64,000 bases of DNA from an uncultured Siphonobacter sp. (GCA_913774715.1 CAJYHS010000240.1:62001-126000), one strand, 5' to 3'. Positions 1-64,000 are shown, counted from the first letter of the stretch. Numbers and translations: made by a program. The notes: generated by a model not told the origin, from the letters alone.

Positions 1-734
1 CTTACCAAACCTACCAATAGATTATTTTTCAGAGCAATCCGCACCTGCGGACGAATGACGTTTTCATACACGGGGCCATTCTGGCTGTGGTATAACTCTA
101 CACCCACGAAAGCCTTGCTGTGCGGAATGACGTAATGCAAAGCCAGGTTCACTTCATATCCCGTGGGTTCCAGCGATTTCCCCCACTTTTTCTCCCCGCC
201 CAGAGCTGCGTAGACCAGCGTGTGTACTTGTGATCCCCACTTTTTGGCCGCAACCATGAAAGGAAATCCCATTTCAGCTGAAAATAACTTTCCTGACTCA
301 TGATTAATTAATAATTCATTGGTATAGCCCACCGCCAGCGACGTTTGCCAGGGCTCTATCACCGCATAAGTCCATTGCAGGGACGTTTTTAGACTTTTCA
401 TATGCAAGCTACTACTCGGAATGTCATCTGCTATAGGAACCTGAGCCTGTAAGGGCACTTCAACTTCCAGCCCCAGACGGTTTATGGGAGCAAACTCATA
501 TTCAACGAACGGATGCCAGTGAGCGGCCCCGCCGTGCTTGCTGTAGGATGTTCCTACGTTCCATTCCCGTTCGCCTTTGCGAGCTCCTAGATCACGTACC
601 AGGTCCAGGTATAAAGGTTCGGCATGAGAGATTTTGACGGGCTTTACCGGCGACGGGACTTTCGTAGAATCCGCTGTCTGAGCCTGAGCGATACCGGCTA
701 GAAACAGGGCAAAGAAGGTGAACAGCTTTTTCAT
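1..734 (-). CDS. Partial CDS (3' end outside window): uncharacterised exported, probably outer-membrane, protein with motif HAEPLYLDLVRDLGARKGEREWNVG
   Basis: Not in the ORF track because the stop lies outside the window. ATG at 732-734 on the minus strand; hand translation MKKLFTFFALFLAGIAQAQTADSTKVPSPVKPVKISHAEPLYLDLVRDLGARKGEREWNVGTSYS; signal peptide present. Confidence 0.8.
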   Translation of the reverse strand, partial: MKKLFTFFALFLAGIAQAQTADSTKVPSPVKPVKISHAEPLYLDLVRDLGARKGEREWNVGTSYSKHGGAAHWHPFVEYEFAPINRLGLEVEVPLQAQVPIADDIPSSSLHMKSLKTSLQWTYAVIEPWQTSLAVGYTNELLINHESGKLFSAEMGFPFMVAAKKWGSQVHTLVYAALGGEKKWGKSLEPTGYEVNLALHYVIPHSKAFVGVELYHSQNGPVYENVIRPQVRIALKNNLLVGLV

Positions 735-796
735 GGCTTTGTGGATTATACCGACAAAGCTCAGGCTGCTTTCTGGAACGAATCTGGAATGAAATA

Positions 797-2086
797 CTAG
801 AATTGAATACGAATCATAAATTCCTCGTTAGCAGAAGCTATTTCGGGCTGATACCCGTACGCATCACAGATGGATTTAACAATGGACAATCCTAAGCCCA
901 ACGACTGACGATGGGTGCTTTGTTTGGTAAATCGATTGAATAAAGCTTCCGTTTTCCCTTCAATGGTGGTAGCTGTATTCCTAATTTCCAGTTGATTTGA
1001 ATTCATCCGAACCTGAATCAAACCACTTTCCGGCGTATGTACATAAGCATTGCGAATGAGGTTACGGACCAGAATTTCAATCAGGTACTCATTCGCCTGA
1101 ACGATAATAGCTTCTTCATCCTTTACCTGAATATCCAGCTGTTTATCTTCCGCCAGAAATTCACACTCATTAATCAGACGAATAACCATTGGATTTACCT
1201 CCACCGATTCACGTTCGCCAAATTGCTGATTATTAATCTTTGTGATGAGTAATAACGCTTTATTTAAAGCCGATAAACGTTCGAGCTGTTCGGTTAATAA
1301 CCCAATCGTGAGAGCGTCCTCTTCCTTTAAGTCCGGGTTTTGTATCAACTGCTCGGTCTGATTCAGGGCAATCGCCAGAGGTGTCTGAATTTCGTGGGAA
1401 GCATTCTCTACGAACTGCTTTTGCTGCTGATACGATTTTCGGTTTACCTCGGCCAGCGTACTCACGGTCTGTGCTAATTCCTGAAATTCATAAATCGAAC
1501 TTTGAGGGATTACCAAGGGGTCCTGACGGTCCACCCGAAAGTTCCGTAACTGCTCCAATGTTTGATAAAAGGATCGCCAGAGTCTTTTTTGAAGAAGAAG
1601 ATTAACAAGAAAAGCCAGCAAAACCAACCCCAGACAAACCCAGGCCGTACTGCGGGTAATGACCTCACCCATATCCTCTAAATCCAGTAAAGAGGTTTCG
1701 ATCTGTAATCGGTAATAGTTACCCTGGTGCTTAAATTTAGTAATCAGCTGCCGGTGTGGTTCGACTTCTTTTTCAATCAGTTCGTAGACTTCAATGTCCT
1801 CGTAATGCTCTTTTAGCTTTTTATAGTCCGAATGACTGATGGGTTCGATTCGAAAATCCGCTTTGACTATCGAATTTTCCGGTGTCCCCTGAGTGGGCAA
1901 GCTCGCTAGTATTTCCAGCTTCCGATTCTGTAATTCTTCATCAATTTCATCCCGTACTTCTTCACATACCTGATCATATATATATAATCCACTAACAACC
2001 AAGGCTATTAGTAAAACAAACGTACTGATCAGATTACTACGGGTTAATAATCGCATATTGAATCGCTTCTGTATAGATATTGGCAT
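797..2086 (-). CDS. Sensor histidine kinase, two-TM with periplasmic region
   Basis: H-box ENASHEIQTPLAIALNQ, N-box NLIRNAYVHTP, G-box LGLGLSIVKSI. Confidence 0.92.
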   Translation of the reverse strand: MPISIQKRFNMRLLTRSNLISTFVLLIALVVSGLYIYDQVCEEVRDEIDEELQNRKLEILASLPTQGTPENSIVKADFRIEPISHSDYKKLKEHYEDIEVYELIEKEVEPHRQLITKFKHQGNYYRLQIETSLLDLEDMGEVITRSTAWVCLGLVLLAFLVNLLLQKRLWRSFYQTLEQLRNFRVDRQDPLVIPQSSIYEFQELAQTVSTLAEVNRKSYQQQKQFVENASHEIQTPLAIALNQTEQLIQNPDLKEEDALTIGLLTEQLERLSALNKALLLITKINNQQFGERESVEVNPMVIRLINECEFLAEDKQLDIQVKDEEAIIVQANEYLIEILVRNLIRNAYVHTPESGLIQVRMNSNQLEIRNTATTIEGKTEALFNRFTKQSTHRQSLGLGLSIVKSICDAYGYQPEIASANEEFMIRIQF

Positions 2087-2146
2087 TCGCTCTCAGGTAA
2101 CCGACGGACGGAGAGAGCAGACGTGAGGAATCGCGTCTCTGCATTT

Positions 2147-2824
2147 TTACTGCGGTGAAAACTTATACCCAATCCCATACACCGTCTGGATATTCAGTTC
2201 ATAGCCCATCTGGCTGAAACGCTTCCGCAGGTTTTTGATTTGTGAATAGATAAAATCGTACGAATCGGCCTGATCAATGTTATCCCCCCAAACGTGCTCG
2301 GCCAGGGCTGATTTTTTAATAACCCGATTCTGATTCGTTACAAAGAAGAGTAATAAGTCGAATTCTTTCCGGTTTAGAATTACTTCCTTGCCTTCATAAA
2401 AAACGGTTCGGGCGGTGGTGTCAATCGTCAGACTTCCGACCTGCATTTCATCCGATCCTTCAAATTTCAGCCGCCGTAATACTGACCGCAAGCGGGCGTT
2501 TAATTCGGACAAATGGAAAGGTTTGGGCAGGTAATCATCCGCCCCCAGATCCAGCCCTTTCAATTTATCGTCGAGCGAATCTTTGGCAGAGATAACAATG
2601 GCCCCCGTAGTCTTGTGGGTTCTTTTTAGCTCCTTCAGTAAGTCTAATCCATTCCCTCCGGGAAGCATAATATCGATCAGAACGCAGTCATACGCGTACA
2701 CGCCAATCTTTTCCTCCGCTTCTTCATACGTTGTGGCTAGTTCACATACGTGACCTTCCGTTATTAAAAACTGCGAAATCGTCTGATATAAACCGGGCTC
2801 GTCTTCAATAAGTAATAATTTCAT
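2147..2824 (-). CDS. OmpR-family response regulator
   Basis: Receiver domain MKLLLIEDEPG...DCVLIDIMLPGGNGLDLL...ISAKDS plus winged helix DFIYSQIKNLRKRF. ORF track extends to 2929, but the family start is MKLLLIEDE at 2824. Confidence 0.92.
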   Translation of the reverse strand: MKLLLIEDEPGLYQTISQFLITEGHVCELATTYEEAEEKIGVYAYDCVLIDIMLPGGNGLDLLKELKRTHKTTGAIVISAKDSLDDKLKGLDLGADDYLPKPFHLSELNARLRSVLRRLKFEGSDEMQVGSLTIDTTARTVFYEGKEVILNRKEFDLLLFFVTNQNRVIKKSALAEHVWGDNIDQADSYDFIYSQIKNLRKRFSQMGYELNIQTVYGIGYKFSPQ

Positions 2825-3001
2825 GGAACTGGAATTAAAACTTAAAATTGGGTTCAAATTCTGGAAACAATCTGAAATTAATTTAGACTTCCCCCGATCA
2901 ATTAAGTAAATCGTCCTGACGTTTAGCAACTGGCACGAACTTCTTTACATTTTATTCACACATTTGTTCGCAGAACCCTATTCATTCTGCAATCTGAACC
3001 T

Positions 3002-3823
3002 ATGAAATCTATTATTCGGAAATTCCTGAAGATGGTCGACGTGTTCGGATTTTTCGAACGTGATCCTTTTGGAAACCTATTTTTTACGAAACGTCTGCTC
3101 ATCGCCAGTCTGGGTTCCTTGACCTGGAGTCGGCTGATGTGGGTTAATAAGACTAAAATTCAGGGGACGGAACATCTTGAAAAACTACCCGAAAACGGGG
3201 TCCTTTTTCTCTCCAATCACCAGACGTATTTTGCCGATGCTACCTGCCTGTATCATATCTTTTGCAGCGTAAAATGGGGCTTTCGTAACTGGATCGGCCT
3301 ACCCATTTACCTGCTCGCTCCCCGGGCCCGGATGTATTACGTGGCTGCCTCCGAAACGATGAAAGACAGTGGCCTGATTCCAAAGATTTTTGCTCAGGCC
3401 GGAGCCATTACCATTAACCGTTCCTGGCGGGCCAAAGGACACGATGTCAAGCGGGAAGTAGATCATTCGGCCAGTGAGAAAATTGGCTTAGCCCTTTCAG
3501 ATGGCTGGGTAATTAGCTTTCCCCAGGGAACGACCAGCCCCTACGCACCCATTCGTAAAGGAACGGGACATTTGATTAAAGATCATAATCCCATCGTGGT
3601 TCCAGTGGTGATCAACGGATTTCGTCGAGCTTTCGATAAGAAAGGGTTATTAATGAAAAAGAGGGGCACTCAGCTTTCGGTCACATTCAAGGAACCGATT
3701 CGTTTTGATCCGAACCTAACTGTGGAAGAAATTGTCAGTAAGGTAGAAGAATTTCTGGAGCAGGATTATCCCGAAGGTAAACAGTGGTACGTCAAAAAAC
3801 AGGCAGAAAAGGCCTCTTCGTAG
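3002..3823 (+). CDS. 1-acyl-sn-glycerol-3-phosphate acyltransferase (PlsC-like)
   Basis: NHQTYFADA (NHxxxxD-type motif) and SFPQGTTSP motif. Confidence 0.85.
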   Translation: MKSIIRKFLKMVDVFGFFERDPFGNLFFTKRLLIASLGSLTWSRLMWVNKTKIQGTEHLEKLPENGVLFLSNHQTYFADATCLYHIFCSVKWGFRNWIGLPIYLLAPRARMYYVAASETMKDSGLIPKIFAQAGAITINRSWRAKGHDVKREVDHSASEKIGLALSDGWVISFPQGTTSPYAPIRKGTGHLIKDHNPIVVPVVINGFRRAFDKKGLLMKKRGTQLSVTFKEPIRFDPNLTVEEIVSKVEEFLEQDYPEGKQWYVKKQAEKASS

Positions 3824-3840
3824 GGTGAGGGTTGGGGGTT

Positions 3841-3960
3841 AGGTTTGAAGTCGTTTGATAAATAGTTTGATACAGTTAGAAAAGGTTTCACAGTCATTGA
3901 ATTCTTATGCGGCATACAAACGTCTCAAACAAAATGAAACTTCAAACCTTATCAAACTAA
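3841..3960. repeat. Word-permuted inverted repeat (site F; GGTTTGAAGT/AGTTTGATA words)
   Basis: AGGTTTGAAGT 3841-3851 is complementary to ACTTCAAACCT 3939-3949; AGTTTGATA words on the left, TATCAAACT on the right. Confidence 0.8.
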
Positions 3961-4047
3961 AATGGAGCCCACTCAAATTTCTATTAGCCTTATATAGAAT
4001 CATTCTGCTTTCTGGGATTTTTTCGGCCTGATTTCGGGCTTTCGTTC

Positions 4048-4055
4048 TAATTTTG
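4048..4055 (+). promoter_or_regulatory. Candidate Bacteroidota -7 element TAATTTTG upstream of nuoD
   Basis: Matches TAnnTTTG, 27 bp upstream of the nuoD ATG. Confidence 0.5.
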
Positions 4056-4081
4056 AAGATTCCTGTTTTGACCTTCCCGTT

Positions 4082-5296
4082 ATGTCATCTATCCAATACG
4101 AATATAAACCGGACAATCACCTTCGCTCTGATCCTAATAAATACAAACTGGAGGATCTACGATCCGAAGAAATGATCCTGAGTCTGGGACCGCAACACCC
4201 TTCTACGCACGGGGTATTGCGTCTCGAAGTAATCAGTGACGGAGAAGTAATCGTTGATGTGGTTCCTCACCTGGGTTACCTGCATCGCTGTTTTGAAAAA
4301 CACGCCGAAAATCTGCCCTTCAATCAGACGATTCCTTTCGTAGACCGGATGGATTATCTGGCAGCCATGAATTCCGAGCACGTCTACGTGATGGGTATCG
4401 AGAAGATGCTGGGCATTGAAAATGATATTCCCAAACGCGTAGAATACATCCGGGTACTCGTAGCTGAACTCAACCGCCTGGCTTCACACTTTGTGGCCAT
4501 TGGTACGTATGCTCTGGATATTGGAGCCTACACGCCCTTCCTTTGGCTTATGCGGGACCGCGAACACATTCAGCGAATGCTGGAGTGGACGACGGGTGCC
4601 CGAATGCTTTATAACTACATCTGGATTGGCGGACTATTCTATGACTTACCGGTCGGTTTCGAAGATCGTTGCCGCGAGTTCATTACCTACGTTAAGCCCA
4701 AACTAATTGAATTACAGCAGTTAGTGATTGAAAACGAAATCTTCGTTCGCCGGACGGCTAATGTAGGAGTATTACCCCTGCCTTTGGCGATTGATTATGG
4801 CTGCACCGGGCCCGTTCTTCGCGGCTCAGGCTTACGCTGGGATTTACGGAAAGTCGATAAGTATTCGGTCTACCCGGAACTGGATTTTGATATTCCCATT
4901 GGCGAAGGGAAAATGGGTACCGTTGGCGACTGCTGGGATCGCAATAACGTCCGGGTGCAGGAATGCTGGGAATCCGTAAAAATCATCGAGCAGTGTCTGG
5001 AACAACTAACGGGCAAATACACTCGTACGAAAGACTTCGATCCTCAGGCAGTAGTACCTAAAAAGATACGTCCGAAAGCGATGGATTTCTACGCTCGCGG
5101 CGAAGGAGCCAAGGGTGAACTGGGCTTTTATATTCGGACCGATGGGAAATCGGATATTCCGGTTCGTATGAAATCACGCGGACCTTCTTACCATAACCTT
5201 TCCGTCATTTCTGAAATCAGCCGCGGAGCATTAATGGCCGACTTAATAGCCATTATTGGTTCGCTGGATTTGGTAATGGGTGAAGTTGATCGGTAG
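4082..5296 (+). CDS. nuoD: NADH-quinone oxidoreductase subunit D
   Basis: LGPQHPSTHGVLRLEV, LRGSGLRWDLRK, TVGDCWDRNNVRVQE, and C-terminal IIGSLDLVMGEVDR are hallmarks of the 49-kDa subunit. Confidence 0.96.
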   Translation: MSSIQYEYKPDNHLRSDPNKYKLEDLRSEEMILSLGPQHPSTHGVLRLEVISDGEVIVDVVPHLGYLHRCFEKHAENLPFNQTIPFVDRMDYLAAMNSEHVYVMGIEKMLGIENDIPKRVEYIRVLVAELNRLASHFVAIGTYALDIGAYTPFLWLMRDREHIQRMLEWTTGARMLYNYIWIGGLFYDLPVGFEDRCREFITYVKPKLIELQQLVIENEIFVRRTANVGVLPLPLAIDYGCTGPVLRGSGLRWDLRKVDKYSVYPELDFDIPIGEGKMGTVGDCWDRNNVRVQECWESVKIIEQCLEQLTGKYTRTKDFDPQAVVPKKIRPKAMDFYARGEGAKGELGFYIRTDGKSDIPVRMKSRGPSYHNLSVISEISRGALMADLIAIIGSLDLVMGEVDR

Positions 5297-5331
5297 GGTT
5301 TTGAGTTTAGGGTTATTATTGTTCTTACTTT

Positions 5332-5361
5332 ACTGTGGCTGGTGTCTACACCAGCCACAGT
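5332..5361 (+). terminator. Perfect 14-bp stem hairpin ACTGTGGCTGGTGT-CT-ACACCAGCCACAGT
   Basis: Direct reading; lies downstream of the nuoD stop; only a weak T run follows. Confidence 0.6.
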
Positions 5362-5540
5362 TATTTGTAGCTTCTAAAAATATCTGCCCCAGCAAGGAAT
5401 TTTAGTTACCTCTGGGGTAATTCTCCTTTGACGTTATAACTTAGTTAACCTCCACTAAGTTTGTATGAAATAACTACCCGAAGGCTGGCCTTTGGGGTTC
5501 AATATATTCCTTTACTCAAAAGGCAAACTCAAAACGTCTT

Positions 5541-6065
5541 ATGTTCCAACTCGACCCCGATCGTAATTATCCCAAGAAAACCGAATCGCATTCTCTCATC
5601 CGTTTTCAGGACTGTGACCCGATGCAGCACTTGAATAATGCCAAGTATCTGGATTATTACTTCAACGCCCGCGAAGACCAGCTTTTCTCCATTTACGGTT
5701 TTACCATAGATTATCCCTTTCGAAAGTATCAATCCGCCTGGGTGGTCTATAACCATCAGATTGGCTACGTCCGTCCCGCCCGCGTGGGCGAATGGGTAAC
5801 CATCATTGCCAGTATCATCTATTACGATGAAGATACCATGGTAACGGAATACGTGATGACCAACGAAAACAAGACGGAACTGAAAAATATGTTGTGGTCC
5901 ACCATGAAGTACGTTTCGGTTCTGAATGGCAAACGGATGACGCACCAGGAAGACATTGCCGATTTCCTGAAAATAGCCAGTGTCGAAGGCGTTGACTATC
6001 CAAATGTTTCATTCAATGATCGAATCAAGCAGATCAAAACGGCTCTGGCCGAAGGACGTTATTAA
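5541..6065 (+). CDS. Acyl-CoA thioesterase, hot-dog fold (4HBT family)
   Basis: RFQDCDPMQHLNNAKYLDYYFNAREDQL is a typical 4HBT motif. Confidence 0.85.
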   Translation: MFQLDPDRNYPKKTESHSLIRFQDCDPMQHLNNAKYLDYYFNAREDQLFSIYGFTIDYPFRKYQSAWVVYNHQIGYVRPARVGEWVTIIASIIYYDEDTMVTEYVMTNENKTELKNMLWSTMKYVSVLNGKRMTHQEDIADFLKIASVEGVDYPNVSFNDRIKQIKTALAEGRY

Positions 6066-6077
6066 TACGTTGATGGT

Positions 6078-6105
6078 AAGCCAGCTAATTACTGGCTTTT
6101 TCTTT
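6078..6105 (+). terminator. Rho-independent terminator AAGCCAG-ctaatta-CTGGCTTTTTCTTTT
   Basis: Stem plus T run just after the thioesterase stop. Confidence 0.75.
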
Positions 6106-6240
6106 TCTGATTCGCTTTATTCTCCAACGTGATTTAAGCAGAAACCGACCTTTTCTATTACCCATTTATTACGTAAAAGGTCAATTTATTAAATAATCAT
6201 TACCCTTTTTCTGAGTAAGAATAACCCGATTTCCGGCATC

Positions 6241-6248
6241 TATTTTTG
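6241..6248 (+). promoter_or_regulatory. Candidate -7 element TATTTTTG
   Basis: TAnnTTTG match 25 bp before the ATG at 6273. Confidence 0.45.
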
Positions 6249-6272
6249 TTCGAATCTTAACTATAAACGAAT

Positions 6273-7781
6273 ATGATCCGGAACAAATGGACGCTGGCTT
6301 TGTGCGTCCTTACGATTGCTTTAAACGCTTGTATTAAAGACCACAACCCTCAGCCGGTTACTTTGGAAAATGCCGCTGCCTTCCGTGAAGTTTCCTCTAC
6401 TGACTTAGGGGGAGAAGCCGCCGCTGAAATCTCGGCCTACGATGCGGCTACGAAACGTTTGTTCACGGTTAATAACGAATCCAAAGCTCTCGTAGACGTA
6501 CTGGATTTCTCTTCCTTTCCTGCCAAGAAAATACAATCCATTGATATTTCTGCTCTGGGTGGTGTAGCGAATAGTGTAGCCGTTTCTGACGGTAAGCTTG
6601 CCATTGCACTCGAAGGAACGGACAAACAGGCCAATGGTAAAATAATCGTTATTAATACCAGTACTTTAGCTGAAATTAAGCAAGTTACGGTAGGTGCTCT
6701 ACCTGACATGGTAACCTTCAGCCCCGATGGCAAGTACATCGTTACGGCCAACGAAGGGGAACCCAATGCGACGTATACCAACGATCCCGAAGGTTCTATT
6801 TCGATCATTGATTTGACGAATAATTACAGCGTAAAGACCATTAACTTCACGGCTTTTGCCAGCATGCAATCGCAACTACTGGCCGGTGGCTTCCGCACTT
6901 TCGGACCTAATGCGGGTGACTTTTCCAAAGATATTGAGCCTGAATACGTAGCCATATCCGAAGACTCGAAAAAAGCCTGGATTACACTTCAGGAAAATAA
7001 CGCTATCGCTGAGGTAGATTTAGTTTCAGGAACCATCTTGAAAATCAATCCACTTGGAACAAAAGACTATAGCGTCGCCATGAACGCCATTGATGCTTCT
7101 AACGAAGATGGTAAGATTGAGCTAAAGACCTGGCCCGTGAAGTCGTATTATATGCCCGATGCCATTTCTTACTTCAACATAGGCGGAACGGGTTACCTGA
7201 TTACGGCTAACGAAGGTGACGCCCGTGATTACACGGGATTCAAGGAAGAAGCCCGCGTCAGTACGCTTAAGCTCGATCCGGTGAAATTCCCGAACGCGGC
7301 CGAATTACAGAAAAAAGAAAACCTGGGTCGTTTGAACATTACGACTACTGCGGGTAAAAACAGTGCGGGCCTGTACGAAGAGCTGTACGGCTTCGGAGGT
7401 CGTGGCTTCAGTATCTTCAACGCCTCAACGGGTCAGCAGATTTTCGAAATTGGTAAAGCCCTGGAAGAAGAGGTCATTAAAGCGGGTAAATACGATGATT
7501 CGCGTTCGGACGACAAAGGCGTTGAACCCGAAGGCGTCACCGTCGGTCTCGTCAATGGTAAACCAACCGCTTTCGTTGCTCTGGAACGGGCCGATGCCAT
7601 CGCCGTGTATGATGTAAGTAACCCTACGGCTCCTAAATTCCTTCAACTCATTGCGACGGGCGATGCTCCCGAAGGTGTGCTTTTCGTTTCAGCGGACAAG
7701 AGTCCTAATGGACGCAGCATGCTGGTAGTCAGTAGCGAAGGCGATGGAACGGTAAAAGTGTATCAACCCGATTTATTATAG
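6273..7781 (+). CDS. Choice-of-anchor I / beta-propeller lipoprotein
   Basis: Lipobox ALNACIK; VTFSPDGKYIVTANEGEPN, YLITANEGDARDY, ALERADAIAVYDV repeats. Confidence 0.8.
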   Translation: MIRNKWTLALCVLTIALNACIKDHNPQPVTLENAAAFREVSSTDLGGEAAAEISAYDAATKRLFTVNNESKALVDVLDFSSFPAKKIQSIDISALGGVANSVAVSDGKLAIALEGTDKQANGKIIVINTSTLAEIKQVTVGALPDMVTFSPDGKYIVTANEGEPNATYTNDPEGSISIIDLTNNYSVKTINFTAFASMQSQLLAGGFRTFGPNAGDFSKDIEPEYVAISEDSKKAWITLQENNAIAEVDLVSGTILKINPLGTKDYSVAMNAIDASNEDGKIELKTWPVKSYYMPDAISYFNIGGTGYLITANEGDARDYTGFKEEARVSTLKLDPVKFPNAAELQKKENLGRLNITTTAGKNSAGLYEELYGFGGRGFSIFNASTGQQIFEIGKALEEEVIKAGKYDDSRSDDKGVEPEGVTVGLVNGKPTAFVALERADAIAVYDVSNPTAPKFLQLIATGDAPEGVLFVSADKSPNGRSMLVVSSEGDGTVKVYQPDLL

Positions 7782-7797
7782 ATCTTACGGTTTATTC

Positions 7798-7830
7798 AGC
7801 TTCCTGAGAGTTTGAAACTTTCGGGAAGCT
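7798..7830. terminator. Bidirectional imperfect hairpin between convergent genes (AGCTTCC...GGAAGCT)
   Basis: Inverted repeat between the 7781 (+) and 7849 (-) stops. Confidence 0.6.
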
Positions 7831-7848
7831 TTGTTTAAAACTTCCTCA

Positions 7849-8745
7849 TCATAGCTTTTTTACGTGCACGACACAAGCTCCAAAAATGCCCAGTCCGTTT
7901 TTGATATTCGAGTAAATCGGTACGGCTTCTGTAAAGGGATTATCTCCCACTTCCCGCTGCAATTTTACGCTTTCCATAAACTGGTAGTAATTGGCGTCGA
8001 CATTATACACGAACGTATACATAGGTCCTTCACTAACAATCCTGGTATCGTTTGGTTTGGCGGCCTCTCCTACCAGGAAGTCGAGCGGTGGCGTTGAAAA
8101 ATTCTTGTTACTCTTCTCAGAATCAGTCAAGAAAGCAACTACTGACGTTTTCGACAATTCGATTACCGTAGTATCTTTCCCATTAGCATTTTGACGCGTG
8201 GAATTTCCAACTCCATTTCCCACCAGGTAATACCCCGTCTGATTCGCCTGCGTATTAACCCAGGAAAGAGATCGCTGCCGATACACTTTATAGACGTTTT
8301 TTTCTTCGGCAACGTACGTCAGTTTGCCATCTTTTGAAGTCAGGACGGATACTAACTTAGGAATGGTACAGCTAGCCGAGGCATTCGGAAATCCCGTTGC
8401 ACTTACTTCCAGCGTATAGGTTCGGCCTACCACAAGCTTGAATTGACGCGTAGGTATGTGATACGAATTGGTTTCCGCATCGTAAGGAAGGGTAACCTTC
8501 TGATTGCCCGAAGACAATACCACTTTCGCTTTCGTTACCGCATCTCCCGGACCACGGTCTCCACTTCCTTCGCCCAGAATCGGTCGATTTTGATTAACCA
8601 CTACGTTGATCCGTGCATCGGCTGGATTCAGGTAACATTCAACTACCAGTTTCGGATCCGAATCAATAACTATGTCTTTCATTTCCTGAACGCAGCCAGC
8701 CATTCCAGAAAGGCCTAGGAGTAAGAGGATCATTTTCAATTTCAT
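7849..8745 (-). CDS. DUF4249 family lipoprotein
   Basis: Lipobox GLSGMAGCVQ; KLVVECYLNPADARINVVVNQNRPI; directly downstream of a TonB-dependent receptor, as is usual for this family. Confidence 0.8.
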   Translation of the reverse strand: MKLKMILLLLGLSGMAGCVQEMKDIVIDSDPKLVVECYLNPADARINVVVNQNRPILGEGSGDRGPGDAVTKAKVVLSSGNQKVTLPYDAETNSYHIPTRQFKLVVGRTYTLEVSATGFPNASASCTIPKLVSVLTSKDGKLTYVAEEKNVYKVYRQRSLSWVNTQANQTGYYLVGNGVGNSTRQNANGKDTTVIELSKTSVVAFLTDSEKSNKNFSTPPLDFLVGEAAKPNDTRIVSEGPMYTFVYNVDANYYQFMESVKLQREVGDNPFTEAVPIYSNIKNGLGIFGACVVHVKKL

Positions 8746-8769
8746 GATTTTTTCGTGGGAAGAGTTCTA

Positions 8770-11157
8770 CTAAAATTTAAAGCGGTAAGAAACACTCGGC
8801 AAAATCGGGAACAGGGTAATCTGTTTAAGTCGGTTTTCGTATTTAGGTTGTTTGGGATTGGTGGATACATTTTCCGTTTCCAGGATATACATAAACGGAT
8901 TTTTGTAATTGTAGAGGTTATAAATGTTTACCTCCCAGGTTCGCTCAAAACTTCCTTTTCTTTTATGAAACTGAATACCTACATCCAGATGCTGGTACGC
9001 AGGAGCCCGAAATCCATTTCGCTCGCCATATTCCTCAAACACCCGGGCCGTGTAGTAATTCTTATCGCCGCCCAGCAGATCCAGCCCGCTTGAGCCCTGA
9101 ATCCAGTATTGTCCTCGTGGTAAAGTCATGGCTGGACTCGTACCGTATACCCAGCTCGCTGATGCCGTTATTTTAGGACTTACATGATAAATGCCAACCA
9201 GCGATATATCATGCCGACGATCATAACGGGCCCAGAATTTTCGGCCAAAATTGAGTTTATCAAATTGCTGCTGTGTCCAGGAGAGCGTATACCCCGCCCA
9301 ACCCGTGACCCGTCCCGTTTTCTTCTGTAGTAAAAACTCAGCTCCGTAGCTCCAGCCCCGACCGTAGGTCAGCTGTCCATCCCATTCGCCCGTGGAGCTG
9401 AACGCCAACGAAGTGGCTCCTTCTTTGTAAGCCACCATGTGACTCATGGTTTTGTAAAAGCCCTCTACCGTCAAGGATACATTCGAACGAAAGTCTTTAG
9501 CTACTCCTAAGGCCACCTGTCTGGACTGCTGCGGCTTGGTTTGAGCCGTGGTTGGTATCCATAGATCCGTAGGAAAACCAATACCCGAATTCATTAATAA
9601 ATGGACATACTGGCTCATGGCCGAAGCGGAAGCTTTTACAGCCCAGTTTTGGGGTAAGCTATACGCAAGAGCCAATCGTGGCTCAGGGCGGAGGTACTGC
9701 TTATTACTTAGTTGGTCCGTTCGAAAGGCGGAATAGCGAAGACCCGCGTTTATTTTCAGTTCTGGGATCGGTGTATAGGTGTCTTCCAGATATACTCCCG
9801 CTTCCCAGGTGTCTGAATTCATCGCTACCGATGATTGTCCCTGGGCCGTATTACTAGCATTGGCGTAGGTACTGGGGCGAAAAATATGAGAGGTAAGCTG
9901 TACGCCGGTGCGAATCACGTGTTTTTCCCCTATCACCCATTCCAGGTCTGATTTGAAGCCAATATCCCGGATGAAGGAGTTGTTCTGAAGTTCGTAGTTT
10001 TGCTGCTGGTTTTCGCGGTTAATGTCTCTTTTCAGGTTTACCTGAGAAAGAAAATGCGTAAAATGACCTGCCGTTACTACCGATAACCGATTATTGAACT
10101 GATGCTTCCAGCCAACGCTTCCCACCGCATTACCCCAGAAAGCTTTACCTCGTTCTTTGGTAATGGTTCCTTTGGTATTATAAAGGAAATCGTCCCGTCC
10201 CGTGTAACCACTTATAAAAACGTAGTCTTTCGGGCCCAGGTCGAAGCTTAATTTGGCATTCAAATCATAAAAGTATCCGTTCTGATCAGCAGGGCCTTTG
10301 GCCACGGCTCCAATAATCAGGTCGGCATACGTCCGACGGGCCGAAATCAGAAACGACGATTTCCCTTTCTCAATGGGTCCCTGCATTGTTACTCTACTTG
10401 AAATCAAGCCAATACCGCCATCCATGTGAAACGCATTTCGATCCCCGTCTTTCATTTTCATTTCGATAACGGAAGATAAACGACCCCCAAACCGAGCCGG
10501 GAAGCCCCCTTTAGTTAGCGTTACGGACTCAATAGCATCCCCGTTGAAAAGCGAGAAAAACCCAAACAAATGAGAGGTGTTATACACCGGCACACCGTCC
10601 AGGGTCACCAGATTCTGATCGGGACCACCGCCTCTGACGTAAATTCCGGTGGAACCTTCCGAACCTTTCTGAACACCGGGCATCAGCTGTAAAGCTTTTA
10701 CTACGTCTTTTTCGCCCAGTAAAGTCGGAATTTCCTGTATCTGCTCAATCGGTATGGAATTTTGCGACATCTGCACCGTTTCCGAGACCTTTTGCGGAGT
10801 TGTAGCGATACTTTTAATGACGACTTCCTTCAAATTCCGATTTTCAGCGACTAGAGAAATATTCCGATGGGCATGTTCCAGAAATCGCGTCTGTAAGGTC
10901 CGGGATTGATAACCCAGTAAGTTATACGCAAGCTGAATAGTAGAGTCAGCCGGAACGGTTAACAGATAAAATCCGTCAGCATCGGTCGAAGTTCCTTCGT
11001 CCAGAACCGATACCGACACCCCCGGCAATGCCGCTCCCGACTGGGCATCTTTGATGTACCCAGTTATTCTAACTTTTCTCTGCTGAGCTGATACCTTCCC
11101 CAGGCTACCTAGCCATAGGCTCGCTCCTAAATGAATCAAGAAATAAATCCCTTTCAT
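8770..11157 (-). CDS. TonB-dependent receptor with N-terminal carboxypeptidase-regulatory-like domain
   Basis: GAALPGVSVSVLDEGTSTDADGFYLL, plug region IPTLLGEKDVVKALQLMPGVQKGSEGSTGIYVRGGGPDQNLVTLDGVPVYN. Confidence 0.93.
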   Translation of the reverse strand: MKGIYFLIHLGASLWLGSLGKVSAQQRKVRITGYIKDAQSGAALPGVSVSVLDEGTSTDADGFYLLTVPADSTIQLAYNLLGYQSRTLQTRFLEHAHRNISLVAENRNLKEVVIKSIATTPQKVSETVQMSQNSIPIEQIQEIPTLLGEKDVVKALQLMPGVQKGSEGSTGIYVRGGGPDQNLVTLDGVPVYNTSHLFGFFSLFNGDAIESVTLTKGGFPARFGGRLSSVIEMKMKDGDRNAFHMDGGIGLISSRVTMQGPIEKGKSSFLISARRTYADLIIGAVAKGPADQNGYFYDLNAKLSFDLGPKDYVFISGYTGRDDFLYNTKGTITKERGKAFWGNAVGSVGWKHQFNNRLSVVTAGHFTHFLSQVNLKRDINRENQQQNYELQNNSFIRDIGFKSDLEWVIGEKHVIRTGVQLTSHIFRPSTYANASNTAQGQSSVAMNSDTWEAGVYLEDTYTPIPELKINAGLRYSAFRTDQLSNKQYLRPEPRLALAYSLPQNWAVKASASAMSQYVHLLMNSGIGFPTDLWIPTTAQTKPQQSRQVALGVAKDFRSNVSLTVEGFYKTMSHMVAYKEGATSLAFSSTGEWDGQLTYGRGWSYGAEFLLQKKTGRVTGWAGYTLSWTQQQFDKLNFGRKFWARYDRRHDISLVGIYHVSPKITASASWVYGTSPAMTLPRGQYWIQGSSGLDLLGGDKNYYTARVFEEYGERNGFRAPAYQHLDVGIQFHKRKGSFERTWEVNIYNLYNYKNPFMYILETENVSTNPKQPKYENRLKQITLFPILPSVSYRFKF

Positions 11158-11543
11158 GCGTCAGTACATACGGGATCCCCTCCGGGGAAGCCACGGTGAT
11201 TTTGATCAGGCTTTTCATTCCAGAATTAATACCTACCGTACCGATTAGGCCGATAATTACTCATTTAAGAGGTGTGGTTGTTTCGCTCAACTAAACTTAA
11301 CAGGCGAAATTTTAAGAGGACTAATCCTGCAGAACTCTAAAGTCACTAGGGTTAAAAGAGCTGCGGAAATTTTAAAAGTAGACGGGGATAACTCTTAACT
11401 GGGTGGTAATTTTTAACAAAGTTCTAACTAAAATTTTACTATTGGAGTAAAAATAAAGATACCAGGTCATTATATTATCTTATATCAATAGCAATTCTGA
11501 AAATGCTTTATATAATCCAAATGAACCTAGTAAATAGTCATAT

Positions 11544-11560
11544 AATAAGTCTGACTTATT
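11544..11560. promoter_or_regulatory. Palindrome AATAAGTC-T-GACTTATT, candidate operator
   Basis: Perfect 8-bp arms around one base in the AT-rich 0.8-kb gap. Confidence 0.35.
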
Positions 11561-11797
11561 TTCTAAGGTGCTGTATATAAATAGGTTCAATACCTTATAA
11601 ATCGGGCAGGCACTGTTTTTTTAACACGTTTGAAACAGCATTACTAACTACCCGTTTACCTTCTGATTAGGCAGAGCCTACGGTTACGGAGTTCGATTTA
11701 TTACCCTTGAAATCCAGATCAAGTGTGAGTTTACAACCGGAGTTTGAACACTAATTCTCAAGTTCTAAATCTTCGATTCATTTTCATTCCCCTATCA

Positions 11798-11866
11798 ATG
11801 ACGACGATGAAAACAGCCCTTACATTTTTCATATTTCTGGCCTTGGCGATGGCAGTACTGGCCTGA
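11798..11866 (+). CDS. Possible 22-aa hydrophobic small protein MTTMKTALTFFIFLALAMAVLA
   Basis: ATG...TGA read directly; below the ORF-track length cut-off; strongly hydrophobic. Confidence 0.3.
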   Translation: MTTMKTALTFFIFLALAMAVLA

Positions 11867-11974
11867 GTTCGATTTAGTTTTTCTAGTCCGGTAATCCTTG
11901 ATTCATTTCTGTATAAAACTTCTTATTTTCGCACAAGAGAGCCAGCATAACCGTTCCGCAGGCTTTCCTTCTTT

Positions 11975-12346
11975 ATGCGTGGCATTTACTCCATTCTGCT
12001 CCTGATTGTTTCCAACGTTTTCATGACGCTGGCCTGGTATGGTCACTTGCAAGTAAAACAGTGGCCCTCTTTAGCCAAACTCTCGCTCTTCGGCGTTATT
12101 TTCCTGAGCTGGGGACTGGCCTTATTCGAGTATATTTTTCAGGTTCCGGCAAACCGCATCGGTTCCGATGAGACGGGTGGTCCCTTCTCCCTTTTTCAGC
12201 TAAAAATTATTCAGGAAGTAGTATCGCTTACGGTCTTTACCCTTATGGCGGTATATCTGTTCAAAACGGACAAACTGGCCTGGAATCATCTGGTTGGTTT
12301 TATATTTCTGGTTATCGCTGTGTTTTTTATCTTCAAAAAATGGTAA
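11975..12346 (+). CDS. DMT-type membrane protein (DUF486 family)
   Basis: Four-TM protein with FMTLAWYGHL, SWGLALFEYIFQVPANRIG, FSLFQLKIIQEVVSLTVF. Confidence 0.88.
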   Translation: MRGIYSILLLIVSNVFMTLAWYGHLQVKQWPSLAKLSLFGVIFLSWGLALFEYIFQVPANRIGSDETGGPFSLFQLKIIQEVVSLTVFTLMAVYLFKTDKLAWNHLVGFIFLVIAVFFIFKKW

Positions 12347-12780
12347 ACGTCGAACGTTCGCTGAAAGGACTCCTTCCGGCCTTATTAGTGCTGTGGGTTT
12401 TCACGTCCTGCTCCAAGCAGGCTGCTTCGCCTATCCAGGGAAACTGGCGGTTGGTTTCGTATTGCCGGCCCACGACAGATTCTACCTGCACGCCCATTAC
12501 GGTGCCAAATGATAAGGCGGTTCTGATTAATCTGACTAAAAAAGGATCGTTTGAAGAAGATTATAAAAATACACTACCTATTCATTATGCCTTTTTAGGT
12601 TGTGGCGATGGTACGTTTACACTGGATGACTCGTATCTCTTAATCAAAGCTTCGTGCATGTCCTCACTGAGCGGGAAGTTATTCAAAACAACTTTTCTGG
12701 ATAACAATCGTCTGATCCTGAATCCGGTTACCCGTGACCGAACGCTGCAAACGGGGGAGTTTATGCTGGAGCGTCAGTAA
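12340..12780 (+). CDS. Lipocalin-like / META-like lipoprotein
   Basis: Lipobox FTSCSKQ; SPIQGNWRLVSY; overlaps the upstream gene by 7 nt. Confidence 0.6.
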   Translation: MVNVERSLKGLLPALLVLWVFTSCSKQAASPIQGNWRLVSYCRPTTDSTCTPITVPNDKAVLINLTKKGSFEEDYKNTLPIHYAFLGCGDGTFTLDDSYLLIKASCMSSLSGKLFKTTFLDNNRLILNPVTRDRTLQTGEFMLERQ

Positions 12781-12792
12781 AGGCCATTCTTA

Positions 12793-13080
12793 TCACCGGG
12801 CTACTTCCTGGCTGATTTTAGTTACCATTACTTCCCACAATTCTGCTTGGGGAGATTGAGAGTCTCTGGTTTTAAACGAGATAAATCCCTGCCAGATCGT
12901 AAGCAAAGGCAGGAGTAATACTTCAGATAGTGCCACCCAATAAACTGCATCCGGAAAACGCCGTCCCGACTCCCAGTTGCAGATGGTGTGTTGCTCCACT
13001 TCCAGTTCTGTGGCAATGTCCAGCTGCGTTTTTCCTTGGGCCAGACGAGCATTTTTTAGAATTTCAGTGAATTTTTCCAT
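12793..13080 (-). CDS. XRE-family HTH transcriptional regulator
   Basis: LKNARLAQGKTQLDIATELEVEQHTICNWESGRRFPD. Confidence 0.85.
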   Translation of the reverse strand: MEKFTEILKNARLAQGKTQLDIATELEVEQHTICNWESGRRFPDAVYWVALSEVLLLPLLTIWQGFISFKTRDSQSPQAELWEVMVTKISQEVAR

Positions 13081-13286
13081 ACATAAGTATTTTGTACTAA
13101 TTAAAGATACAGTCCTTTCTTGTAACTATCTATCAATTAAAGGCCCTCCGATGTAACCTATGGAATAAAAAATAAGTTATAAATATTTTATATTCAGCCA
13201 TTTACATACCATTTTATTTTCTTTATACTTATAAACAAAAAAAGAAAATACTTACACTGACAAATTGAGCTATAGTACTTAATCAA

Positions 13287-13304
13287 GATTGATAGATATC
13301 AATC
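13287..13304. promoter_or_regulatory. Palindrome GATTGATA-GA-TATCAATC, candidate operator
   Basis: Perfect 8-bp arms between the divergent XRE gene and the Cys-rich peptide gene. Confidence 0.4.
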
Positions 13305-13323
13305 TATGTCGTTCTCTACGTAA

Positions 13324-13340
13324 CATCACACCCTGTGATG
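13324..13340. promoter_or_regulatory. Palindrome CATCACA-CCC-TGTGATG, candidate operator
   Basis: Perfect 7-bp arms upstream of the Cys-rich peptide gene. Confidence 0.4.
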
Positions 13341-13442
13341 AATTAATACAAAAAGAATGTTCAGGTTTGAGCCATCAGCAACGAAAAACTGGGCTTAACC
13401 CGTTTGGGTATTGCTGAACAACGTATTCTTAATCAATCTTTT

Positions 13443-13640
13443 ATGAAAACGTTATCATTATTTTTAGCCTTGGGCTTATGCTCCTATTCTTCTTTTGCTG
13501 GTACTAAGGATGTCAAAGCAAAGCCTATGGGATGTGTTCAGGTGAAACTCTCATGCGGACAAGGAGCTGCTTGTGGTAAAACAGCCAAAGAAATTGCTCA
13601 AACAGCTGCTGAAATGGAAAAAGTTTATTGCGGTTGCTAA
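13443..13640 (+). CDS. Small exported Cys-rich protein (65 aa)
   Basis: MKTLSLFLALGLCSYSSFAGTKDVKAKPMGCVQVKLSCGQGAACGKTAKEIAQTAAEMEKVYCGC: signal peptide plus five Cys in the mature part. The track start at 13404 is TTG; the ATG at 13443 is preferred. Confidence 0.65.
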   Translation: MKTLSLFLALGLCSYSSFAGTKDVKAKPMGCVQVKLSCGQGAACGKTAKEIAQTAAEMEKVYCGC

Positions 13641-13648
13641 TCATTCAC

Positions 13649-13680
13649 AACAGCAGGATCTATCGTACGATCCTGCTGTT
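13649..13680 (+). terminator. Perfect 12-bp hairpin AACAGCAGGATC-tatcgtac-GATCCTGCTGTT
   Basis: Immediately downstream of the small-protein stop and 14 bp before the next ATG. Confidence 0.8.
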
Positions 13681-13694
13681 TAAAGCTTCAACAC

Positions 13695-14522
13695 ATGAAA
13701 ACTTTCGTTTGCCTATTTATTGCATTCATCAGCTCTGCATTAACCAGCCTGGCTCAGGTTACACTCGATTCGGCTACTGTGAAATGCCAGTACCTGTTTA
13801 CCTATCAGGAAGATTCTACCAACGCAGAAAGCAAAAAATCAGAAGCAGCTATTTTATTAATAGGTAAGAATATATCCCGGTTCAGCACTTTAAATACGCT
13901 TAAGGCTGACTCAGTGCGAGCTATGATTGCGAAAGAACGGGAAAAGCATGGAAAAGACTATGCAATGGGTCTTATTTCCTCTATTCCTAAAACTGACTTT
14001 GATTTTATCATCTACAAAAACTATTCGACTAATCAATTAACCGTTGTTGATAAAATTTTTAAAAATGAATATATTTTTCAGGAAAAAAATCCAGAATTAA
14101 ACTGGACTATAAAATCTGATAAGAAAACAATAGCAGGTTATACATGTCAGAAAGCAATTGGTAGCTTTTCTGGTCGTACCTATGAGGCCTGGTTTACTAC
14201 TGATATTCCTATAGGAGAAGGTCCTTATAAATTTTCTGGATTGCCTGGACTAATCATAGCTATCGAAGATACCCAACACTATTTTTCTTTTAAACTTACC
14301 TCTTTAGTAAAACCTAAAATCAAACAGCCTATTACGCTTGCAAAAGATAAGAAGATTACAACTACACGAAAAGATTTTGATAAAGGTGTTCAATATTACA
14401 ATGATAATTTTTTCGAAGTAACTGAAGCTCAAGGGGTTACTTTTGATCAAAATAATGCTGAATTTAATAGAATGATTCAAGAGGAAAGAAAAAGCAGAAA
14501 TAACTTTATTGAAAAGAATTAA
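13695..14522 (+). CDS. GLPGLI family protein
   Basis: Signal peptide and diagnostic GPYKFSGLPGLIIAIEDTQHYFSF. Confidence 0.95.
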   Translation: MKTFVCLFIAFISSALTSLAQVTLDSATVKCQYLFTYQEDSTNAESKKSEAAILLIGKNISRFSTLNTLKADSVRAMIAKEREKHGKDYAMGLISSIPKTDFDFIIYKNYSTNQLTVVDKIFKNEYIFQEKNPELNWTIKSDKKTIAGYTCQKAIGSFSGRTYEAWFTTDIPIGEGPYKFSGLPGLIIAIEDTQHYFSFKLTSLVKPKIKQPITLAKDKKITTTRKDFDKGVQYYNDNFFEVTEAQGVTFDQNNAEFNRMIQEERKSRNNFIEKN

Positions 14523-14560
14523 ATAAAAAATAGTAGGAATTAATAGTATAATTTCGCTAC

Positions 14561-15400
14561 ATGAAATATCAACACCTGAAAATTGTCCTCTATCTATTTC
14601 TATTTATCAGCCTTGTATCCACCAGCCTGGCTCAGGTTACGCTGGATTCGGTTGCCGTAAAATGTAACTATTTGTATACATTCCAAGAAGATTCTACCAA
14701 CACGGCAAGCAAGAAATCAGAAATGACTGTTCTGCTAATTGGTAAACATATTTCCAGGTTTAATACCTTAAATATGATCAAAGCTGACTCGGTACGGGCT
14801 ATGATCAGAAAAGAGCGTGATACACGTGGCCGGGACTATGCAGCAGGGTTAATTTCATCCATTCCAAAAACCAAATTTCATTTTATTATTTACAAAAACC
14901 ATCCTGTTCAAAAGTATACAGTTAGCGATAAAATCTTTAAAGATACGTATATATATCAGGAGGAAATTCCTGAATTTAACTGGTCTATTAAGCCTGATAA
15001 AAAAACTGTGGCGGGGTACCCCTGCCAAAAAGCTATTACTTCCTTTGCCGGTCGTACCTACGAAGCCTGGTTTACCACTGATATTCCTATTTCAGATGGC
15101 CCTTATAAATTTTCTGGATTACCTGGATTGATTGTGGCCATTGAAGATACTCAGCATTTCTTTTCCTTTCAGCTTACGTCTTTAACAAAACCTACTACGC
15201 AGGAACCCATTGCCATCACTACAGAAAAAACCATCTCAACGACCCGAAAAGAATTCGATAAAGGAACGCAACACCTTAAGAATAATTTTTTTGATGTAAC
15301 TGAAAACCAAGGAATTAAGTTTGATCGTAGAAATACAAGCCTTCAGCAAATGCTTGAAAAAGAAAAAAAGAGTTTAAATAACTTTATTGAAAAGAACTAA
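14561..15400 (+). CDS. GLPGLI family protein (tandem paralog)
   Basis: GPYKFSGLPGLIVAIEDTQHFFSFQL; clearly homologous over its full length to the preceding gene. Confidence 0.95.
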   Translation: MKYQHLKIVLYLFLFISLVSTSLAQVTLDSVAVKCNYLYTFQEDSTNTASKKSEMTVLLIGKHISRFNTLNMIKADSVRAMIRKERDTRGRDYAAGLISSIPKTKFHFIIYKNHPVQKYTVSDKIFKDTYIYQEEIPEFNWSIKPDKKTVAGYPCQKAITSFAGRTYEAWFTTDIPISDGPYKFSGLPGLIVAIEDTQHFFSFQLTSLTKPTTQEPIAITTEKTISTTRKEFDKGTQHLKNNFFDVTENQGIKFDRRNTSLQQMLEKEKKSLNNFIEKN

Positions 15401-15406
15401 TGAAAC

Positions 15407-17986
15407 ATGAGGGGTACTCTATTCATCATTTTTTGTTTCTTCTGTTCCTTTACGCAAGCTCAGCACGTGATCCAAGGGCAGGTAACCGACCCGGCGGGTA
15501 AACCTATAGCAGGCGTTTCGGTATGGGTAGAATCCCGAACGAGCATGGTTACCTTTTCCCGCTCCAAGGAAGATGGTTCATTTCAAATTAAACTGGATGT
15601 CTCGCTGGATTCACTGGTTTTAAAAGCAAAAACCATGAATTATGCGGAGTATAAGCAAAGCATTTCCAACCAGTCTCAGTCCGTTCCCATAACCCTCCAG
15701 CCCCAGGCTACTGAACTTCGCGAGGTAGTAATTACCAATCCCAGTCCCGTCCGCAGAAATGGAGACACCCTTAGCTATTCAGTGGATAAATTTGCTACTA
15801 AAAATGATCGGGTGGTGGCTGATTTACTAAAGAAACTTCCTGGTATTACGGTCGAATCAGACGGACGAATTTTATATCAGGGCGATCCCATTCAGAAGTT
15901 CTACATCGAAGGCATGGATTTACTGAATGGACAGTATAACCTGGCTTCCAACAACTTACCCGTTAAAGCAGTAAAAGACATTCAGGTAATTGAGCGGCAT
16001 CAGCCTATTCGGGTGCTGGATAGTCTGGTTCGTTCGGAACGGGCTTCGCTTAATTTAAAGCTTAAAAACGGCGTAGCTCAAACGGGCACGGCGAAAGTGG
16101 GCGGCGGCTTCAATCCCTTCCTCTGGGATGTTAATGTTACCCCCATGCTGTTTACCCAAAAGCAGCAAATGATTGTTTCCTATCAGACGAATAATACCGG
16201 AAAAGACGTAGCCCTGGATTTAAAAACACTAACGGTTGACGACTTTAAAGACAACCTGACGAGCCTCACCCGAAAACAGGATTTGGTACGGGTTCAGGCT
16301 CTGACCAATCCACCGTTTGAAGCCCATCGGTACTTATTTAATCAGACTCATTTAGTGAGTTTCAATTACTTATTCAAGGTAAAGAAATATACCGAACTAC
16401 GGCTGAATGCTTCCTATCTTAATCAGCGTACCCGGCAAAATGGTTCTACTTTTACCCGTTTTTATACCGAACAGGATACCATTCAGTTATACGAAAACAA
16501 GCAGAATCGGCAATACGCCCAGACGTTTGAAGGCACCGCTTCAATCATTCATAATTCTCCCCGCCAATACCTGGAAAATACCTTTCACGCCAGCTTAACC
16601 AGTGAACAACAATCAGGTGCGATAGAAACCGGAACGCGGTCAATTAACCAGAATCTACACAATCCTTACTATTCGTTTTATAATCGGTTTAAACTCCTCA
16701 AAACGATAGGCAGGCAGGTAGTCAGTCTTCATTCATCCAGCTTTTACACGAAAACGCCACAACGGCTTTTCGTTCATTCAAAAGGATCCGACAGCACTGA
16801 CAATATAATCAATCAACAGGTATTATTCAATCATTTTCATACCAATAATTATGCTTCTTTTAGTAAAAAATTAGGAATCATTGATCTTTCCCAGACGGCT
16901 GGTTTTCTATTCGAATCCCAGGATTTTCAATCTGATCTGTCGTACCTGAATCCTTTCCGATCTATTACCAATGACAGTAAGTTACTTCGGTACAAGTATT
17001 ATAGTTTAACCGAAAGCAATTTTACATTTAACAAATTAACCATTCGAATAAAGATTCCGGTAAGTCTGTGGAAGTTAACCTTAACTGAACCTTACCGTTT
17101 CATAGCTGAACCTTCAGCCTTAATTAAATACACGCTTTCGCAGGTAACTGACGTTCGGGTTAATTATTCCGTTTCCAATCAATTTCCCAACTTATCCTAC
17201 CTTTACCCCAATCGGGTAATGAAAGATTATCGGACTTTTCAGGAAAACCATATCGATTATATTCAACGAAAAAGTCAGATCTTTTATAGCGGAATCTTTC
17301 ATGTAAATACCTTAAAAGCAGTCTTTGCGAATTTAACCTATAGCTTTTCTAAAACCTTTTCCAATGTATTACCCAACACGACCTTATCTTCCGAAGGAGA
17401 TCTAATTACCATCCAAACGTTCCAGCCGAACCAGACGCAATCCCACTCAATCAACGGACATGTTAGTAAATATATCTTAAGCACTAAAACAAATCTCAGC
17501 CTTACCTCTAACGCTCAGATGAGTTTAAGCAATCAGGTAGTAAATGAGAATTATTCCAGCATTAGAAATTACGTATGGTTTAATACGTTACGAATCGAAC
17601 AGTCCTTTGGTAACCAATTAGGCCTTACCTATAGCCTGAACCGAATCGATCAGAAGAACACCATTAATACCCTTAATCAGGGAAGATATCATTCCAATAC
17701 GCATCAGTTCAACAGTTATTATAATCTGTTCACAAATCATACCGTATCGTTTAGTGGAGAGATTTATGAATTATCGTACAGCACTACTCAAACGTCCAAT
17801 TCATTTTTTGATTTGACCTATCGGTATACGTTTCCTAAAAGCAAGTTTGAACTGGAAGGCCAATGGAATAATATCTTTAACAGCCGCTCCTATACATTTA
17901 TTAACAACGACACGTATTCCTATATTCTTAATACCTATCAGTTGAGACCTTCCCAGTTTCTGGTTACGGGTAAGTTTTCTTTCTAA
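15407..17986 (+). CDS. Outer-membrane beta-barrel, TonB-receptor-like protein with carboxypeptidase-regulatory-like N-terminus
   Basis: HVIQGQVTDPAGKPIAGVSVWVES; plug-like KKLPGITVESDGRILYQGDPIQKFYIEGMDLL; starts 6 bp after the GLPGLI stop. Confidence 0.88.
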   Translation: MRGTLFIIFCFFCSFTQAQHVIQGQVTDPAGKPIAGVSVWVESRTSMVTFSRSKEDGSFQIKLDVSLDSLVLKAKTMNYAEYKQSISNQSQSVPITLQPQATELREVVITNPSPVRRNGDTLSYSVDKFATKNDRVVADLLKKLPGITVESDGRILYQGDPIQKFYIEGMDLLNGQYNLASNNLPVKAVKDIQVIERHQPIRVLDSLVRSERASLNLKLKNGVAQTGTAKVGGGFNPFLWDVNVTPMLFTQKQQMIVSYQTNNTGKDVALDLKTLTVDDFKDNLTSLTRKQDLVRVQALTNPPFEAHRYLFNQTHLVSFNYLFKVKKYTELRLNASYLNQRTRQNGSTFTRFYTEQDTIQLYENKQNRQYAQTFEGTASIIHNSPRQYLENTFHASLTSEQQSGAIETGTRSINQNLHNPYYSFYNRFKLLKTIGRQVVSLHSSSFYTKTPQRLFVHSKGSDSTDNIINQQVLFNHFHTNNYASFSKKLGIIDLSQTAGFLFESQDFQSDLSYLNPFRSITNDSKLLRYKYYSLTESNFTFNKLTIRIKIPVSLWKLTLTEPYRFIAEPSALIKYTLSQVTDVRVNYSVSNQFPNLSYLYPNRVMKDYRTFQENHIDYIQRKSQIFYSGIFHVNTLKAVFANLTYSFSKTFSNVLPNTTLSSEGDLITIQTFQPNQTQSHSINGHVSKYILSTKTNLSLTSNAQMSLSNQVVNENYSSIRNYVWFNTLRIEQSFGNQLGLTYSLNRIDQKNTINTLNQGRYHSNTHQFNSYYNLFTNHTVSFSGEIYELSYSTTQTSNSFFDLTYRYTFPKSKFELEGQWNNIFNSRSYTFINNDTYSYILNTYQLRPSQFLVTGKFSF

Positions 17987-18057
17987 CTCTGAAACAAAAA
18001 AGCTCAAACCTAGTGGGTAAGAGCTTTTCACAAAACCAAATGAGGATTCTTAACCTA

Positions 18058-19128
18058 TTATTTCCATGCATGTTTCAGGAAACGTAAGAAGTTTCCGTGC
18101 ATGACTTTCGTAATATCTTCTTCCGTGTAGCCACGCTTGGCGAGTAAACCCGGAATAATCTGTAAATCAGCAATTGTTTCCAGATCATACGGACATTGTT
18201 CGCGACCGAAGGCTCCGTCCAGATCGGTTCCTATGCCGATGTGGTCGGCATTTCCAGCAATCTGACAGATATGATCGAGGTGATCGATTAAAACCTCCAG
18301 ATTACAGTTCATACCTTCGGGTGTAGACACGCCACGTACCCAGTTAGGTACCATCATCCAGGCATCCAGAGCCCCACCGATCACGGCTCCGCGATTAACG
18401 AGTTCACGAATCTGATCATCGCTGAACTGACGGTTATGATTCACCAGCGTCCGGCACAGGTTATGACTCGCCCAGACGGGTCCGTTGAAATGATCCATGG
18501 CTTCCCAGAAGCTATCGTCACACAAATGCGTGGCATCCAGAATGATGTTCAGCCGCTCCATTTCCTTGAGTAAATCCTGTCCGGCTTTACCCATGAAGCC
18601 CGTCGCGTCAGTACCCTGAGCGTACCGCCCCGGCCCGTAATGTGCAGGGCCGATGGCACGCAGACCATAGTTGTACGCCCGCTCCACGTGGTCAATGGTC
18701 ACAATGGAATCGGCTCCTTCCAGACTCAGGATGTACCCTACCGGCTTTTGTTCGTTGGGGGTGCCATCGTTCCAGAGAGCCAGGTGCTTTTCCAGTCCGG
18801 CCCAGTCGGTAATCTGCTTCATTTCCCCCTCGTCTTCCATGGCTTTATACCACGAAACCTGACCCTGTGTCTGGGCCCAGGCCTGCTGGGGCGAATGCCA
18901 GCCCGGCAGGTGATTGTCAGGAGCGACGTAACGACCAATCTGCGTAGCTACGACGATTCCAATATTTCCCTTCCGGAGTTCCGGTAAAGAAACCGTTGCT
19001 TTGGCCCGGTCGGGCTTATCGGTCAAACCTTTTTCTCTGGCATTGAGCTGAGCGACGGGCAACCGTAAATCACGGTTCCATTCCATCGCATTCATACTCA
19101 AATCCAGGTGAGCATCAAAAATGAACAT
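18058..19128 (-). CDS. Membrane dipeptidase, peptidase family M19
   Basis: FDAHLDLSMNAM, LSLEGADSI, LDATHLCDDSFWEAMDHFNGPVWASHNLCRTL, IGIGTDLDGAFG. Confidence 0.9.
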   Translation of the reverse strand: MFIFDAHLDLSMNAMEWNRDLRLPVAQLNAREKGLTDKPDRAKATVSLPELRKGNIGIVVATQIGRYVAPDNHLPGWHSPQQAWAQTQGQVSWYKAMEDEGEMKQITDWAGLEKHLALWNDGTPNEQKPVGYILSLEGADSIVTIDHVERAYNYGLRAIGPAHYGPGRYAQGTDATGFMGKAGQDLLKEMERLNIILDATHLCDDSFWEAMDHFNGPVWASHNLCRTLVNHNRQFSDDQIRELVNRGAVIGGALDAWMMVPNWVRGVSTPEGMNCNLEVLIDHLDHICQIAGNADHIGIGTDLDGAFGREQCPYDLETIADLQIIPGLLAKRGYTEEDITKVMHGNFLRFLKHAWK

Positions 19129-19129
19129 G

Positions 19130-19240
19130 TTCAGTTTTCGGTTTACAGTTTTCTGTTGTCAGTTTGGGGTTTACAATTTTCAGTTCATTACTAAGAGCGT
19201 AGTAGAAATTAAAAACTGTAAACAGAAAACCGAAAACTAA
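19130..19240. repeat. Word-permuted inverted repeat filling the gap (site A; AGTTTTCGGTTT/GTTTACAGTTTT words)
   Basis: AGTTTTCGGTTT at 19133-19144 pairs with AAACCGAAAACT at 19227-19238; GTTTACAGTTTT at 19141-19152 pairs with AAAACTGTAAAC at 19212-19223. Confidence 0.85.
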
Positions 19241-19728
19241 ACCAATTCAAACAAAGCCTCAATCTCTACCGGAATGTTATCGGGGAGAGAGCCGAAACCT
19301 ACGGCCGAGCGAACGCCAATGCCGTTTTCTTCACCCCAAACCTGAGCGAATAATTCGCTGCATCCGTTGATGATATAAGGATGACGCTCGAATTCAGAAA
19401 CGCAGTTCACCATGCCTAATACCTTGATCACCCGCTTCACGCGATCGAGGCTACCAATGTGCGTTTTGATCGTCGACAGAATGGTTAGTCCTACCTGACG
19501 AGCGGCCACCTTGCCAGCCTCCGCATCGATTTCGCGACCAATGCGGCCAATGATCAGGCTCTTGTCGTCCTGCACGGGACCGTGACCTGAAACGTAAAGG
19601 TATTTGCCATCAATTAGGTAAGGCTTATATACGCCCAGTGGCGTGGGTGCAGGAGGTAACGAAAGTCCTAATTTAGCGAAGGCAGCTTCAGGGCTAAGTA
19701 ATTCGACAGTTGTTGCGGCTGTGCTCAT
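19237..19728 (-). CDS. RidA/YjgF family protein
   Basis: YLYVSGHGPVQ...GRIGREIDAEAGKVAARQVGLTIL...IEALFELV. Confidence 0.88.
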   Translation of the reverse strand: MSTAATTVELLSPEAAFAKLGLSLPPAPTPLGVYKPYLIDGKYLYVSGHGPVQDDKSLIIGRIGREIDAEAGKVAARQVGLTILSTIKTHIGSLDRVKRVIKVLGMVNCVSEFERHPYIINGCSELFAQVWGEENGIGVRSAVGFGSLPDNIPVEIEALFELV

Positions 19729-19740
19729 GAGATTAAAATT

Positions 19741-19860
19741 TAGTTATTAGTTTCCCGTTGTCTGTTTTCCGTTTGCAGTTTTTGCTAGTTATAGTATTTG
19801 TTTAACCACATAGTTTCTCAGTTATTAACTAAAAACTGCAAACCGAAAACTAACAACTAT
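19741..19860. repeat. Word-permuted inverted repeat (site B)
   Basis: GTTTGCAGTTTTT 19771-19783 pairs perfectly with AAAAACTGCAAAC 19831-19843; flanks are built of the same words. Confidence 0.85.
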
Positions 19861-21161
19861 TAAATGATTTGATTCAAAAGTAACACTCCCACTAAACCTA
19901 CAATGGCGACTAGGGTTTCCATCATCGACCAGGAACGAATGGTGTCTTTGACGGATAAGTTAAAATATTCTTTGAACATCCAGAAACCCGGATCATTCAC
20001 GTGCGAAAACATTAAGCTTCCCGCTCCAATAGATAAAACCATCAGGTTTGGATTAACTGCCTGGTGAGTCATTAACGGAGCGATAATACCTGCCGCCGTT
20101 AACCCCGCAACCGTAGCCGAGCCAATACAAACCCGAATAATCGCCGCAATAAGCCAGCCTAAAAACAGCGGTGGCATTTCCAGACGTTGAAGCTGAGTAG
20201 CAATTTCGTTGCTTAGTCCACTGTCGGTTAATACCTGCTTTAATGCTCCGGCTCCCCCACTGATCAATACGATCATGGCAATGTCTTTTACCGCCGTTTC
20301 GTAGGTTTTCATTATCTCCCCCATGCCTCGGCCCCGGCCAATGCCGAGCGTAAACGTGGCTACAAGTACGGATATGAGCATCACAATCGTTGGGTCGCCA
20401 ATGAAGCCTAAGACTGCTTCAAAGGGGTTACCCGGATAGAAATGCGACAGCGTCGTCAGGGTTAATAAACCCACGGGGAGTAACGATGTAAAAAAGCTGC
20501 TCAAGCCGCTGGGTAACTCATCTTCGGGAATAAAACTGGCCTGAAAGGTTACCAGTGGCTCAGAATGAATGCCTTTCAACGTTAAAGCATACACTGGTCC
20601 GGCCAGGATAATCGTAGGTACGGCGATGATTAATCCATACACCAGCGTTAGTCCCATATCTCCGCCAAACTGGCCCACCAGGGCCGCTGGGGATGGGTGG
20701 GGCGGCAAAAAACCATGAGCCACCGACAACGACGCGAGCATAGGTAAGCCAATGGCCACGGCGGGTAACCGGTATTGATAGACGACCGAAAAAATCAGCG
20801 GCACCATTAACACAAAGCCAACGCCGTAAAACAGGGGAATACCGATAATAAAACCCGTACAGACCAGTCCCCAATGGATGTATTTTTCGCCGAATAAGCC
20901 CATCATCACCGAGGCAATTTTCTGGGCGGCTCCGCTTTCAGCCACCAGTTTTCCGAGCATGGCCCCGAGGGCGATGATTAATACCAGCGATCCCAGCGTA
21001 TCTCCTACCCCTTTCTGCACCGATTGCCCGATTTTTACGAGTGGAATACCTAATAACCAACCCGCCAAAACTGAAACCAGCAGGAAGGCTAAGAAAGGGT
21101 TCACCTTCGCCCAGACAATGAGTAAGACTAATAAAACAATACAGGCAGCAACACTAAGCAT
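19860..21161 (-). CDS. GntP-family gluconate/D-serine-type:H+ symporter
   Basis: VNPFLAFLLVSVLAGWLLGIP, GVGDTLGSLVLIIALGAMLGKLVAESGAA, HVNDPGFWMFKEYFNL. Confidence 0.92.
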   Translation of the reverse strand: MLSVAACIVLLVLLIVWAKVNPFLAFLLVSVLAGWLLGIPLVKIGQSVQKGVGDTLGSLVLIIALGAMLGKLVAESGAAQKIASVMMGLFGEKYIHWGLVCTGFIIGIPLFYGVGFVLMVPLIFSVVYQYRLPAVAIGLPMLASLSVAHGFLPPHPSPAALVGQFGGDMGLTLVYGLIIAVPTIILAGPVYALTLKGIHSEPLVTFQASFIPEDELPSGLSSFFTSLLPVGLLTLTTLSHFYPGNPFEAVLGFIGDPTIVMLISVLVATFTLGIGRGRGMGEIMKTYETAVKDIAMIVLISGGAGALKQVLTDSGLSNEIATQLQRLEMPPLFLGWLIAAIIRVCIGSATVAGLTAAGIIAPLMTHQAVNPNLMVLSIGAGSLMFSHVNDPGFWMFKEYFNLSVKDTIRSWSMMETLVAIVGLVGVLLLNQII

Positions 21162-21272
21162 TCGTTCCGTTTTCGGTTGGCCGTTTTCTGTTTTCAGTGA
21201 AAACGTAACCTTGATTATTGTAAATAAACTTTTCGGCTACCGTTGCCAGCTTTGCCGCGGGCAGCAGGCCTA

Positions 21273-22925
21273 TTAATCCAGACGCAGGGTACTGATTTTC
21301 TGGGTATTTCCTTCAATCCGCATGTTGTCCTGATACAGCACCGCCCGGTATTCGATTTCGTCGTAAGTCTGGATATTACCTTTCACCAGTTCCAGCGTCA
21401 TTTTACCCGTATTGCTGACGGGATAAATGTCCGTTGACTTCCATTTTTCGTTGAATTCTTCGTTCAGCGAACTCTGCACGGGACGGTATTCAAAACCAAT
21501 ACGATACTCTTTTCCGGAACCCATCTTCACGACATCGGCCGTTAATTTCAGATTACCATTCTTCAGTTTCTCGGCATTTACCGTGCGGAACTGCATGGGG
21601 GTCAGAGCGGCTTCCACGTTTTTGAGTTTCACTACAATCGGGTTAGGCCATTTGTGGTTATTGTAAATCCGCTGAGCCCGAACCACCGAGATTTTCAGAC
21701 CTTCCGACGTTTGCTCGAAGCGAGCCCGACCGTCCACATCAGGCTTATATTCTACGACATTACCCGTCTGCCCCAGCACGGTTACTTCCGTATTCGCCGT
21801 AGCTTTTACCGAACGAATCAGGAATTCCCGACGCTCGCCGCGGGGCCACTCGGGCATATTCGTCAAATACGCATAGACCGTATTTTCGTCTTTTTTCTTC
21901 GTGAACCAGATGTCATTTTCCGTACGGACAATCCAGGGCCGAACGTTATGAACGGCTTCCTGATTAATGAAATGCCAGGCTCCAATTTCCATCAAACGAC
22001 CTTCCTGACCTTCGTTCAGATTTCCCCACTGCGTAGGTCCTACATTTAGTAAGTAAGAGCCGCCTTTCGCCCGCGATTCGATCAGAATGTTCAGTAATTC
22101 CGTTCCTGATTTATAGTGTTCGTTGGTAGGTTTATAGTTCCAGGCGGTTCCCATCGTCATGCAACTTTCCCAGGCAGTTCCCAGGGTTTCTCCGGGTAAA
22201 TACTGCTCGGGCGTGGGTAAGGCTCCACGCGTAACGAGGCAGTTGGGCTGATACTTCCAGATCGTTTCCTTTACTTCTTCTTTCAATACATCACTATCAA
22301 TAAAGAACAGATCTACCGGACCGTATTTAGTCATTAGCTCCTTCGTCTGGTCTACCACGAACTTCTTGTATTGAGCCTGAAAGGGCTTTGCTTTCTCCCA
22401 GTGGTCGTCCCGGGTAATATCTTTCATCCCGTGCTTGTAGGCAAAGGCAAAATCTTCGGGCGAATAATAAAAGCCAACGGCCAGTCCCCACTTGCGACAG
22501 GCATCCACGTATTGCTTGAGAATATCCTTTTTGTAAGGCGTGTTCATCACGTTGAAATCCGTCGTTTTGGTATCCCACATGCAGAAACCCGCGTGGTGCT
22601 TGGTCGTGAACATGATGTATTTCATGCCCGCATTTTTCGCCAGTATGACCATTTTCTCAGCATCCCAGTCCTTTGGATTGAACGTTTGGGGTAGTTCCTT
22701 GATGTACCGTTCCACGTAATCCGACGAAGCCCCCACGAGCGAGTGGCTGATAACGACGCCCAGCTGCGTATCCACGTTCCAGTGAATAAACATGCCGAAG
22801 CCCGCATCTTTCAGCCACTCTTCGCGTTCGGGCTTATTATGGTTGGCACCAAAGTTCTCAGTTTCCTGAGCGTAGCCAGCCAGGGCAGATAAAAACAGGA
22901 AGAGGAAGCAGGATAATCGACGCAT
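21273..22925 (-). CDS. Alpha-L-fucosidase (GH29)
   Basis: WLKDAGFGMFIHWN, GMKYIMFTTKHHAGFCMWDTKTTDFNVM, YGPVDLFFIDSDV; signal peptide. Confidence 0.92.
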   Translation of the reverse strand: MRRLSCFLFLFLSALAGYAQETENFGANHNKPEREEWLKDAGFGMFIHWNVDTQLGVVISHSLVGASSDYVERYIKELPQTFNPKDWDAEKMVILAKNAGMKYIMFTTKHHAGFCMWDTKTTDFNVMNTPYKKDILKQYVDACRKWGLAVGFYYSPEDFAFAYKHGMKDITRDDHWEKAKPFQAQYKKFVVDQTKELMTKYGPVDLFFIDSDVLKEEVKETIWKYQPNCLVTRGALPTPEQYLPGETLGTAWESCMTMGTAWNYKPTNEHYKSGTELLNILIESRAKGGSYLLNVGPTQWGNLNEGQEGRLMEIGAWHFINQEAVHNVRPWIVRTENDIWFTKKKDENTVYAYLTNMPEWPRGERREFLIRSVKATANTEVTVLGQTGNVVEYKPDVDGRARFEQTSEGLKISVVRAQRIYNNHKWPNPIVVKLKNVEAALTPMQFRTVNAEKLKNGNLKLTADVVKMGSGKEYRIGFEYRPVQSSLNEEFNEKWKSTDIYPVSNTGKMTLELVKGNIQTYDEIEYRAVLYQDNMRIEGNTQKISTLRLD

Positions 22926-22926
22926 G

Positions 22927-23075
22927 TATTTAGTTTTTCAGTTGGCAGTTTTCGGTGGTCAGTTTTCAGTGTAGAGTTGTCCGTTTTTAGTTTTCAGTTG
23001 AGATTAAACTTTCCTAACCCTGTCGTTACTTTTCCAAGCAAACTGAAAACGGAAAACAGACAACTGAAAACTCAA
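22927..23075. repeat. Word-permuted inverted repeat (site D)
   Basis: AGTTTTCAGTTG at 22989-23000 pairs with CAACTGAAAACT at 23061-23072; additional CAGTTTTC/CCGTTTT words on both sides. Confidence 0.85.
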
Positions 23076-25342
23076 TTCACAATCACTTCATCCATCAAAA
23101 GCCAGGCCTTGTTACCAGCTCCGTATTGGCCAGCGGGGACGATTCCTTTGTTCTCCGCTTTAATCCTGACGAATCGGGCCTTTGTGGGCTGAAATTGTCC
23201 TTTGATTTCATTAATACCATTAATCGGAAAATCCTGATGCTGATAGACTTCCCGGTAATTTTTGCCATCTTCCGAGACCAGCATGTGTAGCGTAGTCGGT
23301 TCCCAGAACCGCTGCCAGTGATACTTCAGAACGTTTGTATTAATTTCGGAAATCGTTTCCGTTTGCTGTAAATCCAGCGTCCATTCGGCGTTTTCGCCCA
23401 GAAAGCCCAGCCATTCCCCCGTGTTATAGCGAGCCGTTCCTTTCACTCCGTTCACGGCTACCAGTGAACTGCCCGGAATGAAGTTACCCTTCGGAGCCGT
23501 CGCCAGTGCCAGCGGCTTACCCGTCGCTTTAGAGATGGTGAATGACTTTTCGAATACTCTTCCTTTTTGTACTTTCCCCAGAAAAACCGCCGCTTTAACC
23601 GTTTGCGTTTTCGGGATTACCAGGTCTGAAGTATAAGCTAAACTCGTTAGCTTCGGCTGACTCCCGTCGGTGGTATAACGGATGGTTGCTTTAGGTAAAG
23701 TCGTTTTCAGACGAAGCTGAACTTTGCCCGGAGCAGTTACCAAAACGGTATCCGTGATTTCATCGAAAACCTTTGCGTAGTTGACCTTCAATCGTTCGAG
23801 TAAAGATTCATTTTTTCGTAAACGTCTTAGAAAATCGATGTAGGCTCTCCCCTTCTTCGGTGACCAGGCAATTTCGGCCACGGCCAGTGCCCGCGGAAAA
23901 ATCATGTATTCCGCTTTGGCATCGGTCGACAAGTATTCACTCCAGACATTGCCCTGAACGCCTAGTAAATACGAAGCCTCTTCCTGAGTTAATGAATCGG
24001 GAACGGGTTCGTAACTATAGACTTTACTCAGCGGCGTATACCAGGCAGCGGCTACCTGTTCCTGCGGATTTAATGATTGATAGAAATCGAAATAGACGAA
24101 CGCTTCGGGCGTCATAATGGCCTTATGCTTCTGACGCATGGCCTCAATGCCGCCTTCGGTTCCCCGCCAGCTCATGACGGTCGCTCCGGGGGATAAGCCC
24201 CCTTCCAGAATCTCGTCCCAGCCAATAATTTCGCGGTTTCTCGTGAGCAGGTATTTCTCCATTCGCTGAATGAAGTAACTCTGCAATTCGTGCTCGTCTT
24301 TCAGTCCTTCGTGCTTCATTCGGGCCTGACACTTCGGGCAGCTTTTCCAGCGGGTTTTCGGACATTCGTCACCGCCGATGTGGATATATTTCGAAGGGAA
24401 TAACTCCACCACTTCGTCCAGCACATTTTGTAAAAAAGTAAATGTGCTGTCATTTCCGGCACAGTAGACATCCTCAAAAATCCCCCAGAACGTAGCAGCC
24501 TGATACGGCCCTCCGGTGCAACCCAGACTCGGAAAAGCCGACAAAGCGGCCAGAGCGTGACCGGGCATTTCAATCTCGGGAATGATGGTAATGTGGCGTT
24601 GAGCGGCATAACGAACTACCTCGCGTACTTCCTCCTGCGTGTAGTAACCGCCGTATTTTTTGCCGTCGAACCGGTGCGGCAGTTCGCGTTTATGGCCGAT
24701 CAGCGTCTGACTGCGGAAGGCCGCCGTTTCCTGCAATTGCGGGTAACGCTTGATCTCAATTCGCCAGCCCTGATCGTCGGTCAGGTGCCAGTGAAAGGTG
24801 TTGAATTTGTACTGAGCCAGCAGGTCAATATACTTTTTAATGAAAGGCACTTGAAACCAGTGGCGGCTGACATCCAGGTGCATACCCCGGTACGAAAACC
24901 GGGGGTAATCCACAATGTTACAGGCGGGTAAACGCAGGTCGGAGGACTGACTAATGATCTGAACGAGCGACTGAACGCCGTAAAAAAGTCCGGCGAGGTC
25001 GTGCCCGGTTAACTCAATGTTTTTCGATTGAATTCGCAGGTGATAACCTTCCGGCTGAGTCACCTTTAGCGAATCAATGTTCAGGTAAATAGAGGCGTTG
25101 GCTGAAGCCAGAGGTAAGGTAAATCCGGTAAATGTGCGGATTTGCTCCTGGGTCAATTTCAGAAAATCAGCCGGAACACCGGAGCCGGACGAAAGTTTCG
25201 CTAAGGCCGTCAGCGTAAATTCGCCCGGATTCCGGTGATAGGCTACCGGTTGAGGAATGAGTCCGCTTTGAGCGAACCCATTTCCCAGACCGATCAAGAA
25301 AAGTACTATGGTTACTAGGTATTTCATTCCTGCACTATTCAA
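23072..25342 (-). CDS. Beta-N-acetylhexosaminidase (GH20) with C-terminal chitobiase/F5-8C-like region
   Basis: YRGMHLDVSRHWF, FNTFHWHLTDDQGWRIEIKRYP, YIHIGGDECPKTRW. Confidence 0.95.
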   Translation of the reverse strand: MNSAGMKYLVTIVLFLIGLGNGFAQSGLIPQPVAYHRNPGEFTLTALAKLSSGSGVPADFLKLTQEQIRTFTGFTLPLASANASIYLNIDSLKVTQPEGYHLRIQSKNIELTGHDLAGLFYGVQSLVQIISQSSDLRLPACNIVDYPRFSYRGMHLDVSRHWFQVPFIKKYIDLLAQYKFNTFHWHLTDDQGWRIEIKRYPQLQETAAFRSQTLIGHKRELPHRFDGKKYGGYYTQEEVREVVRYAAQRHITIIPEIEMPGHALAALSAFPSLGCTGGPYQAATFWGIFEDVYCAGNDSTFTFLQNVLDEVVELFPSKYIHIGGDECPKTRWKSCPKCQARMKHEGLKDEHELQSYFIQRMEKYLLTRNREIIGWDEILEGGLSPGATVMSWRGTEGGIEAMRQKHKAIMTPEAFVYFDFYQSLNPQEQVAAAWYTPLSKVYSYEPVPDSLTQEEASYLLGVQGNVWSEYLSTDAKAEYMIFPRALAVAEIAWSPKKGRAYIDFLRRLRKNESLLERLKVNYAKVFDEITDTVLVTAPGKVQLRLKTTLPKATIRYTTDGSQPKLTSLAYTSDLVIPKTQTVKAAVFLGKVQKGRVFEKSFTISKATGKPLALATAPKGNFIPGSSLVAVNGVKGTARYNTGEWLGFLGENAEWTLDLQQTETISEINTNVLKYHWQRFWEPTTLHMLVSEDGKNYREVYQHQDFPINGINEIKGQFQPTKARFVRIKAENKGIVPAGQYGAGNKAWLLMDEVIVN

Positions 25343-25402
25343 ATGAGTGGTTAAAGAAGGGAATATAACTCACTCATTCTATCATTCACACATTCAACAT
25401 TA

Positions 25403-26959
25403 TTACTGCTTATCCCACCAGATACGAGTAGTCAGCTCATTGCGTCCCTGACGCTGAATGGCACTATTAAATTGCTCATTATTCACACTCTCCTCCGTAG
25501 GTGGGTATAACAGACGACGAGGAATAGTGCCGCCAGTAGCATTACCTGGCACGTTCACAGGAACCAGTTTAGGATAACCTGAACGGCGGAAATTAGCCCA
25601 CACTTCCTGCTCATCGGGGAAGAGAGACACCCAAAGCTGATTGTTGATAGCTTCCAGCTTGGCTTCCGTTGTACCACTTGCAGGAAAAGCATTAGCCGTT
25701 AAGTATGAACTAATAGAGGCATCAGCAATAACTCCGGCCGCCCCAAAAAGTGTCCAGTTTTTCATGGCTGAGGTAACTCCACTGGCATAAGCCGTTGCCG
25801 CATTACCCGTATGCCAGCCACGTACGGCAGCCTCAGCCAGCAATAAATTGGTTTCCGCTGCGGACAATACGATTACTGGGGTGTCATACTTGAGCAGAAT
25901 GTTAGGATTAGGCTCTGAATACGTTCCAAAATCCGCTGGTTTCGCTAATAAACCATTTTGCATTCCCTTTTGTACCGACGGGGATGAATCCGTTACGTAC
26001 GTCGAGCCGCTTGCTTTCCACACGACAGAAAGTACACTCAAACGAGGATCATTGGTAGTTTTCAGGAAATCAATGAACGTTTTCGAAAACTTTCCTCCTT
26101 CGGTATTATTCTGCCCAAAAGACGTAGTACTGTAATCTGCACCGCGTAAGGCAGCCGCATAAGGATTCCAGTTGAAGTTTTGTCCGGCTGATAAATAGTT
26201 GATCCGGGCCACGTCTGCGTCGGTGGTAATCACACCGCCGGCAATGGCTTTTTTCACCCAGGTTTGAGCAGTAGTGGCATCCACTTTGCTCAACCGCATC
26301 CCTAATCTTAGCATTAACGAATAGGCGAATTTTTTCCACTTGGTCACGTCTCCGCTGTAAATCAGATCTGCTGTACCCATGTTTGCCTTCGTAGCATCAA
26401 ACGCAGCGGCCGCCTCTTCCAATTCCTTCAGCATATCCAGGTAAATGGATTGCTGAGTATCGTATTTGGGATTCAGAAGGTTTTCGGTATATCCTTTGCC
26501 TGCATCTGAATAAGGAATATCGCCGTACAAATCCGTGATCCGATGCATGGTATAGGCCCGCCAGATACGAGCTACGGATAGAAGATTTACCTGAGCGGCA
26601 TCTCCCTGAAGAGCTCTGATCACTTCCGAGATTTCAACGACTGCCGTTGGGTAAGCATTCTGGAAATAATCGTATGGATACGATCCCTGCTGAAAATAAT
26701 ATTTATCTCCAATACCCGGAACGTCTTTGTAAGTAGCAAAATGTTGCATGGATCCACCGGCAGCTAACACTGCCGTTGAATAATACGCATTACTGAAAAC
26801 GTCGATCTGGGCTTTGGTAAACATATACCCTGGCTGCACTACAGGTGAGGCATCAGGATTAGTATTCAGTTCTTCAAATCCCTTGTCACAGGAGCTAAGC
26901 AACGTCAGCGATAAAGCCGACATCCACACTGATTTATATAAGGTTTTATGCAATTTCAT
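25403..26959 (-). CDS. SusD/RagB family nutrient-binding outer-membrane lipoprotein
   Basis: Lipobox LLSSCDKGFEELNTNPDASP; RIWRAYTMHRITDLYGDIPYSDAG; C-terminal RLLYPPTEESVNNEQF. Confidence 0.94.
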   Translation of the reverse strand: MKLHKTLYKSVWMSALSLTLLSSCDKGFEELNTNPDASPVVQPGYMFTKAQIDVFSNAYYSTAVLAAGGSMQHFATYKDVPGIGDKYYFQQGSYPYDYFQNAYPTAVVEISEVIRALQGDAAQVNLLSVARIWRAYTMHRITDLYGDIPYSDAGKGYTENLLNPKYDTQQSIYLDMLKELEEAAAAFDATKANMGTADLIYSGDVTKWKKFAYSLMLRLGMRLSKVDATTAQTWVKKAIAGGVITTDADVARINYLSAGQNFNWNPYAAALRGADYSTTSFGQNNTEGGKFSKTFIDFLKTTNDPRLSVLSVVWKASGSTYVTDSSPSVQKGMQNGLLAKPADFGTYSEPNPNILLKYDTPVIVLSAAETNLLLAEAAVRGWHTGNAATAYASGVTSAMKNWTLFGAAGVIADASISSYLTANAFPASGTTEAKLEAINNQLWVSLFPDEQEVWANFRRSGYPKLVPVNVPGNATGGTIPRRLLYPPTEESVNNEQFNSAIQRQGRNELTTRIWWDKQ

Positions 26960-26970
26960 GAGTCCGGAAA

Positions 26971-29900
26971 TTAGAATTTCAACATCAGATTGACACCCAT
27001 GCTACGCGTGCGTGGCATAGCGAAAGCCTCGAAACCCTGAGCATTACTATTCGTATAGCTGGATTCAGGATCGAAATTGTCTGTCTTTTTGTAAAGGATA
27101 AATGGGTTACGAGCCACCAGAGAAACGCTGGCACCACGGAAGATTTTTGAATTTTTAACCGGGAACGAGTAGTTCAGTACGACCTGACGAAGTTTCACGA
27201 AGCTGGCATCGTATAAGAACAAATCCGTATAATTTTTCAAGTTATCGTAATACAGACGTAAATCTTTTACGGGGACGGTTCTTGAGTAAGCATCACCTGA
27301 AGGAGTTACGCCTGACACTGGCAATCCATTTTCACGACCGGGTAAGGTCATTTGGTGCAGACCGAAACGAGTGGCATATACATCCATCGTTGAGAAAATC
27401 TTATTACCAAACTTACCATCAAGCAATACGTCTAAAGAGAAATTCTTATAGGTAAATGTGTTACTCAAACCCATCGTCCAGGGCGGCACACCCTGACCCA
27501 GCTCTTTCAATCCACTTCTTTGCTGATAACCCGTAGCGGTATTAAAGATGACATTACCATTGGCATCTTTATCCATGGTATACCCTTTGATCGTTCCGTA
27601 CGGACGACCTACCTGATTATGAACGAAGGCCCATCCGCCTACACTACCTGCCATCTCGATGGTATTCAAACCATCTACCAACTGAAGGACTTCGCTTTTA
27701 TTATAAGCTAGGTTATAGCTTACATTCCAGCTAAAGTTTTTCGTTTTAATCGGGTTATAGCTGAATAAAGCTTCAATACCCCGGTTACTCAATTCTCCTA
27801 CGTTCAGTAAAGCTTCGTTATAACCCGTAGCTCTTGAAACTGTAGTTCTAACGATGTCATTGGTCGTTTTACGATCGTAATACGTTAAGTCCAGACCCAA
27901 GCGGTTATTGAAGAATTTCGCGTCAATCCCTACTTCATACGTTGTAGACGTCAGCGGCTGTAAGGCTGAATTAGTAATGAGGTTTACGTTGTTATACTGC
28001 GTGATCTGTTGCAGGGGACGACCATCGTGCCCACCCTGTACCAGACCGTACGTCTGACGAGTGATGTAAGGATCCACCGAACCCTGACCTACCTGAGCCC
28101 AGGAAGCACGGGCTTTAGCGAAACTTACCCACGTTGGTAACTCAACGGCCTGTGAAAGAATAAAGCTACCCCCTACCGAAGGGTAGAATAAGCTATTACT
28201 GTTTGAACTCAAGGTAGAGAACCAGTCCTGGCGACCCGTAAGAGTTAAGAAGGCAATTCCCTTATAATCCATATCTAACGAACCAAAAACCGAGTTAGTC
28301 GCGATTCTGGGGTTGTTAGGGCGAGTCGTCAATGTGCTCAGGTTGGTATAGCTGTAGAAATTGGGAACAATAAACTGAGTTCCATCAATGTACGTTTCGT
28401 TGGAAACGAACTTCCGCATGTTACCACCCGCCAGAGCCGTCAGATGGAAATTTTGTCCCAGGTTGGCATTGTAATGAGCCGTTAACATACCGTTCGTTTC
28501 CGAAACAGCATTGTTAATCTGGTGATATTCCCCCGCTGAGTTCAGCGTATACACCGTTCCTGAAGGAATAATACCGACGTACTTGTAGTTATAAAAGTCG
28601 CGGCTCACACTTCCCCGGATGTACAGATTATCCAGCAGGTTATATTGAAGATTGAACTGACCAATGAAGCGGTTTTTCGTATCGTTGTTTTTATATCGAT
28701 TCACTACGAAATAAGAGTTCGAAGCATAAGGCGTCTCATTCCACTGGATCTCCCGACCGGTGGCATCATACCCCGGTGATAACTGACGAATATCAACCGT
28801 ATTGGCTAACATATAGACCGCCCAGTTCGGGTTACCCGTCGCGTCACCGGCACTGGGGCGGTTGGTGGCCTCTTCGATATTATACTGAGCAACAGCCTCT
28901 AACGAAAGCTTGGAAGTCAGCTTCGCATTTACATTCAGGTTACCTACTTTCCGGTTGAATTTGGAATTAGGCAGAATGCTCTTGCTATCCATATTGGCCA
29001 GTGAGAAACGGAAGTTAATGTTCTCCGAACCTCCGCTCAAAGCCAGGGTGTTAGAGAAAGTTGTTCCTAACTGATAGAAATTGTTAATATTATTCCGCTG
29101 AGGCGAATAAGGCTGCTGCGTTCCGTTAAAGATGGTATACGGTTGTCCATCCATTTTGGCACCGAACGAACGACGGCCCCAATCAATAGCTTCCTGCTGG
29201 GTAGCGGGCTTACGTCCCTGATCTCCTTGACCGTATTCATATTGCCATTTGGGAAAAACGGAAGGAGTTTCTGCCGTAAAAGTGGAGTTAAAATCAACCC
29301 CCAGACCTTTCTGAGCACGGCCTTTTTTCGTAGTAATAAGGATTACTCCGTTGGCTGCCCGCGAGCCGTATAAGGCTGCGGCAGTACCTCCCTTTAACAC
29401 ACTCATACTTTCGATATCATCGGGGTTAATGCCACCGATCCCGTCGCCGCGATCCACGTTCAAACCACCCGCTCCCGTTTGAGGACTTCCGCCGGGCGTG
29501 CTGTTATCAATCGGCATACCGTTGATTACGTATAAAGGCTGGCTATTGCCACTCAGGGAACCATTACCCCTAATAACCACGCGACTGGAACCACCGGGAC
29601 CCGTTGATAAACCAGAAGAGTTAACCCCGGCGATTTTACCGGAAAGTGCACTGGCTACGTTCATTTCACGAGCCTGCGTAAAGTCAGATCCCTTTACTTC
29701 CGTTACGGAATAGGCCAGAGCTTTTTTATCCCGCTGGATTCCTAACGCCGTTACTACTACTTCGTTCAGGCTCTTGGTATCTTCTTTCAGGGCTACGTCT
29801 ACTGAAGTCCGTCCGCCAACGGCTATTTCCTGAGGCAAAAAGCCTACGTAGGAGAATACCAAGGTTGCATTTTCGGCAGCGGCAAGGGTAAACTGCCCCT

Positions 29901-30087
29901 GAGCGTCCGTCACCGTTCCTTTGGTTGAACCTTTCTCTACAACCGTTACACCGGGTAAGGGAGCCCCGTCGCCGGCGTTGGTTACTTTCCCCGTAATAGT
30001 CTGAGCTATCGCAGGAATTCCGATAAGCCAGAAGAAAGCAAAGAGCCTTCCGAAGCTACCAGAAAAACAGGATGGTAAAATTTTCAT
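26971..30087 (-). CDS. SusC/RagA family TonB-linked outer-membrane protein
   Basis: ITGKVTNAGDGAPLPGVTVVEKGSTKGTVTDAQGQF, LNEVVVTALGIQRDKKAL, GGTAAALYGSRAANGVILITTKKG. Confidence 0.96.
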   Translation of the reverse strand: MKILPSCFSGSFGRLFAFFWLIGIPAIAQTITGKVTNAGDGAPLPGVTVVEKGSTKGTVTDAQGQFTLAAAENATLVFSYVGFLPQEIAVGGRTSVDVALKEDTKSLNEVVVTALGIQRDKKALAYSVTEVKGSDFTQAREMNVASALSGKIAGVNSSGLSTGPGGSSRVVIRGNGSLSGNSQPLYVINGMPIDNSTPGGSPQTGAGGLNVDRGDGIGGINPDDIESMSVLKGGTAAALYGSRAANGVILITTKKGRAQKGLGVDFNSTFTAETPSVFPKWQYEYGQGDQGRKPATQQEAIDWGRRSFGAKMDGQPYTIFNGTQQPYSPQRNNINNFYQLGTTFSNTLALSGGSENINFRFSLANMDSKSILPNSKFNRKVGNLNVNAKLTSKLSLEAVAQYNIEEATNRPSAGDATGNPNWAVYMLANTVDIRQLSPGYDATGREIQWNETPYASNSYFVVNRYKNNDTKNRFIGQFNLQYNLLDNLYIRGSVSRDFYNYKYVGIIPSGTVYTLNSAGEYHQINNAVSETNGMLTAHYNANLGQNFHLTALAGGNMRKFVSNETYIDGTQFIVPNFYSYTNLSTLTTRPNNPRIATNSVFGSLDMDYKGIAFLTLTGRQDWFSTLSSNSNSLFYPSVGGSFILSQAVELPTWVSFAKARASWAQVGQGSVDPYITRQTYGLVQGGHDGRPLQQITQYNNVNLITNSALQPLTSTTYEVGIDAKFFNNRLGLDLTYYDRKTTNDIVRTTVSRATGYNEALLNVGELSNRGIEALFSYNPIKTKNFSWNVSYNLAYNKSEVLQLVDGLNTIEMAGSVGGWAFVHNQVGRPYGTIKGYTMDKDANGNVIFNTATGYQQRSGLKELGQGVPPWTMGLSNTFTYKNFSLDVLLDGKFGNKIFSTMDVYATRFGLHQMTLPGRENGLPVSGVTPSGDAYSRTVPVKDLRLYYDNLKNYTDLFLYDASFVKLRQVVLNYSFPVKNSKIFRGASVSLVARNPFILYKKTDNFDPESSYTNSNAQGFEAFAMPRTRSMGVNLMLKF

Positions 30088-30376
30088 AGAAGTACAGGAT
30101 AAGGATTTTCCAAATAGGCTTGCTCAATTAATCCGCATAACTTGCAAGCATTTTGCATTTTTTGCGAAATATAGAGGATTAATTACTATTCATGCAAATA
30201 AAATTTCTTCACAAGTCAATATATATCCATTATAAAGGCATAAATCTTCTATTCACGATATAATTAATTGCAAAATATGCGTTTTTTGAATGTATTATCT
30301 TAATATTACGCCATCTTAACAGGTAGGAAATTCTCTAGCAGTCAGTAAACGGTAACCACTCCGTGCCGATTTTTTT

Positions 30377-30384
30377 TACCTTTG
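30377..30384 (+). promoter_or_regulatory. Candidate -7 element TACCTTTG for the DeoR-type regulator
   Basis: TAnnTTTG match 28 bp before the ATG. Confidence 0.5.
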
Positions 30385-30411
30385 TTTATTCAACAGTAAG
30401 ACGCTAAACGA

Positions 30412-31170
30412 ATGTCAGTCGTTTTCTTAAAAGAAGACCGTAAGGATCTGATTATAAATCAAGTAAACCTTCACACCCGTATTACCCTTACGGATTTAGC
30501 AAGTACACTTAATGTTTCGGAAGACACCATTCGCCGGGATATTAATGACTTGGCCGATGAGGGAAAGTTGATTAAAATCCGGGGTGGAGCTATGTCTAAG
30601 GCCTACCATTACTCTTCGCAACCCGTAGAGAGTTACGCCCATGACAGCAAAAAACTCATTGCAGAAAAAGCAGTTACCCTATTAAAAGACGGAATGCTGG
30701 TTTTGATGGGCGGGGGTACAACCATTCGGGAATTCATTAAAATGATTCCGAATGAGCTGAGGGCTACCTTCCTGACTGTCAATCCATTAACAGCCGTAGA
30801 GTTACTTGACAAACCCAATCTGGAAATTATAATGATTGGCGGTCCAATTTCCCGCTATAGTCAGATGGCCGTAGGCGGTGACGTATATCAACGACTGTCA
30901 GAGCTACGCGTAGACCTGTGCATCATGGGTACTAACGCCCTGGATGCCAAAGAAGGACTGACTGATTCGAACTGGGAAACGGTGCAGGCGAAGAAGGCAA
31001 TGATTCGTGCTTCGGAAAAAATTGCAATTCTTGCAATATCCGAGAAGATGAACAGCGTTATGTCTATGAAAGTGGCAGATTTGCGAGAAATTGACTACCT
31101 AATAACTGAACTTTCGCCGGACTCAAGTCTACTGGCTCCCTACCAAACCGGCAAGACGCTGGTGCTTTAG
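30412..31170 (+). CDS. DeoR/GlpR family transcriptional regulator
   Basis: RITLTDLASTLNVSEDTIRRDINDLADEGKLIKIRGGA and DeoR C-terminal effector domain. Confidence 0.95.
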   Translation: MSVVFLKEDRKDLIINQVNLHTRITLTDLASTLNVSEDTIRRDINDLADEGKLIKIRGGAMSKAYHYSSQPVESYAHDSKKLIAEKAVTLLKDGMLVLMGGGTTIREFIKMIPNELRATFLTVNPLTAVELLDKPNLEIIMIGGPISRYSQMAVGGDVYQRLSELRVDLCIMGTNALDAKEGLTDSNWETVQAKKAMIRASEKIAILAISEKMNSVMSMKVADLREIDYLITELSPDSSLLAPYQTGKTLVL

Positions 31171-31176
31171 TTGTTT

Positions 31177-31360
31177 GTTGCTAGTCTATAGTTGTTCGTT
31201 CCTAAACCGATTGCAGCATAGGATCAAACTCCTGCTGTTCCGAATTTGCAATCCGGAACTTCATCTATAGTGGATTTATAAGCCGCCTTAAACAAAAGTG
31301 GCCTGTGAAACACAGACCACTCTAAAAAAGACAAGTAACCATCAACTAATAACTAGCAAC
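31177..31360. repeat. Inverted repeat between convergent genes (site G) with inner AGTGG hairpin
   Basis: GTTGCTAGTCTATAGTTG (31177-31194) versus the complement of CAACTAATAACTAGCAAC (31343-31360), 15/18 match; inner AGTGGcCTGTG-aaa-CACAGaCCACT at 31297-31321. Confidence 0.7.
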
Positions 31361-31364
31361 GCTA

Positions 31365-31955
31365 TTACTCCGCCAGTTGATAAATGCAGGGCAAATTCCG
31401 GCCCAGACCGTCGTAATCTAACCCATAGCCCAGCACGAATTTATTTTCGATGGCAAAGCCTACGTATTTCAGCGTTACCGGAATACGAGTGGCTTCGGGT
31501 TTGTGAAGCATGGTCGCAATTTCAATAGAACGGGGCTTTTTTGCGGTTACCTGTCCTAGTAACTCTGCCATGGTGTGGCCCGTATCCACAATATCTTCAA
31601 TAATAATTACATCCCGACCGCTGATCTCTTCGCTTAACCCTAGAATCTGCTTTATTTTTCCAGTGGAGCCTGTCCCTTCATAAGAACTAACGCGAATGAA
31701 GGTAATTTCGCAATCGATTGTAATGTTTTTCATTAACTCGGCTACGAATAGAAACGAGCCGTTTAACACGGCAACTACTAAGGGACACTGACCGGCATAA
31801 TCGCGATTAATCTCTTGGGCCAGCGTGGCAATTCGTTCTTCCAGTGTTTTCTGATCAATGAAAACGTCAAAATGTTTATCGTGAACCTGTATCACTTGAG
31901 TTGGGATTAGGGAAGTAGTTTCAGGTTTGATTTTGTTTGAAAGTTTGAAGACCAT
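31365..31955 (-). CDS. hpt: Hypoxanthine phosphoribosyltransferase
   Basis: VVAVLNGSFLFVAELMKNI, DVIIIEDIVDTGHTMAELL PRPP motif, YVGFAIENKFVLGYGLDYDGLGRNLP. The start may be GTG at 31895 (see findings). Confidence 0.93.
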   Translation of the reverse strand: MVFKLSNKIKPETTSLIPTQVIQVHDKHFDVFIDQKTLEERIATLAQEINRDYAGQCPLVVAVLNGSFLFVAELMKNITIDCEITFIRVSSYEGTGSTGKIKQILGLSEEISGRDVIIIEDIVDTGHTMAELLGQVTAKKPRSIEIATMLHKPEATRIPVTLKYVGFAIENKFVLGYGLDYDGLGRNLPCIYQLAE

Positions 31956-31973
31956 CTTTCAAAGAGTCAAACC
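31924..31973. repeat. Nested inverted repeat GGTTTGA..TTTGAAAG-(12)-CTTTCAAA..TCAAACC (site H)
   Basis: Read directly; overlaps the predicted 5' end of hpt. Confidence 0.8.
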
Positions 31974-32088
31974 AGAGTTACTTCAGGGGAAATCAATACA
32001 ACAACAGCCTTTCCTGCATCGGAATAATTGCTGATCTTCACAGAAAAAGTCATTTTTTCATCCAATGAAAACCCAAAATTAGCTTTCC

Positions 32089-32096
32089 TATCTTTG
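32089..32096 (+). promoter_or_regulatory. Candidate -7 element TATCTTTG
   Basis: TAnnTTTG match upstream of the TPR gene. Confidence 0.5.
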
Positions 32097-32212
32097 TAAG
32101 TATCAAAACGAAAAAAATTCAGGCTAAATTTAAACGACTTTTTAATAATTGCCGTTGATCTTACCACAGCTACTCTGTAACGTATAATCCCGCGAGAGCT
32201 TTTTCCAAAGCC

Positions 32213-33439
32213 ATGAGAATCAATTTAGTAACTTTTTTCTTAGTTCTGATTACCCTTACTTCTTCGGCACAATCCTGGTTTGAAACGGCGGAGAAAAATG
32301 AGCAGGCCCGATCGGGAGGAATGCTGCTGAAGCGTACCGAAGTGCAGATCGAAGCCACCGAGGCGATTAACGCCATGTATAACTATAACTTTCCCGAAGC
32401 CCTGAAGGAGTTTGGTTACCTGCGGGCTCGTTACCCCGACCATCCTCTCCCCTATTTTTTGTTTGGATTGGCGGAATGGTGGAAGATCGTACCGAACACG
32501 GACAATGACATGTACGATGCCAAGTGCGAGCTATTCATGGACCAGGCCATTGAAAAAGCCGAAAAACTGCATGATCAGGGAGGAAATCAGGAAATTGAAG
32601 CCAGTTTCTTTCTGGCGGCTTCCTATGCTTTTAAGTCTCGCATGTACGCTGAACGCAAGAAATGGCTCAAGGCGAGTAATGCTGGAAAAAATGCCCTGAA
32701 GTATTTTGATAAGTGTAAAGGTCACGAGGATTTCTCGCCCGAAATGGCTTTTGGTGACGGTCTCTATAACTATTACCGACAGTGGGTTCCTGAAAACTAT
32801 TCGGCTCTCAAACCGATCTTCTGGTTTTTTCACGAAGGTGATAAGAAAAAAGGCATTGGTCAGTTAGAGTGGGTTTCCCGTAATGCTTTCTACAGCCGTA
32901 CGGAAGCTCAATATTTCCTGCTTCAGATTTACGCTACTGAAAATCAGCACGAAAAAGGATATCAACTGGCCCGTTACCTGCATATTACCTATCCCTGGAA
33001 TCCGTATTTCCACCGGATGTACGCCCGGGAATGCTTCGTAACCGGACATATTAACGAAGCGGATGCGGCTTCGAAGGCGATTCTGGAACGTTATGATAAT
33101 CGCCAGTTTGGGTATGAGCCCGTGAGTGGACGCTATGCCGCGTATATTCTGGCGTATTACAACCACTTCTTTTATCACAACATTCCGGCGGCGAAGGAGT
33201 ACTATAAACGCACCATTTCTTTTGCGGAAATGAACGGAGCAACCGAGTCGGGTTACCACACCTCGGCTTTACTGAACCTGGGGAAAATTGCCGATGGCGA
33301 AGGGAATCTGGAAGAGGCTAAGCAGTATTACGAGAAAGTACTCCGGTTTGCGGATAAGAAAACCGCTCAGCGAACCGAGGCTAAAAAATTGCTGGATAAT
33401 AACCGCAAACGCCAGAAAGAACAACGCAGGAAAAAGTAG
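32213..33439 (+). CDS. Tetratricopeptide-repeat protein, exported
   Basis: Signal peptide; TPR-like YNFPEALKEFGYLRARYPDHPLPYFLFG and GNLEEAKQYYEKVLRFA. Confidence 0.8.
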   Translation: MRINLVTFFLVLITLTSSAQSWFETAEKNEQARSGGMLLKRTEVQIEATEAINAMYNYNFPEALKEFGYLRARYPDHPLPYFLFGLAEWWKIVPNTDNDMYDAKCELFMDQAIEKAEKLHDQGGNQEIEASFFLAASYAFKSRMYAERKKWLKASNAGKNALKYFDKCKGHEDFSPEMAFGDGLYNYYRQWVPENYSALKPIFWFFHEGDKKKGIGQLEWVSRNAFYSRTEAQYFLLQIYATENQHEKGYQLARYLHITYPWNPYFHRMYARECFVTGHINEADAASKAILERYDNRQFGYEPVSGRYAAYILAYYNHFFYHNIPAAKEYYKRTISFAEMNGATESGYHTSALLNLGKIADGEGNLEEAKQYYEKVLRFADKKTAQRTEAKKLLDNNRKRQKEQRRKK

Positions 33440-33466
33440 TGGAATACCCTTTTCAAGTCAGCTGGC

Positions 33467-34135
33467 ATGAACGTATTAGCAATTGGTGATATTCACGGGC
33501 GAACCAACTGGCAGGAAGCCCCGATAGCCACGGCCGATAAGGTGATTTTCATGGGTGATTACGTCGATTCCAAAGAGTTTTCAGACGAACAAACGGATGA
33601 CGTTTTAAGACAAATTGTAGCTTTAAAAGAAGCGGAACCCGATAAATTTGTGTTATTACTCGGAAACCATGACGTGGCTTACCTGCATTACCCTGAGTAT
33701 CGCTGCTCCGGTTTTCGGTTTTATATGCAGAAGAAATGGACGGCTTTTTACCGGGAACATCAGTCTGCTTTTCAGGTAGCTTACCAACGGGATAATTACC
33801 TCTTCACGCACGCAGGCGTATCTCGTCTCTGGGCTCGTAAGCACGGTATTGGAGGCGAAAATGTAGCGGATGCTTTGAATGATTTACAGGCAACGGCCTC
33901 TGGTAGGGAAGCCTTATTTGAATGCGGAGCCATTCGCGGTGGTAACCCCGGGGCGACAGGCGGTATAGTTTGGGCCGATCAACGGGAAACGGCGGGTCAG
34001 TATATTCCGGGCTTTCACCAGATTGTGGGGCATACGCCATTACCTGAAATTCGAAGTTACGGTGACCAAGAAAGTTCGATTACTTATATTGATGTACTAG
34101 GAAAAACGGTTGATTTCTGGGAGCGAACGTTTTAA
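33467..34135 (+). CDS. Metallophosphoesterase (Ser/Thr phosphatase-like)
   Basis: VLAIGDIHGR, IFMGDYVD, LLLGNHD, FTHAGVS, IVGHTP. Confidence 0.92.
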   Translation: MNVLAIGDIHGRTNWQEAPIATADKVIFMGDYVDSKEFSDEQTDDVLRQIVALKEAEPDKFVLLLGNHDVAYLHYPEYRCSGFRFYMQKKWTAFYREHQSAFQVAYQRDNYLFTHAGVSRLWARKHGIGGENVADALNDLQATASGREALFECGAIRGGNPGATGGIVWADQRETAGQYIPGFHQIVGHTPLPEIRSYGDQESSITYIDVLGKTVDFWERTF

Positions 34136-34146
34136 CTGTGACGCAT

Positions 34147-34188
34147 AAAAAATGGCAACAGGTTAGATTTAACTCGTTGCCATTTTTT
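34147..34188. terminator. Bidirectional terminator AAAAAATGGCAAC...GTTGCCATTTTTT
   Basis: 13-bp perfect arms between convergent genes. Confidence 0.85.
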
Positions 34189-34209
34189 GTGTCACCAGCA
34201 GAATAGAGG

Positions 34210-35346
34210 CTATTCTGAAAGGTTGACTTTGCTTTTAATACTTTCGGGAAGAGCTGCTTTTGGCAGAATTACGTTTATAGTGTTAAGGTCAAAATACGGT
34301 TCTGATACGTAGATATATCCTTTGTAGGGTCCTGCTTTTTCTCCCCAAGAATTTTTCACCAGATAGAATTTCTTACCCGCGGCATTTGTGCCCATTCCGG
34401 CAATCTGCATGAGGTGATCGTCTACCGTAACCTGACTGTCGAATAAATTCTGACGGTACGCCTGATCTACAGTTCGCTCCGTCACATCTGGCGAATCCGC
34501 TTTGTCATTCTTATCGTTCACTTCTACTGCAAAACCTTTACCCTGCTTAAAACCAGGATTACTGACATCAGCATCCCACATGATGGTATATCCCTGACTT
34601 AATGATTGCTTCACGGCAGCGTTCAGTTCATCCAGCGGTACGTTCAGGTAACGTTCGTTAGCCCAGTTATCAGGTATTTCCAGTACAAAAAAGGTATAAA
34701 AGGGATGATGGGTAAAGCTGGTCAGACTCACGTAATCGTTGGGGTTAAACTTCAATACCTGATCGGCGAATTCGCGGGGCGTGTAAGTTTTACCGTTATA
34801 GTCAAACGAAGCAGGAACCTTTCCGAATTTTTCATCCAGAATCTTGGTATACCCTTCTTCCCAGTTCGGGTCAATCGGCGATTTTTTGGTAATATCCGAC
34901 AGATACGCTTTCAGGTCCTTGACCAGCTTTCCGTGGTTATGATTCGTTTCGCCTTCTTTTAAACCGGAGTATACTGATTCGGGCACGGCACCATACAGAG
35001 CGATAGCATTCAGTACGTCGTGACCCAGTCCGCCCTCGTCAAACTGAGCTTTTCCCTGCCGGCGTACGTAATTACGGGCTTTTTCCAGGTAAATATTCCG
35101 AACGGTATACATCTCCGAAATATCAAACTCCCCCAGATTTTTACGCAGGCACTCCGACTCCACCATAGCCGTGGTCGAATAACACCAGCAGGTGCCCGTT
35201 CCACCCTGATTTTTTACGGAAGTTACCTGTGATTGCTGGGTAGTCCGCATCCCTAACTCAGGCGACTGAGCTAGGGCAGTGAAAGAGGTTATGGAGAGAA
35301 AACCCAGGCTGAATACGGTTCGTGTATAGGTAGTCATGGCATTCAT
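34210..35346 (-). CDS. C1-family peptidase (PepC/bleomycin hydrolase-like), exported
   Basis: VKNQGGTGTCWCYSTTAMVESE; DDHLMQIAGM; YLVKNSWGEKAG. Confidence 0.88.
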   Translation of the reverse strand: MNAMTTYTRTVFSLGFLSITSFTALAQSPELGMRTTQQSQVTSVKNQGGTGTCWCYSTTAMVESECLRKNLGEFDISEMYTVRNIYLEKARNYVRRQGKAQFDEGGLGHDVLNAIALYGAVPESVYSGLKEGETNHNHGKLVKDLKAYLSDITKKSPIDPNWEEGYTKILDEKFGKVPASFDYNGKTYTPREFADQVLKFNPNDYVSLTSFTHHPFYTFFVLEIPDNWANERYLNVPLDELNAAVKQSLSQGYTIMWDADVSNPGFKQGKGFAVEVNDKNDKADSPDVTERTVDQAYRQNLFDSQVTVDDHLMQIAGMGTNAAGKKFYLVKNSWGEKAGPYKGYIYVSEPYFDLNTINVILPKAALPESIKSKVNLSE

Positions 35347-35439
35347 TGCTAAGAATTTTCAGGTAATTTCGAAATTTTTCATCAGCCGGGCAACCCTTCC
35401 TACTTATTCCGCATTTCGCTCTTTGTAAATCAACCACCT

Positions 35440-35985
35440 ATGAACCTATCTGATCTGCTGGCCCGTTGCAGGGCTCACGATACCAAGGCCCAGCGTTTAT
35501 TGTATGAACGCTACGCAGGCCGGCTGTTTCGGGTTGCTCAGCGGTATATGAAAGATCGGATGGAGGCGGAAGATATGCTGGTTTCGGCCTTTCAAAGGAT
35601 TTTTGAACACCTAAAGAAGTTTGAATACAAAGACGAAGCTGCTACCTGGGTATGGATGAAAACGATTCTGGTGAATCAATGTCTGATGCAATTACGACGT
35701 TCGGCCAACTTCACCATGGTACCCGAAAACGAAGCTACCGAGCAGACTTTTAACTATACGATCATTGACCAGATAGCCGCAGAAACCATTCAGAAAGTCA
35801 TCACGGAGTTACCTATCGGCTATCGAACGGTTTTTAATTTAGTAGCTCTCGAGGGGTATACCCACACGGAAGTAGCCGAGCAGCTTCAGATTTCGGAAGG
35901 AACGTCCAAATCTCAACTGAATAAGGCCCGTCAGTTGTTACAGAAAAAACTTCAAGCCCTTGGTTATGCAGCACAAACTCGATGA
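35440..35985 (+). CDS. ECF RNA polymerase sigma factor
   Basis: QRLLYERYAGRLFRVAQRYMKDRMEAEDMLVSAFQRIFEHL; HTEVAEQLQISEGTSKSQLNKARQLL. Confidence 0.92.
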   Translation: MNLSDLLARCRAHDTKAQRLLYERYAGRLFRVAQRYMKDRMEAEDMLVSAFQRIFEHLKKFEYKDEAATWVWMKTILVNQCLMQLRRSANFTMVPENEATEQTFNYTIIDQIAAETIQKVITELPIGYRTVFNLVALEGYTHTEVAEQLQISEGTSKSQLNKARQLLQKKLQALGYAAQTR

Positions 35986-36613
35986 GCAGATCCGGCAGCG
36001 GCTGGAAGATTTATCCGACGACTCCCTTGATCTGGAAAGAGTCTGGAAGCGGATCGAAGAGCCTAAACACGCTAAAAAATGGTACTGGCCCATTCGGGTA
36101 GGTATGGCGGCCGTGTTGGGTATATTTATTGGTTATTTCATCCACCAGCCCGTTGAAAAACCGGCTTCAGAAAAAATTACGGTTGCCCTCGCTCCAAAGC
36201 CATCGGTTATTACGCCTAAACAGACGAAAGTTAATCCTGAAACCTTACTTATTCATACGCCTCAACTCCCTGAAAAAGCTCCCCTGGCGGAGCAGGCTCA
36301 AGTGACTGAAAATCCGAGTTCTGAAATTCCAGTTAGTATTGATTCGCTGCCTGTGATTCAACCTTCACCCTTTATTCAACCCACGGACGTACCCCTTATT
36401 GTCCAGAAACATCAACCTAGTGAAAGCTTTGAAGCGACCGTTACGCTAACCATCCCTGAAGCACAGCAGGAAACGCAGCTCCGCAAAAAATCCATTCTGG
36501 CCCGTATGTTCGGATCAGAGAAAAAGTCCGATCAACGTCCTCAGTGGAAGGATTTTAAAACTCCGGCTGCCCTCGGAAAAGCGAAAGTCGATTCATCTAA
36601 AATTAAACCTTAG
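35966..36613 (+). CDS. Single-TM hypothetical, possible anti-sigma factor
   Basis: Overlaps the sigma gene; cytoplasmic N-terminus, TM VGMAAVLGIFIGYFI, periplasmic Pro-rich tail. Confidence 0.65.
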   Translation: MQHKLDEQIRQRLEDLSDDSLDLERVWKRIEEPKHAKKWYWPIRVGMAAVLGIFIGYFIHQPVEKPASEKITVALAPKPSVITPKQTKVNPETLLIHTPQLPEKAPLAEQAQVTENPSSEIPVSIDSLPVIQPSPFIQPTDVPLIVQKHQPSESFEATVTLTIPEAQQETQLRKKSILARMFGSEKKSDQRPQWKDFKTPAALGKAKVDSSKIKP

Positions 36614-36631
36614 CCCACACCCTTTTTTATT

Positions 36632-37723
36632 ATGAAACGTCCATTTTTATCAATGGTACTGGGACTTCTATGCTCCTTGCCCACCCTAGCCCTCCCCGTG
36701 GATTCCATTCTGGTTCGGATTGGTCCCAAATCCAAAGTGCTGTTTTACAGCCCGACGAAAGAGGAATTAAAGAAACTGGAAAACTACGACTGGAACACCA
36801 TTTTGAAAGACCTCAATGCCCGCTTATCTGAAACAACCAAAGCCGAACCCCGGCAGCATTACATTGACCTGAGTGGGAGGAGTTTTCTGAGTGATAGTAG
36901 TTTACGAAGTGTTAATTCGTTAGTCAGGGTGAGTCAGCAGCTTGACCAGCCCGTAACCAAAGAAAAAATCACCCAGAACTTAGGGTTTCTTAAAAACAAC
37001 CTAACCATTCGTTTGGGATTCACGCCTTTCTTAAGATCTCAGCGAAACGGTATGGTAAACATGTTTTCTTCCAATACTTATTCAACTTTTAATTACGCTT
37101 TAGGTATTGCTCGATATTCTGCCTTTTACGTTCAGAATCGCTGGTCAATTGGGTTACGGTGGGGGTTAGAATTTGATTCCAAAAGATTTGGTTGGGAAGA
37201 ACTTGTTATTAACGAAAATAAAAAAGCAAACACGGCAGAGGAGCTAAAGGACTATATAACTGAACTTACGGCTAATTATCCCGTGCATGAGGGTTTTTAT
37301 GAAGTACAAAAAATTTACGATCAGTATCAGTTAATATCTTATTTCGACCGCATTACCACAACCATGCATTCATTACACGTACCTATTGTGCCTACTGTAC
37401 GACTGTATGATAAGTCAGGAAAGCGGTCTTTATCGTTAGGTGTAGGAGGATATGTTGGGTATAGGGTCTACATGAGCGATCGATATGTTAATCGTAAAGC
37501 TAACTGGGATCAGCAAATGAATTCAGCCATTAGTAATCCTTTCCAGTATGGATTAATTACTTCTTTCGGCTTCCGGAAAATTGGATTATACTGCCACTAT
37601 CAGCTCGGTTCAACCATCAAAAATGCCTATGCACGTACTTCTGCTTTGCAACTAACAGCTTTCCCTACCAGACGGGAGCCAACTGGCCCTATTTCCTTCG
37701 GCATTACCTACAACGGCTTTTAA
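36632..37723 (+). CDS. Exported hypothetical, possible outer-membrane beta-barrel
   Basis: Signal peptide; C-terminal alternating aromatic strands ending SFGITYNGF. Confidence 0.55.
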   Translation: MKRPFLSMVLGLLCSLPTLALPVDSILVRIGPKSKVLFYSPTKEELKKLENYDWNTILKDLNARLSETTKAEPRQHYIDLSGRSFLSDSSLRSVNSLVRVSQQLDQPVTKEKITQNLGFLKNNLTIRLGFTPFLRSQRNGMVNMFSSNTYSTFNYALGIARYSAFYVQNRWSIGLRWGLEFDSKRFGWEELVINENKKANTAEELKDYITELTANYPVHEGFYEVQKIYDQYQLISYFDRITTTMHSLHVPIVPTVRLYDKSGKRSLSLGVGGYVGYRVYMSDRYVNRKANWDQQMNSAISNPFQYGLITSFGFRKIGLYCHYQLGSTIKNAYARTSALQLTAFPTRREPTGPISFGITYNGF

Positions 37724-37820
37724 TCCCTCACCCACTTCCATAGCCCCCAACAATTTAGTATCTTTGACTATGCTTTCAGGGAACGGACTCAGTTCGTTCC
37801 CTCTTTTTATCCTTATTGCC

Positions 37821-40121
37821 ATGTTCGAAGATATCACGAAAGGCCTTAACGAGCCTCAGGCTCAGGCTGTTTTACATACTGAAGGCCCCCTCATGATTAT
37901 TGCCGGAGCTGGCTCGGGCAAAACTCGGGTACTGACCCAGCGTACGGCTCACCTCATCAAAAAAGGAGTCGATCCGTTTTCCATTCTGCTGCTAACCTTT
38001 ACCAATAAAGCCGCCGGAGAAATGCGGGCCCGGATTGAGAAAGTAGTAGGAAACGGGGCTCGCGGTATCTGGATGGGTACGTTCCACAGCGTCTTTGCCA
38101 AGATTCTGCGTTTTGAAGCAAAATCGCTGGGCTATACCTCCGATTTTTCCATTTACGATACTGACGATTCCAAATCGTTATTAAAGTCCATCATTAAAGA
38201 ACGCGGGCTGGATGATAAGATTTATAAGCCTAACGTCGTTTTCAACCGCATTTCGGGAGCAAAAAACCGGCTGGTTTCAGCGGAGGCATATATGGCCGAT
38301 CCCATTATTCAGGCGGATGACGCGGCCGCCCGCTTACCCGAAATCGGTCGCTTGTATAAGTTATACGTGGATCGTTGTTTCAAGGCCAATGCCATGGACT
38401 TCGACGATCTGCTTTTTAATACCAATATTCTCTTCCGGGATTTTCCCGATGTTCTGAATAAATATCAGCATCGCTATAAGTACGTCATGGTGGATGAGTT
38501 TCAGGATACGAACGTTTCCCAATATCTCATTACCCGGAAACTGGCGGCCATTCACGAGAACATCTGCGTAGTGGGAGACGACGCTCAGTCGATTTATGCC
38601 TTCCGGGGAGCCAATATTCAGAACATTCTCAACTTCGAGAAAGATTACCCTGACTTGACGACGATTCGTCTGGAGCAGAATTACCGCTCGACGAAAGTGA
38701 TTGTGGAAGCCGCTAACTCCGTTATTGCCCGTAACAAGCGGCAGTTACGCAAGGAAGTTTTTACTGAAAATGAAAGCGGTAATCTCATTGAAGTTATCAA
38801 AGCCGCTTCCGACGTAGAAGAAGGCCGGTTAGTAGCTACTTCTTTGTTCGAAGAGAAACTCAACCACGGCCTCAGCAATAATGATTTTGCGATTCTGTAC
38901 CGAACGAACTCTCAGTCGCGTTCGTTTGAGGAATCGCTTCGAAAATTGAATATCAAGTACCGGATTGTCGGTGGCTTATCCTTCTATCAGCGTCGGGAAA
39001 TCAAGGACTTATTAGCTTATCTCCGTTTCACGCTTAATCAGAGTGACGAAGAGGCGTTCAAGCGAATCATTAACTTACCCAAACGTGGGATTGGCGATCA
39101 GACCATTGCGAAAATTACGGTTACTGCCGCCGAGCAGGCCATTCCGGTTTGGGAAGTTGTCGCTAACATTCAGCAGTATAACACGGGTCGGTCGGGTTCA
39201 GCCATCGAAGGTTTTGCCGATCTGATTAAATCGTTCAAATTACTTATCGAAACCAAAGATGCTTACGAAGTAGCCAGTCACGTGGCGAAAGCCTCGGGCG
39301 TATTGAAGGAGTTATACGACGATAAAACCGTTGAAGGCCTCAGCCGTTATGAAAACGTGCAGGAGTTACTAAACTCGATTAAACAGTTTGTTGACAATCC
39401 TGAAAACGAAGATAAATCCCTCGGAGCATTTTTGCAGACGGTTTCCTTGTTAACCAATGCCGATCAGGAAGATGAAGATGGTGACAATGACCGCGTTACC
39501 CTGATGACCATTCACCAGGCGAAAGGACTGGAATATAAAGTTGTTTATATCGTCGGTCTGGAAGAAGATCTATTCCCCAGCCAAATGATGCTACAGTCGA
39601 GCGAAGATCTGGAAGAAGAGCGGCGTTTGTTTTACGTAGCCATCACCCGGGCCGAAAAGCGTCTGTATCTGAGTTATGCCGAAACCCGGTATCAATACGG
39701 TCGACTGAAACCTTGTGAGCCGAGTCGTTTCATGGATGAAATTGATGAGAAATACGTACGCATCAGTCGGCAGGCGGCTCGGCGTATGGCCGAGGCCCAG
39801 CGAAATTCAGATCGACCAACGCCAGCGGCTTTCCTTCGGAATGTAGCCAGTCGGGCGGCTCAGAATGGAGGCTCACAGGCTAAAACGCCCCCTACGCGAT
39901 CGAATACTCCCATTTCAACGCATGTACCTAGCAGTGACTTTAAAGCTTCAGATCCCAGAAAACTGGCCTCTGGTCAGCGGGTAGAACATCAGAAATTCGG
40001 CTTTGGTGTAGTGAAGTTGATTTCCAACGATCAGAACGGAGCAAAAGCCGTCATCCAGTTTGACAGCCAGGGTGAAAAAACCTTATTACTCAGTTTTGCC
40101 AAGCTGCGGATTGTAGAATAA
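37821..40121 (+). CDS. UvrD/PcrA-type ATP-dependent DNA helicase
   Basis: LNEPQAQAVLHTEGPLMIIAGAGSGKTRVLTQR, VDEFQDTN, LEQNYRST, TIHQAKGLEYKVVYIVGLEE. ATG at 37821 preferred over the track start at 37764. Confidence 0.95.
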   Translation: MFEDITKGLNEPQAQAVLHTEGPLMIIAGAGSGKTRVLTQRTAHLIKKGVDPFSILLLTFTNKAAGEMRARIEKVVGNGARGIWMGTFHSVFAKILRFEAKSLGYTSDFSIYDTDDSKSLLKSIIKERGLDDKIYKPNVVFNRISGAKNRLVSAEAYMADPIIQADDAAARLPEIGRLYKLYVDRCFKANAMDFDDLLFNTNILFRDFPDVLNKYQHRYKYVMVDEFQDTNVSQYLITRKLAAIHENICVVGDDAQSIYAFRGANIQNILNFEKDYPDLTTIRLEQNYRSTKVIVEAANSVIARNKRQLRKEVFTENESGNLIEVIKAASDVEEGRLVATSLFEEKLNHGLSNNDFAILYRTNSQSRSFEESLRKLNIKYRIVGGLSFYQRREIKDLLAYLRFTLNQSDEEAFKRIINLPKRGIGDQTIAKITVTAAEQAIPVWEVVANIQQYNTGRSGSAIEGFADLIKSFKLLIETKDAYEVASHVAKASGVLKELYDDKTVEGLSRYENVQELLNSIKQFVDNPENEDKSLGAFLQTVSLLTNADQEDEDGDNDRVTLMTIHQAKGLEYKVVYIVGLEEDLFPSQMMLQSSEDLEEERRLFYVAITRAEKRLYLSYAETRYQYGRLKPCEPSRFMDEIDEKYVRISRQAARRMAEAQRNSDRPTPAAFLRNVASRAAQNGGSQAKTPPTRSNTPISTHVPSSDFKASDPRKLASGQRVEHQKFGFGVVKLISNDQNGAKAVIQFDSQGEKTLLLSFAKLRIVE

Positions 40122-40124
40122 AAA

Positions 40125-40152
40125 AACACGGAAGGCCGCCACCTCCCGTGTT
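40125..40152. terminator. Hairpin AACACGG...CCGTGTT
   Basis: 7-bp arms shortly after the helicase stop. Confidence 0.5.
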
Positions 40153-40252
40153 CACTCAATGTCTCCCTTTGAAAGAAAGTCAATTGCAAATTTGACAAAT
40201 TTTTCTGACATGAATTTCTGATTTATGTCAGAAAAACACCTAGTTCTGGGCA

Positions 40253-40837
40253 CTATACCGTCATTGCCCGCTTACGAATACGGCTTAAACTATCGGGATG
40301 AATACCTAGATAGGAAGCCATGTCCTTAATGGGGATATGCTGAACAATGTTAGGCGATTCTTTCAGCAAACTTTCATAGTTTTCTTCTGCTGTCATCGTC
40401 AGCATTTTTATTTCCTTCTTAAGCTTTACTACCAGTAAGTTTTCTAGCATTCGGCGAAGCAACCGCTCAGCCGCATCGGAATCCTGCAGCCATTTTCGCA
40501 TGGCAGCTACGGGTAACCGAAAGAGTACCGACGGTAGTAAGGCCTGCAGGCATAAGGCTGAAGGCGTCTTCGTAGATAAGGAAACGAAGGAGCTAAACGC
40601 CTCTTTTTCAAAAATGAAGTCTAGGCAAATTTCCCGGTCATTTTTTTCTGTAAAAATACGAATCAACCCTTTTTCAAGAAAGTAGATGTATTGTTCGAGC
40701 TCTCCGTAGTTGAGAATGATTTCCTTCTTTTTTACTGCGACTTTTTGTAAGTGTTTAGCTAAATATAACCAGTCATTTTCTGAAAGCTCGTAGGTTGAAT
40801 TAAGGGTTTCTTTTAGCCAGTCAGGTACTGTAATCAT
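40253..40837 (-). CDS. Crp/Fnr-family cyclic-nucleotide-binding-like regulator
   Basis: YIYFLEKGLIRIF cNMP-binding-like fold; HIPIKDMASYLGIHPDSLSRIRKR HTH. Confidence 0.88.
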   Translation of the reverse strand: MITVPDWLKETLNSTYELSENDWLYLAKHLQKVAVKKKEIILNYGELEQYIYFLEKGLIRIFTEKNDREICLDFIFEKEAFSSFVSLSTKTPSALCLQALLPSVLFRLPVAAMRKWLQDSDAAERLLRRMLENLLVVKLKKEIKMLTMTAEENYESLLKESPNIVQHIPIKDMASYLGIHPDSLSRIRKRAMTV

Positions 40838-40999
40838 AAATTCAATAAATTTTGACAGGTATGGATCGTCTTCATTTTAAAGGGTGTAATCAATCTCTTA
40901 CTTAGTACCTTAACCGTATTTGGGAATTATTTTTAATGCGAATAAGTTTAAAAATAGCTGATGTTGAAGCAACATACATTTTAATTATAAATAAAACTA

Positions 41000-41698
41000 T
41001 TGATGGCCCTTCCTATTCGCATTGATATTGTTTCGGATGTTGTTTGTCCCTGGTGTTATATTGGTAAAAGAAGACTAGAAGCTGCTTTGGAAACGCTCGG
41101 TCAGGAGATACAGGCAGAAATTGTCTATCACCCGTACGAACTTGATCCTAGCGTTCCTAAACAGGGAGTCCCTTTCGCCGAACACATGGATAAAAAATTC
41201 GGCCCGGGTCGTTCTGAAAGTATGTTTCAACGGGTAGAACAGGTAGCCGACGAAGTAGGGCTTGATTTCGATTTTAGCCAGCTTCCTAAAGCTATTGCTA
41301 CGTTCGACCTGCACCGCTTGTTAACCGTAGCTTACGAAAGGGGCAATCAGGCCGCTACGAAGGAAGCCCTGTTAAAAGCCTATTTTGTAGATCGGGTTGA
41401 CTTAACGCAGGAAGCCGTTTTATTAAACGTATTAGCATCTGCGGGCTGGGACAAAAACGAAGCACTGGAAATTTTAAAATCAGATATCGCCCGTGATTCT
41501 GTGGAGCAGGAAATGGATTATTTCCGTCAACTGGGAGTAACGGGGGTGCCTTTCTTTATTCTCAATAATAAGTATGCTTTATCTGGAGCACAGCCTAGCG
41601 AAACGTTTGTTCAAGCGTTACGCCAGGTAATCGAAGAGAACAAACCACAGGTAATTGCTCAGGCAGATAGCTGTGATCTGGAATCGGGTGCCTGTTAA
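41000..41698 (+). CDS. DsbA family oxidoreductase (FrnE-like)
   Basis: IDIVSDVVCPWCYIGKRRLE; GVTGVPFFILNNKYALSGAQPSETF. Confidence 0.93.
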   Translation: MMALPIRIDIVSDVVCPWCYIGKRRLEAALETLGQEIQAEIVYHPYELDPSVPKQGVPFAEHMDKKFGPGRSESMFQRVEQVADEVGLDFDFSQLPKAIATFDLHRLLTVAYERGNQAATKEALLKAYFVDRVDLTQEAVLLNVLASAGWDKNEALEILKSDIARDSVEQEMDYFRQLGVTGVPFFILNNKYALSGAQPSETFVQALRQVIEENKPQVIAQADSCDLESGAC

Positions 41699-41715
41699 TA
41701 AACCCTCCTTTCGTG

Positions 41716-41761
41716 AATAAGCCCTCTTAGGAAACAAAACTTGTCACTAAGAGGGCTTATT
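41716..41761. terminator. Bidirectional terminator AATAAGCCCTCTTAG...CTAAGAGGGCTTATT
   Basis: 15-bp perfect arms between convergent genes. Confidence 0.85.
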
Positions 41762-41782
41762 ATTTTACTGAATCCGGCAATT

Positions 41783-42361
41783 CTACTTCAACTCTGAGCC
41801 CAGCTTACTTAGCTTCTTAAGCCATTTCTCCCGAAAGGCATTACTCGACCCTCTGATTGGGGCAATGTACGTTACGGCAACGGGGCTTATTCCACAAAAT
41901 TCAAGCGTTCCTTTCTTGAATTGGTTAATCGCTGGCCGCCCCATAAAAAACCGATCATACCAGGAAGGCGTATCAGCCGTGATTACGATTCGGGCCGTTC
42001 TTCCTTTCAGTAATTTTTCCGGAAAAGGTTTTCCTTCAACAAATCGCATGGCTATGCCGGGCAGGAATAACCGATCAACAAAACCTTTCATTAAAGCCGG
42101 ATAACCGTACCACCACATCGGAAAAAACCAGACGATATGCTGGGTAGCTTTTATCTTTTCCAGAGCATCTACTAAATCCGTTTCGAGCTCCATTCGCTTG
42201 CGGTACCCAAACCGTAGATTGGGATCAAACTGTAAATCGGCAATATTGATCTGTGTGACCTCGGCACCGGTTTGTATAGCCGCTGTTTGATACGCTTTCG
42301 AAAGAGCATAATTGTAACTCTCCCGATCCGGGTGTCCGTTAATGATGAGAATTCTCTTCAC
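41783..42361 (-). CDS. NAD(P)H-dependent oxidoreductase (flavodoxin-like/NQO family)
   Basis: ILIINGHPDRESYNYAL; HIVWFFPMWWYGYPALMKGFVDRLFLPG. Confidence 0.92.
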   Translation of the reverse strand: MKRILIINGHPDRESYNYALSKAYQTAAIQTGAEVTQINIADLQFDPNLRFGYRKRMELETDLVDALEKIKATQHIVWFFPMWWYGYPALMKGFVDRLFLPGIAMRFVEGKPFPEKLLKGRTARIVITADTPSWYDRFFMGRPAINQFKKGTLEFCGISPVAVTYIAPIRGSSNAFREKWLKKLSKLGSELK

Positions 42362-42415
42362 GTCTTTTTTCCTGCAAAAGAAAAGTCAGTGAATCTTCCT
42401 GAAAAGGACAAATGT

Positions 42416-43003
42416 CTACAACATGAATGATTTTCTGATTCTCGATAAATGACGTTGGGTAATGCCTAAATAAGAAGCGAGATAATTGAGCGGTATCAGT
42501 TGTAAGTAATCGGGATAGTTTTCAAGTAAATCTTTGTATTTATGCTCTGCGGATTCTTTTTGTAATAAGAACATTCGTTTCTCCAGAGTAATGTACTCCT
42601 GCTCGGCCATCATCTTGGAAAATTTCATCCAGTTGAGACTTGATTCCTCCAGTTTTCTTATCTCCTCCTTAGCAATGACAAATACTTCGACATCTGTTAA
42701 AGCCTGAATACTTTCAAGGGCAACGTTCTGGGTAATAAAGGAAGAATAGGCCGTCACGAAGTCCTTGGAAAAAGTAAAGCAATAGGTAATCTCTTCGCCC
42801 GCTGAATTATAATAAAACGACCGAAAAAGTCCCGAAATCACAAAGCCTACTTTCTTACATACTTGTCCTTCCTGAATAAAAAAATCGTCCTTCTTCAGTA
42901 CTCTATACTGCCCTACCGCCTGCATCTGACGAATTTCTTCGTCCGTTAACACCTGAAATGATTTTAGAAAGGGTTCCATTGGGAAAATGGTTAATAGGGG
43001 CAA
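42416..43003 (-). CDS. Crp/Fnr-family regulator
   Basis: FVISGLFRSFYYNSAGEEITYCF; LIPLNYLASYLGITQRHLSRIRKS. Confidence 0.88.
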   Translation of the reverse strand: MPLLTIFPMEPFLKSFQVLTDEEIRQMQAVGQYRVLKKDDFFIQEGQVCKKVGFVISGLFRSFYYNSAGEEITYCFTFSKDFVTAYSSFITQNVALESIQALTDVEVFVIAKEEIRKLEESSLNWMKFSKMMAEQEYITLEKRMFLLQKESAEHKYKDLLENYPDYLQLIPLNYLASYLGITQRHLSRIRKSFML

Positions 43004-43043
43004 AATACGGCTATATCCGTTAGATCAATGAACTAATAAAGAT

Positions 43044-43073
43044 AAAAGAGGTCGAAATGATTCGACCTCTTTT
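43044..43073 (-). terminator. AAAAGAGGTCGAA-ATGA-TTCGACCTCTTTT hairpin
   Basis: 13-bp perfect arms between 43003 and 43106. Confidence 0.8.
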
Positions 43074-43105
43074 ACACTACTCTTGCAAACAGGAAATTAA
43101 CTCGA

Positions 43106-43681
43106 CTATTCACCGTTGGAGATTAACTCCGTGTGATTCATTCCGGCCCGGTGGGGATATTCGGCCATTACTTTAGTTACGGTTTTCTGGATGAGCTCAT
43201 CGCGGTTTCTTCGACGGGCGTTCAGTTCTCCTTTGGCCCATCCCTGCCAGATTAACTCGTTGTTTTTACCATCTATCAGGTTCACGATCAGACGATTTTC
43301 TTCATAATTGCGTGAACTAACGTTGTTGTTAGGGCCGTACCACCACCAACCCCACATCGGAGCCATGTTATTCGACTGAATTTGCTGAAGATTGCGGGCA
43401 TCGGTATCGTACTTCACCACCAGATCTGCATTTTTTTCCACTTTCTTATACCCTCGGGCCTGCATTTCAACGTCTAATGCCTGACTAATTCGTTTTTGCA
43501 TCAACTGACTTCCCATGACTGGATCGGCGTTTCCATTAGTCACAGCAGCAATAGAATAGGTTCGGTACTTCGAAAAGTTAGCCGTCCGATCATAATCGGA
43601 GCGAACCATTACTGACGGAGCACAGGAAGCCATTATACCTACCAGCACTATTGCACTCATCCACTTCATCATCGTTTTCAT
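43106..43681 (-). CDS. DUF4136 domain lipoprotein
   Basis: Lipobox GIMASCAPS; VRSDYDRTANFSKYRTYSI; ELIWQGWAKGEL; AKVMAEYP-type end. Confidence 0.82.
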   Translation of the reverse strand: MKTMMKWMSAIVLVGIMASCAPSVMVRSDYDRTANFSKYRTYSIAAVTNGNADPVMGSQLMQKRISQALDVEMQARGYKKVEKNADLVVKYDTDARNLQQIQSNNMAPMWGWWWYGPNNNVSSRNYEENRLIVNLIDGKNNELIWQGWAKGELNARRRNRDELIQKTVTKVMAEYPHRAGMNHTELISNGE

Positions 43682-43766
43682 ATATGTTAAGAAACTGGCT
43701 TAAAACGGTTAGTATTTTCTATCAACGAATCCTTTTTAGATTCATAAAGAGAACACATAAAAAACG

Positions 43767-43803
43767 ATGGCTGTTCCCCTGAAATTGTCAGAGAAACAGC
43801 CAT
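43767..43803 (-). terminator. ATGGCTGTT...AACAGCCAT hairpin
   Basis: 9-bp perfect arms between 43681 and 43845. Confidence 0.6.
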
Positions 43804-43844
43804 TACTGCCTATTTAGGCTTATTTTAGGACTTATTAACAGTTC

Positions 43845-44972
43845 CTATACCAAAGCTAACGCCTGTTCAAGATCATCTATCAAATCCTGCGTATGTTCAA
43901 GTCCTACGGATACCCGTAACAGCCCATCCGGCGTGGGACTATCGGGGCCTTCGTAAATTTTCCGGGGTTCAATCAGGCTTTCCACGCCACCCAAACTGGT
44001 TGCCTGCGTAAATACTTTTAAGGCTCCTGCTACCTTTTTAGCTCCCGGCAAGCCACCCTTTACTTCAAAAGATAACATCCCTCCAAACCCGTTTTTCATT
44101 TGTGAAACAGCCAGCTCATGCTGAGCGTGGCTCACCAGACCGGGATAATACACTCGCTCGACGGCGGGATGTTTTTCTAACCATTGAGCAATCGGCAGAG
44201 CACTTGCTGACTGCGTTTTTACTCGTAAAGGCATCGTCTGAATCCCACGGGTGATTAACCAGCAATCAAAAGGAGAAGGCACGCCTCCGGTCAGGTTTTG
44301 AATCTGGCGAAGTTTCAATGCTAATTCGCCTTCCTGTGCTAATACCAGAGCACCACCCAAAACGTCGGAATGACCGCCAAAATATTTAGTGGTTGAATGC
44401 ATCACCACATCTGCCCCGAGAGCGATAGGATTTTGCAATACTGGCGTGGCCCAGGTATTATCCACGGCACATAAGGCCCCAACGGCATGAGCAAGTTTAG
44501 ATAAAGCCGCTAGATCGGTCAGGTGTAATAAAGGGTTACTGGGGGTTTCCAGCCAGAATAACTTTGTATTTGGACGAATAACTTTCTCTACCTCTTCAAC
44601 CTTCGACGTATCAACCAGCGTAAACTCCAGTCCCCAAGGCTCAAAAACGTCCACTAGTAATCGCTGAGCCGCGTAATAGGCAAAGGGAGTGGTAATGACG
44701 TGATCACCGGGTTTTAAGGCCTGAAATAAAGCCGAAATGGCTGCCATACCCGAACCAAAGGCTAACCCAACGGCTCCCCCTTCAAGTACAGCCACACTTT
44801 TTTCCAGTAAATCACGATTAGGGTTATTCCCTCGCGTATACAGAAATCCCTTGGGCAAATGGCCTTCTGAATTTCGTTCGTACGTCGTACTTAAATAAAT
44901 GGGCGTAGTTACCGCAGAGGCATTTTCATCATGAAAGCGGGTAACCTGTATGGCAAGCGTTTCGAGATTCAT
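43845..44972 (-). CDS. Trans-sulfuration PLP-dependent enzyme (cystathionine gamma-synthase/lyase family)
   Basis: AFGSGMAAISALFQ, VDNTWATPVLQNPIALGADVVMHSTTKYFGGHSDVLGG, SLGGVESLIEPR. Confidence 0.93.
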   Translation of the reverse strand: MNLETLAIQVTRFHDENASAVTTPIYLSTTYERNSEGHLPKGFLYTRGNNPNRDLLEKSVAVLEGGAVGLAFGSGMAAISALFQALKPGDHVITTPFAYYAAQRLLVDVFEPWGLEFTLVDTSKVEEVEKVIRPNTKLFWLETPSNPLLHLTDLAALSKLAHAVGALCAVDNTWATPVLQNPIALGADVVMHSTTKYFGGHSDVLGGALVLAQEGELALKLRQIQNLTGGVPSPFDCWLITRGIQTMPLRVKTQSASALPIAQWLEKHPAVERVYYPGLVSHAQHELAVSQMKNGFGGMLSFEVKGGLPGAKKVAGALKVFTQATSLGGVESLIEPRKIYEGPDSPTPDGLLRVSVGLEHTQDLIDDLEQALALV

Positions 44973-45084
44973 GGATCAAGAGGAGTTTAGCTTTTACAAA
45001 AAAGCAGCATTAACATGGTCTAAGACGACTTAGTTAACACTGCTCAACAAAACTAGAATGTTTTAAAACGCTTTGCTTATCAAA

Positions 45085-46728
45085 TCAATTTTTTAAGATC
45101 ACGAATTCCACCCGACGGTTTTGCTGCTTGCCTTCGGGCGTATCATTCGTAGCAATGGGCCGCGTCTCGCCAAAACCTTTCGCGATTACCCGGTTTTCAG
45201 GAATACCTTTGGAAAGTAAATAGGTACGGACTGACTCCGCCCGATCCTGCGATAGTTTCTGATTCGCTTCATCCGACCCATCGCTATCCGTATGACCGTC
45301 AATTTCAACGATCATTGCTTTCTGTTTATTCATTAAGTCCACGACCCGGTTTAACTCCGGGAAAGATTCCGTTTGCAGCGTTGCTTTGGCCGTTTCAAAG
45401 AACACATTGTTTAAAGCTACCTTCGCTCCCTGCTCGATTTTAGTTACTACCAAGTCGCGGTCTCTTAGTTCCAGGTAACCCCCATTCCCTAGTTTACTTA
45501 AATCAAGGTTTTGAGCTTTCCCTACATAGCCATCAATTTCAGGCCGAATTCCGTATTTTTTCCCATAGGGTAATACGATTTTATATTCGCCCGTGTTCGG
45601 ATCTGGCGTAGCCGTTCCCAGCTCCGTTCCGTCCGGTAAACTCTCATAAACGATGCGGGCATTTTCAGGAACTTTATTGGTTTTGGAATCCAGCAGTTTG
45701 CCCGTGAGTAATACCACTGCGTTGGATTGAGGGTTGCCGTTTTCTCGTTTACCCGGAACCTGAGCTACCTGAGGGTTAGCAGGTTGTCCAGTAGTTTCGG
45801 CAATAGTGGGAGGTACCTGCGTAGGGGGAGGCGTTTGTGACTGAAATTTAACCCGGACAATGTCGGCCTTACCTTTACCGCCAGTACCCGTAGCCGTCAC
45901 CAGATACGCCCACTCGCCCGAAGCCGGGATGGTAAAATAGGCATCAAATTCAGGGGTATTAATGGGGGCTCCCAGGTTTACTGGTTTACTCCAGCTTTTC
46001 CAGGTTTTATCCAGACGACGCGTCATCCAGATGTCATTGGAACCGAGCCCTCCTTCGCGATTACTGGAGAAATAAAGCGTTTCTCCATCCGCAGCCAGAA
46101 AGGGTGTAGTTTCATCGCCGCTGGTATTTACATCGTTACCTAAAGAAACGGGTCTGGTCCACTTGCCGCTACGATCCTGAATGCTGACGTATAAGTCCGA
46201 CTCTTTCCCATTTTTTTTCTCTGAAAAAGCCATCAACATGGTTTTACCATCATTGGCCAGGTAACCATACTGGTAATATCCTTTATTCATGCCTTCCAGA
46301 CCGGGAATATCCATTTTCTTGGGACGATCCCAACCCGTCGCATTTTTCTTCATGGTGGCAAAACCACGAATCCGTAAGTCGTCCCCTTCCTTCTCAACCC
46401 AATGGGTTAAAATCGTGTTTCCATCCGGTGTAATGCTGTAAATTACGTTATGCTCTTCACCATTAACCGGACTTGGCATTCGGTTCGCACTCGTCCAGTT
46501 GACAGGAGATAAACTCACAGACATCCACACATCCTGACTACCTTTTTTCTGAGAAGCGTTCTGGGGGTGATTCACCCGACTGAAATACAACGTACGACCA
46601 TCGGGAGAAATAACGGGCTGAATTTCAGCGGCCTCCGAATTAATCATATCGCCCATATTTTCAGGAGTCTGAGCCCAGGACGATACATGAAGAAGAAGAA
46701 GTACAAAAACGGGAAAAAGATGTTTCAT
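45085..46728 (-). CDS. OmpA-family protein with PD40/WD40-like repeats
   Basis: ISPDGRTLYFSRVN, DGETLYFSSNREGGLGSNDIW; NNVFFETAKATLQTESFPEL...VEIDGHTDSDGSDEANQKLSQDRAESVRTYL. Confidence 0.92.
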   Translation of the reverse strand: MKHLFPVFVLLLLHVSSWAQTPENMGDMINSEAAEIQPVISPDGRTLYFSRVNHPQNASQKKGSQDVWMSVSLSPVNWTSANRMPSPVNGEEHNVIYSITPDGNTILTHWVEKEGDDLRIRGFATMKKNATGWDRPKKMDIPGLEGMNKGYYQYGYLANDGKTMLMAFSEKKNGKESDLYVSIQDRSGKWTRPVSLGNDVNTSGDETTPFLAADGETLYFSSNREGGLGSNDIWMTRRLDKTWKSWSKPVNLGAPINTPEFDAYFTIPASGEWAYLVTATGTGGKGKADIVRVKFQSQTPPPTQVPPTIAETTGQPANPQVAQVPGKRENGNPQSNAVVLLTGKLLDSKTNKVPENARIVYESLPDGTELGTATPDPNTGEYKIVLPYGKKYGIRPEIDGYVGKAQNLDLSKLGNGGYLELRDRDLVVTKIEQGAKVALNNVFFETAKATLQTESFPELNRVVDLMNKQKAMIVEIDGHTDSDGSDEANQKLSQDRAESVRTYLLSKGIPENRVIAKGFGETRPIATNDTPEGKQQNRRVEFVILKN

Positions 46729-46805
46729 TCGATATCGCAGGGCTGGACCAAGCGGCTTAAGTAACTCAACGTAAGATATACTGCAAAAGTATCACGAGCT
46801 ATACT

Positions 46806-47387
46806 TTAGATTTTCTTACGATCTACCCACTTTTCGGCTACAATTGGTTCATGGGTTTGCATGATTGCAAATAACTTTTCGATGGAATCCTCTATGATTA
46901 ATAAATCACGATTTGAATCCCGGAGAAAACCCGTTTCCACCATTCGGTCCATCATGGCGATCAAAGGATCATAAAAACCGTTGATATTAAGTAATCCCAC
47001 CGGTTTTTTGTGAATTTGTAACTGTTTCCAGGTCAGAATTTCGAATAATTCATCCATGGAACCAAATCCACCCGGCAGGGTAATGAATGCGTCTGAAAGC
47101 TCCGCCATACGTGCTTTACGTTCGTGCATATTTTCAGTAACGATTAATTCCGTTACTCCCTCATGGCCTACCTCCCACTTTTTGAGAAAATCAGGGATAA
47201 CACCAATAACTTCCCCTCCAGCGGCTAGTGCAGCGTCGGCTACTACACCCATTAAGCCTACATTTCCTCCACCATAGACCAATGTCAGCTGACGATTAGC
47301 CAAATATGTACCCAATTCCGCCGCTACTTCCCGATAAATAAGATCGGAGCCTGAACTTGCTCCGCAGAATACTGCTACTTTTTTCAT
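46806..47387 (-). CDS. LOG family / TIGR00730 Rossmann-fold protein
   Basis: VAVFCGASSGSD, LVYGGGNVGLMGVVADAAL, ALPGGFG-like TLPGGFGSMDELFEILTW. Start trimmed to MKKVAVF. Confidence 0.9.
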   Translation of the reverse strand: MKKVAVFCGASSGSDLIYREVAAELGTYLANRQLTLVYGGGNVGLMGVVADAALAAGGEVIGVIPDFLKKWEVGHEGVTELIVTENMHERKARMAELSDAFITLPGGFGSMDELFEILTWKQLQIHKKPVGLLNINGFYDPLIAMMDRMVETGFLRDSNRDLLIIEDSIEKLFAIMQTHEPIVAEKWVDRKKI

Positions 47388-47403
47388 TTTCTTTGTCTTA
47401 ATA

Positions 47404-48528
47404 CTATTTTCCGGGTTTAACGGACTTCTTCTTTGAGCCGGAAGTCTTTTTCGTATCCAAAGCCCGGAACCCTTCAAATTTAGAAATCAGGCCTTTAGCT
47501 CCTACAGCCCAGCCCTCTTTTCCTGCAAAACTAACGGCATGAAAGGGAGAATCGTCGAGTTTTATCCAGCTTTTTCCTCCATTCATGGAATAACCCGTGC
47601 CGGAAGGGCCAACCGTAATCAGCCGTTCGATGATGGCATTACCCGTAGCTTCTCCCACCGAATTGCGATATTCCTGACGAAACACGGTAACGGCTTCTTT
47701 TAACCCTGGTGGGGTTGTAGAGGACTGTAATAGCCAGGTTTTGCCGCCGTCCTGGGTAGTAACCACGTTTTGAGTGGAATCGCTTACGTGTAGATAATCG
47801 CCCCCAACGGCTATTCCCTGCAAGCGATTATGAAAGTGAAGGCCAAAAATACCAGAGGTTTTACCTGCGGCCAGCGGGGTCTCAGCTACTTCCCAGGAGC
47901 GTCCGTAATCTTTGGAACGAAAAACTCTGGCGTATTTAGAACCACCCGTGCCAATCCAGGCCCAACCTTTCCCGGCAATAGTCATTGAGGTACCGCTAGC
48001 AGCAAAGGCGGCTTCGCCTTCGTGAATCGGAGGAAAATGATCGCGGGGTGTTTCCTGCCAGCTTTTCCCGCCGTCAGTAGTGGTCAGTATGAAGAATTTT
48101 TTATCAACGGGATCGCCAAAACAAATGCCTTTTTCTTTATCCCAGAATTCAATTCCATCTAGAAAGGCTCCCTTCTGATGGGTCTGATATACTAATTTCC
48201 AAGTTTTACCAGCATCTTCGGTTCGATAGATCCGAGCGGCTCCCTTATCTGCTTCTCCTGCACTCATGACTACGGCTACCTCATGATTAAAAGCATGAAT
48301 GTCCCGAAAATCCAGAGCCTCGGCTCCTGGAACCTGATGAATCTCCCAGTTCTGGCCTCCGTCCTGCGTTCGCAAGACCTGACCTTTGGTACCTCCTACC
48401 CAGCACACCTGGGAAGAAATCGCACAAACTGCTCTAAAGTGAGCATCGGTTCCCGAAGGTTGTATCTGCCACTGCCCCCACGCATATGAAGATAATAACA
48501 GGCATACAAATAGGTTTTTAATGAACAT
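47404..48528 (-). CDS. Exported BNR/YCF48-like beta-propeller protein
   Basis: WVGGTKGQVLRTQDGGQNWEIHQV; repeated TTDGGKSW motifs. Start trimmed to MFIKNLF. Confidence 0.85.
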   Translation of the reverse strand: MFIKNLFVCLLLSSYAWGQWQIQPSGTDAHFRAVCAISSQVCWVGGTKGQVLRTQDGGQNWEIHQVPGAEALDFRDIHAFNHEVAVVMSAGEADKGAARIYRTEDAGKTWKLVYQTHQKGAFLDGIEFWDKEKGICFGDPVDKKFFILTTTDGGKSWQETPRDHFPPIHEGEAAFAASGTSMTIAGKGWAWIGTGGSKYARVFRSKDYGRSWEVAETPLAAGKTSGIFGLHFHNRLQGIAVGGDYLHVSDSTQNVVTTQDGGKTWLLQSSTTPPGLKEAVTVFRQEYRNSVGEATGNAIIERLITVGPSGTGYSMNGGKSWIKLDDSPFHAVSFAGKEGWAVGAKGLISKFEGFRALDTKKTSGSKKKSVKPGK

Positions 48529-48752
48529 GAATTTTCCTGAAAGATGAAACGATAGAGGTAAAAATAGAAAATTCCCCCTCAAAATACATTTTGAACGGGA
48601 AAACGATTCACTACCCCACGTAATTAAACGTCGGTTTTATAAACGATCGTAAATTCAGGAATAGAAAAGTTAGAGTGCCTGACCGGGTTTTCTATACATA
48701 AATACTCCACTTACACCCATTCAAATCACTCTAACTCGACAATCATCATGTG

Positions 48753-48944
48753 TTAACTTACCTTCGAAAGCGACTGGGAAGATTTATTATTCATCTTCAC
48801 AAAATACCGCCGACAACGCTCACACTGATAGTAGCGAGCATCCGTAAAAAACAGCAGATAACGCACAGCCATCGGTCGAGACTGACGTTCGATTGAGGTG
48901 GAGCGACAGTAAGGGCACTGACGCCGCAGGGTTAAGGGAAACAT
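48753..48944 (-). CDS. Small zinc-ribbon-like protein (63 aa)
   Basis: CPYC...YQCERCRRYF. Confidence 0.55.
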   Translation of the reverse strand: MFPLTLRRQCPYCRSTSIERQSRPMAVRYLLFFTDARYYQCERCRRYFVKMNNKSSQSLSKVS

Positions 48945-49081
48945 AAAGCAGTAGAATAAGGAGTCTGGGGAGTTTGTAACTTCCGTAAAGTTATGGAAAA
49001 GGAAATTAACAATCCATAGCTAAAACTCATTTTTCATACTGAAAATCAATAAATTAACATAACTCAATACGATGTTTCCAT

Positions 49082-50086
49082 TCAGTCTATTTGCGACCAT
49101 TTTACCTCCTCAAGCTCAATGAATCCACCCGTCAGAATATTGAGTTGAAGGCGGTCTTCCAGAGCTTCATCGGTGACGAGTGCAATCTTGAAAAGTTCAG
49201 CTTTTTTCCCAATCAGCTGCGTTAGGGCCTGCACAATGCTTCGGGTTTCGAGCATGGTTACGGGTCGTCTGGAACTGCTTTTGATTATCAGCAGGATACG
49301 CCGAATGGGTTGGGCACGGTGGCCTTCAAAAGTCTTGGTAATAAGCGATAGACATTCGTCCATACGCGTAGCAGAACTCGTCTCGAGTTGAGTGAAGAAG
49401 GCGGGGCCGCTTTTTCTTAAAACGGCCCGAACATCGTTCAAATCGGTATTGATTTCTTCGGAGGTACTGATGATATCAGGAATCATTCGAGCCACCTTCA
49501 AGAGTAAATCGTCGGCCGCTGCGTAAAATTCCGTAATACTTAAATCATCTGCGAAGGTTTTTTCGAGGTGATCCAGTGAAAAAGCTACGACTGAATCGCA
49601 ATAAACCATCAGATCTTTTAAACCGGTTTCAGCGGCCCGAATCGTCTCGTAACCTTCCGAAGAAAAAGGCATGGTTACGCAGGCTACGGTCAGCAAATCG
49701 TGCTGACGGGCAATCTCGGCAATAACCGGAGCTGCCCCGGAGCCCGTGCCTCCCCCCAGGCCCGTAACGATAATAACGGCCTTGGCAGAGCCATCCAACA
49801 GAGAGCGGATTGCGGGTTTCTGGCTCGAAGCCCACTGCCGAACCTGAAGGTCATTAAGCCCGGATCCAGACCCTCTATCACCCAAAGGCAGAGCCCGGTT
49901 ATACCCTTCCAGTTTTGAAAAATCAGTATGGCAGGGAATAAGCTCCACGCCTGGCAAGTCCAGCGTGGCAAGCTTGTTCAATACCGAGCATCCAGCTCCA
50001 CCAATACCAATGATTTTGACTCCAGTAATTGCCAGATTTGTATATACGGCATCCTGTTGAGCTACAATCGTCCGATCCACTTCCAC
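49082..50086 (-). CDS. FtsZ-like tubulin-family GTPase without C-terminal tail
   Basis: KIIGIGGAGCSVLNKL, tubulin signature GLGGGTGSGAAPVIAEIA, T7-type EEINTDLNDVRAVLRKSG, ends LNILTGGFIELEEVKWSQID. Confidence 0.9.
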   Translation of the reverse strand: MEVDRTIVAQQDAVYTNLAITGVKIIGIGGAGCSVLNKLATLDLPGVELIPCHTDFSKLEGYNRALPLGDRGSGSGLNDLQVRQWASSQKPAIRSLLDGSAKAVIIVTGLGGGTGSGAAPVIAEIARQHDLLTVACVTMPFSSEGYETIRAAETGLKDLMVYCDSVVAFSLDHLEKTFADDLSITEFYAAADDLLLKVARMIPDIISTSEEINTDLNDVRAVLRKSGPAFFTQLETSSATRMDECLSLITKTFEGHRAQPIRRILLIIKSSSRRPVTMLETRSIVQALTQLIGKKAELFKIALVTDEALEDRLQLNILTGGFIELEEVKWSQID

Positions 50087-50130
50087 GAATGTTTGTTTGT
50101 CGTAAATAACTTAATTTTTCTCAAAAATAC

Positions 50131-52356
50131 CTATTCTTTTACGGGCCGAGGTGGTAAGCCTCGTTCTTCCCGCCAGGCTTCCACGTCCATCCGAACGCCT
50201 TCCCCGGCAATCAGGAACGCCAAACGCAGCTGCCAACCCTGATACGTATCACCAAAATGCTCCAGTAACGGGCCAATAGGGGCATTTTCCGCAATGGGAA
50301 TCTTTAACTGATGAGCCGCGTCCAGAATAGTTTCTTTGGTTCGTTCGGTGATAAACTTTGATAAATCAATGGATTCACCTTCAGCTTTCAGTTTTTGCAA
50401 GTGACTGAAGATAGTAGATACGGCCATGCTTCGCTGGGCGGCAATCTCTTCTACGGACAAATTCCGGTTATATAGCTCCAGCGTTAAAGCATAGGTCTGT
50501 CCTTTTTCAGTTCGAACTGCCTGCGGATTTTCCTGAATAAAGGCCAGGATTTCATTGATAAACGCTTCGCCAAACTGCCGATCTTTCTGCTCTCCCACGC
50601 CTGAAACCTGTAAAAACTGAGCATGATTAATCGGACGTTTCTGGGCCATATCGGATAAAGCAGCATCGCTGAAAACCACAAAAGGCGGCATCCCTAATGA
50701 ATCAGCAATCTGTTTGCGTAAGGTGCGTAAGCGTTCAAACAGAGCATCCCGGACGATTTCGCGTTTAGTTTTAGTCGCCGCTTTTTCTTCTGCTTCGATT
50801 TCCTGCATTTTACGCTGCTCTAATGGAACAAACTGCACCAGAGATACCGAACGACCCTCCCGTAATACCTGATGACTAACGGCATTGAGTTTAAACGCGT
50901 GCCCTTCGTCGTAAGCAATGTCAATGACACCTGAATTAAGTAATTGTCCAATGTACTCCACCCACTCTTCCGTTCGTAAGTCACGCCCGACACCGTAGGT
51001 TTTCAACTGATCGTATCCGTGACGAAGAATGTTCTGGTTATGACTACCCCGCAGGATATCGATCAGCATTCCCATAGCAATCTTCTGATCAGTCCGGGCA
51101 ATGGCTGAAAGAGCTTTCTGAGCAATGACCGTTCCGTCGATGAGCGTTCGTGGATTCCGGCATACGTCGCAGTTACCGCAATCTTTTTCCACGCTTTCAT
51201 TGAAATAACTAATCAGAATCCGTCTTCTGCAAATGTCCGCCTGAGCGTACTGCTTCATCCGGTCCAGCTTAGCCTTGAGCAAGTTCTTCTGCTCGGTACT
51301 CAGTTCCGATTTGATAATCATTTCGGTTTGCTGAGCCACGTCCTGATAACTATAGAAGAGAACGGTATCCGCGGGCAATCCGTCACGACCCGCCCGGCCA
51401 ATTTCCTGATAGAAACTCTCCACGTTTTTGGGGAGGTTGTAATGAATGACCCAACGAACGTTCGATTTATCAATCCCCATCCCGAAGGCAACGGTAGCCA
51501 CGATGATCTGAATATCATCTTTCAGAAATTCAGCCTGCGTTTGGGTGCGGTAAGCGGCATCGCAACCCGCGTGGTAATACTTTACGTTATATCCCGACTT
51601 CTGCAAACTAGCCGCGACCGTTTCCGTTGACTTTCGGCTTGAGCAATAGATAATGCCCGGCTGATTGGGATGCTGGTTCAGAAAATCCTCAATTTGCTGC
51701 AAACGTTTTCGTCCCGGTAATACCGTCAAGCTCAGATTAGGCCGATCAAAACTGGCCAGAAAAGTCGGTGCTTCTTCTATACCTAACTGATGAAGAATAT
51801 CTTTTCGGGTTACCTTATCCGCCGTAGCCGTCAGGGCGATGATGGGAACTTGAGGAAAATTTTCTCGGATGCGGTGTAACTGCGTGTATTCAGGGCGAAA
51901 ATCATGCCCCCAGAATGAAATACAGTGAGATTCATCAACGGCAAACAGGCTAACGTTCTGATCTTTTAACCAATCCAGGAAACTTCCCGCAAATAAACGT
52001 TCGGGCGATACGTAGAGTAATTTCAACTCACCCAGCTTCACCTTCCAGATAACCGATTCCTGCTCAGAATTACTTAAAGTTGAATTTAAAAACGCCGCCG
52101 GAATTCCATTCGCCAGCAGTGCCTGCACCTGGTCCTGCATGAGGGCAATTAATGGGGAAATCACAATGGTCAGACCCTCCAGCACCATCGCCGGAACCTG
52201 ATAACACACGGATTTGCCCCCGCCAGTTGGCATCAGTACCAGACCGTCCTGTCCGGCTAATACGTTATCAATAATTTCCGCCTGAAGAGGCCTGAATTCA
52301 TCATAACCAAAGTATTGTTTTAGAACCTGTTCTTTTGTTTGAAGAGATAAAGACAT
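50131..52356 (-). CDS. recQ: ATP-dependent DNA helicase RecQ
   Basis: FRPLQAEIIDNVLAGQDGLVLMPTGGGKSVCYQ, VDESHCISFWGHDFRPEY, AFGMGIDKSNVRWVIHYNLPKNVESFYQEIGRAGRDG, HRDC/RQC region. Confidence 0.96.
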   Translation of the reverse strand: MSLSLQTKEQVLKQYFGYDEFRPLQAEIIDNVLAGQDGLVLMPTGGGKSVCYQVPAMVLEGLTIVISPLIALMQDQVQALLANGIPAAFLNSTLSNSEQESVIWKVKLGELKLLYVSPERLFAGSFLDWLKDQNVSLFAVDESHCISFWGHDFRPEYTQLHRIRENFPQVPIIALTATADKVTRKDILHQLGIEEAPTFLASFDRPNLSLTVLPGRKRLQQIEDFLNQHPNQPGIIYCSSRKSTETVAASLQKSGYNVKYYHAGCDAAYRTQTQAEFLKDDIQIIVATVAFGMGIDKSNVRWVIHYNLPKNVESFYQEIGRAGRDGLPADTVLFYSYQDVAQQTEMIIKSELSTEQKNLLKAKLDRMKQYAQADICRRRILISYFNESVEKDCGNCDVCRNPRTLIDGTVIAQKALSAIARTDQKIAMGMLIDILRGSHNQNILRHGYDQLKTYGVGRDLRTEEWVEYIGQLLNSGVIDIAYDEGHAFKLNAVSHQVLREGRSVSLVQFVPLEQRKMQEIEAEEKAATKTKREIVRDALFERLRTLRKQIADSLGMPPFVVFSDAALSDMAQKRPINHAQFLQVSGVGEQKDRQFGEAFINEILAFIQENPQAVRTEKGQTYALTLELYNRNLSVEEIAAQRSMAVSTIFSHLQKLKAEGESIDLSKFITERTKETILDAAHQLKIPIAENAPIGPLLEHFGDTYQGWQLRLAFLIAGEGVRMDVEAWREERGLPPRPVKE

Positions 52357-52584
52357 TGGATAAGGAATTGGGGTTAGATGGAATCAATACCAGACGATAA
52401 GGTATTTATACTTAATTTTTAAAAGTAGTAATCAGATCAGATTATGGGTAACCAGTAAATAAATCAAGAGAGGAGCCATCGCTCATTACCGATTTATAAA
52501 CAGTATGTTATGTAATTGTTAATCTTTACCGTAAAGTAATTTTCATGAAAGGATAACACTCCTTTAAAGCCATAAATTTCATTT

Positions 52585-52592
52585 AACTTTGT
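52585..52592 (+). promoter_or_regulatory. Candidate -7 element TAACTTTG
   Basis: TAnnTTTG match 24 bp before the ATG at 52616. Confidence 0.55.
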
Positions 52593-52615
52593 GTTGAGCT
52601 AAAAATACTTCCCCC

Positions 52616-53311
52616 ATGAGCACTACGCCCGCCTACAAAATCCTTTTGGTGGACGACGATCCCGACATTATTGAATTACTTCAATATAATCTTGAAAAAG
52701 AGGGATACGACCTTGAATCGGCCTATGATGGCAAAAAAGCCGTTGAAATTGCCCGAAATTTTTCTCCGGATCTCGTATTGCTAGATATTATGATGCCCCA
52801 GCAGGATGGCATCGAAACCGCTCGTCAGTTGCGTGAACTGGCTGAAATGAAAGGAAGTTACATACTTTTTCTCACCGCTCGTTCGGAAGAATATTCTGAA
52901 ATCGCTGCCTTTGAAATTGGAGCGGACGACTACATCACCAAGCCCATTAAACCCCGGGCTCTGATGAGCCGGATTAAGGCTCTCTTCCGCCGTGAGGCCC
53001 AGAAGACCGATCCCGGTGATCGCATTGAAACCGCAGGCTTGTCTATCAACCGACAAAACTATACGGTGACGGGTAACTTTGGTTCGGTTGTTCTCCCTAA
53101 AAAAGAATTTGAACTGCTGTTTTTCCTGGCTCAGCATCCGGATAAAGTCTTCAATCGCGAAGAGCTTCTCCAACGCATCTGGGGTGCTGACATCTACGTG
53201 CTGGAACGCACCGTAGACGTGCACATTCGAAAGCTACGCGAGAAAATTGGTGAAACGTACATCAAAACCCTGAAAGGCGTAGGCTATATGTTCAACGCCG
53301 AGGGCGAATAA
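52616..53311 (+). CDS. OmpR/PhoB-type response regulator
   Basis: KILLVDDDPDIIELLQYNLEKEGYD, LVLLDIMMPQQDG, ADDYITKPIKPRAL, VDVHIRKLREKIG. Confidence 0.95.
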   Translation: MSTTPAYKILLVDDDPDIIELLQYNLEKEGYDLESAYDGKKAVEIARNFSPDLVLLDIMMPQQDGIETARQLRELAEMKGSYILFLTARSEEYSEIAAFEIGADDYITKPIKPRALMSRIKALFRREAQKTDPGDRIETAGLSINRQNYTVTGNFGSVVLPKKEFELLFFLAQHPDKVFNREELLQRIWGADIYVLERTVDVHIRKLREKIGETYIKTLKGVGYMFNAEGE

Positions 53312-53314
53312 GAC

Positions 53315-53480
53315 TAGTTTTACGTTTGCTGTTATCAGTTTGTCATTAACCACAGATTATCACAAAGTTTTACTCAGAGTTACTCTGTGCTAAACTCTGA
53401 GTTACTCTGTGGTTAATTTCTTAATGAACATTCATAGCGATACCTGAAAACAGCAAACTAAAAACTGAAAACTGAAAAGA
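53315..53480. repeat. Word-permuted inverted repeat (site E), outer TAGTTTnCGTTTGCTGTTnTCAG, inner ATTAACCACAGA/TCTGTGGTTAAT
   Basis: Read directly between the RR stop and the HK start; inner ACTCTGTG word repeated. Confidence 0.85.
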
Positions 53481-54542
53481 ATGTCCCCCTTAAATCCTAA
53501 GGTAATTTCTGTTCTGCTGGCCATTTTAATTTCGGCGATTACCAGCGGATTTCTCTGGTTCGTTCCGGGTACGCCCGGCGGCACCATCTTCATTGCCGGC
53601 ACCACTACCTTCTTTGCTACGCTGATTCTCGTTTTTTACGTACTGGATTATCTGATTTTTGAAGAGATTAACAAGATCTACGACACGATCCAGCGACTGA
53701 AACTCAGTGACTTCAATTTTTCCAAAAAGAAAGTCGCTAAAAGTGTCAATCCGCTCAAAAAGCTCAATAACGACATCTTCGTTTACGTCGCTAAGAAGCA
53801 GCGGGAAATTGACGAACTCCGAAGAATGGAGCAGTTCCGCCGGGAGTTTCTCGCCGATGTTTCCCACGAATTAAAAACCCCCATTTTTGCCGCTCAGGGC
53901 TTTATCCATACCCTCATTGACGGAGCCAAAGACGACGAACGCGTTCGGGATAAGTTTTTACAAAAAGCGGCCAAAAGTCTCGATGGTCTGGATGTGCTGG
54001 TAGCTGACTTGCTGACCCTTTCACAAATCGAAGCCGGTGAAATCAAAATGCACCGCGAACGCGTAGACGTGATCAAGGTTACTCAGGAAGTGATCGAACA
54101 ACTGGAACCAAGGGCCAACCAGCGAAATATCAAAGTAAAGCTCCATACGGATCAACATCAGATTTTTGTCAAGGCTGATGCCTACCGCATTTCCCAGGCG
54201 TTAACTAACCTAATTGATAATGCCATTAAATACGGACGCGATGGCGGCAAAGTGGATGTCACGTTTACCGAAGACAAAAAAGACTGGGAAATCGAGGTTA
54301 GAGACGACGGTCCCGGCATTCCTCCTGAACACCTGAACCGTATTTTTGAACGCTTTTACCGCGTGGAAAAATCACGCTCGAAAGAAAAAGGAGGTACCGG
54401 CCTCGGACTAGCCATTGTCAAGCATATCGTCAATGCTCATAAATCGAAAATTACGGTGATGAGTCGGGTGGATAAAGGAACTACGTTCAGCTTCAAGCTT
54501 GATAAAATTGATGAAAAGGGAGCCTATTCGCTGCATTTATAA
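53481..54542 (+). CDS. PhoR-type sensor histidine kinase
   Basis: EFLADVSHELKTPIFAAQGFIHTLIDGA, NLIDNAIKYGRDGG, GTGLGLAIVKHIVNAH. Confidence 0.95.
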   Translation: MSPLNPKVISVLLAILISAITSGFLWFVPGTPGGTIFIAGTTTFFATLILVFYVLDYLIFEEINKIYDTIQRLKLSDFNFSKKKVAKSVNPLKKLNNDIFVYVAKKQREIDELRRMEQFRREFLADVSHELKTPIFAAQGFIHTLIDGAKDDERVRDKFLQKAAKSLDGLDVLVADLLTLSQIEAGEIKMHRERVDVIKVTQEVIEQLEPRANQRNIKVKLHTDQHQIFVKADAYRISQALTNLIDNAIKYGRDGGKVDVTFTEDKKDWEIEVRDDGPGIPPEHLNRIFERFYRVEKSRSKEKGGTGLGLAIVKHIVNAHKSKITVMSRVDKGTTFSFKLDKIDEKGAYSLHL

Positions 54543-54641
54543 CCGCTGCCGCAATGCCCCGGAATACCAGCAGGTTACCCACATTTCTATTGGCTGATTA
54601 CTTCTGATAATCCCCTCATTTATAGCGTTATAAAACCCAAC

Positions 54642-54676
54642 GGGTCTCAGGCACTAACCTGAGGCCCATTTTTTTA
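54642..54676 (+). terminator. GGGtCTCAGG-cactaa-CCTGAGgCCCATTTTTTT
   Basis: GC-rich stem plus a run of 7 T. Confidence 0.85.
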
Positions 54677-54710
54677 TTGAGTTATATTCATCATTCTTAC
54701 CAATACGATC

Positions 54711-55100
54711 ATGGAAACAGAAAAATTGAAAACAGCGGCCCGTATATTACTAGGAGGCTCTTTGGTTTTTGCCGGAATTAGTCACTTGACTTTCGCCCGA
54801 AAAGATTTTAAGGCTCAGGTACCTAACTGGGTACCTCTCAAAAAAGATGATACGGTAGTCTATTCGGGTTACGCTGAAATTGCTTTGGGAGCCAGCCTCC
54901 TGTTAACCAATAAGAAAAATAAAAAGGCCGTTGGTAAAATTGCCGCTTCGTTCTTTACGGCAGTCTTTCCCGGTAATATCGCTCAATACGCTCACTCCCG
55001 CGATGCCTTCGGACTAGACACCGATAACAAGCGATTCGCACGGTTATTCTTCCAGCCTTTACTAGTGTACTGGGCTTTGAAGAGTACAGATAACGTATAA
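54711..55100 (+). CDS. DoxX-like membrane protein
   Basis: ARILLGGSLVFAGISHLTFARKDFKAQVPNWVP; multiple TM segments. Confidence 0.8.
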   Translation: METEKLKTAARILLGGSLVFAGISHLTFARKDFKAQVPNWVPLKKDDTVVYSGYAEIALGASLLLTNKKNKKAVGKIAASFFTAVFPGNIAQYAHSRDAFGLDTDNKRFARLFFQPLLVYWALKSTDNV

Positions 55101-55113
55101 AGGATCTACTTCA

Positions 55114-56070
55114 TTAATTAAGAAAGAAAGACACCGGAAACTTGTGACGCTGGGCAACGATTTGTCCGCGAAGCGTTGCAGGTTTCCACCCCCCAGAAGT
55201 TAATCCAATGGCACGAACGGCTTCCTCGGTAAGTAACGGATGAGGAGAATCGTGAACTTGCAAATCATAGATCATTCCTTCCTGATTCACTAAAAAACTC
55301 ATGAACACCATTCCCTGAATTCCCATTCTTTGAGCTTGAACCGGATACTTAACTGTTTTAGCCAGAAATTGAAATACATTTTCCTGCCTGAAAGAAACCG
55401 GTTCTTCAGTAACACTATACTGATACTTATTGCCCCCTTTATCCCTGCTCTTCCCCTGCTGTAAGATTCCTGCCAAATACGTTTCTTCGTAATAACTACT
55501 CCCATTTTCAAAATAACCTACCCATACTGAATCTTTCAGTCCATCATGGTAGGTTCCTTTTTCAGAAACACTTCCATTCGGAAAGTACTTGGTGAACCTT
55601 CCGTTTCCTTGCATAACCTCCACATGACCCGTACTATCTGCGTAAGTCACTACTTCATACCTAATAGGGGGTTCGTTAGGCCTTATGTTTTTAACCCAGG
55701 CTCCTACCTCTTCTACATTCCCGTTTTGATAGAACTTACGCCAGATGCCTACTTTCACGTTGGAGCTATACGTACCTGTAGATTGCGGTTCCTGATTAGG
55801 ATAATACGAGCTATAATTCCGATGTCTTTGCAGAAAAGGAACTGCTTTGTTGGCAAATCCTTCGGCTCTTCTTATGCCCGATGTACTGTATTCCGTATAC
55901 TTATATAAGGTATCTCCATGCATTTGAAGATCCAGATAAAAAGCCGCCCGGACGGAATCCAGTGTGGCTATTTCTTCCTTGGTATAGTAGACGCGAACTG
56001 TTTTTTGAGCTATTACCTGCGTATAAAAAGTAGAAAGCAGAATTAAACAGAATGTAATTATTAGTTTCAT
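55114..56070 (-). CDS. Exported MORN-repeat (YwqK-like) protein with TonB C-terminal domain
   Basis: GIWRKFYQNGNVEEVGAW, VSEKGTYHDGLKDSVWVGYFENG; C-terminal VKYPVQAQRMGIQGMVFMSFLVNQEGMI...LTEEAVRAI. Confidence 0.85.
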   Translation of the reverse strand: MKLIITFCLILLSTFYTQVIAQKTVRVYYTKEEIATLDSVRAAFYLDLQMHGDTLYKYTEYSTSGIRRAEGFANKAVPFLQRHRNYSSYYPNQEPQSTGTYSSNVKVGIWRKFYQNGNVEEVGAWVKNIRPNEPPIRYEVVTYADSTGHVEVMQGNGRFTKYFPNGSVSEKGTYHDGLKDSVWVGYFENGSSYYEETYLAGILQQGKSRDKGGNKYQYSVTEEPVSFRQENVFQFLAKTVKYPVQAQRMGIQGMVFMSFLVNQEGMIYDLQVHDSPHPLLTEEAVRAIGLTSGGWKPATLRGQIVAQRHKFPVSFFLN

Positions 56071-56099
56071 CTTTTGAAGGGATTAATCCCTTCAAAACT

Positions 56100-56128
56100 A
56101 AAAAGCCAGCAACTATTGCTGGCTTTTT
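56100..56128 (-). terminator. AAAAAGCCAGCAA-CTA-TTGCTGGCTTTTT hairpin
   Basis: 13-bp perfect arms between two MORN/TonB genes. Confidence 0.85.
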
Positions 56129-56157
56129 GTATGTTACTTTACTATTAATTCTTAAGG

Positions 56158-57117
56158 TTAGTTCAGCTCAAAATTAAGCGGAAGGTTATACCTTGATTTC
56201 ACCGCCTGGCCTCTTTGCTTAGCAGGTTCCCATTTACCCGTCATGTATTCAATAACGCGTATGGCTTCATAAGATAACGGGTTACCCGGACTTTTCAGTA
56301 CTTTGATATCGGAGATAACTCCTTTTGAATCAATAGCAAAAGAAGTAAAAACTTTACCCTGCATATGTGACTGCTGAGCTATTACTGGGTAATGCATCGT
56401 TCTACCAATAAATGAATACATGGCCGTCACGCCTCCTTTAAACTGAGCGTCCTCTTGAACAGCTTTATAGGAATATGTTTTCCCCAAAGAGTCATAACTC
56501 ACGCCGGATTCCAACATTCCTTTTGCATATTTTTCTTCATATACAGGTTTCTTATCTTCCGTAAAAGCCTTCCAAACGCCTACCTTTTCGCCTGATTCAT
56601 AACGTCCTGTTTGCTGTATATTTCCATTTTTAAAAAACGTTTTAAAATCTCCAGTTCCTTTTTCTACCCATGTAGTACCCATTGAATCTTTATAAGTCTC
56701 CAGATTAAATACAGATTCTTTTATTGTCAATGATTTTCGTTTAACGGTTCGAAAGGTATACATTCCTTCTTCTTTTAACTGTCCGTTGTAATGGTATTTT
56801 TTAGAAGAACCTTGCGGATATCCATTCTCATAAAAACCTTCAGATTCAATCTGCTGATTATCATAATACTTTACCTGTTTCCCATGAAAAACTAAGGGTG
56901 CTATGTTTCTCGCATATGCTTCTGATTGCAATACATTACTTTTCGAATATTGAATAACCCGATAAGTAGTATCATTTATTTTAGTAATGTCCCGGTAGTA
57001 ATCCGACAAGGCTTGGGTTTGTACTTCTTCTTCGTTTTTCGTATAAAAAAAGCGGTAAACAGACTGAGCCTGAACTTGATGGCAAAGAATCAATACAAAA
57101 AATAAAACGTATTTCAT
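56158..57117 (-). CDS. Exported MORN-repeat protein with TonB C-terminal domain (paralog 2)
   Basis: QQIESEGFYENGYPQGSSKKYHYNGQLKEEGMY; MHYPVIAQQSHMQGKVFTSFAIDSKGVISDIKVLKSPGNPLSYEAIRVI. Start trimmed to MKYVLFF. Confidence 0.85.
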   Translation of the reverse strand: MKYVLFFVLILCHQVQAQSVYRFFYTKNEEEVQTQALSDYYRDITKINDTTYRVIQYSKSNVLQSEAYARNIAPLVFHGKQVKYYDNQQIESEGFYENGYPQGSSKKYHYNGQLKEEGMYTFRTVKRKSLTIKESVFNLETYKDSMGTTWVEKGTGDFKTFFKNGNIQQTGRYESGEKVGVWKAFTEDKKPVYEEKYAKGMLESGVSYDSLGKTYSYKAVQEDAQFKGGVTAMYSFIGRTMHYPVIAQQSHMQGKVFTSFAIDSKGVISDIKVLKSPGNPLSYEAIRVIEYMTGKWEPAKQRGQAVKSRYNLPLNFELN

Positions 57118-57148
57118 AAATATAAATAGCAGGTAATGGATAAAATGA

Positions 57149-58108
57149 TTAGCGTTTAAAAGCAACGGGTAGATTATATCTTGTCTTAATGGCTTGTCCT
57201 CTTGATCGCCCGGGTATCCACTGGTCATTCATTAGTAATAATACCCTAACCGCTTCTCTGGTTAATGAATGATCAGGGCTACTCACTATATTAATTTCTG
57301 AAACAGATCCATTGGCCTCTAGGGTAAAAGATAATAAGACTCGTCCTTCAATATTCTTTGCTAAAGCTTCAGCTGGATACTTTATATGTTTACTCAGAAA
57401 ATTATACATTTGACTTTGCCCTCCAATAAATGACCCTATCTGTTCTAATTCTTTATAATTATACTTATTTCCTAAGGAATCATAACTAATGCCGGAAGTA
57501 AGGATTCCTTTTTTATAGGTCTCTTCAAAATACTTTTTCTTGTTAGTAAAATATCCTATCCACAAACCCGCCTTTTCTCCATTTTCGTAGTTTCCTTCCA
57601 TGCATAGCGTGCCATCAGGGTGATAGCTTTTGTAGGATCCAAATCCATTCTCTACTAAGGTATTCCCCGTTGAATCTTTATAGGTTTCCAGGATAAATCG
57701 TTGCTGATTATATCTTACATTCTCCTGTTTCACAGGCATTTTGACATACTTTCCTCTTTCTTTTAACTGGCCATTGGAATAAAATCTTTCCCATTCTCCA
57801 ACCATTCTTCCATGTTCGTAATTACCCATAGCCATAAGCTGATTATTAGGGTAATAAAACTTACTCATTCCATGGGGCAGGTAAGGATAAACGGATTCTA
57901 AATAGGATTCTGCTTGCTTGATTCCCTGAGGAGTATATTGAATAGAAACATACGTTTTGTTATTAATTTTAGTAATATCCCGGTGATAGTAGGCTTGGTT
58001 TTTATCCTGAGTTTCAAAACCATTTTTCAAATAATACAGTCTGGTCGATTGTGCCTGAACTTCAATTATACTACACACAATCATTGCACATAAAAAAAGA
58101 TATTTCAT
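57149..58108 (-). CDS. Exported MORN-repeat protein with TonB C-terminal domain (paralog 3)
   Basis: MVGEWERFYSNGQLKERGKY; IKYPAEALAKNIEGRVLLSFTLEANGSVSEINIVSSPDHSLTREAVRVL. Start trimmed to MKYLFLC. Confidence 0.85.
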   Translation of the reverse strand: MKYLFLCAMIVCSIIEVQAQSTRLYYLKNGFETQDKNQAYYHRDITKINNKTYVSIQYTPQGIKQAESYLESVYPYLPHGMSKFYYPNNQLMAMGNYEHGRMVGEWERFYSNGQLKERGKYVKMPVKQENVRYNQQRFILETYKDSTGNTLVENGFGSYKSYHPDGTLCMEGNYENGEKAGLWIGYFTNKKKYFEETYKKGILTSGISYDSLGNKYNYKELEQIGSFIGGQSQMYNFLSKHIKYPAEALAKNIEGRVLLSFTLEANGSVSEINIVSSPDHSLTREAVRVLLLMNDQWIPGRSRGQAIKTRYNLPVAFKR

Positions 58109-58173
58109 AACTAGATACATTAGGTAAACACGTATTTATAGACAATAATACAAATAAATGATTTAATCAAGAG

Positions 58174-58416
58174 TTACTGATTAGTCGTGATAGCAAGTAT
58201 TAGCAGGAATGTCAATAGAAGAAATAATCCTTTATTAGCTTCATCGTGTTTTATATACTCATCAAAACCAGCTTCTTTTCTGAGTATATATTTGAAGAAT
58301 AAATACCGAATGCCAGCCATGGGCAAATAAATACCTATAAAGCTCGCTAGCATTCTAAGCAATAACTTGATAACTTCTTTTCCTATCCATACAAAGATTT
58401 CGATGACAAATTCCAT
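58174..58416 (-). CDS. Small membrane protein, hypothetical
   Basis: MEFVIEIFVWIGKEVIKLLLRMLASF...GLFLLLTFLLILAITTNQ; two hydrophobic segments. Confidence 0.5.
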   Translation of the reverse strand: MEFVIEIFVWIGKEVIKLLLRMLASFIGIYLPMAGIRYLFFKYILRKEAGFDEYIKHDEANKGLFLLLTFLLILAITTNQ

Positions 58417-58444
58417 GGGACATAAACAACACAGATTCAAAAAT

Positions 58445-58478
58445 AAAAAAGCTGTCGATTTACATCGACAGCTTTTTT
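58445..58478 (-). terminator. AAAAAAGCTGTCGAT-TTAC-ATCGACAGCTTTTTT hairpin
   Basis: 15-bp perfect arms downstream of the SUI1 gene. Confidence 0.85.
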
Positions 58479-58511
58479 ATTAATCTTAGTATATGGTTTA
58501 CGAAAGGAGTA

Positions 58512-58847
58512 TTAACCTACTCGTTTGGCTTTATAACCTTTTTCAAGTAACCATTTCAAAGCCTTATCCCGCTGATCGCCCTGCACGATAATTTCGCCGT
58601 CTTTGGCTGAACCACCCACGCCACAGAGCGTTTTTAGTTTCTTACCTAAATCAGCTAAATCATCTTCGGTTCCGACGAAACCCGTTACCAGCGTTACCTG
58701 TTTGCCTCCGCGTAATTTCTTGTCCAGCTGCACTTTCAGATTTTGCTGATTGGGTGGCAGAGTAACTGCTTCCGAAGCTTCGTCAGACTGATACTGAAAA
58801 TCAGGATCCGTTGAATAAACGACGCCGGTATAATTCTTCTTTGCCAT
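58512..58847 (-). CDS. SUI1/eIF1-type translation initiation factor (YciH-like)
   Basis: [71 protein letters not shown]. Confidence 0.95.
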
Positions 58848-58853
58848 CTTTTT

Positions 58854-58930
58854 TTTAGTTGTTGATTATTTGTTGTTGGTTGATAGTCTTTTGTTTTTCT
58901 AACAACTATTAACCGGCAACAAACAACCCC
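58854..58930. repeat. Word-permuted inverted repeat (site I; GTTGTT/GATAGT words)
   Basis: tagttgttgattatttgttgttggttgatagtc versus the complement of aacaactattaaccggcaacaaacaacc. Confidence 0.75.
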
Positions 58931-58934
58931 AAAA

Positions 58935-60563
<1,629 letters not shown>

Positions 60564-60664
60564 CTAGTATCTGGTTTTCAAAGTGCAAAGGTACGGATTT
60601 TCAGGCGTTTTTTGGAAAGCTTAGCTAAGGTTTTCAGACGAATAAACGCTTCCCTGGGTCGTGT

Positions 60665-60818
60665 CAGCTTTTCCTGCGGGTAACCAATTCCCAGCAAATC
60701 CTAAAGCTATTTTTAAATGAACGGCTGCCAGCGGAAAAGCTGGCAGCGTATATACCCTAAACTGCTACCAGCTTTACACTGGTAGCCAACTTCCGGCCAA
60801 TCCTAAAGTATTGTTTAA
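60665..60818. repeat. Tandem hairpins embedded in a diverged direct repeat
   Basis: GCTGCCAGC-ggaaaa-GCTGGCAGC (60724-60747), GCTACCAG-ctttaca-CTGGTAGC (60764-60786); direct repeat GGTAnCCAAnT..AATCCTAAAG at 60679 and 60781. Confidence 0.75.
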
Positions 60819-60911
60819 GCAAAAGCCCTCTTTACTAAGCTAGGTTTTAATAGTTTAGTACATCGTCCTTCAGGCAAACACGTATATTGTCAAAAAAGTT
60901 GAGTTACACCT

Positions 60912-61385
60912 ATGAGTTCGGAAGTTTTAGAAAAGTTCGGTGGTTACGTACGCGTTCGGGTTTGTGGCATTGCCGTTCGGGAGGGACAGGTGCTTGTTAT
61001 TCGTCATAAAGCCTTGTTTCACGAAGGGCCGTTCTGGTCGCCGCCGGGCGGTAGCCTGGAGTTTGGTGAATCCATTCCTGAAGCATTAATTCGTGAGTTT
61101 CAGGAAGAAACGCAGTTAAGCGTCGAAGCTGGTGAATTACTTTACGTGAATGAATTCATCCGTTCACCTCTGCATACGCTGGAGTTATTTTTCCGCGTTA
61201 CCGTTACTTCGGGAGATTTATTACTGGGCCATGATCCAGAGTTCAGGGAACAAATTATGGAAGAAGCCGCCTGGTTATCCTGGGCCGAACTAAAAGCCAT
61301 GCCCGCCCATCACGTTCATGCTATCTTTCATAAATACCAGACGTTGGAAGATTTACTCCAGCCCGGTGGTTACGGTCTTCAGTAG
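60912..61385 (+). CDS. NUDIX hydrolase
   Basis: GGSLEFGESIPEALIREFQEETQL (NUDIX box). Confidence 0.94.
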   Translation: MSSEVLEKFGGYVRVRVCGIAVREGQVLVIRHKALFHEGPFWSPPGGSLEFGESIPEALIREFQEETQLSVEAGELLYVNEFIRSPLHTLELFFRVTVTSGDLLLGHDPEFREQIMEEAAWLSWAELKAMPAHHVHAIFHKYQTLEDLLQPGGYGLQ

Positions 61386-61500
61386 ATTTGTTGAATGCCC
61401 AGGTCTGAGTAAAAAGTTATCCTGAATTTATTTCCCAAACAGACGCGATAAATCGTGTCTCTACCTGTAAGATTACCCCACTCTTCCGACCCAAATTTCT

Positions 61501-61508
61501 TATCTTTG
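61501..61508 (+). promoter_or_regulatory. Candidate -7 element TATCTTTG immediately before the RecD-like gene
   Basis: TAnnTTTG match only 4 nt before the GTG at 61513. Confidence 0.5.
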
Positions 61509-61512
61509 TTTT

Positions 61513-62946
61513 GTGAATACTCCCAAATCTGATACCCCAACACCCGCGTTTCTGCTTCGGCAGAAGTTTCCTTTTCAGCCTACCAAAGGTCAGCTGGAGC
61601 TTTTCAATTTGATGGAAAAATTTCTGTCTAATGATGATGCTCAGGCTTTCCTGTTGAAAGGGTATGCCGGTACGGGTAAAACGACCCTGATTAGTACCCT
61701 GGTGAAAAGCCTGCCTAAGCTGGGTTTCCGAACGGTATTATTAGCTCCTACGGGTCGAGCAGCCAAAGTAATGGCCACGTATTCCCGAAAAAAAGCAACG
61801 ACGATTCACAAAAAAATATATCGTCAGGTTACCAACAAGTTTTCCGGAGGTCTGGAATTCCGTCGTCAGAATAACTATCATACCAATACGGTTTTTATCG
61901 TTGATGAAGCCTCCATGATTGCCGACGAAGCTGATTTTGGCGGTATGCAGGGTTTATTAACGGATTTAGTAGAATATACCTTTGGTAACGAAGAAGGCGA
62001 CCCCAACAAACTGGTTTTTGTGGGAGATCTGGCTCAGCTGCCACCCGTAGGTAAGGACGATAGCCCGGCTCTCGATGCCTCCTACTTGCGGGATAATTTC
62101 CATATGTCGGTAATGGAAGTGGAGATGACCGAGGTTATGCGGCAGGATAACGACTCAGGCATTCTGGCCAACGCAACCCGACTACGGGAAATTCTCTGGG
62201 ATAAAATTCCCGAAATCCGCCTCATTACCAAGGGCTACCGGGATTGTTACCGCATGACGGGCGAAAAATTGGAGGACGGGCTTAACTACGCTTATCGAAA
62301 ATACGGCGAAGAAAATACCATTGTCATTACCCGTTCTAACAAAACGGCGGTGGCTTATAACCGATACATTCGAGCCCGAATCAAGTATCAGGAAGATGAA
62401 ATCTCAACGGGCGACCGCCTGATGGTGGTTCGAAACAATTATACCGTGCTGGACGAAGATTCTCCGGCGGGTTTCCTGGCCAACGGTGATTTTGTAGAAG
62501 TATTGAAAATCAGAGGTTATGAAGAGCAATACGGCCTTCGGTTTGCCAACTGTCTGCTGCAACTTTCAGACTATCCCGACCAGCCGCCCTTTGATGCCAA
62601 GATTACGCTCAATACGCTGGATAGCCCCATGCCTTCACTGAGTAAAGAAGAAAATAAAATGCTCTACGACGGCGTTTCGGCGGATTACGAACACATTGCT
62701 TCCAAACGCGAGCGGATGCAGGAGATTCGAAAAGATCCTTACCTGAATGCTTTACAAGTAAAATTTGCCTACGCCCTGACCTGTCATAAATCGCAGGGTG
62801 GCCAGTGGAGTGCCGTTTTTGTCGACCAGGGTTACCTAACGTTGGAACAGGTCAACGCCGACTTTGTCCGATGGCTGTACACGGCCATCACCAGGGCTAG
62901 CCTGGAGGTATTCCTGGTGAATTTCCACGGTGATTTTTATGAGTAA
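61513..62946 (+). CDS. RecD-like/AAA ATP-dependent DNA helicase
   Basis: AFLLKGYAGTGKTTLISTLVKSL, VLLAPTGRAAKVM, FIVDEASMIADE, FAYALTCHKSQGGQWSAVFVD. Confidence 0.92.
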   Translation: MNTPKSDTPTPAFLLRQKFPFQPTKGQLELFNLMEKFLSNDDAQAFLLKGYAGTGKTTLISTLVKSLPKLGFRTVLLAPTGRAAKVMATYSRKKATTIHKKIYRQVTNKFSGGLEFRRQNNYHTNTVFIVDEASMIADEADFGGMQGLLTDLVEYTFGNEEGDPNKLVFVGDLAQLPPVGKDDSPALDASYLRDNFHMSVMEVEMTEVMRQDNDSGILANATRLREILWDKIPEIRLITKGYRDCYRMTGEKLEDGLNYAYRKYGEENTIVITRSNKTAVAYNRYIRARIKYQEDEISTGDRLMVVRNNYTVLDEDSPAGFLANGDFVEVLKIRGYEEQYGLRFANCLLQLSDYPDQPPFDAKITLNTLDSPMPSLSKEENKMLYDGVSADYEHIASKRERMQEIRKDPYLNALQVKFAYALTCHKSQGGQWSAVFVDQGYLTLEQVNADFVRWLYTAITRASLEVFLVNFHGDFYE

Positions 62947-62955
62947 TTTTTTACG

Positions 62956-62985
62956 AAAGCCGGTTTTATTAACCGGCTTTTTTTA
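62956..62985 (+). terminator. AAAGCCGGTT-ttatt-AACCGGCTTTTTTTATT
   Basis: 10-bp stem plus T run. Confidence 0.9.
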
Positions 62986-63155
62986 TTCTGCATTCAGCAT
63001 TAATTTTAGACAATTATCTGATTATTAGCCGTAAACTTAACTAATTCCTTGCTTACCCTTTACTGATTATACATACCTTCCCATTACCGCTTTCCAGAGC
63101 ATCCTTATTCATAAGTATATCCTTTTTTCATAGTATACTCTAAACCCAATATTTT

Positions 63156-63950
63156 ATGAATACTGCTATTTTTACCTTATATCTGGGAGTATTTAAACGC
63201 GTGGCCCGTACGGCCGCTCTGAGTCCATTTAATGTTCAGGAACGCAATCGGCTTGGAGAATTGTACGCCCTATATAGCCCACCCGCCGCGGATTCGCTTT
63301 TGCCGGAAGATCCTTACAAATTACCGAAGACGGATATTCTTGAATTGTGTAACCTGGACAAAAACCTGACGCTGCAAGGCGTCAATGAATGTGGTTTCGG
63401 ACACGTGACCGAGTTCGAAGTAAAAGTAATCAGCCAGCTTGTTAACCAGTTGCAACCCAAATGCATGTTCGAGATTGGTACATTTCAGGGCAGAACTACG
63501 CTGAACATGGCCCTAAACAGTCCCGCAGACGCTCGTATTATTACGCTGGACTTACCACCCGCCGAGCTGAATAACACGCAAATGCAGATTGAAAAAACGG
63601 AAGAAATGTACGTGAAGAAATCAGAGTCGGGCGAGCGTTTCAAAGGGCATCCGCAGGCGTATAAAATTACGCAGGTCTTCGGCGATTCGGCCACGTTTGA
63701 CTATTCACCCTATCATAAAAGCATGGATATGGTCTTTATCGATGGTTCGCACGCGTATGATTACGTATTGAGTGACACCGAGAATGCCCTTAAGCTGGTT
63801 CGAAAAGGGGGTACCATTCTCTGGCACGACTATACCAACTGGGAAGGCGTTTGGCGGGCTCTCAATGCCTATTACTTGTCTGGGAATCCAGCGTTCCGTA
63901 AGCTTCGTCACATCGGCGGCACCAGCATTGCCCTACTTACTGTGGACTAA
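63156..63950 (+). CDS. Class I SAM-dependent methyltransferase (O-methyltransferase-like)
   Basis: CMFEIGTFQGRTTLNMAL, ARIITLDLPP, MDMVFIDGSHAYDYVLSDTENALKLVRKGGTILWHDY. Confidence 0.88.
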   Translation: MNTAIFTLYLGVFKRVARTAALSPFNVQERNRLGELYALYSPPAADSLLPEDPYKLPKTDILELCNLDKNLTLQGVNECGFGHVTEFEVKVISQLVNQLQPKCMFEIGTFQGRTTLNMALNSPADARIITLDLPPAELNNTQMQIEKTEEMYVKKSESGERFKGHPQAYKITQVFGDSATFDYSPYHKSMDMVFIDGSHAYDYVLSDTENALKLVRKGGTILWHDYTNWEGVWRALNAYYLSGNPAFRKLRHIGGTSIALLTVD

Positions 63951-63963
63951 GCGAAGTATATAA

Positions 63964-63997
63964 AAAAGCGGCGTTTCAGAAGTGAAACGCCGCTTTT
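63964..63997 (+). terminator. AAAAGCGGCGTTTCA-GAAG-TGAAACGCCGCTTTT
   Basis: 15-bp perfect stem after the methyltransferase stop. Confidence 0.9.
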
Positions 63998-64000
63998 AGC

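Follow-up and report, generated by a model that had tools for sequence, protein, structure and literature searches.

Several spacers in a polysaccharide-utilization locus of an uncultured Siphonobacter (Cytophagales) are built from a few short related words, which raises the question of what these spacers are, what they might do and by which process they were written. The window, a stretch of 64,000 nucleotides analysed at its full length, carries this locus entirely on the minus strand (SusC, SusD, GH20, GH29, GntP, a RidA-like protein and an M19 dipeptidase, names that are backed by Pfam), and the same locus is found in Siphonobacter sp. SORGH_AS_0500 and BAB-5405. A preliminary description had reported three spacers with two inverted arms and one spacer with a single arm, and all four were found where it had placed them.

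A heptad grammar in intergenic DNA

The vocabulary of these spacers is a degenerate tandem heptad of period 7, NGTTNNB (AGTTTTC / NGTTKNC in the window arrays of the first spacers), and what had been taken for permuted words is one degenerate heptad register. The elements have the form (NGTTNNB)n - unique core - (VNNAACN)n, with the GTT-form on the left and its reverse complement, the AAC-form, on the right, and a gene read in its own sense is flanked as (GNNAACN)n-ATG...stop-(NGTTNNC)n. On the AAC strand the units are mainly GAAAACT, GTAAACN and CTAAACN. Position 7 of the heptad defines classes, named C (AGTTTTC), G (AGTTTAG/GGTTTTG) and T (AGTTGTT/GGTTGAT). Looser spacing marks GTTTGA/GTTTAA, a candidate fourth vocabulary that stands outside the class scoring. 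The arms present in the window are the following:

5297..5317, plus strand: short class G arm, directly past a stop codon
19133..19188, plus strand: GTT-form array of 8 class C heptads, 4 bp away from the ATG of the dipeptidase
19211..19238, minus strand: partner arm, 4 heptads, the first taking in the last two bases (AG) of RidA's TAG stop
19742..19783, plus strand: class C arm on the start side of (upstream of) RidA
19824..19858, minus strand: partner arm, 1 bp short of the GntP stop codon (TTA, 19860-19862)
21168..21195, plus strand: lone class C arm, at 6 bp from the ATG of GntP, kept in three congeners
22933..23002 (alternatively 22940..23002), plus strand: class C arm upstream of GH29 (alpha-L-fucosidase)
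23038..23072, minus strand: partner arm, running one base into the GH20 stop codon (TCA, 23072-23074)
31169..31203, plus strand: class T arm in a convergent gap, which is 6 bp in G060 and G020 and 1 bp in G046
31334..31361, minus strand: class T partner arm in the same convergent gap
53316..53343, plus strand: class C arm beyond the region first described, 4 bp past a response-regulator gene stop
53446..53473, minus strand: partner arm ahead of a histidine-kinase start; the consensus scan extends the array to 53480
58857..58898, plus strand: class T arm; the same gap is class G in congener G046
58901..58928, minus strand: class T partner arm

The ORF calls (dipeptidase ATG at 19128, RidA stop at 19237, GntP stop at 19860, GH29 ATG at 22925, GH20 stop at 23072) agree with the borders reported earlier, and the arms are indeed inverted and abut the gene edges. 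That the spacers consist wholly of such words holds for the arms but not for the middle, where a unique core of ~29-47 bp lies between them. Read in the coding sense, the 19133..19188 array is an AAC arm preceding the start codon. The pairs at 31169-31361 (T), 53316-53473 (C) and 58857-58928 (T) and the single arm at 5297-5317 (G) had been missed in the preliminary description, which also overlooked the 7-nt period, the word classes and the genome- and family-wide spread; its observation is real, and bigger than first described.

A consensus scan of the window found 8 arrays versus 0 in 20 order-2 Markov sequences, and a class-blind scan, which asks for GTT every 7 nt and no further letters, found 14; its reversed-sequence control was empty, and each of 20 order-3 Markov sequences yielded 0-2. 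Over 850 kb from the same genome, the consensus scan gave 56 arrays versus 10 in reversed sequence, and their order along the DNA was '+-' 17 times, '+--' once and '-+' never. Across 2.38 Mb covering six Siphonobacter genomes and four further genera, the class-blind scan gave 226 arrays versus 14 in reversed sequence, with neighbours ordered '+-' in 65 cases, '++' in 3, '--' in 2 and '-+' in 2 (genome-wide figures are based on the 850 kb plus stretches of congeners). Chance or composition as the source of the arrays is ruled out by the Markov, reversed-sequence and shuffle controls. An assembly artefact is ruled out by orthologous arrays in independent assemblies of congeners.

The two arms of an element agree in class in 59 of 64 pairs, while 10,000 shuffles of the partners averaged 28 and never exceeded 45. 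Within an arm, neighbouring heptads are less similar than chance (0.399 vs 0.445 in within-arm shuffles, sd 0.009), and identical neighbours make up 4.4% versus 8.2% expected. A simple product of replication slippage, which had been offered as one origin, is disfavoured by this under-representation, notwithstanding the presence of some perfect (AGTTTTC)n arrays in the genome.

Placement and turnover among congeners

Siphonobacter arrays lie in intergenic DNA in 202 cases and within called genes in 8, with intergenic DNA amounting to only 13%. Stop-facing arms (92) lie at a median of 3 bp from the stop codon, 83% of them within 10 bp, and are nearer their codon than start-facing arms (106), whose median is 12.5 bp with 48% within 10 bp; gene calls follow simple ORF rules, and start distances are therefore rough. 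The stop codon was rejected as the seed of the register, as the phase of the heptads relative to it is scattered over all seven values. Arrays occupy 102 of 942 co-directional gaps versus 31 of 546 others (2.0-fold, p=0.0007). The latter comprise divergent (16/281) and convergent (15/265) gaps, so the arrays are not confined to operons, and seven of the 16 divergent gaps are two-armed. One array abuts a tRNA 3' end, and in gap C141:97855 an arm ends at a conserved non-coding block, not at an ATG.

The locus is syntenic among congeners. The arrays turn over, being gained, lost and replaced by another class among close species, since the corresponding gap in congeners is either an empty site or filled by arrays of a different class. 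The GntP-RidA gap is class C here and in G072 and class G in G083, G060 and G020; the gap between response regulator and kinase is class C here and in G083 and class G in G072, G060 and G020. Presence of an array in a gap is not conserved between species: array-free gaps measure 1-39 bp (mostly in G046, and in G060 and G020 at 31171-31364) versus 100-280 bp for filled orthologous gaps, and the site of the 5297-5317 arm is an array-free gap of 46 bp in G020 and 27 bp in G046. The closest pair, G060 and G020, with a fourfold-site divergence of 0.19, shows whole replacements between the same borders (C184 71818/73047 and C1 7352/8374, in coordinates of the fetched stretches).

Where the class changed, the register relative to the gene edge was kept in 8 of 50 cases on the start side and 9 of 37 on the stop side (random, 16%); in same-class orthologues it was kept in 29 of 57 and 18 of 45. 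Because the register is not retained across class changes, a change of class points to a new array, not an edited one, and in-register class conversion was rejected on the same ground. In orthologous arms of at least 85% identity, changes fell at GTT in 13 of 369 positions versus 33 of 369 at positions 1, 5 and 6 (p=0.003), a difference that is not significant at a cut of at least 90%; core changes in the same comparison were 59 of 653. This is moderate evidence that the GTT positions are under constraint in orthologous arms. Part of the signal may stem from in-phase alignment of non-orthologous arms.

Possible roles and origins of the arrays

The best explanation, which we hold tentatively, is that the arrays are intergenic stem-loops kept for the pairing of their arms, acting like a REP or 3' hairpin without being a member of that group. 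In a co-directional or convergent gap, the transcript would fold into one long imperfect hairpin, based at the stop codon and, within an operon, also at the start that follows. Such a hairpin would shield the upstream message from 3'-5' decay, like a REP/3'-end hairpin, and would fold the spacer out between cistrons. Pairing would need the same class in both arms and would tolerate mismatches at the free positions 1, 5 and 6; this would account for arms that agree in class without agreeing in word order. Some DNA process would write the raw arrays, leaving the copies in divergent gaps as by-products.

The arms do form the nested stems described earlier, and RNA fold z-scores of the three window elements are -6.4, -5.5 and -3.6. 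The duplex of own partners reaches -28.7 kcal/mol versus -26.9 for same-class partners, where 7 of 5000 shuffles reach the own-partner value, and -20.3 for partners of any class, where 0 of 5000 do, a mismatched class costing ~10-16 kcal/mol in arm pairing. Genera g9 and g17 have arms that mirror each other almost perfectly around a genus-specific hairpin tip, and the order rule holds there and in g5 too. Besides these values, the inward polarity (65:2), the class concordance (59/64), the co-directional enrichment, the closeness of stop-facing arms to the stop codon, the lower rate of change at GTT and the refilling of the same gaps with a different class elsewhere all argue for hairpins kept for pairing. 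The role in intercistronic RNA structure proposed in the preliminary description is still viable, given the twofold enrichment and the fold scores. Against such hairpins, the same architecture occurs in divergent gaps, where the two arms would not lie on one transcript; word matching is only slightly above same-class random, the GTT constraint is not significant at the cut of at least 90%, presence is not conserved, and arrays also end at a tRNA 3' end and a non-coding block.

Nearly as likely, and still short of an even chance, is that the arrays have no cellular function: a DNA process would make class-matched inverted arrays as a unit, and selection would only purge those that damage genes. 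This process could be hairpin-templated strand switching or the addition of heptads to both 3' ends of broken ends; the arrays would occupy dispensable DNA as far as the next functional border, and the polarity would reflect a head-to-head join of two GTT-strand-repeat ends. Consistent with such a palindrome generator, polarity is fixed and class is shared in Siphonobacter without word copying, partner arms resembling each other in their words only slightly more than random arms of one class do; for that reason strict arm copying (quasi-palindrome correction) was rejected for Siphonobacter. In g9 and g17, unlike in Siphonobacter, the word order of partner arms matches almost perfectly. The loss of register on class change, the empty sites of 1-39 bp, the arms at the tRNA 3' end and the non-coding block and the arrays in divergent and convergent gaps would fit a generator of this kind as well, but the reduced change at GTT, the twofold co-directional enrichment and the lack of Ku and RVT_1 matches in the genome speak against it.

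On the side of the generating step, it is possible, though we consider it doubtful, that a DNA-synthesis or end-healing process working without Ku, RVT_1 or a Y1 transposase writes class-matched heptads and keeps rewriting gaps by class across the family; the polarity would then resemble head-to-head fused telomere repeats. Judging by this genome, the step would seem to need neither Ku, RVT_1 nor Y1/RAYT. Ku is absent from this genome and from four of five congeners, the RVT_1 reverse transcriptase has no match here or in four congeners, and the Y1/RAYT transposase (PF01797) has none here or in G020, nor in G080, another array carrier, while it is present in other congeners. Ku end-joining, retro-copying or a DGR, and RAYT mobility were rejected on these absences. 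Slippage, RAYT mobility, retro-copying and Ku repair are together disfavoured because the cores are unique, identical neighbours are rarer than chance and this genome has no match for the enzymes.

It is unlikely that the arrays are a mobile REP/MITE-like family with arms that happen to be heptads. Genus-specific core hairpins (GGTTGGCTGACGCAT...ATGCGTCAGCCAACC in G099 and TGTTGCTTCG...GCAGCGCAACA in G069) would suit such a family, but in whole-genome searches using 13.5 kb and 20 kb from this genome the Siphonobacter cores lack a second copy and only arms recur; since the cores have no second copy, the arrays are not a copied element. The Y1/RAYT absences above count against mobility too, and no target duplication was seen in filled/empty comparisons, where divergence is limiting.

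We give equally little credence to a sequence-specific nucleic-acid-binding protein, of the cold-shock, S1 or another kind, that would use the heptads as binding registers and regulate translation initiation. The GTT triplet recurs every 7 nt with free positions in between, and AAC-form arms precede start codons in the orientation of the TAACTGA repeats (PMC4679880); however, stop-facing arms are as frequent (92 vs 106) and closer to their codon, and class matching would be left unexplained. The RRM protein RbpB was rejected as a binder, the accessible part of its description containing no heptad or GUU motif. Intrinsic terminators are rejected, as a scan for a GC-rich stem plus U-tract found no such site at the arrays, which agrees with the earlier view that they are not duplicated terminators, and a known RNA family is rejected as Rfam gave no match in 17500-24000 up to E=1.

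Known relatives and spread

In line with the earlier statement, no named element that matches the arrays was found. The closest likeness is to the P6b heptads of Nostoc trnL, which are described, in the accounts given in PMC3488679 and PMC4476775 of Costa et al. 2002, as degenerate, with two exchangeable classes that do not follow phylogeny and an origin left unresolved. As far as these accounts go, degenerate heptads on both sides pair there into a stem with one class per stem, the class shifts repeatedly, and length varies by heptads and inserted side hairpins. Pairing heptad arms and classes alternating between lineages are found in Siphonobacter too; but the Nostoc case is described as one RNA locus, in a group I intron of cyanobacteria and with other heptads, whereas the arrays number in the hundreds per genome in Bacteroidota and are intergenic, placed at gene edges, with at least three position-7 classes. 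The second likeness is to TAACTGA (AGTTATC on the other strand), whose direct repeats are intergenic and patchy in Bacteroidetes, Cyanobacteria and Beggiatoaceae, and for which a binding role in translation initiation was proposed (MacGregor 2015, PMC4679880). The AAC strand lies just upstream of starts in both, but TAACTGA is reported as an exact heptad repeated in direct orientation, BOGUAY supplying the only inverted case, whereas our arrays are degenerate, paired in inverted order ('++' and '--' being rare) and found after stops too. A search for a TAACTGA array in plasmids gave no match. By the features compared here, the arrays share form with the Nostoc trnL stems and the TAACTGA repeats and belong to neither.

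Like REP/BIME, the arrays are intergenic palindromes near gene ends and plausible 3'-end hairpins, but they have no conserved, repeated 20-40 bp palindrome, no RAYT/Y1 match in this genome, longer arms and class turnover. The conserved terminal repeats, internal sequence and target-site duplication of a MITE were not found either. Bacterial heptamer LSSRs/microsatellites also have a 7-nt unit (Mrazek et al. 2007, as cited in PMC4679880); compared with what is reported there, the arrays are mostly degenerate, avoid identical neighbours and are inversely paired. A search that stopped short of subscription-only papers found no publication on inverted, class-matched intergenic heptad arrays.

These results bring two isolated curiosities, the heptad stems of one cyanobacterial intron and the repeats of TAACTGA, under one testable grammar that applies genome-wide: GTT register, position-7 class, inward polarity and gene-edge placement. 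The six Siphonobacter genomes, with their filled, empty and class-swapped gaps, are a natural experiment on how intergenic palindromes are made and replaced, which also bears on whether arrays set expression ratios in operons such as polysaccharide-utilization loci.

Near GntP, arrays are absent from about 80 Bacteroidota loci outside Siphonobacter, and in the phylum beyond the family matches are sparse except in a few genomes (G219, G250, G353). Within the family, C-class heptad matches (at most one mismatch to four heptads) occur in 25 of 36 sampled genera, several of which have ~50-300 matches per strand with reversed controls near zero.

Palindromes between heptad arms

In the gap between the response-regulator and histidine-kinase genes of the window, a second palindromic repeat, composed of AACCACAG...TCTGTGGTT and CAGAGTTACTCTG blocks, lies in the core flanked by two heptad arms:

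53316-53343 (+), class C (AGTTTTC) arm
53346-53416, palindromic repeat
53446-53473 (-), class C arm

Heptad-element cores of three Siphonobacter congeners (G072, G083 and G060) contain palindromes resembling this repeat, which, together with these counterparts, represents nested palindromes. Elsewhere in the window's own genome, on contig C141 (87678-87728; L064:7678-7728), a heptad-element core holds a palindromic repeat of the GGATTATAAATCC / CGGATTACAAATCCG type, a dispersed repeat of which Siphonobacter genomes contain dozens of copies. Outside this genus, three elements on contig C1 of the genus g17 genome G099 (L189-L193; 1552-1648, 46872-46961 and 70507-70594) share a common apical hairpin, GGTTGGCTGACGCAT...ATGCGTCAGCCAACC. 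Variable heptad arms enclose this hairpin, and compared with REP the g17 elements resemble REP capped on heptad stems.

Length, vocabulary and borders of the arms

When an orthologous gap was compared between G020 and G060, each arm was found to be about 50 nt shorter in G020 while the core was retained, a difference that is a concerted change of both arms. In G060 this gap (36757-37079 of the joined stretch of contig C1, L242-L245, from 50001) shows a looser GTTTGA/GTTTAA vocabulary, with a spacing of 7 or 10 nt. As for arm borders, the heptad arm in the C141 gap 97855-98111 ends at a block, TGTTAAAGAAAGTTAAGGCTTTAAACGTG, located upstream of the right-hand gene. This block, likely a promoter or regulatory site, is kept in the Siphonobacter compared, and the array-free G046 also carries a diverged form.

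Perfect and near-perfect heptad arrays

Two contig ends of the window's own genome carry perfect (AGTTTTC)n arrays (C5:83906-84020 and C65:1-94). The assembly probably breaks at these arrays, which may be recent slippage expansions. The complementary unit forms a near-perfect (GAAAACT)n microsatellite of 10 to 13 units on Enterobacter IncFIB plasmids (L249:5999-6068 and L250:3154-3244), with similar matches in Citrobacter and Salmonella plasmids. This microsatellite, which could be phase-variable, precedes two genes, DUF1778 and GNAT, that probably form a toxin-antitoxin pair, and in one Enterobacter IncFIB plasmid phage tail genes are found nearby.
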